A DNA stretch of 64,000 bases, taken from positions 2,294,001-2,358,000 of the forward strand of contig NZ_JABBYJ010000001.1 in assembly GCF_012932565.1 (NCBI RefSeq), in the 5' to 3' direction. The DNA comes from Sneathiella limimaris. GTDB lineage: Bacteria; Pseudomonadota; Alphaproteobacteria; Sneathiellales; Sneathiellaceae. Below the pieces are notes generated by a model. That model saw only the letters and a list, made by a program, of their open reading frames with translations, did not search any database and was not told the DNA's origin. Shown here piece after piece: positions 1-64,000 of this stretch; position 1 is the stretch's first letter; every line of letters begins with the position of its first letter. The position numbers were made by a program, and so were the translations under genes.

Positions 1-1
1 C

Positions 2-1066
2 AGCTTGAACCGGGAATGTCTCGCAGTTCGAAATGGCGTTGGCGTACTGGATGCATCGACACTTGGCAAGATTGATATTAAAGGCCCGGACGCTGCAGAA
101 TTCTTGAACCGGATTTATACGAACAGTTGGTCCAAACTTGGTGTTGGTCGGGTTCGTTATGGTTTGATGTGTCATGAAGACGGTATGGTTTTTGATGACG
201 GCACAACAGCGCGTCTGGCAGATGATCATTTCCTAATGACAACAACGACAGGGAATGCTGCCGTCGTCCTGGATTGGCTGGAAGAATACTTGCAAACTGA
301 GTGGCCTGAACTCGATGTTTACTGCACTTCAGTGACTGAGCAATGGGCCACGGTTTCTATTGCGGGACCGAAAGCGCGCAAGCTTTTGAAGAAATTGACG
401 CCTGATCTGGATTTATCGCCAGAAGACTTTCCGTTTATGTCCTTTAAGGAAACCGAGATTGATGGCATTCCAGCGAGGGTTTTCCGGATCAGTTTTACTG
501 GAGAGCTCTCCTTTGAGATTAATGTTCCCTGGCATGCTGGCCGTAAAATGTGGGATTTGGTCATGGATGCCGGCGAAGAATATGGGATAACGCCCTATGG
601 CACAGAGACTATGCATATCCTTCGGGCTGAGAAGGGTTTCATCATTGTTGGGCAGGAAACGGATATGACAATGACACCCTATGATTTGGGCATGTCATGG
701 ATTGTTTCCAAACTCAAAGATGACTTTATCGGAAAACGCTCCTATTCCCGTTCAGATACGGCCCGAAAAGATCGTAAGCAACTGGTTGGGTTGTTGACCG
801 AAAATCCGCATGATGTCCTGCCTGAAGGTGCGCAGCTTGTTTTCGATCCCTATGTTCCCAAGCCCATGCCCATGGTTGGTCATGTGACTTCCAGCTATTA
901 CAGCGCAACATTAGGACGTTCAATTGCTTTGGCCGTTGTCAGAGGCGGGCATGAGAAAGAAGGGGAGTTGGTCTTTGCGCCACTTGAAAATACAACGATA
1001 GCGGCGAAGATTGTATCCCCTGTATTTTATGACCCGGAAGGAGAGAAGCAAGATGGCGAGGTTTGA
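2..1066 (+). CDS. soxA: Sarcosine oxidase alpha subunit, C-terminal part (5' end outside window)
   Basis: The reading frame is open from the first bases of the window, so this is the 3' part of a longer gene. The visible ~354 residues form a GcvT/aminomethyltransferase-like folate-binding domain with its C-terminal barrel, which is the C-terminal half of the ~1000-residue alpha subunit of heterotetrameric sarcosine oxidase. That enzyme demethylates sarcosine to glycine, passing the methyl group to tetrahydrofolate. Family-typical stretches include the ISFTGELSFEI segment, the RAEKGF segment and the GQETDMTMTPYDLG segment. The gene overlaps the next one, soxG, by 14 bases, as in soxBDAG operons. 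The N-terminal FAD/NAD half cannot be seen. A stand-alone GcvT-like protein or dimethylglycine dehydrogenase is less likely because soxG follows. Confidence 0.9.
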   Translation, partial: SLNRECLAVRNGVGVLDASTLGKIDIKGPDAAEFLNRIYTNSWSKLGVGRVRYGLMCHEDGMVFDDGTTARLADDHFLMTTTTGNAAVVLDWLEEYLQTEWPELDVYCTSVTEQWATVSIAGPKARKLLKKLTPDLDLSPEDFPFMSFKETEIDGIPARVFRISFTGELSFEINVPWHAGRKMWDLVMDAGEEYGITPYGTETMHILRAEKGFIIVGQETDMTMTPYDLGMSWIVSKLKDDFIGKRSYSRSDTARKDRKQLVGLLTENPHDVLPEGAQLVFDPYVPKPMPMVGHVTSSYYSATLGRSIALAVVRGGHEKEGELVFAPLENTTIAAKIVSPVFYDPEGEKQDGEV

Positions 1067-1616
1067 TCATTGGATCTCCCCTCTGGGAGATTTGGAAAAA
1101 CAACTTCCTAAAAATCTGAAGTGTTTATCTTTTCGGGATCAATGGAATGTGCGATGTCAGGCTGATACAAAAATCTTCTCGGAGATGGGAAAAGCCTTTG
1201 TTGGCGAGGATTTGCCACAGCAACCGAACAGGGTAATTGAAAGCGAGGCTGGAGTGAAAGCGATTTGGCTATCTCCAGATGAGTGGTTAATCGTCAGTGA
1301 AAGTGATTTGCAAGAAACTGTTAGCAAGTTATTGAAAAAAAGAACAAAAGAGGTTTTTTCAATCGTAGATCTCAGTGCTAACAGAATTATTTTTGAACTT
1401 ACTGGTCCGGATTGTCGGAACATATTGGCCAAAAGTTCTGAACTTGATTTTCATGATCGTAGTTTCGGAATAGGAAACTCCGCTCAAACCTTGCTGGCAA
1501 AGTCGCAAGCTTTGGTCGAGCGGACAGACGCAGATTGCTATCATATCTACGTGCGGAACTCTTTCTCCCGCTATGTCGCAGAATGGCTCTGTGATGCAAT
1601 GGCGGAATTCAGTTGA
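1053..1616 (+). CDS. soxG: Sarcosine oxidase gamma subunit
   Basis: A 187-residue protein starting at the ATG at 1053, with GGAGAG about ten bases upstream; an earlier in-frame start lies deep in soxA and has no ribosome site. It has the compact GcvT-related fold of the gamma subunit: an AIWLSPDEWLI segment, an IVDLSANR segment and a C-terminal CYHIYVRNSFSRYVAEWL segment that is typical of SoxG. The gamma subunit completes the soluble heterotetramer with the alpha, beta and delta chains. The 14-base overlap with soxA suggests translational coupling. It is convergent with the MFS gene, with three bases between the stop codons and no obvious terminator. Confidence 0.88.
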   Translation: MARFDHWISPLGDLEKQLPKNLKCLSFRDQWNVRCQADTKIFSEMGKAFVGEDLPQQPNRVIESEAGVKAIWLSPDEWLIVSESDLQETVSKLLKKRTKEVFSIVDLSANRIIFELTGPDCRNILAKSSELDFHDRSFGIGNSAQTLLAKSQALVERTDADCYHIYVRNSFSRYVAEWLCDAMAEFS

Positions 1617-1619
1617 AAC

Positions 1620-2894
1620 CTATACAGCCATGGCAGGGGTCGCTGGGCGATCTTTGGATTTCAGGAGAATGAATGTCATGATCCCGATATTCACAAAGTT
1701 CCATGCAACGCCGTTCAGGAATGCAGCATCATAGGAAAGGGTCAGATCGAAGATTAGGCCCGATAACCATCCGCCCAGTGCCATCCCCACAACAGTTGCA
1801 AATACGATCAAACCTACCCGTTGCCCGGCTTGCTCAGCCGGAAGATACTCGCGGACGATTATTGCGTAAGAAGGTACAATTCCGCCCTGAGACAAACCAA
1901 AGACAAGTGAAACGATGTATAGTGACACAAGTCCATCAAACGGCATGTATAGAAACAGGGCAATGCACTGGAGGATAGAGCCGAGTAGTAGGGTTCGAAT
2001 GCCACCGATATAATCTGCCAGAATGCCAGAGCATAGCCGGCTTAAAATGCCACCAGCGAGCATAAGAGAGAGCATCTCAGCGCCTCTGGCAATGCCATAT
2101 CCGAGATCAGCGCAGTAGGCAACGATATGAACCTGGGGCATGGACATGGCAACGCAGCAGGATATGCCTGCAACAATCAGTAGGAACTGAAGTGTTGAAG
2201 GTGACAAGTTGGTGATTTTTCGAGGTCCCTTGTTTTGCGGCGTTGGTGAGTTTTCCAATGAAATCTTCAGAGTTGGTCTTTTTTTTCTGAGTAAGAAGGC
2301 CAATGGAAGCATGGTGACAAGGAGGATCAAGGCAATCGTAATTTGCGCCGTCCGCCATCCCTCGGTTTCGAGTATGTTCTTTAGGAAGAGGGGCCACAAG
2401 GTTCCCGCAAAATAATTCCCGCTAGCTGCCGCTGCGATGGCAATGCCAAGTCTCTTGTCAAACCAGTGGGAAATGTCGGACATTAAAGGACCGAAACAGG
2501 CACCGGTTCCAAGGCCTACCAACACTCCCTGTAAAATGGCGAACTGCCAGATATTGGTGACCAGGGTCGTCAGGAAAAAGCCGCTGACGAGCAGCACAAT
2601 GGATCCAACCATTGGAATGAAAATGCCAAAGCGATCCACAAGTCGACCAACAATGATATTCCCAAGACCAAACCCAATCATAATCGCCGTAAAGGGCAGG
2701 GAGGCTGAAGCTCGATCAGAATTGAATTCTTCCTCGATCAAGGGAAGAACGACAATAATTGACCACATGCCCACATTGCCAAGCGTGGCAATAAGCATAC
2801 AGACAGTCAGTCGAAACCAGGAATAGGAACTGTCAAGGAAAGTCGAGCTTTCTTCCGGAGCCGTTGCCGGTCCGTTAGAGGATGGTGTTGTCAT
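1620..2894 (-). CDS. Major facilitator superfamily transporter
   Basis: A 424-residue integral membrane protein with about twelve predicted helices and a charged central loop (basic, around residues 200-225) that divides it into two six-helix halves. The loop after helix 2 carries the MFS-type GRLVDRFG motif, and the second half has a weaker GILADYIGG counterpart. The overall pattern suggests the monocarboxylate/oxalate-formate (OFA-like) branch, but the substrate cannot be read from sequence. The ATG at 2894 is preferred to one 51 bases upstream because the intervening residues look unlike an MFS N-terminus. It lies downstream of the aminotransferase on the same strand with a 117-base gap, so an amino- or keto-acid substrate is possible; this is inference. 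Confidence 0.8.
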   Translation of the reverse strand: MTTPSSNGPATAPEESSTFLDSSYSWFRLTVCMLIATLGNVGMWSIIVVLPLIEEEFNSDRASASLPFTAIMIGFGLGNIIVGRLVDRFGIFIPMVGSIVLLVSGFFLTTLVTNIWQFAILQGVLVGLGTGACFGPLMSDISHWFDKRLGIAIAAAASGNYFAGTLWPLFLKNILETEGWRTAQITIALILLVTMLPLAFLLRKKRPTLKISLENSPTPQNKGPRKITNLSPSTLQFLLIVAGISCCVAMSMPQVHIVAYCADLGYGIARGAEMLSLMLAGGILSRLCSGILADYIGGIRTLLLGSILQCIALFLYMPFDGLVSLYIVSLVFGLSQGGIVPSYAIIVREYLPAEQAGQRVGLIVFATVVGMALGGWLSGLIFDLTLSYDAAFLNGVAWNFVNIGIMTFILLKSKDRPATPAMAV

Positions 2895-3011
2895 GGAAAC
2901 TATCCAGAAATGGGGATCGAAAGATACTGGTACGCCGAGCAACAATAAGACAATCAGTTTAAGATCGTCAATTCTATTAAACCTCCCATTACGGCGGGTA
3001 AGAGAGGTTTA

Positions 3012-3935
3012 TCAGGCAGTTTCCCGCTTCAAGAGGTCGAAATAGAGCTGACGGATTTTCTTGGTTATCGGACCTGCTTCACCTGTTCCAATTAGACGGC
3101 CATCAATTTCCCTTACAGGTGTCTGAGCGCCAAATGTCCCTGTTAAGAAAGCCTCATCAGCGTCGTAAGTGTCGACGAGGGAATAGTTTCTTTCAAAGAC
3201 CGGTATTTGGTTTTCACGGCAAAGCTCTATCACTTTTTTTCGCGTGATCCCGTTCATGCAATAGTCGCCAGTCGATGTCCAGACCTCTCCCTTTTTCACG
3301 ATAAAGAAATTGCAGCCATTTGTCGTGTTTACAAAGCCATGGGGATCAAGCATCAGTGCCTCGTCCGCACCCGCTTTTTGGGCGTGGATACCAGCAAGGA
3401 TACAATTCAGTTTTGAATGCGAGTTCAGCTTGGGGTCTTGGGAAATTGGAAGACCACGCACGATTGGAACCGTATGGAGCTTAATACCTTGATCCATAAG
3501 TGCCGAAGCAGGCTTGGAATGCTCCATAATGATGACGATAGTTGGTCCAGAGGTGCTCAGTCTTGGATCTTGAAAGGGTTTATCCTTAATCCCTCTGGTG
3601 ACCATTAGGCGTGCATGCACGTTACTTGTCATATTATTGGCAGCGGCGGTTTTGTTCAGGGCGTCTACAAAACCGGACCGGTCCAGCTGTAAATCCATAT
3701 CTATGGCCTTGGCAGCCCCAAAAAGACGATCCAGATGTTCTTCAATAAAGGCCCATTTCCCATCATAAAGGCGGATCCCCTCCCAAATGCCATCCCCCAA
3801 CATAAAGCCGCTATCGTAAACTGAAATCATTGCATTCTCTTTCGCTACAATGTCTCCGTTCACATAAATTTTGAGATTATCGTTGCGATCATCGATTTCA
3901 GCGGCATGTGTTGAATGGTGGTTTATGTTTGTCAT
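3012..3935 (-). CDS. Class IV PLP-dependent aminotransferase
   Basis: A 307-residue protein of the branched-chain / D-amino-acid aminotransferase / aminodeoxychorismate lyase fold. Visible hallmarks are the N-terminal YVNGDIV and YDSGFMLGDGIWEGIR segments, the PLP-lysine region LNSHSKLNCILA, the EALMLDPHGFVNTTNGCNFF segment and the C-terminal TGTFGAQTPV segment. It would transfer an amino group between an amino acid and a 2-oxo acid in the cytoplasm; whether the substrate is D- or L- cannot be decided by eye. A leader of about 20 polar residues precedes the first strand. It is the first gene of a minus-strand pair with the MFS carrier, and about 400 AT-rich bases separate it from the divergent regulator gene. 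Confidence 0.82.
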   Translation of the reverse strand: MTNINHHSTHAAEIDDRNDNLKIYVNGDIVAKENAMISVYDSGFMLGDGIWEGIRLYDGKWAFIEEHLDRLFGAAKAIDMDLQLDRSGFVDALNKTAAANNMTSNVHARLMVTRGIKDKPFQDPRLSTSGPTIVIIMEHSKPASALMDQGIKLHTVPIVRGLPISQDPKLNSHSKLNCILAGIHAQKAGADEALMLDPHGFVNTTNGCNFFIVKKGEVWTSTGDYCMNGITRKKVIELCRENQIPVFERNYSLVDTYDADEAFLTGTFGAQTPVREIDGRLIGTGEAGPITKKIRQLYFDLLKRETA

Positions 3936-4337
3936 TTAGGGCTCTATTAAACTTTTTAGATTATATTTTACGATCATAGCCTTAACACTAACTTCGGTCT
4001 CAATGAAAAGTTTTTAAGTTTAAAAAAAATGATAAAAATTTATAGATTTGATTCGGAAGAAATGTTGGTAATTGCCTAGAGTTATTAGATAAAATTTTAT
4101 AAATTATTGATTGAAATCAATCAATAATTTATAAAATTTGTTAATACTAAACACATATATATGTAATTCGGCCTATACGGTTTTGGAGGGTGAAGCCCGT
4201 TCATCCTTTCTGATTAGTGGAAAATGACACTTATCAAGAAAACTTATGAGACAAGCTTAATGAGTTGTGAATAGTATTCTGCCTTCACAAATAGTTTACC
4301 CAACTGTAAGCTTGTATTTGGATCGGAATTTGTAGCT
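3936..4337. other. Divergent intergenic region, AT-rich
   Basis: About 400 bases between the aminotransferase and the NarL-type regulator, strongly AT-rich with many A and T runs. Apart from the palindrome at 4092-4139 I see no gene, RNA structure or convincing -35/-10 pair. It must contain the two outward promoters. Confidence 0.6.
4092..4139. promoter_or_regulatory. Large AT-rich palindrome enclosing an FNR/Anr-like box
   Basis: Positions 4092-4113 and 4118-4139 are exact reverse complements, 22 bases each; allowing one more inner pair leaves only a two-base centre. The middle reads TTGAT-TGAA-ATCAA at 4107-4120, which matches the FNR/Anr consensus TTGAT-N4-ATCAA perfectly. A second, overlapping near-match lies at 4111-4124. 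The site is 198 bases upstream of the NarL-type gene and 157 bases beyond the start of the aminotransferase gene. It could regulate either. It lacks the GC stem and T-tract expected of a terminator. Confidence 0.55.
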
Positions 4338-4979
4338 ATGCGTACCCTGATCATTGACGATTATGAAATTTGTAGAAGCGGTATTCGAAGTATTCTGGAG
4401 GAAACCTTCGATAATTGCATTGTCTGTGAAGCAGATAAAGTCGAAGGCGCTATGAATTGCCTTCGGGGGCACGGCGCTGATCTCGTCATCTTGGCCATTA
4501 ATGAGTCTCGAGATAAAGACCGAGACATTATACCAACATTCTTTAGAGAAGCTGGGGAAGTTCCAATAATTGCATTTGGTAAAACAAATGACCGATTTTT
4601 GAGGGAATGTTTGAAAAGTCAGCAATTTAAAGGGGTTATAAACCGAAGTGATCGGCGTGATATCGTGACGGCAGCTATTCGCCTTGTGCTGGCCGGAGGG
4701 CAGTATTTCCCACCTGATATGCATACACAAGCCACTGTTGAAATGGAAACATCTGTTTCTTCTGAACTCGACGAATATGGTAATCTGAGCCGGCTAACCA
4801 AACGTCAACGTCAGGTTCTGAGGGCTATATCGCAAGGTAAATCCAACAAGCTGATAGCTGAAGAGCTGGGGATTTCACCTGGGACGGTCAAAGTTCATGT
4901 ATCTAACCTGATGAAGGATCTTAATGCAAAGAACCGAACTCAGGCGGTGGCAATTGCGAATAATCTTGAAATTCTCTAA
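4338..4979 (+). CDS. NarL/LuxR-family regulator with degenerate receiver
   Basis: A 213-residue protein. Residues 1-120 resemble a receiver domain: it begins RTLIIDDYEICRSGIR, so the acidic pair is present. The beta-3 strand reads ADLVILAINE, with Ala where the phosphorylated Asp normally sits, and the usual Lys after beta-5 is replaced (GVINRSD). Residues ~148-210 are a clean LuxR-type helix-turn-helix (LTKRQRQVLR, GKSNKLIAEELG, TVKVHVSNLM). The protein is therefore likely a DNA-binding regulator that does not use Asp phosphorylation. An FNR-like palindrome lies upstream. The next gene, 160 bases downstream, is another regulator. Its targets are unknown. Confidence 0.85.
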   Translation: MRTLIIDDYEICRSGIRSILEETFDNCIVCEADKVEGAMNCLRGHGADLVILAINESRDKDRDIIPTFFREAGEVPIIAFGKTNDRFLRECLKSQQFKGVINRSDRRDIVTAAIRLVLAGGQYFPPDMHTQATVEMETSVSSELDEYGNLSRLTKRQRQVLRAISQGKSNKLIAEELGISPGTVKVHVSNLMKDLNAKNRTQAVAIANNLEIL

Positions 4980-5138
4980 GCAGTTGCACAATACGATGGC
5001 CTCTGAGCCTGATACATAATACGTAAAAGATCCAAAAAACCCAGAAAATATTTACTTTTCAGGTATATGACCTTTAGATTATGCTCCTAAGAGAAGATGC
5101 TTGGGTTAATTAATCTACACTGGTATTAGGAAAAGTAG

Positions 5139-7097
5139 ATGAGCGCTTGCCTGTACTTATTTGGTGGTTTCAGATTGGAGTTGATCCCTGGAAAAGGGGT
5201 GGCGCCTCTACGTGACAAGACCCAGGCCTTGATCGCCTACATAGCTTTATCAAAAAATGGTGTTGTCACGCGACAGCAGGCCGCCACACTTCTTTGGGAG
5301 GGTGGAAAAGATCCGTTTGCCAGCTTGCGTCAAACAGTTAAAGAAATCCGAGCACTGGAAGAGTTGTATGGAACTTCAATCTTTCAGGCTGATACGCAAT
5401 ATCTTTCATTGGACTTGAACAGGCTTTGGGTTGATGCGCGCATTGCATCCCAACTCTCAAAGGATTTTGAGAGAACGAAAGCGGATGAGTTGGTGAGATG
5501 CGATCTCGGGCCACTACTTGATAAATGTTCAGTCACGGGAGAAGCGTTTGAAGAGTGGTATTGGGCTGAAAGAGAAAAGAGACAGAATGAGCTCCTTCAA
5601 ACTCTAGAAACCTATCTTCAAAGTTTAACGCTAAAAGCAGCACCGGCAGGAGAGCAAAGAAAGCTTGCCCACGCCATACTCAGTGTCGACCAGACGAATG
5701 AGCGAGCCTACCGTATTTTGATGAAGTCTTTCTATGAAGAGGGAGATCGGGCGACTGCGCTTAAATACTATGAGACCTGTGTATCTGTTCTAGAAAGAGA
5801 ACTGGATGTGTTGCCTTCTGAAGAGACAGAGTCACTTGCTTCAGATATTCAAGATAACAGACCACTTTCGGGTCCAATGACAGTCGTAAGAGAGGGTGGT
5901 TTTGAACTTGTTCTTGAAAATCAGTCGAAACCAATAGTTCAGGTTCTCGATTTTTCGACAGGCATAAACGATCAGGTGCTTGATTTTGTCTCCCAAACTT
6001 TCAAAGCCGACATTTGTGAGCAGCTTTCTCGAAACGAGCGGTTTTCTGTACGCGATTTGCCAGCGCTCCCCCGAGATCTGGATGGGGTAGAGAAGCTTCC
6101 AGATTATACGGTGAGAGCAAATATTCTTAGTGTTGGTGAGCAGTTAAGTATTCTGCTGCAGCTTGTCGATGACAAGACAGGGGATATTCTCTGGATGAAG
6201 AGGATCACGCCCGAAATGTCTAGCTTACTGCAGGGTAAGAATGAGCAGGCGCTTTTAGCCGCTGTAGAAATCTACAGAATGATTGAGCTGAAAGAGACCG
6301 ATCGGGCAATGAAGGCAGAAGAAAGCCATTTGACAGCAAGACAATGCCTTTTGCGGGCTGTCGCTATCATGTTCAGGTTTTCAAAAGACGCAGTGGAGGA
6401 GGCTGAGCGCTATCTACTTCGTGCTCTTACTCAATCTCCAGGATATCCGGAGGCTTTAGCTTGGCTAGCGTTTTTACGATCTATCGAGTTGGGGCAGGGA
6501 TACAGTACAAATCCGGAGGCAACCAAAGACGAAACTGGAGAGTTGGTTCGAAGGTCAATTGAACTTAACCCTAGCAATGATATCGCGCTTGCAATTGCGG
6601 GTCATTTGGAAGCGTTCGTACATCATGATTTTGAAACTGCCCTTGAATTTTTTGATCGCTCATTGGCGGCAAATCAAAACTGTGCTTATACGTGGGGCTT
6701 TAGTGCCATTACCCATTGCTATATAGGAAAGCCGACCGAGGCACTGGATTTATTAAGCCGGTGTCGGCAGATAATGCCATTTGACTCTCATCCCTATTAC
6801 TTTGATACGGCGAGATGTATCGCGAGTATGCTCTCTGGAAAATATGAAGATGCAGTCCGGATCGGAAGGCAGGTTCTTAGAAATAACCCAAATTTCTATG
6901 CTAACTATCGTCCACTTCTTTCCAGTTTGGGACATTTAGGTCGAGTCGAAGAGGCGACACCAGTACTAGAAGAATTTGCAAAACATCAACCTGAATTCTC
7001 CATTGACTGGCATCTTAAAAATTATCCACCACTAGAAGCCGAAATTACTGAGCGGTATATACGCGGTTTACGGAAAGCTGGTGTATCAGAAAGCTGA
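5139..7097 (+). CDS. BTAD (SARP-like) transcriptional activator with TPR repeats
   Basis: A 652-residue protein. Residues 1-95 look like the winged-helix DNA-binding domain that precedes BTAD domains (LFGGFRLEL, RDKTQALIAYIAL, ARLRQ-like SLRQTVKEIRALE). Residues ~100-250 form a helical BTAD-type region (YRILMKSFYEEGDRATALKYYE). A central alpha/beta segment, about 270-390, resembles the TolB-N-like linker of such regulators. Residues ~400-640 are tetratricopeptide-like helix pairs. There is no signal peptide or membrane segment, so it is a cytoplasmic regulator whose C-terminal half probably binds a protein or ligand. AGGAAAAG precedes the ATG. Its target genes cannot be told from sequence. 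Confidence 0.75.
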   Translation: MSACLYLFGGFRLELIPGKGVAPLRDKTQALIAYIALSKNGVVTRQQAATLLWEGGKDPFASLRQTVKEIRALEELYGTSIFQADTQYLSLDLNRLWVDARIASQLSKDFERTKADELVRCDLGPLLDKCSVTGEAFEEWYWAEREKRQNELLQTLETYLQSLTLKAAPAGEQRKLAHAILSVDQTNERAYRILMKSFYEEGDRATALKYYETCVSVLERELDVLPSEETESLASDIQDNRPLSGPMTVVREGGFELVLENQSKPIVQVLDFSTGINDQVLDFVSQTFKADICEQLSRNERFSVRDLPALPRDLDGVEKLPDYTVRANILSVGEQLSILLQLVDDKTGDILWMKRITPEMSSLLQGKNEQALLAAVEIYRMIELKETDRAMKAEESHLTARQCLLRAVAIMFRFSKDAVEEAERYLLRALTQSPGYPEALAWLAFLRSIELGQGYSTNPEATKDETGELVRRSIELNPSNDIALAIAGHLEAFVHHDFETALEFFDRSLAANQNCAYTWGFSAITHCYIGKPTEALDLLSRCRQIMPFDSHPYYFDTARCIASMLSGKYEDAVRIGRQVLRNNPNFYANYRPLLSSLGHLGRVEEATPVLEEFAKHQPEFSIDWHLKNYPPLEAEITERYIRGLRKAGVSES

Positions 7098-7250
7098 GTT
7101 TTCAGCGGTTTATTCAATAAATTTAATTAGATTTTTGTGATTCACGCCTGAGTTCGGCGTAGCACGCTATGTTTATTCACGGATCATATATCGATTGGGG
7201 TAATCGGGTTTGTGATTTGGTTAAAGTGTGTTTGGAACAGTGAAGTCAGT

Positions 7251-7820
7251 ATGTCTAGTCGTCCTTTAGGTTCTTTGTATAAAAGTGAAGTCCTCAATAG
7301 CAGGCGTCGTTGGTGTGGTTGCCGGACATATGTTTGTCATCACTTTGGGGTAAGCTTTCAAACAACAAACCAATATGATGAACGGAAGGAAGATTTCTTT
7401 GACTTGGCTTGTCAGGTACTTTTTACGGAAAAGCCGGAAATCCTTTTGTTGGATAAACAGCGGCGATTAGTTGCTCAAACAAAAATGGATGATATCGTTC
7501 TCGAGCAAAATGGAATTTTGTGCTGGGGACGGGAGCGGCGGATCGGTTTTCGGGATGCTGTAAGCCAAAAGTATCTTATTCAGTTCATGACTAATTCTGC
7601 CAGGGGGCTTTTGAGGGGCGCAAGCCAGTTGAAATCACGATTTATTCCAACATCAAAAGGTTGGCCTGTTGTGGTTTTGGAGGGCGATGACCAGAAAACA
7701 GCTGCAGAACGTTTGAATTGTGATTTATGGGGGCCGGATACAGTTACTTTGCTGATGCGAGGGGAAAGTGGGTTTAACGAAATCCAATCTCGCAAAATGC
7801 GCCAAGAAATTGGAATATAA
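7251..7820 (+). CDS. Hypothetical protein, weakly like a LuxR-regulator sensor half
   Basis: A protein of 189 residues if the ATG at 7251 is used; a GTG 39 bases upstream is the alternative. I do not recognise the family. The middle part (EILLLDKQRRLVAQTK, NGILCWGRERRIGF, KGWPVVVLEGDD) has the rhythm of the PAS-like sensor domain found ahead of a LuxR helix-turn-helix in some alphaproteobacterial regulators. The chain then stops where the DNA-binding helices would be expected, and only ~30 residues (LWGPDTVTLLMRGESGF) could be a remnant. It is either a truncated regulator or a stand-alone small-molecule domain. The N-terminus contains a Cys/His-rich patch (RRWCGCRTYVCHH). Confidence 0.5.
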   Translation: MSSRPLGSLYKSEVLNSRRRWCGCRTYVCHHFGVSFQTTNQYDERKEDFFDLACQVLFTEKPEILLLDKQRRLVAQTKMDDIVLEQNGILCWGRERRIGFRDAVSQKYLIQFMTNSARGLLRGASQLKSRFIPTSKGWPVVVLEGDDQKTAAERLNCDLWGPDTVTLLMRGESGFNEIQSRKMRQEIGI

Positions 7821-7899
7821 GCTCCTTACGGAAGTAATCACTAAGATTTGAAATGCTGTATCTTGATTGTTAGGGGTAGGATACGGAATTTCGAGAGAG

Positions 7900-7980
7900 A
7901 TGAAAATTGTACATGTTCATTCTTGGGGGAATGTTTGGGTCGGACTAGGCATTCCAGAACGGTACATTTTCATGATGTAG
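7900..7980 (+). CDS. Possible 26-residue peptide gene
   Basis: ATG at 7900 and TAG at 7978 bound a 26-codon frame reading MKIVHVHSWGNVWVGLGIPE followed by RYIFMM. A purine-rich GAGAG stretch directly upstream could serve as a ribosome site. A strong terminator hairpin at 8008 follows 27 bases after the stop, so an independent short transcript ending there is plausible. I do not recognise the peptide: it has two Trp and is hydrophobic near the end, and it does not resemble PqqA. A regulatory RNA ending at the same hairpin, or a chance frame in a 3' untranslated region, are real alternatives. Confidence 0.3.
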   Translation: MKIVHVHSWGNVWVGLGIPERYIFMM

Positions 7981-8007
7981 GTAAATCATAGCTGGTACAC
8001 TACATCT

Positions 8008-8038
8008 AAAGGCCTGCTTCGGCAGGCCTTTTCTTTTT
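8008..8038 (+). terminator. Rho-independent terminator with UUCG loop
   Basis: A ten-base stem AAAGGCCTGC / GCAGGCCTTT closes a TTCG tetraloop and is followed by TTCTTTTTG. It ends whatever is transcribed from 7251 or from the small frame at 7900, and isolates the GMC oxidoreductase gene downstream. Confidence 0.9.
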
Positions 8039-8110
8039 GTCTGCACCTCTATTATTTCATCGACAATTTTCCTTATCCTTAGATAGTATGACTAAAAAAG
8101 GGAGGGGCAG

Positions 8111-9724
8111 ATGTCTTCGCGGGAAAATGTCGGGTCATACGATTATATTATTGTTGGAGCAGGATCAGCTGGTTGTGTTCTTGCAAACCGGCTGAGCGAA
8201 AACCCAGCAAATAAGGTACTTCTTCTGGAAGCTGGAGGTCGTGACACGTATCCGTGGATCCATATCCCGATTGGTTATCTTTATTGCATGGGCAATCCAA
8301 AAACAGATTGGATGATGAAGACTGAGCCTGACGCTGGACTTAATGGTCGAGTGTTGAATTATCCAAGAGGGAAGGTCCTTGGTGGCTGTTCGTCGATCAA
8401 CGGGATGATTTATATGCGGGGGCAAGCTCGCGATTATGATCAATGGCGGCAACTTGGCAATCAAGGTTGGAGTTGGGACGACGTCAAACCCTATTTTCTG
8501 AAATCAGAAAACTATCACCTAGGCAAATCAGAGGATCATGGAAGTGATGGAGAATGGCGCGTTGAGAAACAACGCCTTTCATGGGAAATTCTGGATAGTT
8601 TTATCGGTGCTGCTGAGGAAATAGGCATTCCGCCAACCGACGATTTCAATCAGGGAAATAATGAAGGTGTTGGGTATTTTGAGGTTAATCAAAAATCAGG
8701 GATCCGTTGGAGTACAGCTAAAGCGTTTTTGAAACCGGTAGAAAAACGACCCAACTTAACGGTAATTACGGGTGCCTTAACGGAGCGGTTGCTGTTGGAG
8801 GGCAAGGCTGTCACCGGTGTTGAATTTATGCAAAGCGGTAAGCCGGTTTTTGTAAAAGCTGGAAAGGAAGTCATTCTGGCAGCAGGGGCCGTCAACTCGC
8901 CAAAAATTTTGGAGCTATCCGGCATTGGTCAGCCAGATCTATTGAAATCCTTTGGTATTGATCCTGTTCATGAATTGCAGGGTGTGGGGGAAAATCTACA
9001 AGATCATTTGCAGATCCGAACAATTTTCAAACTCAAAAACGCTAAAACGCTGAATGAACAGGTGAATAGTCTATTTGGAAAAGCAAAAATCGGATTGCAA
9101 TATTTGTTATCTCAATCTGGTCCTTTGTCTATGGCCCCCAGTCAGCTTGGCATTTTTGCGAAGAGTGATCCCTCCCTGGAAACACCGGATCTTGAGTATC
9201 ATGTTCAGCCCCTCAGCACTGATAAGTTAGGTGATCCACTACATCCGTTTCCGGCAGTAACTGTATCAGTTTGTAATTTGCGACCAGAAAGTCGCGGGCA
9301 TTGTCACTTACAGGGCCTGGATCCTGAATTGCAGCCCAAGCTAACCATGAATTATCTTTCAGCACCGGAAGATAAGAGAATTGCAGCAGAGAGCATTCAC
9401 CACACGCGACGCTTGATGAAGACAAAGGCCGTTGCCAAATTTGAACCCGAGGAGTTTCTACCAGGGCCAACGGTGGTTGATGAAAAAGACATTGTAAAAG
9501 CCGTTGGCAATATCGCGACGACAATCTTTCATCCCGTTGGTACCTGCAAGATGGGGGATGATTCAATGGCAGTTGTGGATAGTAGTTTAAAAGTGCATGG
9601 ATTGAAGGGGTTACGAGTCGTTGATGCCTCTATCATGCCGACCATAACATCTGGGAATACAAACTCGCCGGTTATCATGATTGCAGAAAAAGCTTCAGAA
9701 ATGATTTTAGAAGACAATTCATAA
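8111..9724 (+). CDS. GMC-family FAD oxidoreductase (choline/alcohol dehydrogenase-like)
   Basis: A 537-residue protein with the ADP-binding [13 protein letters not shown] motif at residues ~16-28 and LLLEAGG at the end of the second strand. It also has the GMC signatures [20 protein letters not shown] (~85-105) and [17 protein letters not shown] (~257-273). The C-terminal [10 protein letters not shown] segment contains the catalytic His, with the partner Asn in [14 protein letters not shown]. It would oxidise an alcohol with FAD as cofactor; BetA-like choline dehydrogenases and AlkJ-type alcohol dehydrogenases share this architecture and cannot be separated here. No betaine-aldehyde dehydrogenase or BetI is adjacent, so choline is not favoured. 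A strong GGGAGGGG ribosome site precedes the ATG. Confidence 0.87.
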
Positions 9725-9788
9725 ATGGTGGGATAACATTAATAAATTATGTTTATCAACAGTATAGAGTTGATAAGCGTCGTCTTTA

Positions 9789-10190
9789 ATGCATGTCCAT
9801 GTAAATGACAGATTTGTTGTGACTGACCCTACAGAACTTCCACTCGGTGATATAGAATATTTTAGAGCGTTGGCAAAAAATTCTGGTGAGGCCATCACCA
9901 AGGAATTAATCGCTAGTGCACCGGATGCAGTGGACAAAGAAAACGCCCACATAAAAGCAGCTCTTGAGGCGGAAGATTCAGGAGCCTTGAAGGCTGCGGC
10001 TCATGCGCTGAAAGGGGCCTGTTATTCCATGCAGGCAAAGCGCCTTGCTCATTACGCGAGGGAGCTTGAAATGTCTGCGAATGACATTCAAAATGCGCGT
10101 GATAAATCTGAGGAGTTATTCGCCGTCGCGGAACTGACCATTGCCTGGTGGTTAGAGATTTTAGATAAAAAATCTTATCTGCCAGAATAG
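9789..10190 (+). CDS. Orphan HPt phosphotransfer protein
   Basis: A 133-residue helical protein with a single HPt domain over about residues 25-125. The phosphorylatable His is His72 in AAHALKGACYSM, followed by the conserved Lys-Gly. No kinase or receiver is fused to it or directly adjacent. Possible partners are the large hybrid kinase of the chemosensory operon, whose own HPt is already fused, or a kinase outside the window. It follows the GMC gene by 64 bases with no terminator between, so co-transcription is possible. Confidence 0.82.
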   Translation: MHVHVNDRFVVTDPTELPLGDIEYFRALAKNSGEAITKELIASAPDAVDKENAHIKAALEAEDSGALKAAAHALKGACYSMQAKRLAHYARELEMSANDIQNARDKSEELFAVAELTIAWWLEILDKKSYLPE

Positions 10191-10226
10191 GCGAAGCTAG
10201 CGATATCTCATAATAGGGCTTGATAT

Positions 10227-10242
10227 AGTTACAAATGTAACT
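10227..10242. promoter_or_regulatory. Short perfect inverted repeat upstream of VOC gene
   Basis: AGTTACA-AA-TGTAACT, a seven-base dyad, lies 38 bases ahead of the VOC protein start. It has the look of an operator for a dimeric repressor of TetR or MarR type. A related dyad TGTAA-G-TTACA occurs at 43108 ahead of the methyltransferase gene. Confidence 0.35.
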
Positions 10243-10279
10243 TATTTTCGAGCTATAACTATTTTGAGGGTGTGCTGAT

Positions 10280-10825
10280 ATGAAAATCCAGAAAATCCAT
10301 CATGTGGCGTATCGCTGCAAGAATGCCAAGGAAACTGTGGAATGGTATGTGAAGTATCTAAACATGGATTTTATCTTGGCAATTGCAGAGAATGAGGTTC
10401 CTTCCACTAAAGCACCGGATCCGTATATGCATGTATTTTTGGATGCAGGTAACGGAAACGTGCTGGCGTTTTTTGAGTTGCCAAATTCACCAGAAATGGG
10501 AAGGGATAACAATACTCCTGACTGGGTCCAGCACCTTGCGATGCAAGTTGAGTCTATGGACGAGTTATTGGAAGCCAAGGCCAGGCTTGAAGCTGACGGC
10601 ATAGAAGTGATCGGCCCGACCAACCACACAATATTTCAATCTATTTACTTCTTTGATCCAAATGGCCATCGCCTTGAACTTGCGACAAATTCCGATACTC
10701 CAGACATGAACAAACGTCTGGATGATGTAAAATGGGAGATGTTGGAAGAATGGGATAAAACGAAGAAGGCGCCAAACCATGCAAGATGGATGCATGATGG
10801 AACAGTCGAGCCAGATCTTCGTTAA
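10280..10825 (+). CDS. VOC (glyoxalase/dioxygenase fold) family protein
   Basis: A 181-residue protein with one full vicinal-oxygen-chelate unit: it opens IHHVAYRCKNAKETVEWYVKYL, has WVQHLAMQV in the second half and ends the fold with YFFDPNGHRLELAT. The metal-ligand candidates are His8 or His9, the His of VQHLA and the Glu of RLELA. The C-terminal ~35 residues (WEMLEEWDKTKK, ARWMHDG) extend beyond the simple fold. Members act as glyoxalases, extradiol dioxygenases or binding proteins, so no substrate can be assigned. It converges with nagA with only six bases between the stop codons. Confidence 0.8.
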   Translation: MKIQKIHHVAYRCKNAKETVEWYVKYLNMDFILAIAENEVPSTKAPDPYMHVFLDAGNGNVLAFFELPNSPEMGRDNNTPDWVQHLAMQVESMDELLEAKARLEADGIEVIGPTNHTIFQSIYFFDPNGHRLELATNSDTPDMNKRLDDVKWEMLEEWDKTKKAPNHARWMHDGTVEPDLR

Positions 10826-10831
10826 AGCGTG

Positions 10832-11959
10832 CTATTTTAAAAACGGGGCGGCTAATTCCACAGTTAAGTCGCTATCAATGAGAATAAGGTGGTCGGCCGC
10901 CATCCCTGAACTTAAATCTCCAGCAGTTTCGTATCCTATGAAATGGGCGGGTGTTCTGGAACTCATCGCGAGAACGTCTTGTAAGGGAAGCTGCAGAACT
11001 TTTACGCAGTAGTGAACAGCGTCAGCAATTGAAATGGCGCTGCCAGCTAGGGTGCCATCTTCGGTTACACACTTCCCATCTTCGACGGATATTCGCTCGC
11101 CATAGAGATGGAAAAAATCCTGGTCCGAACCAACGCAGGGCATCGCATCACTAATTAGCATTGCCCTTTCCGGACCTAGCAGTTGCAGGGCGCTTTGCAA
11201 TGTCGCAGGGTGAATATGATGGCCGTCTGCAATTACACTGCTGAAGCAGTCTTCAAGCTGGAATGCAGCTCCAACAACTCCCGGGTCTCGGGACAAAAAG
11301 GGTGGCATGGCGTTAAAGAGATGAGTAAAGCCTCTTAATCCCTGTTCTGCGGCCTTACAGATTTGCTCGTAGGAGGCATTTGTATGACCTGCAGAAACAG
11401 TAATTTTGCGTTTCACCAACTGGTCAATAAATTCTGTAGACACTGTCTCTGGTGCCAAGGTAACCAAAACCGAGCCAAGATCATGTTCGTCTAAAATAGA
11501 AACAAACTCCTGCTCAGAGGCGTTCATATATTTGGCATCGTGAACGCCTTTGCGATCAGGGTTCAGAAAGGGACCTTCAAAATGAACGCCTAAAATTCCA
11601 GGTGTCTTCATCATCAGACTGGTTTCGACCGCATTAGCCATGCAGCGGATCTTTTCCATGTCATCTGTGATGAGCGTCGGCAGTAAAGCAGTTGTGCCGA
11701 GTTTTCGGAATGTTTCGGCAACCTTATGGATAGTTTCATGCGTTGGTTTATCGTTAAAGAGGATACCAGCCCCGCCATTGACTTGGATGTCGACAAAGCC
11801 GGGAGCCAAGGTTTTTTCTCCAAGATCATAAGGAGCCACATCTTTTGGAAGATTATCCAGAAAACCAGTAGAGATGATGGTGCCATCTTCGACTTCTACA
11901 TAGGCTTGTTCAGCTAGCTTCCCATTCAGAAAGATCTGGTGACAGGTGAATATCGGCAT
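10832..11959 (-). CDS. nagA: N-acetylglucosamine-6-phosphate deacetylase
   Basis: A 375-residue amidohydrolase. The first strand-loop reads LAPGFVDIQVNGGAG, the Gln-x-Asn version of the metal motif characteristic of NagA. Further landmarks are GVHFEGPFLNPDRKG with the metal-ligand Glu, SAGHTNASYEQ and FTHLFNAMPP with ligand histidines, and LISDAMPCVG with the catalytic Asp. It releases acetate from GlcNAc-6-phosphate to feed amino-sugar catabolism in the cytoplasm. It is the last gene of an apparent operon after a sulfatase and an alpha/beta hydrolase (29-base gap). No nagB, nagK or PTS gene is nearby. Confidence 0.9.
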   Translation of the reverse strand: MPIFTCHQIFLNGKLAEQAYVEVEDGTIISTGFLDNLPKDVAPYDLGEKTLAPGFVDIQVNGGAGILFNDKPTHETIHKVAETFRKLGTTALLPTLITDDMEKIRCMANAVETSLMMKTPGILGVHFEGPFLNPDRKGVHDAKYMNASEQEFVSILDEHDLGSVLVTLAPETVSTEFIDQLVKRKITVSAGHTNASYEQICKAAEQGLRGFTHLFNAMPPFLSRDPGVVGAAFQLEDCFSSVIADGHHIHPATLQSALQLLGPERAMLISDAMPCVGSDQDFFHLYGERISVEDGKCVTEDGTLAGSAISIADAVHYCVKVLQLPLQDVLAMSSRTPAHFIGYETAGDLSSGMAADHLILIDSDLTVELAAPFLK

Positions 11960-11988
11960 TTATGTTTTACTCGGCTTCATCTGAAAAC

Positions 11989-13563
11989 TTACCATATCCC
12001 AAAATAGATACCGCGTTTATCAGCATTGTCCGTTTTGCTTTCAATCTGATCATAATCGACTGTAAATCGGGTTTTTCGTTTCCGTATCCAGTTTAGGAGT
12101 TTTAGTTCAAGTTCGTCACGCACATCGCTGAACTCAGGCGATACACCTAAATCATGAAGCTCTTTAGGATCAGACTGAAGGTCAAAAAGCTGTGGGCGAA
12201 AACCATCAAAGGATACATATTTCCACTTTTCGGTCCGGATCATGTAACCTCTGGTTTCATCAGGCTTTAAGTTCAGGGTCAGCCTCGCGCCGCGCCAGGC
12301 ATAGTCAACTTCGCTTACGGCAAACTCTCGCCAATCATCAGGTTCTTGACCATATAGAAGAGGGAGTAGGGATCGCCCTTCTAGAACATGGGGTTTTGCT
12401 TTTCCGCCAAGACTTTCAATAAAAGTCGGAACAAGATCAATAGCTTCAACAAGCTTATCGCAAGTCGTGCCGCGGGTACTATCAGCCGTCTTACTTGGAT
12501 CGACAATAATCAGTGGGATCCTCACGCTCTCCTCATGGAAGAGTTCTTTTTCGCCTAACCAGTGATCTCCCAGATAGTCTCCATGGTCACTGGTGAGAAC
12601 GATCAGGGTGTCTTTAAGTTTGTCTTTTTCGTCTAAGAAGGCAATCAGGCGGCCAATATGATCATCAATTTCGCTAATCAGCCCCATGTAAGCAGGAATA
12701 ACGTGTAAACGTTTTTCCTCATCAGAAAAGTTTTGGCTTTCCTGGTGCTTCATGAATGCATGTACAACCGGGTGCGGGGATACTTTTTCCTGAGAGTTAC
12801 GATTTGCGGGGATCACATCACTTTTATCATACATGTTATGATAAGGTGCTGGTGCAATATAGGGCCAATGGGGTTTGATGTAACTGAGGTGAAGGCACCA
12901 AGGCATATCTCCGAGATCTTCAATGCGTTGCATCGTCCGATCTGTCATATAGGCTGTTTCTGAATGTGCCTTGTCGACAACAGCTGGCAGATGAGCGTTT
13001 CGAAGAAACCAACCACTTTGCAGGACACCCTGTTCATCAAGGCCGGAATTGGCCGCTGTATGCCAGGGGTTATCACCTTCATAACCTTTATCATTGAGGT
13101 ATTTGTTGTATGCCAGATTTGCTGTATTGGCGCCCTCAGGATGCAGTCCATCGTCTCTTTCCCAAGGCTCAAAACCGCATTCTTTGGCAAGAACGCCTGA
13201 AATAGAGCTGGGGTCTATTTTTAATCGGTCGATGTTGGCAAGGTCAGCGGTCATATGTGTTTTGCCAACCAGCCCAGTGCTCACGCCTAACTCGCGAAGA
13301 TGATCGCCGAGCGTGGGTTGTCCTATGTTCAAAGGGACCCCGTTATAGGTTGCACCATGTGTGAACACATAACGGCCTGTATAAAATGACATGCGCGAAG
13401 AGCCGCAAACAGGGGCCTGAACATATGCATTTTGAAAATTAACACCGCGAGAGGCTAGTTTGTCGATATTGGGCGTTTTAATCGTTGGATGCCCATTGCA
13501 GCCCAGATAATCAAATCGGAGCTGGTCGCACATAATGAAAAGAATATTTTTGACTTCACTCAT
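11989..13563 (-). CDS. Type I sulfatase / phosphonate monoester hydrolase family protein
   Basis: A 524-residue alkaline-phosphatase-fold enzyme. The metal-binding start NILFIMCDQLRFDYLG is followed by APVCGSSRMSFYTGRY. This is the Cys-x-x-x-Arg region whose Cys is converted to formylglycine, with Ser where Pro or Ala usually stands. LTSDHGDYLGDH near residue ~325 supplies the second metal Asp/His set. No signal peptide is visible, so it probably acts in the cytoplasm, as choline-sulfatase-like and phosphonate monoester hydrolase-like members do. It lies 13 bases after the alpha/beta hydrolase gene and 29 bases ahead of nagA. The substrate is not determinable. Confidence 0.83.
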   Translation of the reverse strand: MSEVKNILFIMCDQLRFDYLGCNGHPTIKTPNIDKLASRGVNFQNAYVQAPVCGSSRMSFYTGRYVFTHGATYNGVPLNIGQPTLGDHLRELGVSTGLVGKTHMTADLANIDRLKIDPSSISGVLAKECGFEPWERDDGLHPEGANTANLAYNKYLNDKGYEGDNPWHTAANSGLDEQGVLQSGWFLRNAHLPAVVDKAHSETAYMTDRTMQRIEDLGDMPWCLHLSYIKPHWPYIAPAPYHNMYDKSDVIPANRNSQEKVSPHPVVHAFMKHQESQNFSDEEKRLHVIPAYMGLISEIDDHIGRLIAFLDEKDKLKDTLIVLTSDHGDYLGDHWLGEKELFHEESVRIPLIIVDPSKTADSTRGTTCDKLVEAIDLVPTFIESLGGKAKPHVLEGRSLLPLLYGQEPDDWREFAVSEVDYAWRGARLTLNLKPDETRGYMIRTEKWKYVSFDGFRPQLFDLQSDPKELHDLGVSPEFSDVRDELELKLLNWIRKRKTRFTVDYDQIESKTDNADKRGIYFGIW

Positions 13564-13576
13564 TGCTCAGAACTGT

Positions 13577-14392
13577 TCAGCTTTCACCAGTGATAAATTT
13601 CAATATGCTTGGCCATGCTTTGGCGTCTTCTTTTAAAAAAAGATGCCCACCTTTATAAATATGTAACTGCCCATGCGGGATTCTTGCTGCGAGCGCTCTT
13701 GAATTTGCGACAGGGGCAACGCCGTCGTCTTCGCCACAGGCAATAAATGTTTCTATTGGCAGTGACCCCAGCTCTTCGTAGAGATCGTGATTAGCACGCG
13801 CGGCAAACTGCTTCTTCATCGCTTCCAATTTTTCAGGTGTACTATGGCTACCTTTTGCGCCTTTAAGATAAAATTCGTATGCTTTTTTGGCTTTTTCGGG
13901 ATCGCTTTTCTGCCAAGCATCAGTGTGTTTTAAATTCATCTTTTTCATGATGAAGGCCGCGTATTCTTCGGCACTTAGATCCATCAGTTCATGCAGGGGG
14001 TATGAGGAGCCACCTTTGCCCCCGCTGCTAGTGCAGCATAGAACGAGCTTATCGATCATCTCCGGATGTGAAACAGCAAAATGCTGTGCAACCATGCCTC
14101 CAAAGCTCACTCCAATGATGTTGGATTTTTCCCATCCGATATGATGCAAGAGCTTAGCAATATCTTCGGCGTAGGCACTTAAAGTTGGATCGGTTGCCGG
14201 AGACGTTGATTGACCCATGCCACGATGATCGAAATTTAATACTTCGAATTTCTCGATTCCCGGAACGTCGTATATCGTGGGGGTGTGCCGGGTATCTGAA
14301 TTTGTACCCGTTACCAGAACGATGCGGGGGCCTTTACCCTGAATTTTGTAAAAAATGCGGTGCGTGTTCAGATCAAGAAAATTGGAGGTCAT
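13577..14392 (-). CDS. Alpha/beta hydrolase
   Basis: A 271-residue protein of the alpha/beta hydrolase fold. The oxyanion/strand-3 region reads VLVTGTNSD and the HRGMGQS loop follows. The nucleophile elbow is GVSFGGMVAQ (Ser ~95), and the acid and His fall in the C-terminal part (CGEDDGVAP; KGGHLFLKE). It resembles 3-oxoadipate enol-lactonase-like hydrolases but is too generic to name. It is the first gene of the presumed hydrolase-sulfatase-nagA operon. The chemosensory operon ends 77 bases upstream. Confidence 0.8.
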   Translation of the reverse strand: MTSNFLDLNTHRIFYKIQGKGPRIVLVTGTNSDTRHTPTIYDVPGIEKFEVLNFDHRGMGQSTSPATDPTLSAYAEDIAKLLHHIGWEKSNIIGVSFGGMVAQHFAVSHPEMIDKLVLCCTSSGGKGGSSYPLHELMDLSAEEYAAFIMKKMNLKHTDAWQKSDPEKAKKAYEFYLKGAKGSHSTPEKLEAMKKQFAARANHDLYEELGSLPIETFIACGEDDGVAPVANSRALAARIPHGQLHIYKGGHLFLKEDAKAWPSILKFITGES

Positions 14393-14458
14393 GCTAAGGC
14401 TGTTAGTGTTGGTTTTTTGAATTTCCCCAGTCTGTCAGAAATAGTTTTGACAACAAGG

Positions 14459-14476
14459 AAAAAACGCCATTAGGCG
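14459..14476 (-). terminator. Short terminator at end of chemosensory operon
   Basis: Read on the minus strand, CGCC-TAAT-GGCG followed by six T overlaps the stop codon of the hybrid kinase gene. The stem is only four GC-rich pairs, so termination may be partial, and some read-through into the hydrolase operon is possible. Confidence 0.4.
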
Positions 14477-17400
14477 ACTTCACTTTCTACCTTTTCTTGA
14501 AGAGCAATAATTGACTGGTCGCAAATTTCAATCATTTCCCCAGCCTCATTAATAACAGCCTCTATTTTTTCTGATTTGCATCCCTGATCTATTTCTTTTG
14601 CTTTTTCAGAAGCTCTTTCCAGTCCGAATTGAGCAAAACTACTTTTCAGTGAGTGGGCTTCCCGACCAATCAGTTGCCAATCCTCAGTTTTGATGGCGGC
14701 GTTGATCTCTTCTCTTTGCTCGGAATACTGAGCTATCAGTTTCTCAGCCAAAATTTGAACCATCTCTATCCCGAAATTTTCAATGAGATCTTTAAATTTG
14801 TCTGTATTCAGGACTTGAACTGTGAAAGAGGAATTATCGGAAGAAGACTTTCTCTCATATGGAGTCTCACTGGACTCCATTGCGGGCTGCTCACCGTATT
14901 TTTGGTTTGCAATCCGTTTTAATGTGTCTTGTAAGACCCATTCTTCAACAGGTTTTGTCAGGTAGTCATTCATTCCAGAGTCGAGGCATTTCTTGCGTTC
15001 TTCGTACATCGCATTGGCTGTCAATGCGACGACCGGAATTTTACTAACTTCTCCCGGCAGTTTCCGAATTTCTATTGTTGCAGTATGGCCATCCATTTCT
15101 GGCATCTGAATATCCATTAGAACCATATCGAACTGGCAGCTTGCAACCTTTGCGACGGCCTCCACTCCATTGGGGACAATTTCAACGCTGTGGCCCCATT
15201 TCTTTAATAACTGCTGGATAACTAGTTGATTCACCTCGTTATCTTCAGCGACAAGTATGTTAAGCGGTTTTTGCGTAACGCTGTGTTGTTTTTCGGGAAG
15301 GCTTTTTGATCGTGCCTGCTCCAGTTGCTGCCAATTTGATAACCTGACTGGGAGTTCAAACCAGAACCGGGTTCCATTTCCGTGCTCGCTTTCAACCCCA
15401 ATCTCACCGCCCATTAAGGTTACTAGCTTTTGTGCCATCGCCAGACCTATACCAGAACCCCCATATTTCCGAGTTTGTGAAAGATCCTCTTGCGTGAACT
15501 TGTCAAAGAGATTTGCTTGGGCTTCTTTAGAAATACCTTTACCTGTATCCTGAACCTCGACACGTAGGTAGATCATGTCAGTTTTATTTTCGGCATGGTC
15601 TTTTTGATTGAAATTGACAATGACTGACCCCTCGTCAGTAAACTTAATGGCATTTTCAATCAGGTTATGGAGAATTTGCTGGAGACGAACCCCATCAGTT
15701 TCAACAACTTCTGGTATGTTTTCCGCCTTTGTTATTTTGAAATCAAGATCTTTAGCTGCCGCTTCATAAATCCAAATATTTTGGATATTGTGAATGAACT
15801 CAGGGATACTGATTGGAGTTTGCTCCAAGACGAGCTGATTGGTCTCAATTTTATTCAGTTCCATCAAATCGTTTAAGAGCCTCATCAAGGAGTTTGCAGA
15901 ACTCTTAACGGTCTTGAGATACCCCACTTGTTCTTTATCGAGAGATGTATCTCGCAGTAGGTTTGTAGCCGTCATGATCCCATTCATAGGTGTCCGGAAT
16001 TCATGGCTTATGGTTCTAACGAAATCAGTTTTGGCCTGGTTTAATAGTTCTTGTTCGCGTGCGGATTTAAGGGCAAGTTCTGCCTTGTCTGTGACCTGTT
16101 CAATCTTTTCATGAAGACTCTGTTGGTACTCACTTATTTCAGTAACGTCGAACAGACTGAGGACAAATCCACCATTTTGAACCGGACCAATATGTAACAA
16201 ATAGACTTGGTCTCTTATTTGAAACATCTCACTGAGAGCGGGCGCATCAGTCTCCACAACATTGGCATAGGTTTTTGAAATATTTGTTAGAAGGGGGCCA
16301 TAGTCCTCTAGGTTATCTCTAAGAAGGTCAAGGAAGTCCTCGTAATTGAGGTTTGCTTCGAATAGTTCACGAGGCAAATTTAGGCGAGTTAGTAGGTTAT
16401 CGTTGAAAAGGCGTAATTGAAGAGAATGATCAAAAACGGCGATCATACCGGGAAAGCCGCTTAAAGTTGCGTCTACAACTTCGTTTACACGTTTAAACTC
16501 TAATTCTTGCGTTTTAAGTTCCGTAATGTCCACCCAAACACATGCAGTTCCACCTGAGGTCAGGGGGAACTCCAAGGCCCGGATATAGCGGCCATCATTA
16601 ATGTGACGATCGAATTGCTGAAATCCATTCTTATGTAGATTGAAGCGCTCCTCTATCCATTCCGGCTCTCGTCCCACAGCATCTTCAATGTGCCCATTAT
16701 AGGCAATCATGGTGATGAACTCGATGAAGTCAATCTCCTGATCGGTGTCTAAGTTTAAGGAGCGGTTTAATCGATTAAACTGGGTATTGAAGAGATTGAG
16801 CTTATCATTTTCATCAAAGATTGCGATGGCCGCCGGAAATTTTTCAAACATCTCCTTGATGACTGTTTGAAAATTTTGGAATTTGTTAAGCTCTTGCTCG
16901 CGCTTATAAGCATTGCTGTATTGTTTACAGACAATATTCAATATTTTAAGAAAACTCTGGCTGAGATAATTCTTTTTATCACTGAAAAGCTCAATTATGC
17001 CGATGAGCTCATCATCGTTGAGGATGGGAACAGAAACCACAGAGTTTAAACGTGCTGTCAATGCGGCTTTTTTTCGATTAAATCCAGATGCACCAAAAAT
17101 ACTTGGGATGTAAATGTACTCTCGATTTTTCCAGACTTTGTCTGTCAGCCCTTGTTCTTTTAGAAGGGTTTGTCCCTCTGTCTCTCTGATTAAGTCTCTA
17201 AATTCCGGTTTGCTGCGATCTGACCAGATGTGCTCGGACTGAACAGAGTTCGGTTCAAGTAAGATAATGTGTCCCAGGTTCCAACCGCCAATGGAACAAA
17301 TAAGGTTTAAACTTCTTTGCAAAGCAGTCTTGAAATAGGGGGCTTCAAATATGATCAGGCTGACTTTGTGGAGCAGATCCGTTGAGACATGCTTTTGTTC

Positions 17401-18276
17401 CGTTAGTTTATCAATTTTCGAATTTTTGGTTATTATTTGTAGAGCCTGAGCGAACAAAGCCAAAAGCAATAAGCTCAATCCCAACAGCAGGATTACTGCT
17501 CTTCCGAAAGCTATTTGGCCAGTCGAAAATTGCGGAAATAAAGCGATCGAGATTGAAAAAATAAAGCTGCTGAGTAGAAATGTTCTTCCCCAAAAATCGA
17601 TTGCGAATAGGCTCGGTTTGGTTTTTGGAAAAGCGCAGGCCAACGCAAGAGCGCCGATTATTAATGAAGGGTCTGTAAGTCTGGCAAATATTGACTGACT
17701 ACCCAGAAGAAATTGTGGGTTTTGAACACTGATAGAAACCAAGCATAAAAAATAGATCGTGCTGCCAACTAAACAGATAATCAAGCCAGGGGCAGTAGTG
17801 CCTGCTAGAGCGCCGATATTTGCCCAGTCATATCTTTTTTCCAAAAATCGCAAACCCAACATAATTTGAGCGAAGATATAGGCTCCGTATATGTTGATAG
17901 AATAAGTCAGACTTAAAAAATCTTTTGGGGGGATTTCAGCTGCCTGTTCAAAACCAAAATGCAAAGGGCGATAGCTCAGTAAAGCGCAGCCGAAACCAAC
18001 GAGCGCGATAAAGAGATCTGTATTGGATTTTTGAACAAGGTATAAAAAGCCAAAACTTGTAGCGACAACAAGTGATGTCAGTATGAGTAAAACACTAGAT
18101 GAAAAAATAAACAGCTCGCCTAAATCAACTAGATCTGAAGAGCTAATAAGTAGAGCTGTCGCTGAAACAATCGCACTAATTAAGAACCAGGTGATAAAGC
18201 GGTTTGATATAAGGTAATCGCCAATACCCTTAACCGAAATTTGTGACCGCTTTGCATCTGTTTGCCAGTTGGTCAT
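14470..18276 (-). CDS. Membrane hybrid histidine kinase (GAF-PAS-PAS-HisKA-HATPase-REC-HPt)
   Basis: A 1268-residue sensor kinase. Residues ~25-285 contain seven or eight hydrophobic helices. A GAF-like domain follows (~300-465), then two PAS-like domains (~475-590 and ~600-725). Next come a HisKA domain with the phosphoacceptor in VRTISHEFRTPMNG, a HATPase (LIENAIKF, DTGKGI and GGSGIGLAM boxes), a receiver with VLMDIQMPEMDG and a C-terminal HPt with REAHSLKSSFAQFG. It can therefore run a complete His-Asp-His relay internally. Its start overlaps the upstream HATPase gene by four bases. It is the last gene of the chemosensory/partner-switch operon, so it probably feeds the PP2C/receiver protein or CheY-type proteins; that link is inference. 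Confidence 0.9.
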   Translation of the reverse strand: MTNWQTDAKRSQISVKGIGDYLISNRFITWFLISAIVSATALLISSSDLVDLGELFIFSSSVLLILTSLVVATSFGFLYLVQKSNTDLFIALVGFGCALLSYRPLHFGFEQAAEIPPKDFLSLTYSINIYGAYIFAQIMLGLRFLEKRYDWANIGALAGTTAPGLIICLVGSTIYFLCLVSISVQNPQFLLGSQSIFARLTDPSLIIGALALACAFPKTKPSLFAIDFWGRTFLLSSFIFSISIALFPQFSTGQIAFGRAVILLLGLSLLLLALFAQALQIITKNSKIDKLTEQKHVSTDLLHKVSLIIFEAPYFKTALQRSLNLICSIGGWNLGHIILLEPNSVQSEHIWSDRSKPEFRDLIRETEGQTLLKEQGLTDKVWKNREYIYIPSIFGASGFNRKKAALTARLNSVVSVPILNDDELIGIIELFSDKKNYLSQSFLKILNIVCKQYSNAYKREQELNKFQNFQTVIKEMFEKFPAAIAIFDENDKLNLFNTQFNRLNRSLNLDTDQEIDFIEFITMIAYNGHIEDAVGREPEWIEERFNLHKNGFQQFDRHINDGRYIRALEFPLTSGGTACVWVDITELKTQELEFKRVNEVVDATLSGFPGMIAVFDHSLQLRLFNDNLLTRLNLPRELFEANLNYEDFLDLLRDNLEDYGPLLTNISKTYANVVETDAPALSEMFQIRDQVYLLHIGPVQNGGFVLSLFDVTEISEYQQSLHEKIEQVTDKAELALKSAREQELLNQAKTDFVRTISHEFRTPMNGIMTATNLLRDTSLDKEQVGYLKTVKSSANSLMRLLNDLMELNKIETNQLVLEQTPISIPEFIHNIQNIWIYEAAAKDLDFKITKAENIPEVVETDGVRLQQILHNLIENAIKFTDEGSVIVNFNQKDHAENKTDMIYLRVEVQDTGKGISKEAQANLFDKFTQEDLSQTRKYGGSGIGLAMAQKLVTLMGGEIGVESEHGNGTRFWFELPVRLSNWQQLEQARSKSLPEKQHSVTQKPLNILVAEDNEVNQLVIQQLLKKWGHSVEIVPNGVEAVAKVASCQFDMVLMDIQMPEMDGHTATIEIRKLPGEVSKIPVVALTANAMYEERKKCLDSGMNDYLTKPVEEWVLQDTLKRIANQKYGEQPAMESSETPYERKSSSDNSSFTVQVLNTDKFKDLIENFGIEMVQILAEKLIAQYSEQREEINAAIKTEDWQLIGREAHSLKSSFAQFGLERASEKAKEIDQGCKSEKIEAVINEAGEMIEICDQSIIALQEKVESEVA

Positions 18277-19193
18277 TCAGAAGTGCCTAGCTCCAAGCTG
18301 GCGACAACTATATTGCCGCATCCTTGAAATTGAAGATTATCAAAACAGAGCTGTTTTGCGAGTTTGATGCCGCGTCCATGAAAGTAGTCATGGCTCTCAT
18401 TATCTGATTTGAATTTTGGTTCTAAATATTTATTAAAATCAAAGCCTTTGCCTTCATCTGTTATTTTGAATTCAAGGGTTTGATCTTTGGATGCGAACTC
18501 CAGAATAACACGCTTATTTTTAAAGTTTTTATGCTGCAGTCGGTTCTCTATTTCCTGGTGCCACACACCGTTTTTAAGCAATTCCCCTTTCTCTGAATAA
18601 GATATGCCCAAGTTACCATGCTCAATTGCGTTGATCAGAAGCTCTGTTAAGCCCAATGCAACGTCATCTTTGTTGGGAGCCAGGGAGGCTAGAAGTGAGG
18701 CAATAGCTTTTGCTTCCTCTGGTTTTCGAAGCACAAAAGTTCCTTGCTCTAGCAGTGAAATACCAAGTGAAACCGTTTGGTAGTTTTCTCTGAGTTCAGA
18801 TTTTCTTTGAAAATTCGCAAGAGCATTTTCGATCAACTCAACAAGCTGTTCAGGTTTCTTGTTGCGTTCAACAACAGTAGTGGCCTTTTCGATCAGCTCT
18901 GGCAGCACTTCGTCGGCTTGGTCTTTCGAATAGAGGAGTATAATTTCAGATCCGTTTAAGGACTGTAGACTATAGGGCTCAACAATGCGGGTTTGCTGTT
19001 CGTGGCTGAGGCCCATGAAGTCAGCAATTATAACCTCACTTCCTTCTAGGAGTTGGCTCGCTTTATTGCTTCCGTTCATTTCTGCCGGCGAACAGAACCT
19101 TACATCACCATGAACAAACTGATTGAGTTTATGGAGCGCTTTGTTATCGCCAGCAATGACCGCAATTTTAGAGTGGAGTTCAGGTTTCATCAC
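18273..19193 (-). CDS. Receiver-like / HATPase (anti-sigma-kinase type) protein
   Basis: A 306-residue protein. The first ~125 residues look like a divergent receiver fold (KIAVIAGDNKALHKL, SEVIIADFMG, EIILLYSK). The C-terminal ~150 residues form a GHKL ATPase of the RsbW/SpoIIAB type with an N box LGLTELLINAIEHGN, a G1 box DEGKGFD and a G2 box HGRGI. There is no HisKA domain. Such proteins bind and phosphorylate STAS antagonists. Together with the neighbouring PP2C phosphatase and STAS genes this completes a partner-switch set. It overlaps the PP2C gene by 14 bases and the hybrid kinase gene by four. Confidence 0.8.
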   Translation of the reverse strand: MMKPELHSKIAVIAGDNKALHKLNQFVHGDVRFCSPAEMNGSNKASQLLEGSEVIIADFMGLSHEQQTRIVEPYSLQSLNGSEIILLYSKDQADEVLPELIEKATTVVERNKKPEQLVELIENALANFQRKSELRENYQTVSLGISLLEQGTFVLRKPEEAKAIASLLASLAPNKDDVALGLTELLINAIEHGNLGISYSEKGELLKNGVWHQEIENRLQHKNFKNKRVILEFASKDQTLEFKITDEGKGFDFNKYLEPKFKSDNESHDYFHGRGIKLAKQLCFDNLQFQGCGNIVVASLELGTSE

Positions 19194-20415
19194 TGTTCCT
19201 GTTCTCCAGATAAATGATTGTCAGGTCATCTGGTTGTTCACCAAAAGTCAGTTTGTGAAAATTTGTGACAAGAGATTCAAGGATTTGATTTCCAGACTGA
19301 TCTGCTGACCAGTGTCTATTCAGATCGTCTCTCAGGCCCTCATCACCAAGAAATCCGCCGTGTTCAGCTTCAACCTCCACCAATGCGTCACTATAAGCAA
19401 TCACCTTACAGTTGGCACCAAAGGGGATGGTTTGGCTTTTGTATTGCCAACCACTCTGTAGCCCTAATGGCAGGCCCGATGCAGACATGATTTCAAAATT
19501 GGGACCTGTTGCAGGATTTTGGAGTAGGGGGGGCTGACTTCCAGCTATTGCATATGTGAGTTCCCCTTCTTTCACATCGAGGCAAAAATAAAGCATCGTT
19601 GCATAAGAACCGGTAGAGAGATTTTTATTTAGGAAATTGTTGAGCTCATTAAATAACTGGTCCGGATGAGCATACAAATCACTTGCCGATGCTAGCCAGG
19701 TCTGCATGCGGAAGGTATTTAATGAAGCAGCAACACCATGACCCGAGAAATCTGCAACATAAAAGGCAATTTGGTGTTCATTAATAGGAAGTATGCCGCC
19801 AATGTCACCACCTAGCTCGGAGGAAGGCTCGTAATGCCAGCCAAGATCAAGGTTATATCTTTCGGCGAAGTCTTTGAGATCGTTTTGCTGTGGACATATA
19901 TCGAGTTGAAGTTTTCTGGCCTGTTCTAATTCGCTGGCGACACGATCATGAAAGGATTGAAGACGCGCAATATAAATCTTGTTTTCAAGATGAACTTTGG
20001 TTCGGGCTAAAATTTCGTATTTTTTGATTGGCTTGACAACCATGTCACTGGCGCCAAATTCAAAAGCTTTTGTAATATCAGCAGCTGTATCTCGACCACT
20101 TTCGATTAGAACTGGTATGTTCCGCGTTTGAGGGTTCGCTCTGAGTTTTTTACAAACTTCAAACCCATCCATTTTTGGCATCTCCAAATCCAAAATAATT
20201 AGATCTGGTATTTCCTCCTCAATCATTTCAAGCGCTTCCAATCCATTTACGGCGAATTGGACATTCTGATAGCCACCTGCTTTAAGGCAGGCACCTATTA
20301 ATTCTCGGATAAGCATGGAGTCATCGACAACTAAAATCCGAGAGGAAAAGAGTGCGGATTGCTCTTCGTTCGATAAATCGAGTTCTTGTGTTTCTGGAGA
20401 CAGGTTTGATGACAT
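19180..20415 (-). CDS. Response regulator with PP2C (SpoIIE/RsbU-type) phosphatase output
   Basis: A 411-residue protein. Residues ~27-150 are an intact receiver (ILVVDDSMLIRE, phosphoacceptor in LIILDLEMPKMDG, Lys in MVVKPIKKYE). A coiled linker (~150-185) contains the QLDICPQQ stretch typical of these enzymes. Residues ~190-405 are a PP2C/SpoIIE domain with metal-binding SSELGGDIGG and VADFSGHGVAA. It should dephosphorylate a phospho-STAS protein when its receiver is phosphorylated. Its partner is most likely the STAS protein encoded immediately upstream, six bases away. CheA or the hybrid kinase in the same operon could phosphorylate the receiver. Confidence 0.88.
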   Translation of the reverse strand: MSSNLSPETQELDLSNEEQSALFSSRILVVDDSMLIRELIGACLKAGGYQNVQFAVNGLEALEMIEEEIPDLIILDLEMPKMDGFEVCKKLRANPQTRNIPVLIESGRDTAADITKAFEFGASDMVVKPIKKYEILARTKVHLENKIYIARLQSFHDRVASELEQARKLQLDICPQQNDLKDFAERYNLDLGWHYEPSSELGGDIGGILPINEHQIAFYVADFSGHGVAASLNTFRMQTWLASASDLYAHPDQLFNELNNFLNKNLSTGSYATMLYFCLDVKEGELTYAIAGSQPPLLQNPATGPNFEIMSASGLPLGLQSGWQYKSQTIPFGANCKVIAYSDALVEVEAEHGGFLGDEGLRDDLNRHWSADQSGNQILESLVTNFHKLTFGEQPDDLTIIYLENRNSDET

Positions 20416-20421
20416 GGCAAC

Positions 20422-20727
20422 CTACGGAACAATAGTAATGATCTTATCAATCTCGGAAATTTCTAATAGTCGTTTGACTTGGCCCGCAGGTTTAAGCAAT
20501 TGAAGTTTAGCGCCTGTTTTATCAGCGGTTTCGCGAGCGATCATCAGCATACCCAGGCCAGCTGAATCAATGCTTTCAAGGCCACTTAGATCTATCAGGC
20601 AGCTCTTGTATTTTTTATCGTTCAGAAGGTCCAATAATTCCCTAAAACTATTGTGATCCTCAAAAGATAGTTTTTCCGTAAGAGCAATGTTGAGCGTTGT
20701 ATTATCACTTGTGACGACTGGCTTCAT
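20422..20727 (-). CDS. STAS-domain anti-sigma-factor-antagonist-like protein
   Basis: A 101-residue single-domain STAS protein. The phosphorylation loop reads LESIDSAGLGML, the canonical Asp-Ser-Ala-Gly arrangement, so Ser is the probable site modified by the HATPase and cleared by the PP2C phosphatase encoded next to it. It belongs to the SpoIIAA/RsbV type. The final output of the switch (a sigma factor, a cyclase, or the chemosensory array itself) is not encoded nearby. Confidence 0.88.
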   Translation of the reverse strand: MKPVVTSDNTTLNIALTEKLSFEDHNSFRELLDLLNDKKYKSCLIDLSGLESIDSAGLGMLMIARETADKTGAKLQLLKPAGQVKRLLEISEIDKIITIVP

Positions 20728-20745
20728 TTCCCTGTCTTTCCTCTC

Positions 20746-22353
20746 TTAAAATAACTCAATATCATCATCGTCAAATTCGTTGTTTGACGGTGTTGTTGTT
20801 TGACTTAGCTCTGGGGTCGCAGCGGTTTGGGGAATTGCTGAAGTCGCCTCATACTCCTCACCGAATACGGATTTGATAAAGCGCTCTCTCATTTCGCCAA
20901 GAGTTAAGCCTTCGATGATCTGGATAAACCATTCAGTGTCTTTGGACATGCCGACCATTTCTTCCTCAAAGACATCCCCTGTTGCGTTTGAAAATGCGGA
21001 GATACTCTCGTCCATGACCTGAAGCGTGCCAGTAATGTTTTCCAGTCTCTGACGCGCGCGATCCTGGAACTGGAGCTTAGTAATAACTCCGTAAATATCG
21101 GCTGTAATATCCTTGGAGACTGACTCAGAAGATCTTAGCGCTTCTGTGTAGTTTGCATTTTGCTCCACAATACAATCCATCAACTCTCGGATATTGTCTT
21201 TCACCAGAATATTTTCTGATAGATCAATGTTGGCAACCTCTTTGATCCGTGTGTGGCCAACTCTGACACCCTCTGCCATGCGGTTGACTTCTTCGCGCAT
21301 ATTCATCGCCATTTCATTGACGGATTTTGCCAAGTCCTGAACTTCATGTGCGACGACGGCGAACCCTTTGCCTGCCTCGCCAGCTCTAGCCGCTTCAATT
21401 CGAGCATTCAGGGCGAGAAGGTTGGTCTGCTTATTGATCCCTTCAATCTGGGTAATCAAGTCCTCTACATTCGCGACATCCTTTTTCACGTCATCAAGGG
21501 CATAAACAACTTCAACACCATGTTTTGAGGTGTCGACAATCTTGCTGATCATGTTCGTTAAATGCTCGTCAATTGTTTGAATAACATTTGAAAGATCGAT
21601 TGTTTTTCCTTGATATTCAATGTTTTGGGCGGCCTCTGCCAACTGGCTGACCTGATCAGACTGTTTCTGACTATGCGCCGCAAGTTCCTGGAATTTTTCG
21701 GAAATTTCGGAGATGTTCGTTTCCATTAGATCTTGAACAAGCTCAATTTCTGAAAGAACAATATTCATTGCCTTACGCTGGGTTTCACCAAGGCTCATCC
21801 ATCTATTCAGAAAATCAACTGCATCATGAGGTAAGTCTGACAAGTCGAGTGTTGTAGTTTTCGGTTCGATCTCTTCTTCCCCTGTATCTTCTGGTTGAAC
21901 CAATTGGTTATCGGTAGGGTCAGCAGAAGTTTCTTCCTCATTCTGATGAGTTCCCACAACAGAAATTTCATCAGATGTTGAAGTGGAGATTTCTTCCATT
22001 TGTGAGACCTCTGCCTGGATATGTGTATCTTCAATTTCAGCCGCAGGTTCTTCAACTTCAGGTTCACCGAATACCGTTACACCTTCATCTGCAGCCTCGT
22101 CTGTTTCAGGTGTTTTATCGTCTTGTTCAAAGAAGAAATCTTCGACGCCGTCAACTTCTGGTACGGCTTCCATAACAGCTTCACTATCGATGGTGTGGTC
22201 ATCCCCGGCTTCTTCAGCAAGAGGGGCACCAAAAAGTTCAATATCGTCTTCTGAAAACTGGTCTAGTCGACTATCACTATCGTCCACTGCCTGAACAATC
22301 TCCAAATCAGGGTCCATGTGAGGTTTGGTATGGGGTGATGTAGATGTGGTCAT
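20746..22353 (-). CDS. Soluble chemoreceptor-like protein with CheZ-like motif and terminal DIELF motifs
   Basis: A 535-residue protein with no membrane segment. Residues 1-~180 are acidic, low-complexity and probably disordered, and contain D-D-I-E-L-F at 36-41. Residues ~185-420 are coiled coil. They carry a receptor signalling tip with [20 protein letters not shown], followed by [12 protein letters not shown] helix at ~425-440 has FQDRARQ with Asp431 and Gln435, the Asp-x3-Gln spacing of the CheZ active site. After a helical region and a Thr/Pro/Ser-rich linker, the chain ends DDDDIELF. The gene overlaps cheB by four bases. The usual F7 clusters have a second receptor at this position. It may be a scaffold or CheY-P sink as well as a receptor. 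Confidence 0.75.
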
Positions 22354-23417
22354 ATGCGAATAGCCTTTACATCGTGAGCTTTCAGTTGTTCAAAGATGGC
22401 CGCTGTTATTTTGTTTAGGGGATATTGTTTTTCGACGGCTCCGAGTTCAAATGCGACCCTAGGCATGCCATATACAATACAGGAGGCTTCGTCCTGTCCG
22501 ATGGTTGGAGCCCCGGCTTGGCGCATTGCTAATAGGCCTTCTGCGCCGTCTTTTCCCATTCCTGTCAGGATAACGCCGACCGCATTCTTTCCACCGATTT
22601 TAGCTGCGGAATTAAAGAGGACATTAACGGACGGTCTGTGTCCACTGACCGGTGGGCCATCATGTAAATGGCATACATAGTTTGCTCCGGATTTTGCCAA
22701 TTCCAGATGGCTGTGACCGGGAGCGATGTAAACATGTCCGGGCAGAATTCGCTGGTTTTGCTTTGCCTCGACCACTGTTACTTTGGAAATCTGGTCGAGA
22801 CGATTTGCGAAAGAGGTTGTGAAGGACTCAGGCATGTGCTGAGTGATCAGCACAGCAGGTGAGTTGGCGGGCAGGGCGGTTACAATTTCCCGCAGCGCCT
22901 CAACACCACCAGTGGAGGCTCCAATGCAGATAATTTGCTCAGTTGTCTTATACCCAGAATAGGAAACCGTTGTAACTTTCCGTATGTCAGATGGTTTTTT
23001 GGCAAAAACCTGAGCTCGCGCAGCTGTTTTAACCTTGGAAATAACTTCTGCTTTTTTCTCTTCTAAACCAACCCGAACGTCAGATGTCGGTTTTCCAATA
23101 TAGTCAACAGCCCCAATTTCCAATGCTTTCAGGGCAATATCGGCACCTTCCTGTGTTAGAGAAGAAATCATCACTACTGGCATTGGGCGTAGTGTGATGA
23201 TTTTCTCTAAAAAGGCGATGCCATCCATTTTCGGCATTTCGATGTCCAACGTCAAAACGTCAGGATTTAGTTCCTTGATCATCTGACGCGCCGTTAAGGG
23301 ATCAGGTGCAGAACCAATGACTTCAATCCCTGGGTCACTGTTCAACATTGTTGTTAGCATCTGCCGGATGAGGGCAGAGTCATCAACAATCAGGACTGTA
23401 ATTTTACGCCGTTCCAT
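22350..23417 (-). CDS. cheB: Protein-glutamate methylesterase/deamidase CheB
   Basis: A 355-residue protein. Residues 1-120 are a receiver ([14 protein letters not shown], phosphoacceptor in [19 protein letters not shown]). Residues ~160-350 are the CheB esterase with the nucleophile in [20 protein letters not shown], the [10 protein letters not shown] loop and the catalytic Asp in [10 protein letters not shown]. It removes methyl groups from receptor glutamates after phosphorylation by CheA. The start overlaps no upstream gene; cheD ends eight bases before it. Confidence 0.95.
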
Positions 23418-23425
23418 TTTATCCC

Positions 23426-24079
23426 CTAGAACAAATCAATCTCACCGCCTTTATCCACATTCTGTGGAAGGCGTGTCTGGTACTCTTCTTCTTCTTTCAG
23501 TAGATGCACATCGTCATCACGGCGCATCAGAAGACGGTCGACTTTTCCAGTGTCTGGAAAATAGTGAATACGCCTTGGCCAAGGCCCACCAAGATCGTAT
23601 GCGGCTGGCTCAAGGCCCTCGTATTTAAGATAGTTCATGGCAAACTGACCGTTCATGTTGCCAACACGCGTGGAATTCGTGGTCACGTTTCCACCGCCGA
23701 ACAACTTCACCTCTAGGCGGCTTCTTGGACAGCCTGTTTTAAGGATGTCGTTGATGAGGGTTTCCATAGCGAAGTTTCCATATCGCATGGTGGCACTTAC
23801 TGACCCCCAATTTCCGGTGTCACTGGCAGGGAGCATGAAATGGTTCATGCCGCCAATCCCCGTGAGGGGGTCCCGAATACAGGCTGCAACACAGGATCCT
23901 AAAATGGTGACAATCATCTCTTTTTTACCGTCATGGCAGACATAGTGCTCGCCAGGAAGAACCCGAATAACGTTGCGGTTTCGCTTCGGGTCAAAATACC
24001 TGCGCTTCCCATCGACAATAGCGGCCTCGAGATGGGAGCGATGACGGCGATCTACATCATTTGATAGATGACGGTTCAT
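23426..24079 (-). CDS. cheD: Chemoreceptor glutamine deamidase CheD
   Basis: A 217-residue protein, about 50 residues longer at the N-terminus than minimal CheD because of a basic leader (HLSNDVDRRHRSHLEAAI). The catalytic Cys lies in TILGSCVAACIRDP and the His in GGMNHFMLPA, followed by MRYGNFAMETLI and KLFGGGNV. It converts receptor Gln to Glu. The C-terminus GGEIDLF resembles the D-I-E-L-F motifs of the soluble receptor gene downstream. It is five bases after cheR. Confidence 0.94.
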   Translation of the reverse strand: MNRHLSNDVDRRHRSHLEAAIVDGKRRYFDPKRNRNVIRVLPGEHYVCHDGKKEMIVTILGSCVAACIRDPLTGIGGMNHFMLPASDTGNWGSVSATMRYGNFAMETLINDILKTGCPRSRLEVKLFGGGNVTTNSTRVGNMNGQFAMNYLKYEGLEPAAYDLGGPWPRRIHYFPDTGKVDRLLMRRDDDVHLLKEEEEYQTRLPQNVDKGGEIDLF

Positions 24080-24084
24080 TCTGG

Positions 24085-24948
24085 TTAAGCCTCTTTCACA
24101 TAAGCAGTTCGACCCGTCAGCTTTAAGCTTCTGGGCAATCGCTGAAGACTTTCAGAATGGCCCAAGAACAACCTTCCTCCAGGACGGAGCATATCTGTAT
24201 ATCTTTCAACAAGTTGCTCTTTCGTCGCGTTATCAAAATAGATCAGTACATTGCGGCAGAAAATTACGTCGTATTTCTGCTTCATTGGCCATTGGTGTAG
24301 TAAGTTGAGCTGTTTGAAATGAACCATCTGCTTGATCCGGTCCTTCAACTCAAACCTGTCCCCGGACACAGAGACATTATCCTTTAGGGTGCTGGTGTAG
24401 CCCTCTGGAAGGCCTTTAAGGGCATCCGATTTGTATATACCGGCCCTGCCATGATTGAGCATGTTGGTATCCAGATCAGTCGCGAGAATTTTAACATCCC
24501 AGTTACGAAGTGCCGGGACTTTATCCTGTACTGTTGTCGCAATAGAGTAGGGTTCTTCACCAGAAGAGCAACCTGCAGACCAGATCAACACTGAGGAACT
24601 TTGAGATCTCCGTTTGGTATCTGTTGAGAGCTTCAAGAGGTGCTCTGTCAGAGTATCGAAATGATGATGTTCCCGGAAAAACTTGGTCAAGTTTGTCGTA
24701 ACAGCATTAACCAGAAAGCTTGTTTCCTCATCTCCTTTTTGGGAGTCAAGAAGCTCACAATATTGAGAAAAAGTCTTTAGACCCAGTTGACGGAGGCGGC
24801 GTGCAAGGCGACCATAAAGCATATCCTGCTTATGATCGCCGAGAACGATCCCTGTCAGTTCATGAATAAGACCAGAAAGTTTCTTGAATTCTTTATGCGT
24901 GAATTCAAACTCTCTTTTCTTTTCAAGGGTTTCACTTTGCTGGCTCAT
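24085..24948 (-). CDS. cheR: Chemoreceptor methyltransferase CheR
   Basis: A 287-residue S-adenosylmethionine-dependent enzyme with a helical N-domain (FKKLSGLIHELTGIVLGDHK) and the catalytic domain. SAM-binding and family landmarks are WSAGCSSGEEPYSIA, ILATDLDTNML, FKQLNLL and DVIFCRNVLIYFD, with GHSESL near the end. It methylates receptor glutamates. The receptor encoded upstream ends in a DWSEF tail that could tether CheR. A perfect 30-base palindrome lies in the gap between that receptor gene and cheR. Confidence 0.95.
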   Translation of the reverse strand: MSQQSETLEKKREFEFTHKEFKKLSGLIHELTGIVLGDHKQDMLYGRLARRLRQLGLKTFSQYCELLDSQKGDEETSFLVNAVTTNLTKFFREHHHFDTLTEHLLKLSTDTKRRSQSSSVLIWSAGCSSGEEPYSIATTVQDKVPALRNWDVKILATDLDTNMLNHGRAGIYKSDALKGLPEGYTSTLKDNVSVSGDRFELKDRIKQMVHFKQLNLLHQWPMKQKYDVIFCRNVLIYFDNATKEQLVERYTDMLRPGGRLFLGHSESLQRLPRSLKLTGRTAYVKEA

Positions 24949-24966
24949 ATACGTAATCCGCTAATC

Positions 24967-24996
24967 TCCATTCCACCCAAATTTGGGTGGAATGGA
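24967..24996 (-). promoter_or_regulatory. Perfect 30-base palindrome between receptor gene and cheR
   Basis: Positions 24967-24981 and 24982-24996 are exact reverse complements, 15 bases each without a spacer, with a GGGTGG/CCACCC core. In the operon mRNA this would fold into a stable hairpin just after the receptor stop codon. The downstream bases are not T-rich, so it is not an ordinary terminator. An mRNA-stability or processing element, or partial attenuation setting receptor:CheR ratios, is more likely. Confidence 0.6.
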
Positions 24997-25005
24997 ATTG
25001 GTACC

Positions 25006-27738
25006 CTAGAACTCACTCCAGTCTTCAGCCGCCGCAGCGTTTGAACTCATCGATGCCACTGGCATTGGTCGATGGGCTGCTGGGTCGCTTTTGCCATTCG
25101 GCTTTGGAGCCTTATATTCAGTTGCAGTTTCTGCAGCTGATGGCTTGGATTGGAAGGAGTGACTATCGTCCACAGTAAAGAAGGAAATTCTGTCTTTCAT
25201 TGCTTCAGACTGATCTTGCAGCGTTCTTGAAGCGGCTGCATTTTCCTCAACCAATGCAGAGTTCTGCTGGGTCATTTCGTCCATCTGTGCGACAGATTTA
25301 TTGATCTCTGAAATGCTGGTTGATTGTTCATCACTAGCAGCTGCAATTTCAGAAACAATGTCACTGAGACGCTTAATGGAGTCTACAATCTCCGTCAGGG
25401 ACTCACCTGCATCTCCAACGAGACGGACACCGTCTTTAACCTGGGCGCCGCTATCGTTGATGAGGCCTTTGATATCCTTCGCTGCTTGTGAGGACCGTTG
25501 AGCGAGGGTGCCAACTTCCGCAGCCACAACCGCGAAGCCTTTACCGGCATCTCCGGCTCTGGCAGCTTCAACAGCCGCGTTAAGAGCGAGAAGGTTAGTC
25601 TGGAACGCGATTTCATCAATGACACCAATGATATCAGAGATTTTTTGTGAAGAAGTTTCGATCCGGTTCATGGCGGTCACCACTTCACCCACAACATTTC
25701 CACCTTTCTCTGCTACATCACGCGCTGAGATGGAGAGCTGATTGGCCTGCTGGGCGTTTTCAGCATTTTGTTTTGTGGTTGAAGCCATTTCTTCCATGGC
25801 AGCGGCGGTCTCTTCAAGGTTAGAAGCCTGTTGTTCCGTCCGCTGGGAGAGATCTATGGTACCTTCATTGATTTCCTGGGCCGCGTTGTTCACTTCGGAG
25901 GCGGAAATCACAATGTCACCTACGATTTCTGTCAGTTGCTCACAGGTGTTATTTACGTTCGTTTTCAGGGTGTCGAAAAGACCATCATAGTCTGTGGTAA
26001 TTCTGCGTGTCAGGTCACCTGTAGACAGAGCCGATAGGGCTACACCTACATCTTCCATTGCGCTTGAAACTGTTTCAGACAGACTGTTGATGGATTTTGA
26101 CAGGTTGAGCATGAAGCCATCTTTCCCATCAAGGGTGAGGCGGCTTTCAAAATCACCAGACACAGCAGCAGAGACAACAGTATTGATTTCTTCTTCAATA
26201 TTGCGTTCGGCTGTTACATCTGCCCATTCAACAACAGTACCGATACGTTCACCTTCATCGTCCATAACTGGGCTTGCGATCAGGTCATAGAACCGGCCAC
26301 CGATTGTTATGCTAGTTTCAAAGGATGATGTCAGTTTATCCAGCATTCCCCGTTGGTGGGATGGGTTCTTGTGGAAACTATCAATGTTAGTTCCAATGAT
26401 TTTGCTTGCATCAAAACTTGGAAGATCCTTTTTCATGGCATCTTCATTACCGATGAGCATATCGCGCATAGTGTCATTGATATAAACGATATTGTAGTCC
26501 GCATCAGAGACCATCATATTCGTTGTGCAGTTATCTAGAGCTGACTTGATACGTGAATTTTCATTAGCGACCCGACGCTCTTCACGAACTCTTGCCAGTT
26601 CCTCAGTAACATCTTCCCATTCAACAACTGTACCTGTGCGGTTTCCTGCTTCATCAAGAACAGGAGACACAACCAGATCATAGTTCTTGCCGCCAATTTC
26701 CAGCGATGTTTCAACGGGTTCTGACATGTTGCCAAGAATGTTACGTTGATGACTTGGGTTTTTGTGGAAACTGTCAATGTTTGTGCCGATAAGTTTGGCA
26801 GCGTCAAATTTAGGCAGATCCTGCTGCATGTTTTTCTCATTTTCCTGCAGCATTTTCATCATGGTATCGTTCGCGTAGACGATGTTGTAATCGGCATCCG
26901 CAACCATGACATTCGTCCGGCAATTATCGAGTGCTGATTTGATCCGGGCATTTTCCGCTGCCTGTTTTTCTTCAGCAGCTTGCTTAGCCATTTTCTCTGT
27001 TACATCTTCCCACTCAACAACAGTACCAATTCGGTCATGTTGGGAATTAAAGACTGGAGATGCGATCAGTTCAAAGTTGCGACCGCCGATTGTGATGGAC
27101 GTTTCAAGCGGTTGACGTAGACCATCCAGTAGACCCCGCTGGTGAGCCGGATTTTTGTGAAAATCATCAATATTTACGCCAATGATGCCATTTGCGTTGA
27201 ACTGCGGTAGGTCGGACTTCAAAGCCCCTTCATTTTCCCGCAGCATTTCAAGCATGGTGTCATTTACATAAGTAATGTTGTGATTTTCGTCAGCCACCAT
27301 CACGTTTGTACGGCAGCTATCCAAAGCGGCCTTGGTTCTCATATTTGCAATGGTATTGTCAGACAGCGTTGACATTTCACGGGCAAATTGGCCAAGGGCA
27401 CCAGGTGTGTTCGTATAGGGAATGTGAACACTTTGACCGGTTGTCATACTAGTAATTGAGGCATCCGCAAGATTACGCAGGATTTTCTCAATTGAAGAGG
27501 CAGTGAAGACTGCAATACCAGCAACAATTGCTAGTTCAATGACAAGATCGACTAGGATCATGGTCAGGGTGTCCGCAGACGATGTGGCGATATTTATGAT
27601 GGATGCGACGATTAGCAGGATGCCTGCCAGCGCAAAACCAGAATATATCCGCATCTTGATGGACATATTTGAAAAAGAGATTTTCTTTTGAGTTGCCGAG
27701 TTAGGCAAACCGCCAGAATTAAATGTCATGTCTGTCAT
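25006..27738 (-). CDS. Aer2-like chemoreceptor with three tandem PAS domains
   Basis: A 910-residue receptor. Two hydrophobic helices (~33-52 and ~60-80) with almost no loop follow a short cytoplasmic leader, so it is membrane-anchored without a periplasmic sensor. Three near-identical PAS modules, each 131 residues apart, carry FHKNP[AS]HQ and VVEW. The first His and the Trp are His194/Trp243, His325/Trp374 and His456/Trp505, always 49 apart. HAMP-like segments (~515-620) and a complete methyl-accepting signalling domain ([19 protein letters not shown]) follow. The end, E-DWSEF after a flexible linker, resembles the CheR-tether pentapeptide. Haem-based oxygen sensing is inferred by analogy with Pseudomonas Aer2. 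Confidence 0.9.
26149..26541 (-). repeat. PAS repeat unit 3 of chemoreceptor
   Basis: Codons ~400-530, opening [13 protein letters not shown], with His456 and Trp505. It joins directly to the HAMP-like region. Confidence 0.88.
26542..26934 (-). repeat. PAS repeat unit 2 of chemoreceptor
   Basis: Codons ~269-399, opening [13 protein letters not shown], with His325 and Trp374. It has the same length as its neighbours and no insertion, which points to recent internal duplication or gene conversion. Confidence 0.9.
26935..27327 (-). repeat. PAS repeat unit 1 of chemoreceptor
   Basis: Codons ~138-268. First of three tandem 393-base units, opening [13 protein letters not shown] and holding His194 and Trp243. 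Unit boundaries follow the repeated ALDxC start. Confidence 0.9.
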
Positions 27739-27756
27739 TTTTCAGTTCCTCACTAC

Positions 27757-28326
27757 TCAGCTATTCTGAGCTAGTGCCTGCTCGGCACCGCTGATACTTG
27801 GATTGATGATGTCTTTGTTAAAAAGACTTTCGGTATTAAGTAGAGCCACCATTCGCTCCTCAGCGGTGACAAGCCCCATTAAGTGTTTGCTTTCCCCATT
27901 GTCGTCCATATCCGGAACGGGTCTGATATCGTCCTGTTCGACGGTCAAAATGTCAGACACACGGTCCACAAGGACCCCAATAATGCGTTCCCCAATTGCA
28001 ATGATAACGACAACATGAACGGGCGACGCTTCGGTCCGTCCTTGTTTGAAACGGCATCGCAAATCGAAAATTGGAACGATGATGCCTCTTAGGTTAAGAA
28101 CGCCCCGCATATATTCAGGTTGATTGGGAAGCACTGTAACCTCTGACCAGGCCTGGATTTCACGGACCTGCATAATGTCGACAGCATATTCCTCGTCGCC
28201 AATTGCAAAGGTAACGAATTGCTGGCTTCCATGAATGATCTGGTCATCGTTTTCTGCAACTTCTGACGCAGAAAGAGCGGCATTTCCCAGTTTTTCATCG
28301 CTATTTTTAACGTCTAATGCTTCCAT
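27757..28326 (-). CDS. cheW: Chemotaxis coupling protein CheW
   Basis: A 189-residue protein with a ~35-residue acidic leader and a CheW domain: FVTFAIGDEEYAVDIMQVREI, YMRGVLNLRGIIVPIFDLR and IGVLVDRVSDIL. It links receptors to CheA in the array. It lies between cheA (six-base gap) and the PAS receptor gene. Confidence 0.95.
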   Translation of the reverse strand: MEALDVKNSDEKLGNAALSASEVAENDDQIIHGSQQFVTFAIGDEEYAVDIMQVREIQAWSEVTVLPNQPEYMRGVLNLRGIIVPIFDLRCRFKQGRTEASPVHVVVIIAIGERIIGVLVDRVSDILTVEQDDIRPVPDMDDNGESKHLMGLVTAEERMVALLNTESLFNKDIINPSISGAEQALAQNS

Positions 28327-28332
28327 ACTTAA

Positions 28333-30507
28333 TTATCCTGCTGGTTGGGTCGATACACCATTTTCAAGAGTGGCGATCCCTGTCATATCTGAAGGTGGAA
28401 TGATATTTTCGTGTCCACTTCCATTGCTTGAACCATTATTTGGTCCACCGGAAGCTGATCCTTCCTTCAGGTATTTCTGTGAAATTTTGTAGAGCGCTTC
28501 GATATCCAGGATTGGGGCAACCTTGCCGTTTCCGAGGATTGTGGCTGCGGAAATACCCACTACTGGTCGATAGTTATTTTCCAAACTTTTGATAACGACC
28601 TGTTGTTGCCCTATGAGCTCATCAACCACGATACCGGTTGTGCCAAATTCCTCGCTTTCCACAAGTACGACGAGGGCTTTGGAAGGATCGCTTTCAGCGT
28701 TCTGAATATTGAACAGCTGATGCAATGAGCAGAGCGGAATATATTGGCCGCGAATTGAGACAAGTCGCTGGCCGTTAGGTAATTTTTTAAGACTTTCCTT
28801 CGTGGGGCGCAGACTTTCCACAATGTTTGGAATAGGAATAACGTATTTTGCGTGTCCCACCTGGACAATCATGCCGTCCATCACCGCAAGGGTAAGGGGC
28901 AGGGTCATTGTGAAGCGTGACCCCTTGCCAGGATTTGACTGAATGGAAACGCGGCCGCCCAGAGCCTGAATGTTTCTGCGAACGACGTCCATTCCGACGC
29001 CACGTCCAGAAACATCTGTAACTTTTTCCGCGGTCGAAAATCCTGGTGCGAAGATCATGTTATCAATCTCCTCATCAGATGGGGTTGCGTTTTCTGCAAT
29101 CAGTCCACGTTCTATTGCACGCTTTAAAACGGCTTCACGGTTGATACCGCGACCATCATCGGAAATTGTGATTACAATCCGGCCTCCGCGATGTTCAGCT
29201 GATAAAGTCACATTTCCGGTTTCAGGTTTACCAGCAGCGATGCGATCTTCTGTGCTTTCAAGGCCATGATCCAATGAATTGCGGATCATATGGGTAATGG
29301 GATCGCTAATTTCTTCGATAACGGTTTTGTCGACTTCGGTCTGTTCTCCGACAGTCGTCAGCGTAACCTTCTTATCAAGCTTAGCAGCAAGCTCCCGTAC
29401 AAGTCTTGGCATACGGGAAAATACAGATTTTACGGGCTGCATCCGAATAGCCATCACGCTTTCCTGCAGTTCCCGTGTGTGTAATGCCAGTTCTTCCAGA
29501 CCCCTAACCATATTGGGGTATTGTTCTGTTGGAAGGTCGTCTGTTTGCTGAGATAGCATAGATTGTGTGATAACAAGTTCACCCACCATGTTCACAAGGC
29601 GATCAATGCGATCCAGTTCAACGCGAATGGACGTAACTTTTGGGGCGGCTTGTTTCTGTGTTTTTGCCGGTGCGGTAGTTTTTTCAGGAGCTGTTTCAGC
29701 TGTTTTAGTCTCCGCTGTTGCGGAAGCTTCTGAGGCCAATTCGTCTGTTTTTTCTATTTCAGAAGATGAAGGCGTGTCTCCAGCTACTGTAATGGAAAGA
29801 TCGCAATCCTCAGTTACGAACTCAAATACCTCTTCGATTTCTGAAATATCTTCATCAGAAACTAAAGTAAATTTCCAAGCGAAATATGCTTCTTCGCCAT
29901 CCATGCTCGCAAGAGAGGGGAGTCGATCCAAATCAGGCTCGGCAGTCAGTTCTCCAAGTGTTTTGAGTTCACGAACAATTAGCAGAGGTTCGTTTGCGTG
30001 TTTGAATAGTTCTGCCTTGGGGGCAAAAGAAATATGATATGTTTTTTGCTTCGCGTCAGACGCTTCAGGTGAAGTCTCTGAAACTTCTTCTACTTCAACG
30101 TCCTTTGTCTCTGAAATCTTCTCTCCTTTGGTCATAAGAGTAATCTCATCGAGGATCTCTTTACCAAACTCAGGAGTTAATGCTTCTTCGTTTTCCGCAG
30201 ACTCTACCATCGCGCTAAGGATATCTGACGCGCGGAAAAGCAGGCTTACACCTTCTTCAGTTACTGCAATCCTGCCATCGCGCATTCGGTCCAGTAACGC
30301 TTCAAATTCGTGTGAAAATTCAGCAAGTTGCGTGAATTTAAAGGCGCCTGCGCCTGCTTTGATTGAATGAACTGCCCGAAAAATAGCATTCATAACTTCA
30401 GGATCATCTGAAGCGTCTGCCAGTTCAGATAGCTGAGTTTCAACGTCGCTTAAAAGCTCTGCGCACTCTGCAAAATAGGTTGCTTTAAATTGGGCAAATT
30501 CGTCCAT
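28333..30507 (-). CDS. cheA: Chemotaxis histidine kinase CheA
   Basis: A 724-residue kinase. The HPt (P1) domain has His47 in FRAVHSIKAGAGAF. A P2-like segment (~155-250, starting YHISFAPKAEL) follows, then an Ala/Glu/Thr-rich linker. The dimerisation domain (IRVELDRIDRLVNMVGELV) precedes the ATP-binding domain (ITHMIRNSLDHGLES, SDDGRGI, GRGVGMDVV) and the C-terminal CheW-like P5 domain. It phosphorylates CheY, CheB and possibly the PP2C response regulator of the same operon. Confidence 0.95.
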   Translation of the reverse strand: MDEFAQFKATYFAECAELLSDVETQLSELADASDDPEVMNAIFRAVHSIKAGAGAFKFTQLAEFSHEFEALLDRMRDGRIAVTEEGVSLLFRASDILSAMVESAENEEALTPEFGKEILDEITLMTKGEKISETKDVEVEEVSETSPEASDAKQKTYHISFAPKAELFKHANEPLLIVRELKTLGELTAEPDLDRLPSLASMDGEEAYFAWKFTLVSDEDISEIEEVFEFVTEDCDLSITVAGDTPSSSEIEKTDELASEASATAETKTAETAPEKTTAPAKTQKQAAPKVTSIRVELDRIDRLVNMVGELVITQSMLSQQTDDLPTEQYPNMVRGLEELALHTRELQESVMAIRMQPVKSVFSRMPRLVRELAAKLDKKVTLTTVGEQTEVDKTVIEEISDPITHMIRNSLDHGLESTEDRIAAGKPETGNVTLSAEHRGGRIVITISDDGRGINREAVLKRAIERGLIAENATPSDEEIDNMIFAPGFSTAEKVTDVSGRGVGMDVVRRNIQALGGRVSIQSNPGKGSRFTMTLPLTLAVMDGMIVQVGHAKYVIPIPNIVESLRPTKESLKKLPNGQRLVSIRGQYIPLCSLHQLFNIQNAESDPSKALVVLVESEEFGTTGIVVDELIGQQQVVIKSLENNYRPVVGISAATILGNGKVAPILDIEALYKISQKYLKEGSASGGPNNGSSNGSGHENIIPPSDMTGIATLENGVSTQPAG

Positions 30508-30531
30508 GGTAATTCCCGTGTCCTATGATTT

Positions 30532-30897
30532 TCAGCCGCAGACTTTCTGAACCACTTTCAAGAGCTTTTCAGGCTCAAATGGTTTTACAATCCAGCCTGT
30601 TGCACCGGCTGCCCGACCTTCATTCTTTTTGCTATCGTCACTTTCGGTCGTCAGAACCAGAATGGGGGTGGAGCTATGTGCTGGGTTTTGCCGTAGCGCT
30701 TTTACCAACCCGATCCCATCCATGTTGGGCATGTTGATATCTGTAATTACGAGATCCACCATGTTTGACTTGATTGCGTCTAATGCAAGCAGGCCGTCAG
30801 CAGCTTCGACAACTTCATACCCTGCACCTTTGAGTGTGAAGCTGACCATGTCGCGCATGGTTTTGGAATCGTCTACTGCTAGAACTCTCTTCCCCAT
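30532..30897 (-). CDS. cheY: Chemotaxis response regulator CheY
   Basis: A 121-residue single receiver domain: VLAVDDSKTMRDMV acidic pocket, phosphoacceptor Asp53 in LVITDINMPNMDG, LVLTTES with the switch Thr and IVKPF with the conserved Lys. It starts immediately after the stop of the leading STAS gene. No CheZ, CheC, CheX or FliY gene is present in the operon; see the soluble receptor for a possible phosphatase. Confidence 0.95.
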   Translation of the reverse strand: MGKRVLAVDDSKTMRDMVSFTLKGAGYEVVEAADGLLALDAIKSNMVDLVITDINMPNMDGIGLVKALRQNPAHSSTPILVLTTESDDSKKNEGRAAGATGWIVKPFEPEKLLKVVQKVCG

Positions 30898-31194
30898 TTA
30901 TTCGGTACTCCATTTAGAAAAGACATTTGCTAGTCCGAGATCATTTATGGCTGAATTCAGAGCATCACTGGGTTCTGATATCCGTAACGATTTATCGGCT
31001 TCTTCAAGAGACTTACCCATTGCAACAATCACCTGCAGGCAGGGGGTTGTGATTGTTTCAACTTTCGAAGCATCAAGCGTTACATCAGAGACTGAGCCTT
31101 GAAGTTGTAGAAATGTTTCACGAAGATTTTCCGCAATACTCAAATTGAGAATTTCTGGAAGCATTACATTATTTTCATTGACTTCGATCTGCAC
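30898..31194 (-). CDS. STAS-domain protein at head of chemosensory operon
   Basis: A 98-residue single STAS domain starting with GTG at 31194; no in-frame ATG is close enough to keep the first strand. The order LPEILNLSIAENLRETFLQL, VTLDASKVETITTP, CLQVIVAMG is typical of the small STAS proteins found beside cheY in several F7-like clusters. Unlike the second STAS gene of this operon, the phosphorylation loop has Thr-Thr-Pro rather than Asp-Ser-Ala-Gly, so phosphorylation is uncertain. Ribosome-site match is weak. Confidence 0.82.
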   Translation of the reverse strand: MQIEVNENNVMLPEILNLSIAENLRETFLQLQGSVSDVTLDASKVETITTPCLQVIVAMGKSLEEADKSLRISEPSDALNSAINDLGLANVFSKWSTE

Positions 31195-31659
31195 GGCTTA
31201 ACCATAAATGTTGAAATTAAAGACAAATTTTGAACTCAGGTTTACGCATTACTTTAGTGATATGCTTAAAGTCGCTGATTAATGTTAATTTGAGGTTAAA
31301 AATATTTTCTAATGCACGCTCAGGTAACATTAAGGCTATCTAAATAAGAATATTAAACATATTTATGGTTAATGATTGTTGGGGTGCAATCAATTTTAGA
31401 AATATTTTAATGTTAAAATACTATTTGATAAATACATGTAATATATTGGTAATTTTAGATTTTATATTATTTTTTTATCGGTGGACTGATTGAAAATGGG
31501 TAAACAGTCTAAATCTATGATAGAAATCAAACAATTTTTTCTCATTTCAATATTTTGATTACACTAAATTACTGATTATATAATTATCTAAATGGTAGTA
31601 CGCTGGTTTCACCAGTTATTGATTGATTTATATGGATTTAGTCATAGGAGTACCTGGAT
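31195..31659. other. AT-rich divergent promoter region of chemosensory operon
   Basis: 465 bases, very AT-rich, between the chemosensory operon and the degenerate GGDEF gene. It holds a 12-base exact inverted repeat, TTAACCATAAAT at 31198-31209 and its complement at 31361-31372. I see no gene, and no clear sigma-28 or sigma-54 promoter. GGAG lies about nine bases ahead of the plus-strand gene as its ribosome site. Confidence 0.55.
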
Positions 31660-32607
31660 ATGGGAGCTGCAAATCTGGCAATACATATTGGTAAACCGAT
31701 GAGGTTGTTGCTTGTCAGTAAGCGGGAGCAGACCAAGGCGTTATTTCAGAATATGGTTGCCAGCAATCAGTTGCTTGCATTGGATGAAGTCAATCTGGAT
31801 GAGGTTGGTGAAAAAGTAAAAAACAGTTCCTTGCCAACGCTGCTTGTTATTACAGAGCAGCGGCTTGATAAAGCCATGGTCGCGCAGATACAAAGATGGC
31901 AATCTGACTTACCTGCACATCAGTTCAGCATATTGTTTTTCCTAAAATCTCAGGATCTGAAAAATATCCCTGACGTTATCAATGCCAATTATTTTGACTA
32001 TGCGTTGGAACCGGTGTCAGAACATGATTGTCAGGTTCGAATTGCCCTGGCGATTGAAAGGTTATTCCGTGAAGAAGCGTTTAATTTGATTGGTCAGCGG
32101 GATACCCTTACAGGCTTGTTGGGAAGATTGGCGTTTCTCGAGAGGGGAAGGGCTCTGTTTGCAAGTGCAGAAAGAGACCAAATCACCCTATCTTGCGTAA
32201 TGCTCTCACTGGACGACGTAAGCTTCTCAGGCAATTCTTTACCTGAAACAGAGCAAGGGAAAATTCTACTGTCTGTTTCAGAAATTCTTGAGAAACGGCA
32301 AAGAGACACTGATTTACTGTGTCGGTATCGAGAAAACATATTTTGTATACTGGCCGTAAATATGCGGACCACACACCTTTATACCTTTATGGATGACTTA
32401 GCTCTTGCCGTTCAGTCGCAAAATTATATGGTCAAGGGGCATCCCCTGCAGATCAGTATTGGAGCAACCAATAAACTGGGACTGACACTTGATGCAATGC
32501 TTCGGCAGACAGAAGCGGCTCTATTGGAATCCATTAAAAAAGGTAACAATGCGATTACGGTTCAATCTGAAGCGTCAGAATTAGAGACCAATAGAAGGGC
32601 TGTTTAA
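31660..32607 (+). CDS. Receiver-like protein with degenerate GGDEF domain
   Basis: A 315-residue protein. Residues ~10-130 have a receiver-like strand-helix pattern without a clear phosphoacceptor. Residues ~140-300 align with a GGDEF domain (RDTLTGLLGRLAFLERG, LFASAERDQITLSCVMLSLDD), but the active-site loop reads CRYRENIF instead of GG[DE]EF, so it should not make c-di-GMP. It shares the LFASAxRxQIT stretch with the intact cyclase at 34705, so the two look paralogous. It diverges from the chemosensory operon and its last four bases overlap the convergent rluA gene. Confidence 0.8.
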   Translation: MGAANLAIHIGKPMRLLLVSKREQTKALFQNMVASNQLLALDEVNLDEVGEKVKNSSLPTLLVITEQRLDKAMVAQIQRWQSDLPAHQFSILFFLKSQDLKNIPDVINANYFDYALEPVSEHDCQVRIALAIERLFREEAFNLIGQRDTLTGLLGRLAFLERGRALFASAERDQITLSCVMLSLDDVSFSGNSLPETEQGKILLSVSEILEKRQRDTDLLCRYRENIFCILAVNMRTTHLYTFMDDLALAVQSQNYMVKGHPLQISIGATNKLGLTLDAMLRQTEAALLESIKKGNNAITVQSEASELETNRRAV

Positions 32608-33263
32608 TTTCGTAAAAACGGTAAGTCGGTGAAGAATTCAACCCGTTCATGTGTGATCGGGTGAGTAAAGCTGAGAAAACTGGCATGGAGTTGCAGGCGG
32701 TCTGCCAATTTTATGATTTCAGGTGGTGCATATAAGGCATCCCCCAAAATTGGATGACCAATTGCCTGCATGTGAACCCTTAGCTGATGGGATCTTCCGG
32801 TAAAAGGCATAAGCCTTATGAGGCTACAAGCCTCTCTTTTTTCAAGTATTTGCCATTTCGTAAGTGCAGGCTTTCCTTTTTCTGGATCGACCTTCTGTTT
32901 GGGTCTGTTTGGCCAGTCAGCGATTAATGCAAGGTCAATGAGACCGCTTTGTTCTTTGGGGTAGCCCGAGACAAGGGCGTGATAGACTTTATAAACCTCT
33001 CTTTGTTGAAATGCTTTTCCAAGATGACTTTGTGCTCTTTTGGAAAGAGCAAAAAGAACAATGCCAGAGGTTTCCATATCCAGTCTGTGAACAACTTCAA
33101 CTGTCGGAAATTGTTTTTGAAGGCGTGAATAGAGGCAATCCGCTTTTTCAGGTCCTCGGCCTGGAACCGTTAATAATCCAGAGGGCTTGTTTGCAATGAG
33201 AATGTGATCATCGCAAAAAAGAACCGGAGCATATGGCTCCTGTGGTGGGGTGTAAGAATTCAT
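32604..33263 (-). CDS. rluA: RNA pseudouridine synthase, RluA family
   Basis: A 219-residue enzyme without an S4 domain, matching the length of the dual-specificity tRNA/23S rRNA synthase RluA. The catalytic Asp lies in HRLDMETSGIVLFAL, and later family motifs are KVYHALVSGYP, MPFTGRSHQLRVHM and GHPILGDALYA. It isomerises specific uridines. It could instead be a related short RluC/D-clade member; the RNA target cannot be proven from sequence. Confidence 0.85.
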   Translation of the reverse strand: MNSYTPPQEPYAPVLFCDDHILIANKPSGLLTVPGRGPEKADCLYSRLQKQFPTVEVVHRLDMETSGIVLFALSKRAQSHLGKAFQQREVYKVYHALVSGYPKEQSGLIDLALIADWPNRPKQKVDPEKGKPALTKWQILEKREACSLIRLMPFTGRSHQLRVHMQAIGHPILGDALYAPPEIIKLADRLQLHASFLSFTHPITHERVEFFTDLPFLRN

Positions 33264-33316
33264 TGTCGGACCGATGTTGAATAACGGTTTTTTATCTTAC
33301 ACGGATAAATCCATCA

Positions 33317-33345
33317 AAGAAAAAGAGGCCGGCTTGACCGGCCTC
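33317..33345 (-). terminator. Rho-independent terminator after acyl-CoA dehydrogenase gene
   Basis: On the minus strand GAGGCCGG-TCAAG-CCGGCCTC, an eight-base GC-rich stem, is followed by TTTTTCTTT. It lies a few bases past the acyl-CoA dehydrogenase stop and separates that gene from rluA. Confidence 0.9.
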
Positions 33346-33353
33346 AACGATAT

Positions 33354-34499
33354 TTATGAATTTTTGAGCAAATCCTTGCCGATGATCTGTTTCATGATTT
33401 CTGATGAACCGCCCGCAATCCGGGTCATCCGGTTATCAGTCCATGCACGGGCAATCGGGTATTCCCACATATAGCCATAGCCACCATGAAGTTGAACGCA
33501 CTCATCAAGGACCTGCATTAAAATTTCGGTCGTTTGAAGCTTGGCCATCGCAGCTGTTACAGCATCCAACTCACCTTTCAGATGATCCTCCAGGCAGCGA
33601 TCAACGAAATAGCGAAGCATGACTGCCTGAGACTTTATTTCAGCTAATTTAAACTGAGTGTTCTGGAAATCAGCGATGGAACGACCAAATGCTTTTCGTT
33701 CACTCGTATAGGCAACAGTCCATTCAAGGGCAGCTTCAATAACGGCAACGGACCGGATGGCAATCACAAGTCTTTCCTGTGCCAATTGCTCCATTAATTG
33801 GTAGAAGCCTTTGCCTTCTTCACCAAGAATATTGGAGTAGGGAACACGTACATCATTAAAGAAAAGTTCTGAAGTGTCTTGCGCTTTATACCCAATTTTT
33901 TCCAGGTTACGGCCTCGCTCAAAACCCGCACGGTCTCCTTCCATCAGCAGAAGGCTGACCCCTTTACCCTTGGCTTCAGGATCTGTTTTGCAGGCCAGAA
34001 CCACTAAATCTGCAATTTGGCCATTGCTGATAAAGACTTTTTGACCATTTACGACCAGATCATCGCCATCTCGAATAGCGGTTGTCCGGATATTCTGAAG
34101 ATCTGATCCTGCACCGGGCTCTGTCATGGCAACAGCAGCAATAACTTCTCCTGAAACCAGTTTTGGGAGCCACTTTTTCTTCTGTTCTTCTGTACCGTAG
34201 TGCATCAGGTAAGGAGCAACGATCTCGGAGTGGAGGTGAAAAGCAGGTCCAGTTGCGCCAACTCTAGCGATTTCTTCACAGAAAATAGCGCTGTAGAGAA
34301 AATCTGCACCTGGTCCACCGTATTCTTCTGGAACCGTGCAGCAAAGGAAGCCTGCTTCTCCGGCTTCGCGCCAAACGGATTTTGGAACTTGTCCATCCTT
34401 TTCCCATTGGTCATGAAAAGGTGCAATCCGTTCTTCTGCGAACTTTCGGGCGGCTTGCTGAAAAATGCGATGGTCTTCTGTCAGAAGTCTGCGTGTCAT
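33354..34499 (-). CDS. Acyl-CoA dehydrogenase
   Basis: A 381-residue flavoenzyme of the acyl-CoA dehydrogenase family. Landmarks are FLCCTVPEEYGGPGADFLY, the FAD-contacting AVAMTEPGAGSDLQNIRT and VFISNGQIADLVVLACKT. The C-terminal LHGGYGYMWEYPIARAWTDNRM and IAGGSSEIMKQIIG are typical of the long-chain/isovaleryl-like branch. It inserts a trans-2 double bond into an acyl-CoA and passes electrons to ETF. It is a single-gene unit closed by its own terminator. Chain-length specificity is unknown. Confidence 0.9.
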   Translation of the reverse strand: MTRRLLTEDHRIFQQAARKFAEERIAPFHDQWEKDGQVPKSVWREAGEAGFLCCTVPEEYGGPGADFLYSAIFCEEIARVGATGPAFHLHSEIVAPYLMHYGTEEQKKKWLPKLVSGEVIAAVAMTEPGAGSDLQNIRTTAIRDGDDLVVNGQKVFISNGQIADLVVLACKTDPEAKGKGVSLLLMEGDRAGFERGRNLEKIGYKAQDTSELFFNDVRVPYSNILGEEGKGFYQLMEQLAQERLVIAIRSVAVIEAALEWTVAYTSERKAFGRSIADFQNTQFKLAEIKSQAVMLRYFVDRCLEDHLKGELDAVTAAMAKLQTTEILMQVLDECVQLHGGYGYMWEYPIARAWTDNRMTRIAGGSSEIMKQIIGKDLLKNS

Positions 34500-34704
34500 T
34501 TGGAAACCCTATTTTCTTAATTTACTTTGTGGGATTTTGGGGCGATTTTTGATGATAATTGGTCAATAAGCAACCAAAAAGATAAGCTAGCTTAGTAATT
34601 TATTTTCCAATTTGACATTGTTTCCTGAAATTTACGCTATAAAGAATTATTAAGGTGGTAAGGTGTAATTTGTCCTGATTGACTACGGACAGGGGTTTTC
34701 GGGT

Positions 34705-36003
34705 ATGACGTCACTTGAGACAACAGTGCAGATTGATAAAGGTTCCGCGGCAAAGGAGCGACTGCTACTTGTTGAGCATTCACCAATATATCTAGCGGTA
34801 TTGGAAAGTTCACTGCGGGAAGTTTTCTCTGGTGAGATTGATGTTGTTCATCATTTCGATGATCTGGAAGAAAAATTATCCGCAAATCGCGACGACTATT
34901 TTTTGGCACTTGTATCTTCTGTTGTTCCAGGAGCAACCGACGGTGAAGCCCTCGAATTTGTTCATAAAAGCGGGATTTCGACGCTTGCGCTTGTAAATTC
35001 CTCACAGGTTGACTTAATTGCCCGAGTGAAAACACTGGGGATCGTTGATTATCTTATTAAAGAGAATGTTGGGGATCTCGACCTTGTTCGCCAGGCGGTA
35101 AAGCGTTTGGATAATAACAGGCACACAAAAGTGTTGGTCGCCGCAAGCCCGGAAACTTTGCGACAATCGGTTCGATATTCTCTGGAAAAGCATCTTTTTA
35201 AGGTGGTTGAGGTGGATAACCCTGATGCTGCTTTGAAAGCGGTTGAAAATAATCCATCCATTCGGTTGGTAATCGCTGGCTTTACCGAAACCGAGATGAA
35301 AAATTTTGACTTCATAAAGAAACTTCGGTTGGGGAGAGACCCAGAGGATCTCGCCATTGTTGGAATTGCGCCCAAAGATCATAACCGCTTTGCTGCAGAC
35401 CTGATCCGTTTTGGCGCTGATGATTTCATTCAGACACCGTTGGATGCGGACGAGTTTGAAACCCGCGTAGCGATGAACATGAACAAAATGGATATGCTGA
35501 ATGAACTGATGTTCAGAGCAACGACCGATTATCTGACCAAGCTTCCCAATCGGATGTTTTTTATGGACTCAGCGCCAAATTTGTTTGCAAGTGCTCAGCG
35601 CGGACAAATTACCATTGATATCGCTATGATCGACATGGATCGGTTTAAGCGGATCAACGATACTTATGGTCATGAGGCCGGTGATGAAATCCTGGCTGAA
35701 GTTGCTAACGCGCTGAAATCAATCCTTCGAAATACAGATATTCTTGCGCGCATGGGTGGGGAGGAGTTCTGCCTGCTGGCTGTTAATGTTGATAAAGACC
35801 ACAGGGAAAGCTTTTTCAACAGCCTTCGTGAAGCGATTGCGACATTGCGATTTAACTATGGGGGTGAAGATGTCCGTGTGACGGCCAGTATGGGGATCGC
35901 TTCTGAACTGGGCAGTTCAATAGAGGACATGATCAATCGGGCTGATAAAGGACTTTATCAGGCGAAAAAACTCGGTCGCAATCAATGTGTTTTCGTGGAC
36001 TAG
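34705..36003 (+). CDS. PleD-like diguanylate cyclase with two degenerate receivers
   Basis: A 432-residue protein with two receiver-like domains (~10-130 and ~145-265) and a GGDEF domain (~275-432). The cyclase is intact: TTDYLTKLPNRMFFM, DMDRFKRINDTYGHEAGD, the active site ARMGGEEFCLLAV and an inhibitory-site RNTD exactly five residues before GGEEF. In both receivers the expected phospho-Asp is missing (FLALVSSVVPG; LVIAGFTETEM). It should make c-di-GMP with product inhibition but not use classical Asp phosphorylation. It converges with the suf operon, with only two bases between the stop codons. Confidence 0.87.
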   Translation: MTSLETTVQIDKGSAAKERLLLVEHSPIYLAVLESSLREVFSGEIDVVHHFDDLEEKLSANRDDYFLALVSSVVPGATDGEALEFVHKSGISTLALVNSSQVDLIARVKTLGIVDYLIKENVGDLDLVRQAVKRLDNNRHTKVLVAASPETLRQSVRYSLEKHLFKVVEVDNPDAALKAVENNPSIRLVIAGFTETEMKNFDFIKKLRLGRDPEDLAIVGIAPKDHNRFAADLIRFGADDFIQTPLDADEFETRVAMNMNKMDMLNELMFRATTDYLTKLPNRMFFMDSAPNLFASAQRGQITIDIAMIDMDRFKRINDTYGHEAGDEILAEVANALKSILRNTDILARMGGEEFCLLAVNVDKDHRESFFNSLREAIATLRFNYGGEDVRVTASMGIASELGSSIEDMINRADKGLYQAKKLGRNQCVFVD

Positions 36004-36005
36004 CC

Positions 36006-36347
36006 TTATACGTGAAAAGATGAGCCGCAGCCGCAGCGTCCCTTTTCATTGGGGTTCACGAACGTGAATTTGGATTCAAGGCCTTTTTCTTCCCAATCCA
36101 TCTCGGTGCCATTTACATACTGAATGGCATCTTCATCGACGAGCAGGCGTACCTTGCCAGTATCTACAATTGCGTCTGACTCTTTTTCTTCAGTCGCATA
36201 ATCCATTGTGTAGGAAAGGCCATTGCAGCCTGTATTGGTAATGCCAATGCGCAAGCCAAGAACAGGCTTGTCATTTTGGGAAAGCAAGGTGCTTAGCCGG
36301 GCTTCGGCTTTTTCCGTCAATGTCATAATCTGTGCATCACTCATCAA
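36006..36347 (-). CDS. sufA: A-type Fe-S carrier protein (SufA/HesB/IscA family)
   Basis: A 113-residue HesB-like protein with the three conserved Cys: one in NTGCNGLSYTMDY and two in GRCGCGSSF near the C-terminus. It accepts a cluster from SufBCD and passes it to target proteins. It is the last gene of the suf operon, nine bases after sufT. Whether it is a SufA or an ErpA-type carrier cannot be fixed by eye; position favours SufA. Confidence 0.9.
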   Translation of the reverse strand: MMSDAQIMTLTEKAEARLSTLLSQNDKPVLGLRIGITNTGCNGLSYTMDYATEEKESDAIVDTGKVRLLVDEDAIQYVNGTEMDWEEKGLESKFTFVNPNEKGRCGCGSSFHV

Positions 36348-36356
36348 CTCACCTCT

Positions 36357-36722
36357 TTAAAACATACCCAAATCAAGTTTTGCGGCTTCTGACATATTAT
36401 CAGGTGTCCAAGGCGGATCCCAGAGGATTTCAACCTCTACCTCAGAAATGCCTTCAACTTTTATCACTGCATCCCTTACCCAGCCAGGAATTTCCCCTGC
36501 AACAGGGCATCCAGGTGCTGTTAATGTCATGCCAACATATGTATGACCGCTTTCGTCGATATCAATGACGTAAATGAGGCCCAAATCATAAATACTGACA
36601 GGAATTTCAGGATCAAAAACTGTTCGCAAGGCTTCAATAATCTTGCCTTCGAGGGGCGAGGAGCTTGTTCCTTCCTGATAGGGGCCTGTCGCAACGGGTC
36701 TTTGTGTTTCAGATACGCTCAT
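36357..36722 (-). CDS. sufT: SufT / DUF59 (MIP18-like) Fe-S assembly factor
   Basis: A 121-residue protein of the DUF59 family: IIEALRTVFDPEIPVSIYDLGLIY, VGMTLTAPGCPVAGEIP and the closing EILWDPPWTPDNMSEAAKLDLG. The Cys in the APGCP loop is the conserved one. It helps cluster delivery or maturation and is regularly found in SUF operons of this type. Its start overlaps the sufU stop by four bases. Confidence 0.92.
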   Translation of the reverse strand: MSVSETQRPVATGPYQEGTSSSPLEGKIIEALRTVFDPEIPVSIYDLGLIYVIDIDESGHTYVGMTLTAPGCPVAGEIPGWVRDAVIKVEGISEVEVEILWDPPWTPDNMSEAAKLDLGMF

Positions 36723-37180
36723 GATGAAAACTCCGTACTGGCCGGTTCTCTACCTTCCAGTGCAGCCATCAAGGCATGCCAGGGAAGAGTGGCGCATTTA
36801 ACGCGCATAGGGAACTGGCGTACACCTGCCAATATTTGTAGCCGTTCAGCTTCTTCTGAAGGGTCATTGTTGTCCTGCTCGCTGGTGACGAGCTGATGAA
36901 ATTCTGAAAACAGGGATTTGGCCTGTTCGACTGTTTTTCCTTTCAGAATATCTGTAAGCAATGATGCGGAAGCCATTGAAATAGCACACCCTTTTCCTTC
37001 AAAACTTATCTCCAGAATAGTTCCATTGTTATCCAGATTACAGAATATCGTAACCGTATCCCCGCAAAGCGGATTGTGGCCATGACCTGTATGCGTACAG
37101 GGAGAAATCTCCCCAAAATTTCGGGGATTCTTGGAATGATCTAGGATGACTTCCTGATATAGGGACTTCAGATCACTCAT
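36719..37180 (-). CDS. sufU: SufU-type Fe-S assembly / sulfur-transfer protein
   Basis: A 153-residue IscU-like protein. Conserved Cys residues occur in NPLCGDTV, GKGCAISMASASLL and RVKCATLPWHAL. The insertion between the second and third Cys regions (GKTVEQAKSLFSEFHQLV) marks SufU rather than IscU. It takes persulfide sulfur from SufS, in the role filled by SufE in other bacteria; no sufE is visible. It is coupled to sufT by a four-base overlap and follows sufS by two bases. Confidence 0.9.
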   Translation of the reverse strand: MSDLKSLYQEVILDHSKNPRNFGEISPCTHTGHGHNPLCGDTVTIFCNLDNNGTILEISFEGKGCAISMASASLLTDILKGKTVEQAKSLFSEFHQLVTSEQDNNDPSEEAERLQILAGVRQFPMRVKCATLPWHALMAALEGREPASTEFSS

Positions 37181-37182
37181 GA

Positions 37183-38415
37183 TCAGCGAAAGAACTCCTG
37201 CACCATTTGAATAGATTTTACCAATTCGTCCACATCCTGCTTGTTGTTGTAGAGGGCGAACGAAGCCCGAACTGTTGACGGGACATCATAAAAATCCATC
37301 AAGGGCTGTGCACAATGATGTCCGACACGAACCGCAACACCAGCCTGATCGACAATGGTGCCAATATCATGGGGGTGAATACCGTCCATTGTGAAGGACA
37401 CGATCGCAGCCTTGTGTTTGGCCTGACCAATAATCCTGACATTATTTAACTGGCCTAACTGTTCAGTCGCATATGCAAGCAAAGACTGTTCATGCGCGCC
37501 AATGGCGTCAAAACCAATACCGTTCGTATAGTCAATTGCAGTGCCAAGCCCGATTGCCTGGACAATCGGGGGTGTACCAGCTTCGAATTTGCTGTGGCCT
37601 GTTGCATAGGTTGTTTTTTCAAAAGTGACCCGGTTGATCATGTCACCGCCGCCTTGATAGGGCGGCATTTTCTCCAGCCACTTTTCTTTGCCGTAAAGAA
37701 CACCAATGCCGGTTGGGGCAAAAATCTTATGGCCCGTGAAAACATAAAAATCCGCATCCAGATCTTGCACATCCACTTTCATATGGGGAATAGCCTGTGA
37801 TCCATCGACCAGAACGGGAACGTCTTGCTGGTGGGCAATCTGGATGATTTCCTTGATGGGCGTCACGGTTCCAATTGCGTTGGACACATGAGTGATAGCT
37901 ACGATCTTTGTTTTGTCAGTCAGGAGGTTTTTATATTCCTCCATCAATAACTCGCCGTTCTGATCAATTGGAACGGCCTTTACCGTTGCACCAACCCGTT
38001 CCGCGACGAGTTGCCACGGTACAATATTGGAGTGATGCTCAAGATAGGACAGAAGAATTTCATCGCCTTCACCAATGGCCATCTGGCCGAAGGACTGTGC
38101 GACCAGATTGATAGCTTCTGTCGTACTTTTGGTGAAGATAATTTCATCCAGACTTTCAGCATTCATATGGGCGCGAACTGTTTCCCGGGCGCCTTCATAT
38201 AGTTCCGTGGATTTTTGGCTCAGATAATGGACACCCCGATGCACGTTGGCATAAGTCTGGCTGTAGGCTTTGTTGATCGCATCTAAGACGACTGTTGGTT
38301 TTTGTGCGGACGCACCACTATCCAGAAAAGTTAGCCGCTTGCCGTGGATTTTTTCTTTGAAGATCGGGAAATCCTCACGGATTTTTTCTACGTCAAATGT
38401 AGTCATGTCGTTCAT
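37183..38415 (-). CDS. sufS: Cysteine desulfurase SufS
   Basis: A 410-residue group II cysteine desulfurase with the PLP lysine in FTGHKIFAPTG (~residue 225), THVSNAIGT, and the persulfide Cys in VRVGHHCAQPLM (~360). It mobilises sulfur from cysteine for SufU/SufBCD. The ATG at 38415 overlaps the sufD stop by one base (TGATG); a longer frame begins 27 bases upstream inside sufD and an internal ATG lies nine bases later. Confidence 0.93.
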   Translation of the reverse strand: MNDMTTFDVEKIREDFPIFKEKIHGKRLTFLDSGASAQKPTVVLDAINKAYSQTYANVHRGVHYLSQKSTELYEGARETVRAHMNAESLDEIIFTKSTTEAINLVAQSFGQMAIGEGDEILLSYLEHHSNIVPWQLVAERVGATVKAVPIDQNGELLMEEYKNLLTDKTKIVAITHVSNAIGTVTPIKEIIQIAHQQDVPVLVDGSQAIPHMKVDVQDLDADFYVFTGHKIFAPTGIGVLYGKEKWLEKMPPYQGGGDMINRVTFEKTTYATGHSKFEAGTPPIVQAIGLGTAIDYTNGIGFDAIGAHEQSLLAYATEQLGQLNNVRIIGQAKHKAAIVSFTMDGIHPHDIGTIVDQAGVAVRVGHHCAQPLMDFYDVPSTVRASFALYNNKQDVDELVKSIQMVQEFFR

Positions 38416-39695
38416 CACTCGCCCCGATTTCCAGACAGCCAATTTGCCGCCAGTTGGGTGAAATAGGTTTTGATCTCAGGATGTTGAATCTCTTCCAGAA
38501 CATCACCTAGAAAAGCTTCGATCAGCATTTGCCGAGCAGTATCTGGATCAATGCCACGAGCCATCAGATAAAACAGGGCATCTTCATCCAATTCACCGGA
38601 TGTGGCGCCGTGACTGCATTTGACGTCATCAGCATAGATTTCTAGCTCTGGTTTGACTGAGACCTGTGAAGTATCTGACAAAAGCAACGCCTTACTTAGC
38701 TGATCACCTGATACTTTCTGCGCGTCTTCATGGATATGGATTTTACCCTGGAAAACACCATGTGCTTTGCCGTCCAGTACCCCCTTATAGATCTGTTTGC
38801 TTTCATTCTGAGGCACCAGATGCTCGGTCAAGGTTGTTGTATCGCAATGTTGTTGGCCACCGATGAGATAAGCGCCGTTTAACTCGCTGCACACGTCAGC
38901 GCCAATGATCCGTGTATGAAATTCATTGCGAGAGAGCTTCGATCCAAAGGACAGGCTGAAATTGCTGTATGTCGACCCAGTTGTCAGCTCTGCGTCGGTA
39001 AGGGCTAAATGATAAGCGTCTGTACTTTCATTCTGCAATTTGTAGTGGGAGAGTTCGGCGCCTTCCCCCAGCATGACTGTAGTCACCGGGTTGGAGAAAT
39101 AACTTCCCGTGCCTTCGTGAATTTCGAAAAGTGTCAGAGAACTGTCTTTACCCATCAGGATCCGATTTCGAAGGTGTCGACCTTCGGTTCCATTATTATT
39201 CAGGAAGCGAATGACAAGAGGCGTATCGACCTGAGTTTCATCTTCAACATAGAGGCAGTATCCATCCTGCATAAAAGCAGTGTTCAGCAAATATAGGGAA
39301 CGGTTTTCATCCTCCGGCAATGAAAGCGCCATGTCTTTTTGCAGATCCTCAGCAAAAGAAGAGAGGCGAACTCCATCCGGAAGGTTCGATAGTTTGCTGT
39401 GCTCAGCGGAAAAGACCCCGTCAATAAAAACGACTTCCAATTCAGTATGAAAATCAGCATTGGAGAGTGGGGAGGTGCCATCATTGGCGACCTCACCAAA
39501 CTTTTTGCTGAACTCAGACAGATTGGTGAAGCGCCAGTCCTCGATCCGTTTGTTTGGAAAATCAGTTCCTTCAAATCGTTTTAGGCCTGATTTTCGAAGC
39601 GTTTCGATATGTCGATTGCCTGCACCCGGCAAAGTTTCAAGTGCCGTTTCAAATCGATCTACATATTTTTGGGCGAGGGGGGATAATGTCTTCAT
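38415..39695 (-). CDS. sufD: Fe-S scaffold subunit SufD
   Basis: A 426-residue protein of the SufB/SufD family. The C-terminal half has the right-handed beta-helix pattern and the family motifs HGVFQGKIHI, DDVKCSHGATSGELDEDALFYLMARGI, and a closing A-x-x-A-FLGDVLEEI. The N-terminal 150 residues are variable, as usual for SufD. It forms the SufBC2D complex with SufB and SufC. Confidence 0.92.
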   Translation of the reverse strand: MKTLSPLAQKYVDRFETALETLPGAGNRHIETLRKSGLKRFEGTDFPNKRIEDWRFTNLSEFSKKFGEVANDGTSPLSNADFHTELEVVFIDGVFSAEHSKLSNLPDGVRLSSFAEDLQKDMALSLPEDENRSLYLLNTAFMQDGYCLYVEDETQVDTPLVIRFLNNNGTEGRHLRNRILMGKDSSLTLFEIHEGTGSYFSNPVTTVMLGEGAELSHYKLQNESTDAYHLALTDAELTTGSTYSNFSLSFGSKLSRNEFHTRIIGADVCSELNGAYLIGGQQHCDTTTLTEHLVPQNESKQIYKGVLDGKAHGVFQGKIHIHEDAQKVSGDQLSKALLLSDTSQVSVKPELEIYADDVKCSHGATSGELDEDALFYLMARGIDPDTARQMLIEAFLGDVLEEIQHPEIKTYFTQLAANWLSGNRGE

Positions 39696-39735
39696 CTGTT
39701 CATCCTTGGTCGGAAAGCTGCAGGTTCAGAGCAGG

Positions 39736-40479
39736 TTAAGCTGCACTAATATCTGCATATCCTTTTTCCTCCAGTTCCAGCGCCAGTGTCTTATCGCCTG
39801 ATTTGACAATCTTGCCGTCTGCCAGCACATGCACGAAATCGGGAACGATGTAGTCCAGCAGTCGCTGATAATGAGTGATGACAAGTGCTGATCTCTCCGG
39901 TGAGCGAAGCCGGTTCACTCCATCCGCTGCAATCTTCAGGGCGTCAATATCAAGACCACTATCTGTTTCATCCAGGATCATCAAACTTGGCTCCAGCAAA
40001 GACATTTGCAGAACCTCATTTCGTTTTTTCTCACCGCCGGAGAAGCCCACATTTACAGGCCGCTTCAACATATCATCTTTAATGTCCAGCTCTTTGGATT
40101 TTTCCCGAACAAGTTTCAAAAATTGCATGGCATCAAGTTCTTCCTCTCCGCGGAACTTACGTTGCGCGTTAAGGGCCGTTTTAAGGAAAGTCGCTGAGGC
40201 AACACCGGGGATTTCAACCGGATACTGAAAGGCTAGAAAAACACCGCTACAGGCACGCTCATCCGGATCCATCTCCAGGAGATCTTTCCCCATATAGGTG
40301 ACGGATCCGGATGTGACCTCATATCCATCCCGCCCGGAAAGAACGTAGGATAAAGTGCTTTTACCAGCACCATTTGGGCCCATGATCGCATGGACTTCAC
40401 CAGGGTTGATGGTGAGGCTAATGCCTTTTAGGATTTCCTTGCCATGCACTGTGGCGTGAAGGTCTTTAATTTCCAACAT
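39736..40479 (-). CDS. sufC: Fe-S assembly ATPase SufC
   Basis: A 247-residue ABC-type ATPase with Walker [10 protein letters not shown], the SufC-specific [13 protein letters not shown] segment around the Q-loop, the signature [12 protein letters not shown], Walker [15 protein letters not shown] and the switch His in [11 protein letters not shown]. It powers the SufBC2D scaffold. It follows sufB by 58 bases that hold an mRNA hairpin. Confidence 0.96.
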
Positions 40480-40523
40480 TTTGATCTAGCTCTCGATCTA
40501 AAAACATACTGTAACGAGGGTTT

Positions 40524-40552
40524 GGCAGTTGGTTTTTTTAACCAACGCTGCC
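40524..40552 (-). promoter_or_regulatory. Hairpin spanning sufB stop codon, between sufB and sufC
   Basis: On the minus strand GGCAG-CG-TTGGTT pairs with AACCAA-CTGCC around an A-rich loop. The sufB stop TAA sits in the hairpin top. No T-tract follows, so complete termination is unlikely; it may tune SufC translation or mRNA processing. Confidence 0.4.
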
Positions 40553-42007
40553 TTCCAGACTGATCCCAACCAGTTTCTGGGCCTCGACTGCGAATTCCAT
40601 AGGCAGCTTTTGCAATACGTCCTTACAAAAGCCATTTACAATCAGCGCCATGCTTTCTTCTTCAGAAAGCCCACGCTGCTGACAATAGAATAGTTGCTCT
40701 TCACTCACCTTTGAGGTGGTCGCCTCATGTTCAATTTTGGCAGAGCGGTTCTGGTTCTCAATATAAGGAACCGTATGAGCGCCGCACCGGTCGCCAATAA
40801 GCAAGCTGTCACAAACCGTGTGATTGCGTGCGTTATCTGCTTTACGGCCCATCCGAACAAGACCACGATATGTGCTTTGGGCGCGACCAGCAGAAATACC
40901 CTTGGAGATGATGGTGCTCGTGGTGTTTTTACCCAAATGGATCATCTTCGTCCCGGTATCAGCCTGCTGCAGGTTGTTGGTAATCGCGATAGAATAAAAT
41001 TCACCGACTGAATTATCGCCCTGCAAGATACAGGAAGGGTATTTCCAAGTAACAGCTGAACCGGTTTCAACTTGTGTCCAGCTAACTTTGGAATTTGCGC
41101 CCCGGCAGGCCGCACGTTTTGTCACAAAGTTATAAATTCCACCCTTGCCGTTTTCATCACCAGGATACCAGTTCTGAACAGTGGAATATTTAATCTCTGC
41201 ATTTTCCAGGGCCACCAGTTCAACGACCGCTGCATGAAGCTGATTTTCATCCCGCATCGGTGCGGTGCAACCTTCCAGATAACTGACATAGCTGTCGTCA
41301 TCAGCGATAATGAGGGTCCGTTCGAACTGGCCTGTTTGCGCTGCGTTAATCCGGAAGTAGGTGCTTAGCTCCATGGGGCAGCGCACACCTTTCGGAATGT
41401 AAACGAATGAGCCATCTGTAAAGACTGCACAGTTTAGCGTTGCGTAGTAATTGTCTGTATAGGGAACCACTGAGCCCAGATATTTTTTCACAAGATCTGG
41501 ATGCTTCTGAATGGCTTCTGAAATGGGGCAAAAAATTACCCCTTCCTTCTCCAGCCGTTCACGGAAGGTAGTCGCAACTGAGACGCTGTCAAATACGGCG
41601 TCCACAGCGACATTTGATGCCCCTTCAACACCTGCGAGGACTTCCTGCTCTTTGAGCGGAATACCGAGCTTGTTGTAGACTTCAAGGATTTCCGGATCCA
41701 CTTCATCAAGGCTTTTGATTTTGTCTTTTTTCTTTGGAGCCGAGTAATAATAGATATCCTGAAAATCGATCTTCGGATAATTGACTTTCGCCCAGTCGGG
41801 CTCTTCCATTTCAAGCCAATACCGATAGGCTTTCAGACGCCATTCCAGCATCCATTCCGGCTCTTCTTTTTTAGTCGAAATGAAGCGAATGATATCTTCA
41901 TTAAGCCCTTTTGGGGCTGTTTCTGCTTCAATGTCGCTGACAAATCCGTATTTGTATTTTTCTGATACGGATGCAACTTGTTCAACAGTTTCCTGGCTAA
42001 CAGCCAT
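40538..42007 (-). CDS. sufB: Fe-S scaffold subunit SufB
   Basis: A 489-residue SufB with the expected motifs: [75 protein letters not shown] and the C-terminal [22 protein letters not shown]. The conserved Cys in [16 protein letters not shown] is the likely cluster/persulfide site. It is the first structural gene of the suf operon, three bases after its Rrf2 regulator gene. Confidence 0.96.
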
Positions 42008-42010
42008 CGC

Positions 42011-42484
42011 TCACTCCGTTACATTGAGGCTCGGCAAACCACTTGCAGCGGTTTTGTTGAGCCTGGGTAGGGGGGCAGAACTGCCCTGACACATATCGGC
42101 CAGGGTGACTTCTTCCATTGCAGTATTAATGGCACGATTGATTTTTTCCCAACCGCCGCGCATGGGGCAACATTCTTCAACTGAGCAGTCGTCGTGACTT
42201 GTATCTACGCAAGATGTAACAGCAACTGGTCCTTCTAAAACTCTCACAATTTCGGCAATAGAAATCTCGGTCGGTTTACGATCCAGCCGGTATCCTCCAT
42301 GGGCACCTCGAATAGATGTCAAAAGGTTACTTTTGGACAAAATGCGCAGGATTTTGGCGGCCGTCGGAACGGTCAACCCGGTGTGTAGAGATAAATCCGG
42401 TGCTGTCATGACGCGCCCTTCGATCCGTGCCATTTCTGACATGATCACAACGCCATAGTCTGTCATTTTGCTCAGTTTAATCAT
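42011..42484 (-). CDS. Rrf2-family SUF regulator (IscR-like)
   Basis: A 157-residue regulator if the ATG at 42484 is used; a longer frame would add 41 residues that do not belong to the family. It begins MIKLSKMTDYGVVIMSEMAR, with the winged helix reading LTVPTAAKILRILSKSNLLTS and the wing RGAHGGYRL. Three cluster-ligand Cys candidates are Cys92, Cys100 and Cys105/106. It most likely senses Fe-S status and controls the suf operon, of which it is the first gene. TIGR-type SUF regulators of other proteobacteria have the same layout. Confidence 0.88.
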   Translation of the reverse strand: MIKLSKMTDYGVVIMSEMARIEGRVMTAPDLSLHTGLTVPTAAKILRILSKSNLLTSIRGAHGGYRLDRKPTEISIAEIVRVLEGPVAVTSCVDTSHDDCSVEECCPMRGGWEKINRAINTAMEEVTLADMCQGSSAPLPRLNKTAASGLPSLNVTE

Positions 42485-42712
42485 CTTGGAATTAATATCG
42501 TACCAATTTAGTCTGAATTCAAGGGGGTATAACAGACAAAAATGGTCTTGTATAGAAAAAGATGAGGCCGCACAATAGCGGAGTCTGTGAAATTTAAGTC
42601 GATACAAAACAATGGCTTAGGCGGATATTTGATCACTGGTTTTTGCAATTGATTTTCATTATTAATAGAGCTATTGGAGGCTTAATAAATTGGGGAGGGT
42701 AAATTCGAATCC

Positions 42713-43084
42713 ATGAGTTATGATATAAAAGGCGCAATCCCAATCTTAAGAATTTTTGATATTGAGAAAGCGAGAGAATTTTATCTCGACTTCTTAGGGT
42801 TCGAGGAGGACTGGCTGCATCAGCCTGAGGAGCAACCTACTTATCGTCAAATTTCCAGAGATGGTTTAGTCCTTCATCTCACAGAACATTACGCGGATAG
42901 TGTCCCTGGGGTGCGTATATTTATTCCAACGGGTGATATTGAGGGTTTCCATCAGGAGCTCCACTTGAAATCGTTTAAATTTGCCAATCCAGGCTTGGAT
43001 ACGGTTCCTTGGGGTGTTGAGTTCACCGTGACAGACCCGTTTGGAAATCGCCTGACTTTTTGTAAACAACAATCTGGAGAATAG
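42713..43084 (+). CDS. VOC family / bleomycin-resistance-like protein
   Basis: A 123-residue VOC-fold protein. It opens AIPILRIFDIEKAREFYLDFLGF, the dominant start of the bleomycin-resistance-like branch, and closes VTDPFGNRLTFCKQ. Such proteins bind small molecules and often lack metal; the Phe in LTFCK replaces the usual Glu, so enzymatic activity is doubtful. It is divergent from the suf regulator. A specific resistance cannot be claimed. Confidence 0.78.
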   Translation: MSYDIKGAIPILRIFDIEKAREFYLDFLGFEEDWLHQPEEQPTYRQISRDGLVLHLTEHYADSVPGVRIFIPTGDIEGFHQELHLKSFKFANPGLDTVPWGVEFTVTDPFGNRLTFCKQQSGE

Positions 43085-43107
43085 CTGCTGACTTTCCTCG
43101 AACTTTG

Positions 43108-43118
43108 TGTAAGTTACA
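43108..43118. promoter_or_regulatory. TGTAA-G-TTACA dyad upstream of methyltransferase gene
   Basis: A five-base perfect dyad with a one-base centre, 29 bases ahead of the ATG of the methyltransferase gene. It resembles operators of TetR- or MarR-type regulators and shares its half-site with the dyad at 10227. Confidence 0.25.
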
Positions 43119-43147
43119 AATCAGTTTAAATTACGGGGCAAGCGGTT

Positions 43148-43882
43148 ATGAATTTCACTGAAAAAGTTGACCATTGCAGGGCATGTTTAAGTCCGAATAT
43201 CAAAGATACAGTGAAACAGGATGAGATGCAGTTCAGCGAATGCTCCGACTGTGGTTTTATCTTTATGAACCCAATGATTGATCAGGCAAGTATCGCTGCT
43301 TATTACAGAGACTATCCAGGAACTGCGAGCTACAAGCGAAAAGCAGATAAAAAGTTCCGCCGGGCTAGAAGCCGAATGAGGCGTTTGTCAAAGAAGATCT
43401 CCGGTGGTCGTTTCTTGGATATTGGCTGCAGTGCGGGTTTTGTGGTCAAGGCGGCTCAAGAAAAGGGGTTCAACGCTTACGGTATTGATCTAAGTGAAGA
43501 AGCCATTGAATACGGTAAGCAAGAGTTCCCTGGGTGTCACTTTGATATTATGGCGATTGAACAGGCGGCAGATCAGTATGAGCCTTTTGACCTGCTATAT
43601 ACATCAGAAGTGATTGAACATGTTCTGGATCCTGACAGCTTTGCAGATAGTCTGTCCAGGTTGATGAAGCCTGGTTCCCTCGTTTACCTCACCACGCCAG
43701 ATGCAGGACATATTTTCAGGCCGAAAGATATTAAGGCGTGGCATGAATTCAAACCCCCTGAGCATTGTCTCTATTTTACAAAAAAGGCTCTACAAATCTT
43801 GTTCGCCAGGCATGGTATTCAGTTGATCCGAAAAACTCTAACCAATAAGACAGGGCTTAAAATCCTGGCGCGGAAGGTTTGA
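43148..43882 (+). CDS. SAM-dependent methyltransferase with Cys-rich N-terminus
   Basis: A 244-residue class I methyltransferase. The first ~40 residues carry a zinc-ribbon-like set CRAC and CSDCGFIF, common in enzymes acting on nucleotide sugars or surface glycans. The SAM-binding motif is FLDIGCSAGFVVKAA, with YGIDLSEEAIEYGK as motif II and LYTSEVIEHVLDP as the post-motif. It is followed 12 bases later by a GT9 glycosyltransferase gene, suggesting a joint role in cell-surface polysaccharide. The acceptor is unknown. Confidence 0.84.
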   Translation: MNFTEKVDHCRACLSPNIKDTVKQDEMQFSECSDCGFIFMNPMIDQASIAAYYRDYPGTASYKRKADKKFRRARSRMRRLSKKISGGRFLDIGCSAGFVVKAAQEKGFNAYGIDLSEEAIEYGKQEFPGCHFDIMAIEQAADQYEPFDLLYTSEVIEHVLDPDSFADSLSRLMKPGSLVYLTTPDAGHIFRPKDIKAWHEFKPPEHCLYFTKKALQILFARHGIQLIRKTLTNKTGLKILARKV

Positions 43883-43894
43883 GGATTTTCCAGT

Positions 43895-44854
43895 ATGAGA
43901 CAAAAGAAGATCCTCTTTGTTACCTCTAATAGGCTTGGAGATGCGGTCCTGACGACAGGTGTGCTTGAGCATTTGATCTCAGAAGAACCAGATGCTCTTG
44001 TGACAATAGTTTGCGGGCATATCCCGGCAGAGATTTTTCGAAGTAACCCCAAGGTTCATCTGGTTGTTGCCATCAAGAAGCGGAAATATAGTCTTCATTG
44101 GTGGGATGCTTTTAAGGCAATTGACGGTATTTATTGGGACCGAATTGTTGATTTTCGGGGAAGCCCTCTTGGGTTTCTACCTTGTCGAAAGAGACATATC
44201 TGGTCGTCTCCACCTGATGATGAGGCCAAGACGCTATCCAATGCTAAGATGATTGGGCTTCAACAACCAATACCCCCTTTGATCAGGACTAACGGTTTTC
44301 ACCTCCGATCAGATTTAACGCAAGCTCTTTCGGATGATCCGGTTCTGGCGATCGGACCAACAGCTAATCACCCCTTAAAACAGTGGGATGCAGATAATTA
44401 TGCAAATCTTGCCAGGTCTTTGACGTCAGAGACGGGAATATTGCCCGGCGCTAAGATCATGATTTTTGGTGCCCCGGGAGAAGAAGAGCAGGCTGAGAAA
44501 GTCATCGGCCAATTGCCTGCCAAACAAGTTTTAAACTTTGTGGGCAAAACCAATCCGATGGAGGCGGCAGCTTTGATTTCCAAAGCAAAGCTTTTTATTG
44601 GAAATGACTCGGGCCTGATGCACACAGCGCTGGCGGTGAAGGTGCCCACAGTTGCACTGTTTGGCATCGGTAAACCCAAGGTTTACGGGCCTATTGGTCC
44701 AAATAGTTTATGTTTAGTCGGCTCCCCCGCAGGGGAGGACATTACGACCAAAACAGTTACAGATCCCAATGGTCAAATCAAAAGAATAGAGAGACTTCCG
44801 CTTGAAGTTGTTCTGGAACAGGTCCAAACTTTCTACCAGTCACTGAAAGAGTAA
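43895..44854 (+). CDS. Glycosyltransferase family 9 (heptosyltransferase-like)
   Basis: A 319-residue GT-B protein of family 9. It opens KILFVTSNRLGDAVLTTGVL, the ADP-heptose transferase-type nucleotide entry loop. It also has AIGPTANHPLKQWDADNYANLA and the family hallmark FIGNDSGLMHTALAVKVPTVALFG. It probably adds heptose or a related sugar during lipopolysaccharide core synthesis at the inner membrane face. It pairs with the methyltransferase gene just upstream. Sugar and acceptor are not determinable. Confidence 0.87.
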   Translation: MRQKKILFVTSNRLGDAVLTTGVLEHLISEEPDALVTIVCGHIPAEIFRSNPKVHLVVAIKKRKYSLHWWDAFKAIDGIYWDRIVDFRGSPLGFLPCRKRHIWSSPPDDEAKTLSNAKMIGLQQPIPPLIRTNGFHLRSDLTQALSDDPVLAIGPTANHPLKQWDADNYANLARSLTSETGILPGAKIMIFGAPGEEEQAEKVIGQLPAKQVLNFVGKTNPMEAAALISKAKLFIGNDSGLMHTALAVKVPTVALFGIGKPKVYGPIGPNSLCLVGSPAGEDITTKTVTDPNGQIKRIERLPLEVVLEQVQTFYQSLKE

Positions 44855-44897
44855 TCTTTCAAATCCAAAAATAATAACCTGAGAACAGGGAGGAAGC

Positions 44898-45677
44898 ATG
44901 ACTGCGCTAGAGGGACATTATGACTGGGATGCAATATTAAGTGGTCTGAACCAGTATTTAAGAATTCGGGCCACTCCTATCGGAATGAAATTATTCGAGA
45001 CTGTTGAGGAGATGGAGGCGATTGATCGGATCAGACGCCCAAACTCAATTCATACAGCGGATCAGATCGTCGGACAGGCTTGCCGTCTGGGCTGGACCGT
45101 TGGGGCAACTGCCGAAGATTTCGTCGGTTCTCAATGTGGGGCGGTTCTGGGCTTGCATCCGCAGGACGCTGAATGGGAAAAAGGGGAGCGATATGTTGGT
45201 GTTTGGTGGGAGAGCCCGGAAGATACCAAAAAACACCAGCAGGAAATGACAGTGGTGCCTTTTGGAAAATACAAGGCCATGGCTGTCTCCCCATTGACGA
45301 CTGGGCGGTTAGATCCACCGGATATATGTCTTATTTATGCGACGCCTGCGCAGATGATCCTGTTCATCAATGGATTGCAATGGGCTGGATATAAAAAACT
45401 TGATTTCTCGGTGGTTGGGGAAAGCTCCTGCGCTGATAGTTGGGGACGGGCTTTGTCAACTGGTGAACCTAGTCTATCTCTGCCCTGTTTTGCGGAGCGT
45501 CGCTATGGCGGGGTGATGGAGGATGAATTGCTCATGGCAATCCCGCCGGCATATCTACCCAAAACCATTGAAGGGCTGGCTAAGCTTGCCAAAAATGGAC
45601 TTCGTTACCCCATTCCACCTTACAGTGTCCAGAATGATGCCCGGGCAGGTCTAGGTTATAGTTACGGAAATAAGTAG
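44898..45677 (+). CDS. DUF169 family protein
   Basis: A 259-residue protein of the uncharacterised DUF169 family. It begins YDWDAILSGLNQYLRIRATP, with a conserved Cys in IVGQACRLGW and another in GSQCGAVLGL. Later come VPFGKYKAMAVSPL, DICLIYATPAQMILFINGLQW, ESSCADSWG and the PCFAERRYGG region. The scattered Cys residues and the family's usual neighbours suggest a redox- or metal-associated role, but no function is established. A ribosome site GGGAGGAAGC precedes the ATG. Confidence 0.8.
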   Translation: MTALEGHYDWDAILSGLNQYLRIRATPIGMKLFETVEEMEAIDRIRRPNSIHTADQIVGQACRLGWTVGATAEDFVGSQCGAVLGLHPQDAEWEKGERYVGVWWESPEDTKKHQQEMTVVPFGKYKAMAVSPLTTGRLDPPDICLIYATPAQMILFINGLQWAGYKKLDFSVVGESSCADSWGRALSTGEPSLSLPCFAERRYGGVMEDELLMAIPPAYLPKTIEGLAKLAKNGLRYPIPPYSVQNDARAGLGYSYGNK

Positions 45678-45685
45678 GACAGTTT

Positions 45686-46087
45686 GTGTCGAATTTCTTG
45701 TTTGTTTACGGAACCTTGCGGCGTGATTTCCCGGGACCAATGATCAAAGAAGTCCGCCGTTATTGCCAGTTTGTTGAAACGGGTACTGTTAGAGGAAAGC
45801 TTTATGATCTTGGATCCTATCCCGGGTTTGTAGATGTGAAGAAGGATGCAATAGACATTGTGGGTGATATCATGGAGCTGAAATCACCAGATGCACTTGC
45901 TGTTTTTGATGAGTATGAGGAATGCGGTCCCAGCGACCCAAAGCCATGGCCATATGTCCGAAAACGATTGCCAGTTTTGGGGGCGGGGGGCAAAAAACGG
46001 TCTGCTTGGGTGTATCTCTACACCAGATCCACAGTAGGTTTTACTGAGATCAATTCAGGTGATTTCCTAACCTACTGGTGTAAGTAA
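45686..46087 (+). CDS. Gamma-glutamylcyclotransferase-like (AIG2/GGCT) protein
   Basis: A 133-residue protein with the GGCT fold start FLFVYGTLRRDFPGPMI, LYDLGSYPGFVD and the catalytic-type Glu in FDEYEECGP, followed by YVRKRLPV. Start is GTG at 45686 with GGAC upstream, eight bases after the DUF169 stop, so the two genes are probably co-transcribed. Members cyclise gamma-glutamyl amines or peptides; the substrate is unknown. Confidence 0.8.
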   Translation: MSNFLFVYGTLRRDFPGPMIKEVRRYCQFVETGTVRGKLYDLGSYPGFVDVKKDAIDIVGDIMELKSPDALAVFDEYEECGPSDPKPWPYVRKRLPVLGAGGKKRSAWVYLYTRSTVGFTEINSGDFLTYWCK

Positions 46088-46088
46088 G

Positions 46089-46111
46089 AAGGGGAACGTA
46101 TTGTTCCCCTT
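46089..46111 (+). terminator. Hairpin terminator between convergent genes
   Basis: AAGGGGAAC-GTATT-GTTCCCCTT, a nine-base stem, begins two bases after the GGCT-like stop and is followed by a T-rich tail (TTATTTTGTT). It lies between that gene and convergent trhO and may serve both. Confidence 0.7.
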
Positions 46112-46114
46112 AGG

Positions 46115-47020
46115 TTATTTTGTTCCAATGTGAACTTCACCGCGTCGCTTGGCAAGTTCAATCTGCTTTTGCCGTTCAGCGAACCTAGTCTTTTTCTCTT
46201 CTGTCAGTTCGTCGTAGCAATGGGGACATGAAATCCCTTTAACATACTTATCTGATGCCATGTCTTCTTCTGTAATAGGGTAACGACAGGCATAGCACTG
46301 ATCATACGAGCCTTTTTCCAGTTTGTGATTGACGGTAACCCGTTGATCAAACACAAAGCATTCGCCTTCCCATGTGGTTTCTTCCTCTGGGACATCTTCA
46401 AAATACTGCAGGATGCCGCCTTCCAGATGATAGACTTCCTCGAACCCTTCGCGGAGCAGGTAAGAAGTCGATTTTTCACATCGAATGCCGCCAGTGCAGA
46501 ACATCGCAACCTTCTTGTGTTTCTCTGGATCCAGGTTTTCTTTTACATACTGTTTGAATTCACGGAAAGTTTCTGTCTTTGGGTTGATGGCTCCTTTAAA
46601 AGTGCCAACCTGAACCTCATAGTCATTGCGGGTGTCTACTAGTAGAACTTCGGGATCCGCGATCAGGTCATTCCAATCCTTTGGTTTGACATAGGCCCCA
46701 ACCATTTTATTGGGGTCTGTACCCGGTGCACCAAGTGTTACAATCTCTTTTTTCAGCCGGACTTTCATTCTGTAGAACGGCTGTTCCTCGTTGATCGCTT
46801 CTTTATGACTTAAATCAGCAAGCCGCTCATCACTTTTGAGATATGCAAGAAGCGTATCTATGCCCTCACGAGGGCCAGCGACGGTTCCGTTGATCCCTTC
46901 CTCAGCCAATAGCAATGTCCCTTGGATATTATTGTCCAAACAGACTTTCAGCAGCTTAGCCTGGATTTCCTTGTAATCCGGCAGGTTCACAAATTTATAG
47001 AGTGCAGCAACGACATACAT
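46115..47020 (-). CDS. trhO: tRNA uridine(34) hydroxylase, rhodanese-like
   Basis: A 301-residue protein using the ATG at 47020; a longer frame to 47113 adds residues foreign to the family. The N-terminal domain opens [19 protein letters not shown]. The rhodanese domain has [20 protein letters not shown] and the catalytic Cys in [15 protein letters not shown], and the C-terminal zinc-type region has CYACRYPI and CPHC. TrhO (YceA) makes 5-hydroxyuridine at the tRNA wobble position. Confidence 0.93.
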
Positions 47021-47189
47021 GAGCGTATTCCAAAATTTAACTAGCCAATTCGCAAATCCGGCGAGCAGGTCATTTTTCAGGGATCTTATATAAACAGGCG
47101 ACCGAAGATGCAAGTCAGGGATTGCAATTGCGATATAAGGTCGCAGGTGATAGAAGCGCTAAAGTTTTTCAATTGGTATATCAAGAATT

Positions 47190-49025
47190 ATGGCAGCACC
47201 TATTCTCGCTTTGCAGGACGCACGTATCACATTCGGTGGTGGTGATCTGTTCAATAACATTTCTTTGGCTGTTGAGCCGGGCATGAGGATTGCTCTGGTT
47301 GGGCGAAACGGATCTGGCAAATCGACCCTGTTAAAAGCAATAGCTGGAGAAATAGAATTGGATGGCGGGGACCGGTTTGTTCAAACTGGTATTCGGGTTG
47401 GATATTTGCGTCAACAGCCAGAGGTCATAGCAGGTCGGTCTGTGTTTGATCAGGTTTATCAGGGCCTGCCCGAGGATCTTCAGGCCGATGGGCAGGATTA
47501 TAGCTATCTGGTTGACCAGGTTCTCGAAGGTGTTGGTATTAATGGGGACCGGCTACTTGAAACACTCTCTGGCGGGGAAGCGCGCCGGGTTTCGCTTGCA
47601 GAGGCGTTGGTTTCTGAGCCTGATGTTCTGCTACTTGATGAGCCGACAAACCATCTCGATATCAAAACAATTCTTTGGCTTGAGGAAGAGCTGAAAACGT
47701 ATAAAGGCGCCTTGTTGATCATCAGCCATGATCGCCAGTTCCTCAAAAACCTGACAAATCGCCTCTTCTGGCTTGATCGTGGAAAACTCAGAACCCACGG
47801 TAAAGGCTTCGCTGCGTTTGAAGAGTGGTCAGAGGAAATTCTGAGAGCTGAAGAGGTGGAAACGCGAAAACTGGATAAGCGGATCGCGGAAGAGACTGAC
47901 TGGTCACGTAAAGGGATTACTGCTCGCCGTGCGCGAAATGAAGGCCGCTTACGTGCATTGCATCGGATGCGGGCTGAGAGGGCTGAGCGAACCGGTCGGG
48001 TCGGAAAAGCGCGGCTTGAGGTTGCTTCCGGAGAAAAGAGCGGCAAGGTAGTTGTAGAAGCGGACGGCATCTCAAAATTTTATGAGACTGCGGAAGGTGA
48101 GCAGAAAACAATTATCAAGAATTTCTCGACCCGGATCATGCGAGGCGATCGCGTTGGAATTATCGGAGAGAACGGAGCAGGAAAAACCACTCTTCTGAAA
48201 ATGTTGACGGGTGAGTTGCAGCCAGACGAAGGGGTTGTGAAGCTTGGAACAAACCTGACGCCAGCCATATTTGATCAACAGCGGGAAAGTTTGGATCCCG
48301 AAGAAAGTCTCTGGGATACCCTTGCAGATCCAGGCAGCGGCCAGTTGTTGGTGAAGGGTGAAGTTAGGCATGTGGTGGCTTATTTACGGGATTTCCTGTT
48401 CGAGGAAAAACAGGCAAAGAGTCCCGTTAAATCGTTATCTGGCGGAGAAAAAAATAGGTTGTTGCTTGCGAAGTTGTTGGCGCGCGAGAGCAATTTCCTT
48501 GTTTTGGATGAGCCGACCAATGACCTGGATATGGAAACGCTTGATCTCTTACAGGACATGCTGAGTAGTTATGAAGGGACCCTTATCCTAATTAGTCATG
48601 ATCGTGAGTTTTTGGATCAGTTAGTGACGTCCGTGATTGCTGTTGAGGGTGAGGGACGTGTAGATGAGTATGTAGGCGGATATACTGATTATGTCCGGCA
48701 ACGCCAAGAGCAGGAAAAGCCAGTTTCTTCTCCATCTAAACCCGTTCAGGTTCAGGCTGAAAAACCTAAAAAAGCGCGGGCAAAATTGAGTTACAAGGAC
48801 CAGCGTGAACTGGATATGCTTCCCGATCTTCTCGCTCAACTGGAAGAACAGATTGCTAAACTGGAAGCCGAAATGTCAGATCCTAATCTTTTTGCCAAAA
48901 ATCCAGATAAATTCCAAAAAGTGATGGATGCGCTGACTGAAGCCAAAGGCAAGTATGAGCAATCTGAGGAACGTCTTCTGGAATTGGAAATTCTGCAAGA
49001 AGAGTTGAGTGGCGGGTCCTCTTAA
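47190..49025 (+). CDS. uup: ABC-F family ATPase, Uup-like
   Basis: A 611-residue protein with two ABC domains and no membrane segment. Domain 1 has GRNGSGKST, LSGGEARRVSLAEAL and LLLDEPTNHLDI; domain 2 has GENGAGKTT, LSGGEKNRLLLAKLL and LVLDEPTNDLDM. A basic inter-domain linker (~225-275) and a C-terminal coiled coil (~545-605) rich in Glu/Lys mark the Uup branch. These proteins act on ribosomes or on DNA branch structures. It converges with rutR, with five bases between. Confidence 0.88.
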   Translation: MAAPILALQDARITFGGGDLFNNISLAVEPGMRIALVGRNGSGKSTLLKAIAGEIELDGGDRFVQTGIRVGYLRQQPEVIAGRSVFDQVYQGLPEDLQADGQDYSYLVDQVLEGVGINGDRLLETLSGGEARRVSLAEALVSEPDVLLLDEPTNHLDIKTILWLEEELKTYKGALLIISHDRQFLKNLTNRLFWLDRGKLRTHGKGFAAFEEWSEEILRAEEVETRKLDKRIAEETDWSRKGITARRARNEGRLRALHRMRAERAERTGRVGKARLEVASGEKSGKVVVEADGISKFYETAEGEQKTIIKNFSTRIMRGDRVGIIGENGAGKTTLLKMLTGELQPDEGVVKLGTNLTPAIFDQQRESLDPEESLWDTLADPGSGQLLVKGEVRHVVAYLRDFLFEEKQAKSPVKSLSGGEKNRLLLAKLLARESNFLVLDEPTNDLDMETLDLLQDMLSSYEGTLILISHDREFLDQLVTSVIAVEGEGRVDEYVGGYTDYVRQRQEQEKPVSSPSKPVQVQAEKPKKARAKLSYKDQRELDMLPDLLAQLEEQIAKLEAEMSDPNLFAKNPDKFQKVMDALTEAKGKYEQSEERLLELEILQEELSGGSS

Positions 49026-49030
49026 TCTGA

Positions 49031-49723
49031 CTAGCCGGCGATAGGCAGCTCTATATCTGTTTTCCGGGCAGGCACGGGAGTTAATCCACAGGTCCTGAGG
49101 ACAGTCGTAATAATGGCGTTGGTGGCTTCTTCAAAATCAGCTTCTTCAAGCTTGTTCTCCCGACCGAGAACGGAAGCCCACTGAATTTCAAAGTCAGCCC
49201 AGGTTTGTGTCATTGCCCATATGTGAAAGATCAGTTTCTTGCTGTCAACGGGGGCCATTTTTCCTTGTTCAATCCATTTGTCTAAAATGGCCGATTTATA
49301 ATCCACCCATTCTTTTAGATCTCCGGACAGATAAGGTTTGATCCGCGGAGCACCTCTGATCAGTTCGTTCGCAAAAACGCGAGAGGCTTCTGGTCGGTTT
49401 TTCGAAAGCTCCATTTTGGCGCGAATGTAATCTGCAAGAGTGAGTGCAGGATCGTCCTCTTCTGTAATCTCGCGAAAGGAGGATAGCCATAGTTCTACGA
49501 TATCATCAATGACGGTTCGATAGAGTTTGGCTTTGGTGCCAAAGTAGTAGTGGACATTTGCTTTAGGCAGACCAGCTTCCTCCGCGATATCGGCAGTCGT
49601 AGCACCCCGAAAGCCGTTGGCCGCAAAAACCTTTTCAGCGGCGGCAAGTATCTTTTTTCTGTTTTCCTGTCGGATTCGTCCTTGATTTGAGGATGCAGAG
49701 GACGCTTCTTTGGATTTCGTCAT
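49031..49723 (-). CDS. rutR: TetR-family pyrimidine regulator RutR
   Basis: A 230-residue TetR-type regulator. The N-terminal helix-turn-helix (residues ~22-70) reads ILAAAEKVFAANGFRGATTADIAEEAGLP, then VHYYFGTKAKLY. The ligand domain has the RutR-like segments ASRVFANELIRGAPRIKPYL and MTQTWADFEIQW. RutR senses uracil in other bacteria. The neighbouring divergent preTA operon and two operators of the RutR type (50000 and 60435) support the name. It starts 370 bases before preT, on the opposite strand. Confidence 0.88.
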   Translation of the reverse strand: MTKSKEASSASSNQGRIRQENRKKILAAAEKVFAANGFRGATTADIAEEAGLPKANVHYYFGTKAKLYRTVIDDIVELWLSSFREITEEDDPALTLADYIRAKMELSKNRPEASRVFANELIRGAPRIKPYLSGDLKEWVDYKSAILDKWIEQGKMAPVDSKKLIFHIWAMTQTWADFEIQWASVLGRENKLEEADFEEATNAIITTVLRTCGLTPVPARKTDIELPIAG

Positions 49724-50092
49724 TTTTTAAGTCAGCCTGTAACCGGTATTGGGAACATATTTTGGCTTGAACCGCTAATTTTTTGCAAGTTTTAATCACT
49801 CAAACAAATTTGTGTCCACTTTCGGCGATCCAGATCGTCTGATTCTCCGTTGTGGGTAAATGTCTATTTTTTTCTGGTTAGTTCCAGATCAGTTACGCCT
49901 AAAAAATCATCGAATGATATAAAAGTCGCCAAAATTAGAAATTTTTAATTTCCTTTAGGCCCAGAATTCTGCGGGTTATAAATAAGTGAACAATTAATCT
50001 TGACCATTTGGTCAGATTTTGACTATGGTTTTTCTCAGGGAACAAACCGGGCAAAACCGGTGGGTTATTAACTGGGCTAGAAAGAGAAAAAC
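49724..50092. other. Divergent rutR-preT control region
   Basis: 369 bases, AT-rich, without a gene. It contains the RutR operator at 50000-50015 and an overlapping plus-strand promoter candidate, TTGACC (50000) and TATGGT 18 bases later. No equally clear promoter is visible for rutR. Confidence 0.6.
50000..50015 (+). promoter_or_regulatory. RutR operator upstream of preT
   Basis: TTGACCA-TT-TGGTCAG matches the E. coli RutR site TTGACCA-N2-TGGTCAA at all but the last base. The left half doubles as the -35 hexamer of the proposed preT promoter, so bound RutR should block transcription. Confidence 0.82.
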
Positions 50093-51439
50093 ATGGGTGG
50101 TATCGCCGATATCGCGGCGGGCAGGTTGTCCGCTGACGAATTGTCAAAAAACTTTGACGACATGTATCCGGCTTTAGGAGAAGCTAAGGCACATATCGAA
50201 GCTAATCGTTGCTATTTTTGTTACGACGCACCTTGTATGGAGGCTTGTCCTACCGGAATTGATATTCCGAACTTCATTCGTAAAATTCAGACAGGGAACT
50301 ATCGGGGATCTGCGATTGATATTTTGACTGAGAATATCATGGGCGGTGCCTGTGCACGTGTATGTCCGACTGAAATCCTCTGTGAGGAAGTCTGTGTCCG
50401 ACAAACTCAGGAAGGAAAGCCCGTTACGATTGGCCGTTTGCAGCGATTTGCAACTGACTGGCTGATGGCAACGAAAGAGCAGCCTTTTGAACGTGCACCT
50501 TCCTCAGGCAAGACGGTTGCGGTTGTCGGTGCCGGACCGGCAGGCTTATCAGCCGCCCACCGCCTGGCTATGCTCGGGCATGATGTGGAGGTATTTGAGG
50601 CCAAAGCAAAATCTGGCGGCCTGAATGAATACGGTATTGCTGCCTATAAACTTCCTCATGGGATTGCCCAGGAAGAAGTTGATTTCATTCTCTCTATCGG
50701 TGGCATTACGGTTCACCATAATATGGCGCTTGGCTCACAAATTAGTCTGGCAGAATTGCATAAGAAATTTGATGCAGTCTTTATCGGAACTGGACTTGGC
50801 GCGGTTCGCTCGCTCGGTTTTGAAAACGAAAGCCTTAAAGGGGTTTTTAACGCGGTCGATTACATTGCAGATCTTCGCCAGTCTGAAACAAAGGCGGATC
50901 TTGAAATTGGTCGAAAGATTGTCGTAATTGGCGGTGGCAATACCGCGATTGATATCGCTGTTCAAGCGAAGCGCTTGGGAGCTGAAGAAGTGACCCTCTG
51001 TTATCGTCGGGGTGCAGAAGATATGAGCGCAACCCACCATGAACAGGAATATGCGCAGCTTAACGGGGTTACCATACGTCATTACGTAAAACCGGTTTCT
51101 CTTCAGGAAGAGAATGGTTCAGTTTCGGGCGTAACATTTGAATATACTGAAAAAGCGGCGGACGGATCTTTGGCAGGTACTGGTGAGAAATTCACACTGG
51201 CTGCCAATATGGTGTTCAAAGCAATCGGTCAGGTCTTCATTCCGGATCCGGTAACAGAGGAGGCTACTTCACTGGAGATCCTGGATGGTCGTATCAAGGT
51301 GGATGACAATCGGGCGACCTCCGTTCCCGGTGTTTACGCCGGAGGCGACTGTATTCTCGGGGGGGAAGACCTGACCGTAGCTGCTGTCCAGGATGGGAAG
51401 CTGGCCGCACATGCAATTGATCAATATTTAAAAGCCTAA
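50093..51439 (+). CDS. preT: NAD-dependent dihydropyrimidine dehydrogenase, PreT subunit
   Basis: A 448-residue flavoprotein. The N-terminal ~140 residues have the Cys sets of two [4Fe-4S] clusters (CYFCYDAPCMEACP; CARVCPTEILCEEVC). The FAD site is VVGAGPAGLSAAHRLAMLG (~140-160), the NAD(P) site VVIGGGNTAIDIAVQAK (~280-297) and the closing FAD motif VPGVYAGGDCILGG. It passes electrons between NAD(P)H and PreA. It resembles glutamate synthase small chain, but the adjacent preA settles its role. Confidence 0.93.
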   Translation: MGGIADIAAGRLSADELSKNFDDMYPALGEAKAHIEANRCYFCYDAPCMEACPTGIDIPNFIRKIQTGNYRGSAIDILTENIMGGACARVCPTEILCEEVCVRQTQEGKPVTIGRLQRFATDWLMATKEQPFERAPSSGKTVAVVGAGPAGLSAAHRLAMLGHDVEVFEAKAKSGGLNEYGIAAYKLPHGIAQEEVDFILSIGGITVHHNMALGSQISLAELHKKFDAVFIGTGLGAVRSLGFENESLKGVFNAVDYIADLRQSETKADLEIGRKIVVIGGGNTAIDIAVQAKRLGAEEVTLCYRRGAEDMSATHHEQEYAQLNGVTIRHYVKPVSLQEENGSVSGVTFEYTEKAADGSLAGTGEKFTLAANMVFKAIGQVFIPDPVTEEATSLEILDGRIKVDDNRATSVPGVYAGGDCILGGEDLTVAAVQDGKLAAHAIDQYLKA

Positions 51440-51461
51440 CCGGGGATAAGGGACCAAGAAG

Positions 51462-52736
51462 ATGGCAGATCTGAGCTATGATTTTGTAGGAATTAAATCA
51501 CCCAATCCCTTCTGGTTGGCAAGTGCACCGCCAACTGACAAGGAAATAAATGTTGTTCGGGCTTTTGAGGCCGGTTGGGGTGGCGTTGTATGGAAAACTT
51601 TGGGAGAAGACCCGCCTGTAGTTAATGTGTCGTCCCGGTATGGCGCGACTCATTACAACGGGCAGCGTATGGCTGGCCTGAATAATATCGAGTTGATCAC
51701 AGATCGGCCCCTAGATGTGAATCTGGAAGAAATTACGCGCGTCAAGAAAGACTGGCCAGATCGTGCAATGGTTGTCTCTCTTATGGTGCCCTGTGAGGAG
51801 GAGCCTTGGAAGTATATCCTTAACCGGGTTGCAGAGACGGGCGCCGATGGGGTGGAACTCAACTTTGGTTGCCCGCACGGGATGTCCGAACGTGGCATGG
51901 GCGCAGCAGTTGGTCAGGTTCCTGAATATGTCCAGATGGTCACGGAATGGTGTAAAAAACATTCCGATATGTCTGTGATTGTAAAGCTCACACCGAACAT
52001 TACAGATATTCGTCAATCCGCTCGGGCAGCTGTGCGTGGTGGAGCCGATGCTGTCTCACTGATCAACACAATCAATTCAATCGTGAATATTGATCTGGAC
52101 ATCATGGCGCCGACACCAACTGTTGATGGCAAGGGAGCTCATGGTGGTTATTGCGGACCGGCAGTTAAACCTATTGCATTGAACATGGTTGCTGAAATTG
52201 CCCGGGATCCTGAATGTGAGAACATTCCTATGTCTGGCATTGGAGGCATTTCCAACTGGAGAGATGCTGCTGAATTTATTTCATTAGGGTGCGGATCTGT
52301 TCAGGTGTGCACAGCTGCAATGCATCACGGTTTCAAGATTGTTGATGATATGAAAACCGGTCTCAGCAACTGGATGGATAGCAAGGGCTATAAGTCTATC
52401 GATGATTTCCGTGGGCTCGCTTCGGGCAATGTCACCGATTGGAACCAGTTGAATATGAACTATGACGTAAAAGCGCTCATTGATCAGGATAAATGTATCA
52501 AATGCGGTCTGTGTCATATTTCTTGCGAAGATACATCTCACCAGGCGATTACAGCGAGTCGTGTTAATGGTGAGCGGCGATATGAAGTGGTGGATGAAGA
52601 ATGCGTGGGTTGTAATCTGTGCTACCATGTATGCCCGGTTGAGAATTGTATTACGATGGTAGAGGTGGATAATGGCAAGCCTTACATGAACTGGAACCAG
52701 GATCCAAGAAACCCTCACTCAAAAGCAGCAGAGTAA
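51462..52736 (+). CDS. preA: NAD-dependent dihydropyrimidine dehydrogenase, PreA subunit
   Basis: A 424-residue FMN protein with the dihydroorotate/dihydropyrimidine dehydrogenase barrel. It shows FWLASAPPTDKE, LNFGCPHGMSERGMG, VIVKLTPNITDI and SLINTINSI, followed by a C-terminal 2[4Fe-4S] ferredoxin domain (CIKCGLCHISC; CVGCNLCYHVCP). It reduces uracil and thymine to the dihydro forms. In the active loop the residue matching the mammalian general-acid Cys is Val (GAAVG), as I recall also for E. coli PreA. It follows preT by 22 bases. Confidence 0.94.
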   Translation: MADLSYDFVGIKSPNPFWLASAPPTDKEINVVRAFEAGWGGVVWKTLGEDPPVVNVSSRYGATHYNGQRMAGLNNIELITDRPLDVNLEEITRVKKDWPDRAMVVSLMVPCEEEPWKYILNRVAETGADGVELNFGCPHGMSERGMGAAVGQVPEYVQMVTEWCKKHSDMSVIVKLTPNITDIRQSARAAVRGGADAVSLINTINSIVNIDLDIMAPTPTVDGKGAHGGYCGPAVKPIALNMVAEIARDPECENIPMSGIGGISNWRDAAEFISLGCGSVQVCTAAMHHGFKIVDDMKTGLSNWMDSKGYKSIDDFRGLASGNVTDWNQLNMNYDVKALIDQDKCIKCGLCHISCEDTSHQAITASRVNGERRYEVVDEECVGCNLCYHVCPVENCITMVEVDNGKPYMNWNQDPRNPHSKAAE

Positions 52737-52747
52737 AGCGAATAATT

Positions 52748-53983
52748 ATGAAAAATATGGCAGTAAAGGGCGACCGTTTGTGGGACAGCCTGATGGATAT
52801 GGCAAAAATTGGCGGCACAGAAAAAGGCGGCTGTTGCCGGCTTGCCCTGACGGATGTGGATAAAGAGGGGCGCGACCTCTTCGTTCAATGGTGCAAGGAT
52901 GCAGGCTGTACGATTAAAATCGATAAAATGGGGAATATCTTCGCGCGTCGGGCAGGGGTGAACGATGATCTTCCGCCAGTAATGATGGGCTCTCATCTCG
53001 ATACCCAACCAACGGGTGGTAAGTATGACGGGGTTTTTGGGGTGCTCGCAGGTCTTGAAGTGCTTCGAACCCTTAATGATTTCGACGTTAAAACTGAAAA
53101 TCCGGTCGAGGTCGCTGTTTGGACGAATGAAGAAGGGTCCCGGTTTGCTCCGGCTATGGTGTCTTCGGGGGTTTTCGCCGGTGTTTTTGATTTGGAATAC
53201 GGCCTGAGCCGTGCGGATCTTGATGGTAAGACCATGGGCGAAGAGCTTGAGCGAATTGGTTATGCCGGACCGGAAGAGGTCGGTGGACGTGAGATCAAGG
53301 CTTTCTTTGAGGCCCATATCGAGCAAGGGCCTATTTTGGAGCATGAAGAAAAAACCATTGGGGTTGTTAAAGGGGCGCAAGGTCAACGGTGGTATGAAAT
53401 TACCATCACAGGGCAGGAAGCTCATGCGGGTCCAACCCCTATGGCCCGCCGGAAAGATGCGCTCGTCGCGGCCTCGAAAATTGTTCAAGAAGTTAATCGT
53501 ATTGGGTTTGAAAATCAGCCTTTCGCCTGTGCAACTGTTGGCTTGATGAACGTAACACCAAATTCGCGGAACACTATTCCAGGTGAAGTTTTCTTCACTG
53601 TTGATTTCCGTCATCCAGATGATGAAATCCTCTCAAAGATGGATGAGCAGTTACGCTCTTTTTCAGAAAAGGTTGCCAGCGAAGGTGGCTACGAAATGAA
53701 ATTTGAGCAAATTTGGTACTCACCACCTGTTGCTTTTGATGATGATTGCGTCAACGCCGTGCGATTTGGTGCGGAGCAGGCCGGGTATTCTCATATGGAT
53801 ATCATTTCTGGTGCAGGTCATGATGCTTGCTATATCAACCGTGTAGCACCCACCGGCATGATTTTTGTTCCTTGCGAAAATGGCATCAGTCATAATGAGG
53901 AAGAAGAGGCGACACCGGAAGATCTAGCAGCAGGATGTAATGTGTTGTTGCATGCTGTTGTGGAACGGGCCACAGTAGCGTAA
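52748..53983 (+). CDS. M20-family amidohydrolase, probable N-carbamoyl amino acid / beta-ureidopropionase
   Basis: A 411-residue binuclear-metal hydrolase of the AmaB/HyuC type: GSHLDTQPTGGKYDGVFGVLAGLE supplies His and bridging Asp, and TNEEGSRFAPAM the catalytic and ligand Glu. The dimerisation lobe has GQEAHAGPTPMARRKDALVAA, and the last ligand is His in PCENGISHNEEE. In pyrimidine operons such enzymes hydrolyse N-carbamoyl-beta-alanine. It is 11 bases after preA. A nitrilase-type enzyme for the same step is encoded at 60482, so specificity may differ. Confidence 0.87.
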   Translation: MKNMAVKGDRLWDSLMDMAKIGGTEKGGCCRLALTDVDKEGRDLFVQWCKDAGCTIKIDKMGNIFARRAGVNDDLPPVMMGSHLDTQPTGGKYDGVFGVLAGLEVLRTLNDFDVKTENPVEVAVWTNEEGSRFAPAMVSSGVFAGVFDLEYGLSRADLDGKTMGEELERIGYAGPEEVGGREIKAFFEAHIEQGPILEHEEKTIGVVKGAQGQRWYEITITGQEAHAGPTPMARRKDALVAASKIVQEVNRIGFENQPFACATVGLMNVTPNSRNTIPGEVFFTVDFRHPDDEILSKMDEQLRSFSEKVASEGGYEMKFEQIWYSPPVAFDDDCVNAVRFGAEQAGYSHMDIISGAGHDACYINRVAPTGMIFVPCENGISHNEEEEATPEDLAAGCNVLLHAVVERATVA

Positions 53984-54104
53984 TAGTATTAAAAATAGGC
54001 AAGCGGCGAAATGACTGACAGGGTTCGCCGCTTCCCATATGTGTAACAGGGGATTTTGCAGTGAAATGCAACAGGCTAAGCAAGCTATCGAAGATGAGGT
54101 GGCT

Positions 54105-54896
54105 ATGAGCGGTATGGGAAAACCGGTCATAGAGATCGAAAAACTAAATCTGATCTTTCAAACACCGGACGCTCCGGTTCATGCGTTATCAGACGTGGAT
54201 CTGACAATAAATTCAGGTGATTTCGTTTCCTTTATCGGACCCTCTGGGTGCGGTAAAACCACTTTGATGCGGGTTATTGCCGATCTTGAGACACCAACGA
54301 ATGGCCATATTTCGGTCAATGGGATGTCTCCGAAGCAGGCACGTGAAAAACGCGCCTATGGCTATGTATTTCAGGCGCCAGCACTTTATCCGTGGCGGAC
54401 CGTCCAAAAGAATATAATGCTGCCCCTTGAAATCATGGGAATTTCCAAGGAAGAGCAACTTGCTAGGGCCAAGAAAAACCTGTCTCTGGTAAATTTGGAA
54501 GGTTTTGAAAAGAAGTTTCCGTGGCAGCTTTCTGGCGGAATGCAACAGAGGGTTTCGATTGCCCGGGCGCTTTCCGTAGAGCCGGATCTCTTGCTGATGG
54601 ATGAGCCTTTTGGTGCTCTTGATGAAATCACACGAGATCACTTAAACGAGCAGCTATTGCGGCTTTGGGACCAGACAGGGAAAACAGTTATTTTTGTGAC
54701 CCACTCCATCCCGGAATCTGTATTCTTGTCTTCAAAAATTGTTGTGATGTCACCTCGGCCTGGCAAGATCATTGATATAATCGATTGTAATCTGCCCCGG
54801 AACCGGACCCTTGATATCCGGGAGACGCCGGAATTTTTGGAAATAGCCCACCGGGTGCGTGAAGGACTGAGGGCAGGGCATTCCTACGATGACTGA
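54105..54896 (+). CDS. ABC transporter ATP-binding protein (nitrate/taurine/pyrimidine type)
   Basis: A 263-residue ATPase with Walker A GPSGCGKTT, the Q-loop YVFQAPALYPWRTV, signature LSGGMQQRVSIARAL, Walker B LLLMDEPFGALDE and switch His in VTHSIPE. The ATG at 54105 is chosen because GAGG lies five bases upstream; earlier in-frame ATGs at 54039 and 54066 lack a good site. It energises import with the two permeases and the binding protein that follow. Its position after preTA suggests a pyrimidine or its breakdown product as substrate. Confidence 0.88.
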   Translation: MSGMGKPVIEIEKLNLIFQTPDAPVHALSDVDLTINSGDFVSFIGPSGCGKTTLMRVIADLETPTNGHISVNGMSPKQAREKRAYGYVFQAPALYPWRTVQKNIMLPLEIMGISKEEQLARAKKNLSLVNLEGFEKKFPWQLSGGMQQRVSIARALSVEPDLLLMDEPFGALDEITRDHLNEQLLRLWDQTGKTVIFVTHSIPESVFLSSKIVVMSPRPGKIIDIIDCNLPRNRTLDIRETPEFLEIAHRVREGLRAGHSYDD

Positions 54897-55812
54897 TGCC
54901 GCTATTTCATCTTCGTCTTCGAAAGGTAGTCTTTGGGGTCGATTGTATCACGGGAAAACCCTTCCGATCCTCACAGTTGTGATTGCGATCCTTGTGGCTT
55001 GGTATGCTGGTGCCGTTTATCTAAATTCAGATACATTGATTTCAAAGTATGAACGGGCCAAAGTCGAGTGGGATATGGAAAAATTGGCAAAGGATGCCTG
55101 GGCAATGGAGCGCCCCATTTTGCCAGCCCCACATCAGATTGTTGAGGAACTGAATAAAACGGTTCTGCAAAAGAAAATCACCTCCAAGCGGAGCCTCGTC
55201 TATCACGCTTGGGTGACGACTTCCGCCACTTTGTTGGGCTTTGCTTTTGGTGGTCTGCTCGGAATATTATTGGCTGTAGGTATCGTGCATGTTCAAACAT
55301 TGGACCGCAGTTTGATGCCTTGGGTTATTGCTTCGCAAACCATTCCTATTCTGGCGATTGCGCCGATGATCATTGTTGTACTTGGAAATGTGGGGCTCAC
55401 GGGAACAATCCCTAAAGCGATCATTTCGATGTATCTATGTTTCTTTCCAATTACCATTGGTATGGTGAAAGGGCTCCGTTCTCCTGATGTTTTGCAAATG
55501 GATTTGATGCGGACTTACAGTGCTTCCACCTCTCAAATTTTCTGGAAACTGCGTTTACCTGCATCCATTCCGTTTTTATTCGCTAGTCTCAAAGTCTCAA
55601 TTGCTATCAGTCTTGTAGGTGCCATCGTGGGTGAATTGCCGACCGGTGCTGTAGCTGGATTGGGCGCTCGCCTTTTGAGTGGCTCATATTATGGTCAAAC
55701 TATTCAAATTTGGTCGGCTTTGGTAATGGCTTCTGTATTGGGAATGCTTCTGGTGTACCTTGTCTCAATCATTGAGAAGTTTGTGACCCAAAAAATGGGG
55801 GCGCAGGTATGA
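54889..55812 (+). CDS. ABC transporter permease 1
   Basis: A 307-residue membrane protein with one N-terminal anchor (~22-45), an extended loop of ~60 residues and then five or six helices of the BPD-transport fold. The ATPase-contact loop is present (MRTYSASTSQIFWKLRLPASIPFL). It overlaps the ATPase gene by eight bases and the second permease gene by four. Its membrane role is clear, but substrate is inferred only from context. Confidence 0.88.
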   Translation: MTDAAISSSSSKGSLWGRLYHGKTLPILTVVIAILVAWYAGAVYLNSDTLISKYERAKVEWDMEKLAKDAWAMERPILPAPHQIVEELNKTVLQKKITSKRSLVYHAWVTTSATLLGFAFGGLLGILLAVGIVHVQTLDRSLMPWVIASQTIPILAIAPMIIVVLGNVGLTGTIPKAIISMYLCFFPITIGMVKGLRSPDVLQMDLMRTYSASTSQIFWKLRLPASIPFLFASLKVSIAISLVGAIVGELPTGAVAGLGARLLSGSYYGQTIQIWSALVMASVLGMLLVYLVSIIEKFVTQKMGAQV

Positions 55813-56945
55813 TGGATTTCAAGTCATTGGATAAACCGCTCCTTGCGTTTGTGGCGCTCGCTGTTATTTCGCTCGTTTTGCCAGTTGGGCAAATGGAGCA
55901 GGGCGGCGTATACTGGTTTGCATCGCTACCGAGTTTAGCCTTGGCTGGTTTAGCAATTCTCGTCTCGATTATTCGCCTGGTTACCTTGTCCGAAAACGTA
56001 ACGATGACATTTTTGATCGTTATTGGAACATTTGCAGGTGCAGCCGCTGTTCTCATTAACATTACAGCAGAGCTTGACAATGGAGTGAATGCTACTGGCC
56101 TATGGCTGTTTGTTATTGCTCTTGGGTTCCTGTCCTGGAGAGCAATGGAAATGACCTCTGCGTTGGCGTCAGCAAATAAAGCAATGAAGTTGTTGGTACC
56201 AACATTTTTCGGACTTTGGGTTCTTTTCCTTTGGCAGGTTATTACAACAGGGTTTGAAATTCCTTCTGTCTTACTGCCGAGCCCCGCAATGATTGGGGGG
56301 GCAATTGCAGGTAATACGGATACGCTGGCGGCTGATTTTTATCAAACCTTCGTTAAATCGGTGTTGAGTGGATTTGCCTTTGGTTGTGGGAGTGGATTTA
56401 TCGTGGCGATCCTTGTAGATCGGATCCCATTCTTGCAACGCGGACTTTTGCCTCTTGGATCACTGGTTAGCGCTATACCAATTGTGGGTATCGCACCAAT
56501 CATGGTCATGTGGTTTGGATTTGACTGGCAATCAAAAGCCGCGGTGATCGTTGTGATGACGTTCTTTCCTATGCTCGTCAATACTCTGGCAGGGCTTGAG
56601 GCCACAGGGCGTTTGGAAAAGGATCTCATGCGATCTTATGCCGCAAACTACGTGCAAACCATGCTCTTTGTGAGACTGCCCAATGCGTTGCCATTTATTT
56701 TCAACGCACTGAAAATCAACTCAACATTGGCGCTCATTGGGGCCATTGTCGCTGAATTCTTTGGAACGCCAATTGTTGGTATGGGCTTTCGGATTTCGAC
56801 CGAAGTCGGTCGCATGAACGTGGATGTTGTCTGGGCAACAATTGCAGTTGCAGCACTTGCCGGGTCCATATCCTATGGAATTCTAGCTCTACTTGAGCGG
56901 ACATTTACCTTTTGGCATCCATCTTACAGAAGTTCCAGGAATTAA
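55809..56945 (+). CDS. ABC transporter permease 2
   Basis: A 378-residue membrane protein. The C-terminal ~240 residues are the usual transporter-permease core with the coupling motif (LMRSYAANYVQTMLFVRLPNALPFIF). The first ~130 residues add about four extra hydrophobic helices not found in permease 1. The two permeases therefore form an asymmetric pair. Start overlaps the upstream gene by four bases. Confidence 0.87.
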   Translation: MMDFKSLDKPLLAFVALAVISLVLPVGQMEQGGVYWFASLPSLALAGLAILVSIIRLVTLSENVTMTFLIVIGTFAGAAAVLINITAELDNGVNATGLWLFVIALGFLSWRAMEMTSALASANKAMKLLVPTFFGLWVLFLWQVITTGFEIPSVLLPSPAMIGGAIAGNTDTLAADFYQTFVKSVLSGFAFGCGSGFIVAILVDRIPFLQRGLLPLGSLVSAIPIVGIAPIMVMWFGFDWQSKAAVIVVMTFFPMLVNTLAGLEATGRLEKDLMRSYAANYVQTMLFVRLPNALPFIFNALKINSTLALIGAIVAEFFGTPIVGMGFRISTEVGRMNVDVVWATIAVAALAGSISYGILALLERTFTFWHPSYRSSRN

Positions 56946-57031
56946 TAAAAATTTGTTTAGTAAAGGGTGAAAACAAGTAAGGGAAGAAGCATAATAAATT
57001 CATAAGTCTTGAACAGGAGAGGAGTTCAAAC

Positions 57032-58030
57032 ATGAAAAAAATTGGCTTAATTGCGTCAGCAGCACTGCTTAGTCTTACCGCCATTTCGGCGCAGGCGGCA
57101 GACAAACTGACATTGCAACTGAAATGGGTTACACAGGCTCAGTTCGCAGGTTACTATGTCGCGAAAGATAAAGGCTTTTATGACGAAGTCGGCTTGGACG
57201 TGACAATTAAACCAGGTGGACCAGATGTGGCGCCTGCGCAGGTTCTGGCAGGTGGCGGAGCAGATGTAATCATCGACTGGATGCCTTCAGCATTGGCAAC
57301 TCGGGAAAAAGGGGTCCCGCTTGTCAATATTTCGCAGGTCTTTTCAAAATCTGGAATGATGCTGACATGCCGTAAAGATATGGGCGTTTCCAGTCCATCA
57401 GACTTCAAAGGCAAAACATTGGGTGTCTGGTTCTATGGTAACGAATATCCGTTCCTGTCCTGGATGGATAAATTGAACCTGAAATTTGAAGGCTCAGGAG
57501 CGGACATTAAAGTTCTGAAGCAAGGCTTTAATGTGGATCCACTTCTCCAGAAGCAGGCTGCTTGCGTGTCTACTATGACTTACAATGAATATTGGCAGGT
57601 TATTGATGCAGGTCTGACACCTGAAGAGCTCTCTGTCTTTAAATACGAAGACCAAGGCGTTGCAACACTTGAAGATGGTCTTTATGTCCTGGAAGAAAGC
57701 CTTGAAGACGACGCTATGAAAGATAAGTTGGCGCGTTTCCTGAAAGCTTCTTTGAAAGGCTGGAAATATGCAGTTGATAACAACGATGAAGCTGCAGACA
57801 TTGTCCTTGAAAATGATGCAACCGGTGCCCAGACTGAAAAACACCAGCGTCGGATGATGGGTGAAATCGCCAAGCTGATTGGGAGTACTGAAGCAATCGG
57901 AAAACTTGATGAAGCTGCCTATCAGCGGACAGTTGATACACTGCTTGCAAGTAATTCTACACCAGTGATTTCTGCAGCTCCAGAAGGAGCTTATACTCAG
58001 GAAATCTGGGAAAAAGCAATGGGGATGTAA
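57032..58030 (+). CDS. NMT1/THI5-like ABC substrate-binding protein
   Basis: A 332-residue periplasmic protein with a clear signal peptide (KKIGLIASAALLSLTAISAQA, cut near residue 22-23). The mature start LTLQLKWVTQAQFAGYYVAKDKGFYDEVG is diagnostic of the NMT1/THI5-like family that binds pyrimidine-related and other small ligands. It would deliver substrate to the ABC system encoded upstream. AGGAGAGG precedes the ATG; the 86-base gap from the permease may allow differential expression. Confidence 0.9.
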   Translation: MKKIGLIASAALLSLTAISAQAADKLTLQLKWVTQAQFAGYYVAKDKGFYDEVGLDVTIKPGGPDVAPAQVLAGGGADVIIDWMPSALATREKGVPLVNISQVFSKSGMMLTCRKDMGVSSPSDFKGKTLGVWFYGNEYPFLSWMDKLNLKFEGSGADIKVLKQGFNVDPLLQKQAACVSTMTYNEYWQVIDAGLTPEELSVFKYEDQGVATLEDGLYVLEESLEDDAMKDKLARFLKASLKGWKYAVDNNDEAADIVLENDATGAQTEKHQRRMMGEIAKLIGSTEAIGKLDEAAYQRTVDTLLASNSTPVISAAPEGAYTQEIWEKAMGM

Positions 58031-58060
58031 GCTCCAATAATGCTTAGCTTAAAGCAAGTG

Positions 58061-58093
58061 AAAAGGTTGCCTCTGGCAACCTTTTCTTTTTTT
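58061..58093 (+). terminator. Terminator of the preTA-ABC operon
   Basis: AAAAGGTTGCC-TCT-GGCAACCTTTT, an eleven-base stem, is followed by CTTTTTTT. It sits 30 bases after the binding-protein stop. Confidence 0.93.
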
Positions 58094-58157
58094 ATTTGTA
58101 CTCAAATTATTTATTTTAGTATACTGTAATAGATGTACTATGTGGTGGTAGCTAACG

Positions 58158-58856
58158 TTGAAGAATTTTTTTCGCATCTTGGTTGTTTTCGCGTGCTTCG
58201 GATTGTATTCACCAAATACAATCGCTGTTGCTGAAACTTTAGAATTTGGTTCAATCGCTAGCAGCTCACTGCAACCTAAGACTTTTCCACTCATTCAAAA
58301 AGTTTACGGGAAGTTGAATATTCCCATTAAGATTTTACCCTTGCCGGGTCGACGGTCGCTGGAGATGAGCGATGCAGGACAATTGGATGGCGAAGTTTTT
58401 CGAATAGCACATATTGAGCAACAATATAAAAATTTGATTAGGGTTCCGACGCCCATATTAGTTCTACGCGGGTTCGCTTATACTTTGGACGGCACTGTTG
58501 TTAATTCTGAAGGAGATCTAGCGCCTTCAATGAGGATTGGAATTCAACGGGGTGTGGTTTGGTCTGAAGCAATGGTAGAGGGTAGAAAAGGTGTCGTCAG
58601 AGCGGATGAACTCATACATCTCGTACACAGGCTGCATGAAGGTGCAATTGACGTTGTTCTGAGTGCTGATACGTATTTTGAAATTGAATACCAGAAACAA
58701 GAATTAGCAGGTTCGTTGACACGCGGGAAACCGGTTATTGAAACGCCAGTTTATCATTACTTACACAAGAAGCATGAAAACCTTGTCAGTAAAGTTGATG
58801 CAACGATTAAAGATATTCTTTCAGAAAGTGATCAACAGACTATCAATAGCCAATAA
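58158..58856 (+). CDS. Secreted periplasmic binding-protein-like protein (TTG start)
   Basis: A 232-residue protein whose only workable start is TTG at 58158, because an in-frame stop lies three codons earlier. A signal peptide (KNFFRILVVFACFGLYSPNTIAVA) is followed by a short type II periplasmic-binding-protein-like chain (LPLPGRRSLEMSDAGQLDGEVFRI; MRIGIQRGVVWSEAM; GAIDVVLSADTYF). It resembles the stand-alone family 3 solute-binding domains common in marine proteobacteria. No transporter is adjacent, and it is bracketed by two terminators, so it is its own transcription unit. The ligand is unknown. Confidence 0.7.
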   Translation: MKNFFRILVVFACFGLYSPNTIAVAETLEFGSIASSSLQPKTFPLIQKVYGKLNIPIKILPLPGRRSLEMSDAGQLDGEVFRIAHIEQQYKNLIRVPTPILVLRGFAYTLDGTVVNSEGDLAPSMRIGIQRGVVWSEAMVEGRKGVVRADELIHLVHRLHEGAIDVVLSADTYFEIEYQKQELAGSLTRGKPVIETPVYHYLHKKHENLVSKVDATIKDILSESDQQTINSQ

Positions 58857-58885
58857 AAAACCCCGGTTTCCCGGGGTTTTGTTGT
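58857..58885. terminator. Bidirectional terminator
   Basis: AAAACCCCGG-TTTC-CCGGGGTTTT with an A-tract on the left and T-tract on the right. It ends the secreted binding-protein gene on the plus strand and the dihydropyrimidinase gene on the minus strand. Confidence 0.93.
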
Positions 58886-60337
<1,452 letters not shown>

Positions 60338-60434
60338 TTAGCTTGAACTCAAACCCTTATTGTAAAATTATGGTTTTCCTCACTTACCCTTAGCCTATTT
60401 TAACTTTCCCTTTTGCAAAAGGATAGTTAAAATC

Positions 60435-60450
60435 CTGACCATATGGTCAA
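60435..60450 (+). promoter_or_regulatory. RutR operator between dihydropyrimidinase and beta-ureidopropionase genes
   Basis: CTGACCA-TA-TGGTCAA matches the RutR consensus at all but the first base and shares TGACCA-N2-TGGTCA with the site at 50000. It is 32 bases ahead of the plus-strand gene and 104 bases from the minus-strand start, so one repressor dimer could govern both. Confidence 0.8.
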
Positions 60451-60481
60451 AAATATTTTTTTATCTGGCAGGAGGTAATGA

Positions 60482-61354
60482 ATGGCAAATGTAAAAGCCG
60501 GTTTGATACAACTTGGGCTTAAGGGGAACACTGATATGTCTCCGAAAGAAATCAGTGATCTGATGATTGAAGCCCACATTCCCTACATTGAAAAGGCTGG
60601 AGAGCAGGGTGTTCAGGTTCTAAGCTTCCAGGAAGTTTTCAATCAACCCTATTTTTGCCCTTCACAGGATGCCAAGTGGTATGCTGCTGCTGAAAAAATT
60701 CCAGATGGACCAACAGTTAATCTGATGAAGGAATATGCCCGAAAATACAACATGGTGATCGTCGTTCCCATGTATGAGGAAGAAAAAACAGGCATTTATT
60801 ACAACACTGCAGCGGTTATTGATGCAGACGGGACCTATTTAGGGAAATACCGGAAAACACATATCCCTCAGGTGGCAGGTTTTTGGGAGAAATTCTTTTT
60901 CCGTCCTGGTAACTCAGGTTGGCCAGTGTTTGAAACGGCCTATTGCAAGCTCGGTGTTTACATTTGCTATGATCGTCACTTTCCAGAAGGTTGGCGGGCG
61001 CTCGCATTGAATGGCGCAGAATATATTGTAAATCCATCCGCTACTGTAAAAGGTGTCAGCCAATATCTATGGGAGTTGGAGCAACCAGCATCTGCCGTGG
61101 CCAACGGTGTATATATCGGGGCAAATAATCGCGTCGGAACCGAGGCACCATGGAATATTGGCGAGTTTTATGGCTCTTCCTATGTGGTTAACCCGCGCGG
61201 TGAAATCATAGCGCAAGCTTCCGAAGATCAGGATGAACTGATTGTTGCTGATATGGACATGGATATGATCCGGGAAATTCGGAACAACTGGCAATTCTTT
61301 AGGGATCGTAGACCGGAAACCTATGGGGATCTTGCTGATGGTGGTGTTAGCTAG
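60482..61354 (+). CDS. Beta-ureidopropionase, nitrilase superfamily
   Basis: A 290-residue carbon-nitrogen hydrolase. The catalytic triad is visible as Glu in LSFQEVFNQPYF, Lys in KYRKTHIPQV and Cys in GVYICYDRHFPEGWRAL. It would hydrolyse N-carbamoyl-beta-alanine to beta-alanine, carbon dioxide and ammonia, the third step of pyrimidine reduction. A related N-carbamoylputrescine amidase is the main alternative, but the shared RutR operator and divergent dihydropyrimidinase gene favour this role. GGAGG precedes the ATG. Confidence 0.88.
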   Translation: MANVKAGLIQLGLKGNTDMSPKEISDLMIEAHIPYIEKAGEQGVQVLSFQEVFNQPYFCPSQDAKWYAAAEKIPDGPTVNLMKEYARKYNMVIVVPMYEEEKTGIYYNTAAVIDADGTYLGKYRKTHIPQVAGFWEKFFFRPGNSGWPVFETAYCKLGVYICYDRHFPEGWRALALNGAEYIVNPSATVKGVSQYLWELEQPASAVANGVYIGANNRVGTEAPWNIGEFYGSSYVVNPRGEIIAQASEDQDELIVADMDMDMIREIRNNWQFFRDRRPETYGDLADGGVS

Positions 61355-61357
61355 ATA

Positions 61358-61388
61358 TGAAAAGGGGCCCAAACGGGCCCTTTTTTAG
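61358..61388. terminator. Bidirectional terminator
   Basis: AAAAGGGGCCC-AAAC-GGGCCCTTTTTT, a GC-rich stem with an A-tract on one side and T-tract on the other, starts four bases after the beta-ureidopropionase stop and overlaps the end of the convergent PNPOx-like gene. Confidence 0.9.
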
Positions 61389-62017
61389 TAGAGGGTTGAC
61401 CGTTGTCTTTCCGGGAGTGTGCTGTCATAAGCATCACCATCAAAGTCCGACTTAGCTGCTTTCATCATTTTCCCGGCCGTCGGAACCTGTGACTTTTCAA
61501 ATTGGGCGTCAGGATTCCACAAGTCTGACCGAATGAGTGCGCGTGCACACTGAAAGTAGACAGCTTCAATTTCGATGTGAATTACGGAACGGGGAAGGGA
61601 ACCTTTCAGTTCAAAAAGGTCAATTAGGTTTTGATCTGTCGTAATAACAGCCCGCCCATTAATGCGAAGCGCCTCATTAATGCCGGGGATAAGGAACAAC
61701 AACCCGACTTGGGGATCCTTGATGATATTCTTCAGACTATCCAGTCGATTGTTGCCTTTTCGGTCAGGGATAAGAAGAGTTCTATCGTCCAGAATTTTTA
61801 AAACTTGGCCTTCCTGGTCACCCCGAGGAGAGCAATCCAAGCCATCCACGCCCCCTGTGGCAAGCGCAAAGAAGCGGCTTTTTTCGATCCAGGCCCGATA
61901 ATCATCAGTCAGGTAAATAGTTTCTTTTTCCAACGATAGCGGGTTGATGTCGCCATATAGCTTTTGCAGAGCATCGATGTCAGTGATGAGGTTTTCAGGC
62001 ATGTTGGGCAGGTCCAT
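61385..62017 (-). CDS. Pyridoxamine 5'-phosphate oxidase-family flavin-binding protein
   Basis: A 210-residue split-barrel protein. Typical segments are FFALATGGVDGLDCSPRGDQEGQ, LLIPDRKGNNRLDSLKNIIKDPQVGLLFLIPG and INGRAVITTDQ. The PRGD and PDRxGNNRLDSL elements mark the MSMEG_1061-like branch. Such proteins bind FMN or F420-like flavins; no true pyridoxine-phosphate oxidase activity is implied. It ends inside the shared terminator. Confidence 0.8.
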   Translation of the reverse strand: MDLPNMPENLITDIDALQKLYGDINPLSLEKETIYLTDDYRAWIEKSRFFALATGGVDGLDCSPRGDQEGQVLKILDDRTLLIPDRKGNNRLDSLKNIIKDPQVGLLFLIPGINEALRINGRAVITTDQNLIDLFELKGSLPRSVIHIEIEAVYFQCARALIRSDLWNPDAQFEKSQVPTAGKMMKAAKSDFDGDAYDSTLPERQRSTLY

Positions 62018-62096
62018 TCAGGATGTTGGTTGCCCAACAATAATCCTGACATGCTCGTTATTCAACCTAAACTGTGTGAATGATAATTGACACTTT

Positions 62097-62987
62097 TCAA
62101 GTGTTTGGATCGATTTTACGCTCACGATAAAGGATATAAAGACCGCTGCAGACGATTATCACAGCGCCGAGAATTGTAAACTCATCTGGCAGGTCTCCAA
62201 ATGCGAAATATCCAATAATTGCAGCAGAAATCAATTGTGTATATGAGAAGGGGGCAACGGTCGACGCCGCAGTGTAATTAAAAGCCAGAATAATAATGAA
62301 GTGGCTAACACCGCCTATCAAACCAATAACAATTAGCATCCCCCATCCAAAAAGATCCGGTTGAACCCAGAAGAAAGGCGCTATGCAGCTCATGACAATT
62401 GTCCCAACGAGGGCTGTATAGAAGATTGTCGTGTAGGAACTATCAACTCCGGCGAGCTTACGGGTCGCAATTTGATAGGAGGCATAAAAAACGGACATGC
62501 AAACAACCAGGAACATAGCTGGGTGAACCACGCCAAGTCCTGGCCTTAGAATAATCAAGGCGCCGCAGAACCCAATCAAGACGGCTGTCCAGCGGCGAAA
62601 ACTGACTTTTTCGCCTAAGAGGAGGACAGAGAGAACAGTAACGAAAAGAGGCGAGGTACTGGCCATTGCACCCGCATCCGCAAGCGGAACAAATTTTAGC
62701 GCGGTGAAGAAACACATGGTGGCTCCAAGCAAAAGCATGGAGCGGAATATCTGAAGCTTTGGCTTTGCCGTTTTGACGAGCTTCATTCGCAATTTTGGGG
62801 CCAATACCAAGGTCATTAGAACCATGTGGAAAAAATATCGGGCCCAGACAACTTGCAATGGCTCATAAGTCTGGTTGGCATATTTGACGATCGAATCCAT
62901 GATCACGAACATGGTGATCGCTGTGCAGTAAAGGAGAATACCTTTGTAGGATTGTGGGATAATTTTAGTGACTTGCTCAGCCGTCAT
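62097..62987 (-). CDS. EamA/DMT-family transporter
   Basis: A 296-residue membrane protein starting at the ATG at 62987; a longer frame to 63089 would overlap the dadA end and adds basic, non-membrane residues. It has about ten helices in two EamA repeats, with YEPLQVVWARYFFHM after helix 1 and PLADAGAMASTSPLFVTVLSVLLLGEKVSFRRW at the end of the first repeat. It probably exports a metabolite or amino acid. It lies 46 bases downstream of the dadA-like gene on the same strand. Confidence 0.82.
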   Translation of the reverse strand: MTAEQVTKIIPQSYKGILLYCTAITMFVIMDSIVKYANQTYEPLQVVWARYFFHMVLMTLVLAPKLRMKLVKTAKPKLQIFRSMLLLGATMCFFTALKFVPLADAGAMASTSPLFVTVLSVLLLGEKVSFRRWTAVLIGFCGALIILRPGLGVVHPAMFLVVCMSVFYASYQIATRKLAGVDSSYTTIFYTALVGTIVMSCIAPFFWVQPDLFGWGMLIVIGLIGGVSHFIIILAFNYTAASTVAPFSYTQLISAAIIGYFAFGDLPDEFTILGAVIIVCSGLYILYRERKIDPNT

Positions 62988-63033
62988 GAGGATCCGTTTC
63001 CGCCGCGATTTAATGGTTTTATTGGTTAGCAGC

Positions 63034-64000
63034 TTAAAAACGATCCACTGAATAGGCCGTAATGTCAAGTTGCGGTTGTTTGTTTCCAATCAGGTCAGAA
63101 AGAAGTTTTGCTGAGCCTGAACTGAGTGTCCAACCCAAATGACCATGTCCGGTATTGAGGAATAAATTGCTGTATTGGGTTTTGCCTATGAGAGGGACAC
63201 AGTCAGGGGTCATGGGTCGAAGACCACACCAGCGTTCAGCCGCATCAAAATCACCAGCATTTGGAAATAGGCTTCGAACAGCATCCAAGACCATATTTTC
63301 CCGAGTTTGATTGGGCTCGGTTGTATAACCATTGATCTCAGCGGTTCCAGCTGCCCGCAAATGAGAACCAAGCCGACTGATAACCACGTGATTTTCCATA
63401 TCTGTGATACTGGTCCAGGGTGCTGTGTTGGATTGGGCGATAGGAATACTGACGGAATACCCTTTTACTGGATATATTGGGAGTTTCAGGCCAACAGATT
63501 TAGCGAGCAGGGGGCTGAATGAGCCGGCACAAAGAACATATGCATCAAAATGTCTACGGTCCTTTCCGGCATAGAGCGAATTTATAGAGGCTCCTTTAGC
63601 GTCCATTCCTGTAATTGCTTGCCCCATTTCAAATGTGACACCCATTTTACGGCAAACGCTTTCGAGTTGAACAACGAATTCGTGGGCGTTTCCACTTTCA
63701 TCCATTTTGGAATATGTTCCGCCAAGGATGTTGAGATTTGACGTTTCGATGGCGGGTTCAATTTTTTCGCATGCAGTGCGGTCTAATAACTCTTGTACAA
63801 ATCCATTTTGCTGTAGCCATTTTTGTTGTCTTTGAGCTTCTTTAGCAGCTTTGCTGGTTGAAAAAAGCTTCAGAATGCCGCGGGTTTCTCTTTGATAAGA
63901 TAGATTTTCGTCTTCAACGGTCTTAACCAGAACTTCTTTACCAAAAATTCCCAGCTTCAGGTTTTTAAGTGCATTTTTGTAAAACGGTCCTGATCGCGCA
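63034..64000 (-). CDS. dadA: D-amino-acid dehydrogenase, DadA-like (5' end outside window)
   Basis: The frame stays open from 63034 to the right edge, giving at least 322 residues of the C-terminal part of a ~415-residue FAD enzyme. Visible DadA landmarks are GGTYSKMDESGNAHEFVVQLE, AYVLCAGSFSPLLAKSVGLKLPIYPVKGYS, RWCGLRPMTPDCVPLIG and NTGHGHLGWTLSSGSAKLLSDLI. It oxidatively deaminates D-amino acids at the inner membrane face. The N-terminal dinucleotide motif lies outside. The DMT gene follows and may export a related compound. Confidence 0.9.
   Translation of the reverse strand, partial: ARSGPFYKNALKNLKLGIFGKEVLVKTVEDENLSYQRETRGILKLFSTSKAAKEAQRQQKWLQQNGFVQELLDRTACEKIEPAIETSNLNILGGTYSKMDESGNAHEFVVQLESVCRKMGVTFEMGQAITGMDAKGASINSLYAGKDRRHFDAYVLCAGSFSPLLAKSVGLKLPIYPVKGYSVSIPIAQSNTAPWTSITDMENHVVISRLGSHLRAAGTAEINGYTTEPNQTRENMVLDAVRSLFPNAGDFDAAERWCGLRPMTPDCVPLIGKTQYSNLFLNTGHGHLGWTLSSGSAKLLSDLIGNKQPQLDITAYSVDRF

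What the first reader, a model, noticed from the sequence alone, without database searches (positions are those of the whole stretch)
25006..27738. Receptor with three tandem Aer2-type haem-PAS modules
Three 131-residue PAS repeats each contain FHKNP[AS]HQ and VVEW. The spacing from the first His to the Trp is 49 in all three (194/243, 325/374, 456/505). In Pseudomonas Aer2 the haem ligand His234 and oxygen-stabilising Trp283 are also 49 apart. Known Aer2 relatives have one or two such domains, so a triple array suggests graded or cooperative gas sensing. Unlike soluble Aer2, it is anchored by two N-terminal helices.
Basis: partly seen in the sequence, partly recalled or inferred. Interest (0 to 1): 0.85.

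Follow-up and report, generated by a model that had tools for sequence, protein, structure and literature searches.

The report
Aer2-type oxygen receptor, three PAS domains
This marine bacterial gene codes for a chemoreceptor with three haem-type oxygen-sensing modules in a row; the same kind of triple sensor is already known from other bacteria, so the receptor itself is ordinary, although a neighbouring protein in its gene cluster may be an unrecognised off-switch for the pathway.

Summary
A 910-aa ORF (25006-27738, minus strand) has three PAS modules, period 131, each with FHKNP[AS]HQ and VVEW, first His to Trp 49 apart. A model (pLDDT 87.8) overlays Pseudomonas Aer2 PAS chain 3VOL without gaps, placing His194 on residue 234 and Trp243 on 283. 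The haem-PAS reading is well supported; haem itself is untested. The novelty claim fails: a review describes a tri-PAS-haem Aer2 in Vibrio vulnificus (PMC13401364). Of 97 distinct receptors examined (own included) 37 have three modules and 12 four or five; 29 of the 37 have a hydrophobic stretch before PAS1. The gene lies in a Sneathiella cluster with F7 'stage 1'-like order: cheY/A/W/R/D/B plus STAS, PP2C and HATPase genes. It is probably an O2 input to a partner-switching stress output. A tree suggests that the array grew inside Sneathiella by copying HAMP-distal modules. In passing: the McpA-like neighbour carries a CheZ-like active-site motif and shares a conserved C-terminal tail with CheD; it could be the phosphatase that these clusters seem to lack.

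The parts
25006..27738 (-). Aer2-like chemoreceptor, 910 aa: 2 hydrophobic helices, 3 haem-type PAS, di-HAMP, MCP signalling domain, C-terminal pentapeptide
27580..27648 (-). first hydrophobic helix, about residues 31-53
   Evidence: Kyte-Doolittle 19-residue mean 2.23 for the stretch starting at 34
27493..27567 (-). second hydrophobic helix, about residues 58-82
   Evidence: mean 2.57 for the stretch starting at 60
26989..27324 (-). PAS1 (residues 139-250), His194, Trp243
26596..26931 (-). PAS2 (residues 270-381), His325, Trp374
26203..26538 (-). PAS3, HAMP-proximal (residues 401-512), His456, Trp505
25927..26205 (-). di-HAMP region (about residues 512-604), aligns with the 3VOL PAS-HAMP chain
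   Evidence: 394-604 to 3VOL 21-231; HAMP_2 548-600
25156..25926 (-). MCP signalling hairpin (about residues 605-861)
25009..25023 (-). C-terminal pentapeptide DWSEF, matching the tether pattern x-[HFYW]-x2-[HFYW]
   Evidence: pattern from PMC7184735
30898..31194 (-). STAS protein, first gene of the cluster
30532..30897 (-). CheY-type response regulator
28333..30507 (-). CheA
27757..28326 (-). CheW
24085..24948 (-). CheR
23426..24079 (-). CheD, ends in GGEIDLF
22350..23417 (-). CheB
20746..22353 (-). McpA-like protein, 535 aa, MCP hairpin, CheZ-like QFQDRARQ (residues 428-435), ends in DDDDIELF
20422..20727 (-). second STAS protein (contains IDSAGL)
19180..20415 (-). receiver-PP2C (SpoIIE) serine phosphatase
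18273..19193 (-). HATPase_c_2 protein (anti-sigma-kinase-like)

Best explanation
This is a membrane-anchored, Aer2-type haem-PAS oxygen receptor of a Sneathiella chemosensory cluster with F7 'stage 1'-like gene order. Proposed working: each PAS holds a b-type haem through its first His, and O2 is held by the Trp. Binding changes the PAS shape and passes in line through the helical linkers into PAS3, the di-HAMP and the signalling hairpin, and so changes CheA activity. CheR and CheB, which may dock on DWSEF, and CheD set the sensitivity. CheY and the receiver-PP2C phosphatase then act on the STAS proteins and the HATPase, switching a sigma-factor partner and giving a stress-type response rather than mainly steering flagella. 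PAS3 is the transmitting module; PAS1 and PAS2 are later copies that modify it. Shown by calculation: the modules, the His and Trp places, the linkers, the gene set. Inferred: haem, O2, the direction of signalling, the output, the roles of the modules.
For: 3VOL aligns with model residues 1-135 over chain residues 172-306, 135 aligned, hence no gap, which puts His194 on 234 and Trp243 on 283; 4HI4 has Z 20.1, rmsd 1.5 A over 116 residues, against Z 12.8 for the best chain that is not an Aer2. Sequence: 3VOL 1.4e-57 including the HAMP part. NCBIfam Aer2 model 693.6 bits over residues 126-910, to the model's last position. Gene order STAS-cheY-cheA-cheW-aer2-cheR-cheD-cheB-mcpA-STAS-PP2C matches the published stage 1 list except for one cheW instead of two (PMC7184735). 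Of the 10 named alphaproteobacterial loci, 5 carry the whole set, HATPase included (L035, L053, L056, L071, L108); L032, L033 and L034 are cut by contig ends. S. oneidensis Che1, with Aer2, is tied by its genes to RpoS partner switching (PMC9855816). The genome has a second CheA elsewhere. The Trp-to-next-PAS stretch has one length in 129 of 154 neighbours, and the model shows 25-residue helices between modules. All 28 Sneathiella modules in the tree lie on one side of a branch (98/100), the 17 HAMP-distal ones on one side of another (99/94). The review gives PAS3 of V. vulnificus Aer2 the transmitting role.
Against: No haem, gas binding or signalling was measured. The score lies below the NCBIfam Vibrio Aer2 cut-off of 1200 bits. 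One cheW, not two. Of the 10 named loci, L102 lacks a matched 5' STAS and has the HATPase upstream, and L072 lacks matched 5' STAS, PP2C and HATPase. The sigma factor was not identified. The review calls V. vulnificus PAS1 'largely indispensable', which sits badly with PAS1 as a mere modifier (primary paper not held). The tree rests on 111 columns; the last-module group has only 75/85 support, and gene conversion could mimic recent duplication. Only 10 of 24 genomes of the genus, own included and several incomplete, had a match at E<=1e-100.
Confidence: 0.72

Rival explanations
1. Same receptor, but the output is flagellar aerotaxis: CheY of this cluster binds the motor, and the STAS/PP2C genes are accessory.
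For: The genome has only two CheA matches. F7 systems of the last stage control flagella (PMC7184735). F7 of Alphaproteobacteria form their own clade in that paper, so conclusions drawn from gammaproteobacterial stage 1 may not carry over.
Against: The partner-switching gene set is kept in the same order in 5 of 10 named alphaproteobacterial loci, three others being cut by contig ends. [quoted passage not shown]
Confidence: 0.18
2. The three modules differ in affinity and give a graded or cooperative O2 response.
For: The modules are only 57-63% identical, so pocket differences are possible.
Against: The His, the Trp and the surrounding motifs are kept in all three. The review reports similar O2 affinities for the three modules of V. 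vulnificus Aer2, with unequal roles (PMC13401364).
Confidence: 0.2
3. The PAS modules are structural spacers or bind something other than haem; only one module, or none, senses gas.
For: The Trp is kept even in 10 modules with another residue in place of the His, so conservation in this fold does not always mean haem. Module number varies from two to at least four within the genus.
Against: The His is kept in 240 of 251 modules and in all three here; structural match to haem-bearing Aer2 chains.
Confidence: 0.08

Closest known systems
Vibrio vulnificus Aer2 (tri-PAS-haem; Stuffle et al. 2022, known to me here only through review PMC13401364)
   Same: Three N-terminal haem-PAS modules in one Aer2-type chemoreceptor.
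   Different: Another class of bacteria. The sequence was not compared here. Whether it has two N-terminal hydrophobic helices was not checked.
Pseudomonas aeruginosa Aer2/McpB (PDB 3VOL, 4HI4)
   Same: PAS fold, His234/Trp283 places, HAMP pair after the PAS; pentapeptide tail and F7 cluster according to PMC7184735.
   Different: One PAS, three N-terminal HAMPs, presumably cytosolic, against three PAS and two hydrophobic helices here.
Vibrio cholerae and Shewanella oneidensis Aer2 (two PAS; 6CEQ is a V. cholerae PAS)
   Same: Tandem PAS, di-HAMP, F7 cluster with anti-sigma-type genes.
   Different: Two PAS modules; the 6CEQ module has Leu at the place aligned with the Trp.
Pseudoalteromonas and Shewanella receptors, e.g. 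L036, L043 (unnamed proteins)
   Same: Two or more hydrophobic peaks, three PAS at 130-131 residues, EW[EN]EF tail, che genes beside.
   Different: 53% and 50% identical in the best segment; their modules lie outside the Sneathiella group in the tree.

Membership tests
Aer2-like receptors | PAS with haem-ligand His at the 234 place | tested here: met
   PAS1 by ungapped sequence and structural alignment; PAS2 and PAS3 by their alignment with PAS1 and the family
Aer2-like receptors | Trp at the 283 place | tested here: met
   Trp243/374/505
Aer2-like receptors | b-type haem and O2 binding | not testable with these tools
   Needs purified protein
Aer2-like receptors | HAMP pair after the last PAS | tested here: met
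   Residues 394-604 align with the 3VOL PAS-HAMP chain; HAMP_2 at 548-600
Aer2-like receptors | 36H-class signalling domain | tested here: met
   569-861 aligns with 6S1K 'Methyl-accepting chemotaxis protein I' 230-522, 293 residues on both sides (E. coli Tsr by recall); E. coli MCPs are 36H (PMC9855816). No heptad-class model was run
Aer2-like receptors | C-terminal pentapeptide x-[HFYW]-x2-[HFYW] | tested here: met
   DWSEF; pattern from PMC7184735
NCBIfam NF041847 Vibrio Aer2 equivalog | Score of at least 1200 bits | tested here: not met
   693.6 bits
Stage 1 F7 cluster | Gene order STAS, cheY, cheA, two cheW, aer2, cheR, cheD, cheB, mcpA, STAS, serine phosphatase | tested here: inconclusive
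   Same order, but one cheW instead of two
Stage 1 F7 cluster | Place in the CheA/CheB/CheR tree (third clade, gammaproteobacterial) | not tested
   The paper puts all alphaproteobacterial F7 systems in a separate second clade and describes gene order only for gamma and beta; no such tree was made here, so only 'stage 1-like' is claimed
CheZ (for the McpA-like neighbour) | Pfam CheZ (PF04344) match | tested here: not met
   No CheZ match listed at E up to 10; the own-genome search gives three CheZ elsewhere, none here
CheZ (for the McpA-like neighbour) | DxxxQ phosphatase motif | tested here: met
   Q-F-x-D-x-x-x-Q invariant in 17 of 17 rows; motif role from PMC7750401

The most novel reading that the evidence does not exclude
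The McpA-like protein encoded four genes downstream is not mainly a receptor but the missing CheY-P phosphatase of early F7 systems. In this reading a receptor-shaped helical bundle carries a CheZ-type DxxxQ site, and its C-terminal [IV][DE]LF tail, shared with CheD, docks both proteins on a common partner such as CheY. The haem-PAS receptor would then switch the pathway on and McpA would switch it off. This would explain why McpA-like genes co-evolve with Aer2 though they are not needed for the F7 array, and why these clusters have a cheY but no cheZ.
Probability: 0.33. Interest if true: 0.68.

Novelty: new member of a known kind. Interest (0 to 1): 0.33.

Why it matters
The receptor adds an alphaproteobacterial example of a tri-PAS Aer2-type protein. 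Across Sneathiella the number of modules varies from two to at least four while the HAMP-proximal module keeps its own group, which makes the genus a natural series for asking what extra oxygen modules do. The cluster shows that the gene order described for gammaproteobacterial stage 1 F7 systems, whose function is called unclear in PMC7184735, also occurs in Alphaproteobacteria. The McpA-like lead, if true, would give a role to a protein whose conserved tail and co-evolution that paper left unexplained.

Tried and rejected
Rejected: 'triple array is new'. Rejected: 'the Trp proves haem' (Trp in 251 of 251 modules, also in 10 without the His). Thought unlikely: one shared triple ancestor with Pseudoalteromonas/Shewanella; the tree (78 rows from 30 of the loci plus two PDB chains, modules under 91 residues dropped) puts all 28 Sneathiella modules on one side of a branch at 98/100. 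My first wording that PMC7184735 has no alphaproteobacteria was wrong: it writes the Greek letter and gives them a clade of their own; confidence in the main reading went from 0.74 to 0.72 for that and for the review's wording on PAS1. McpA-like profile against PDB chains: no CheZ among the 20 listed, best E 0.022. McpA-like structure model: mean pLDDT 64.2, pTM 0.35, arrangement not usable, so no fold search was made with it. Promoter-like sites near the start of the cluster: 5 found, 4.2 in shuffles. Motif search used too narrow a stretch and found it in 13 of 17 tailed ORFs; one search searched whole ORFs and found 17 of 17. Literature: primary papers on V. vulnificus, L. interrogans and V. 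cholerae Aer2 are not held. Searches for CheZ with DXXXQ (4 papers, all listed), CttP with CheZ (all listed), CheZ/chemoreceptor/phosphatase motif/McpA (12 of 21 listed) and CheD/McpA/CheB2/pentapeptide (8 of 11 listed) showed no title or abstract start on a phosphatase role of McpA; the papers were not all read and supplements were not seen. Sneathiella with chemotaxis or aerotaxis: 490 papers hold two of the three terms; none of the 6 listed mentions Sneathiella.

Full report
1. Observation. The minus-strand ORF 25006-27738 encodes 910 residues with three PAS modules of period 131. FHKNP[AS]HQ has its first His at 194, 325 and 456, and VVEW its Trp at 243, 374 and 505, 49 apart each time; the modules are 57.5, 59.2 and 63.3% identical in pairs over 120 columns.

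2. Are they Aer2-type haem-PAS modules? PAS1 aligns without gaps to 4HI4 and 3VOL, the PAS of Pseudomonas aeruginosa Aer2. His234 as haem ligand is stated in review PMC13401364 (passages). A model of residues 132-527 made with 37 aligned sequences has mean pLDDT 87.8 and shows three PAS folds joined by 25-residue helices (pTM 0.49, so the placing of the modules relative to each other is uncertain). The best structural matches are 4HI4 (Z 20.1, 1.5 A, 116 residues), 3VOL (Z 18.1, 2.7 A, 135 residues, model 1-135 on chain 172-306) and 6CEQ (Z 16.6); the next chain is at Z 12.8. With model residue 1 = protein residue 132, His194 falls on 234 and Trp243 on 283. PAS2 and PAS3 follow by their identity to PAS1 and by the modelled fold.

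3. How specific are the residues? In 251 modules from 97 distinct receptors, own included (105 ORFs, 8 dropped for sharing a module with another), the His is kept in 240, replaced in 10 and cut off in 1; the Trp is kept in 251. So the Trp has a role beyond O2. The His-Trp spacing is 49 in 202 of 251 modules.

4. Is a triple array new? No. The review states that V. vulnificus Aer2 has three haem-binding PAS domains with similar O2 affinities, and cites a membrane-bound L. interrogans Aer2 by title (primary papers not held; the review also credits L. interrogans with three PAS domains, which I could not check). Of the 97 distinct receptors 9 have one module, 39 two, 37 three, 7 four and 5 five; some are cut by contig ends. 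Of the 37 with three, own included, 29 have a hydrophobic peak before PAS1; 89 of 97 end in the pentapeptide pattern. The same plan occurs for instance in Pseudoalteromonas and Shewanella.

5. What is particular here? The window is from Sneathiella: two genomes of its genus coincide with records of S. chinensis and S. glossodoripedis (same ORF lengths and module places). A tree of 78 modules (111 columns, 25 of 75 inner branches open, midpoint root) puts all 28 Sneathiella modules on one side of a branch (98/100), and within them the 17 HAMP-distal modules on one side of another (99/94); the HAMP-proximal group has 75/85. Thus the Sneathiella array was probably built inside the lineage by copying distal modules, independently of the triple arrays of Gammaproteobacteria, though gene conversion is an alternative. 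Between neighbouring modules the stretch from Trp to the next module start is 26 residues in 129 of 154 cases and 19 in 18, exactly one heptad less. This fits in-line signalling through coiled helices; the cases are not independent.

6. Surroundings. The genes run STAS, cheY, cheA, cheW, this receptor, cheR, cheD, cheB, McpA-like, STAS, receiver-PP2C, HATPase_c_2, then a hybrid kinase. PMC7184735 (passages; section 10 whole) lists for F7 stage 1 the same order with two cheW. It groups all alphaproteobacterial F7 systems in a separate clade, branching before the stages, and describes gene order for gamma- and betaproteobacteria only. So the cluster is called stage 1-like here; whether the order is inherited from before the split or was transferred was not tested. 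Of the 10 named alphaproteobacterial loci, 5 hold the complete set with the HATPase, 3 are cut by contig ends, L102 has the HATPase upstream and no matched 5' STAS, and L072 lacks matched 5' STAS, PP2C and HATPase (BLAST E<=1e-8). The genome has a second CheA and three CheZ genes, all outside this cluster. Shewanella Che1, with Aer2, is linked by its genes to partner switching of RpoS, and its authors call the stress role probable (PMC9855816). Hence the proposed output.

7. McpA-like neighbour. Its C-terminal half holds QFQDRARQ. In the alignment of that half, Q-F-x-D-x-x-x-Q, the final LF and one further D are the invariant columns in 17 of 17 rows. CheZ proteins of the same genome read FQDITGQR and end in QDDIDALLASFD, DQDDIDALFN and TQAEIDALFD. 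Profile comparison with 12 of the 15 CheZ sequences gives hhalign score 52.7, probability 93.6. Controls: highest of 60 heptad-block shuffles 32.5; highest of 7 Aer2 hairpin windows 21.7; highest of 3 N-terminal McpA windows 17.4; the family without the 8 motif columns 26.8, so the signal rests mostly on the motif and could be convergence or a short chance likeness. Pfam lists no CheZ match and a PDB profile search lists no CheZ. Among 128 distinct MCP-tip ORFs in the loci, the 17 with an [IV][DE]LF tail all have QFxDxxxQ and none of the other 111 has it, although 4 of them have a looser FxDxxxQ somewhere (the tip profile was built from McpA-like rows). The same tail, with up to two further residues allowed, ends 60 of 62 complete CheD ORFs (14 cut ones set aside), 16 of 16 McpA-like ORFs and 1 of 110 complete Aer2-labelled ORFs, which is the McpA-like ORF of L074; none of 409 complete CheR, CheB, CheA, CheW, CheY, STAS and receiver-PP2C ORFs has it. 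PMC7184735 reports that in stages 1 and 2 only the F6 systems include cheZ, and that the McpA C-terminus is strikingly conserved with unclear role; its three mentions of CheD in the main text do not concern a tail. DxxxQ is the CheZ phosphatase motif (PMC7750401, passages) and also marks CheT (PMC12654446, passages). The phosphatase reading is a lead, not a result; the genome's other CheZ proteins could equally serve this CheY.

8. Verdict.

Noticed in passing
window 20746-22353 (-), residues 428-435: McpA-like protein of the same cluster has a CheZ-like [10 protein letters not shown]-x-D-x-x-x-Q is invariant in 17 of 17 aligned family members, and the profile resembles CheZ above all controls run.
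   Followed up: partly
window 23426-24079 and 20746-22353 (-); related loci: CheD and the McpA-like protein share a C-terminal [IV][DE]LF tail (60 of 62 complete CheD ORFs, 16 of 16 McpA-like); the window McpA-like protein has a second DDIELF near residue 37.
   Followed up: partly
related loci, PAS linkers: PAS-to-PAS linkers come in two main lengths that differ by exactly seven residues (129 and 18 of 154).
   Followed up: partly
L009, L010, L013, L015, L016, L034: Several Sneathiella relatives have about 160-300 residues between two hydrophobic stretches, as if a periplasmic sensor domain were added or lost in front of the PAS array.
   Followed up: no
L103, L104, L109, L013, L025-L027: Modules of this family that have lost the haem-ligand His but keep the Trp.
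   Followed up: no
window 14470-18276 (-): 1268-aa GAF-PAS-HisKA-HATPase-receiver-Hpt hybrid kinase directly downstream, overlapping the HATPase gene by four bases; may be a second input.
   Followed up: no
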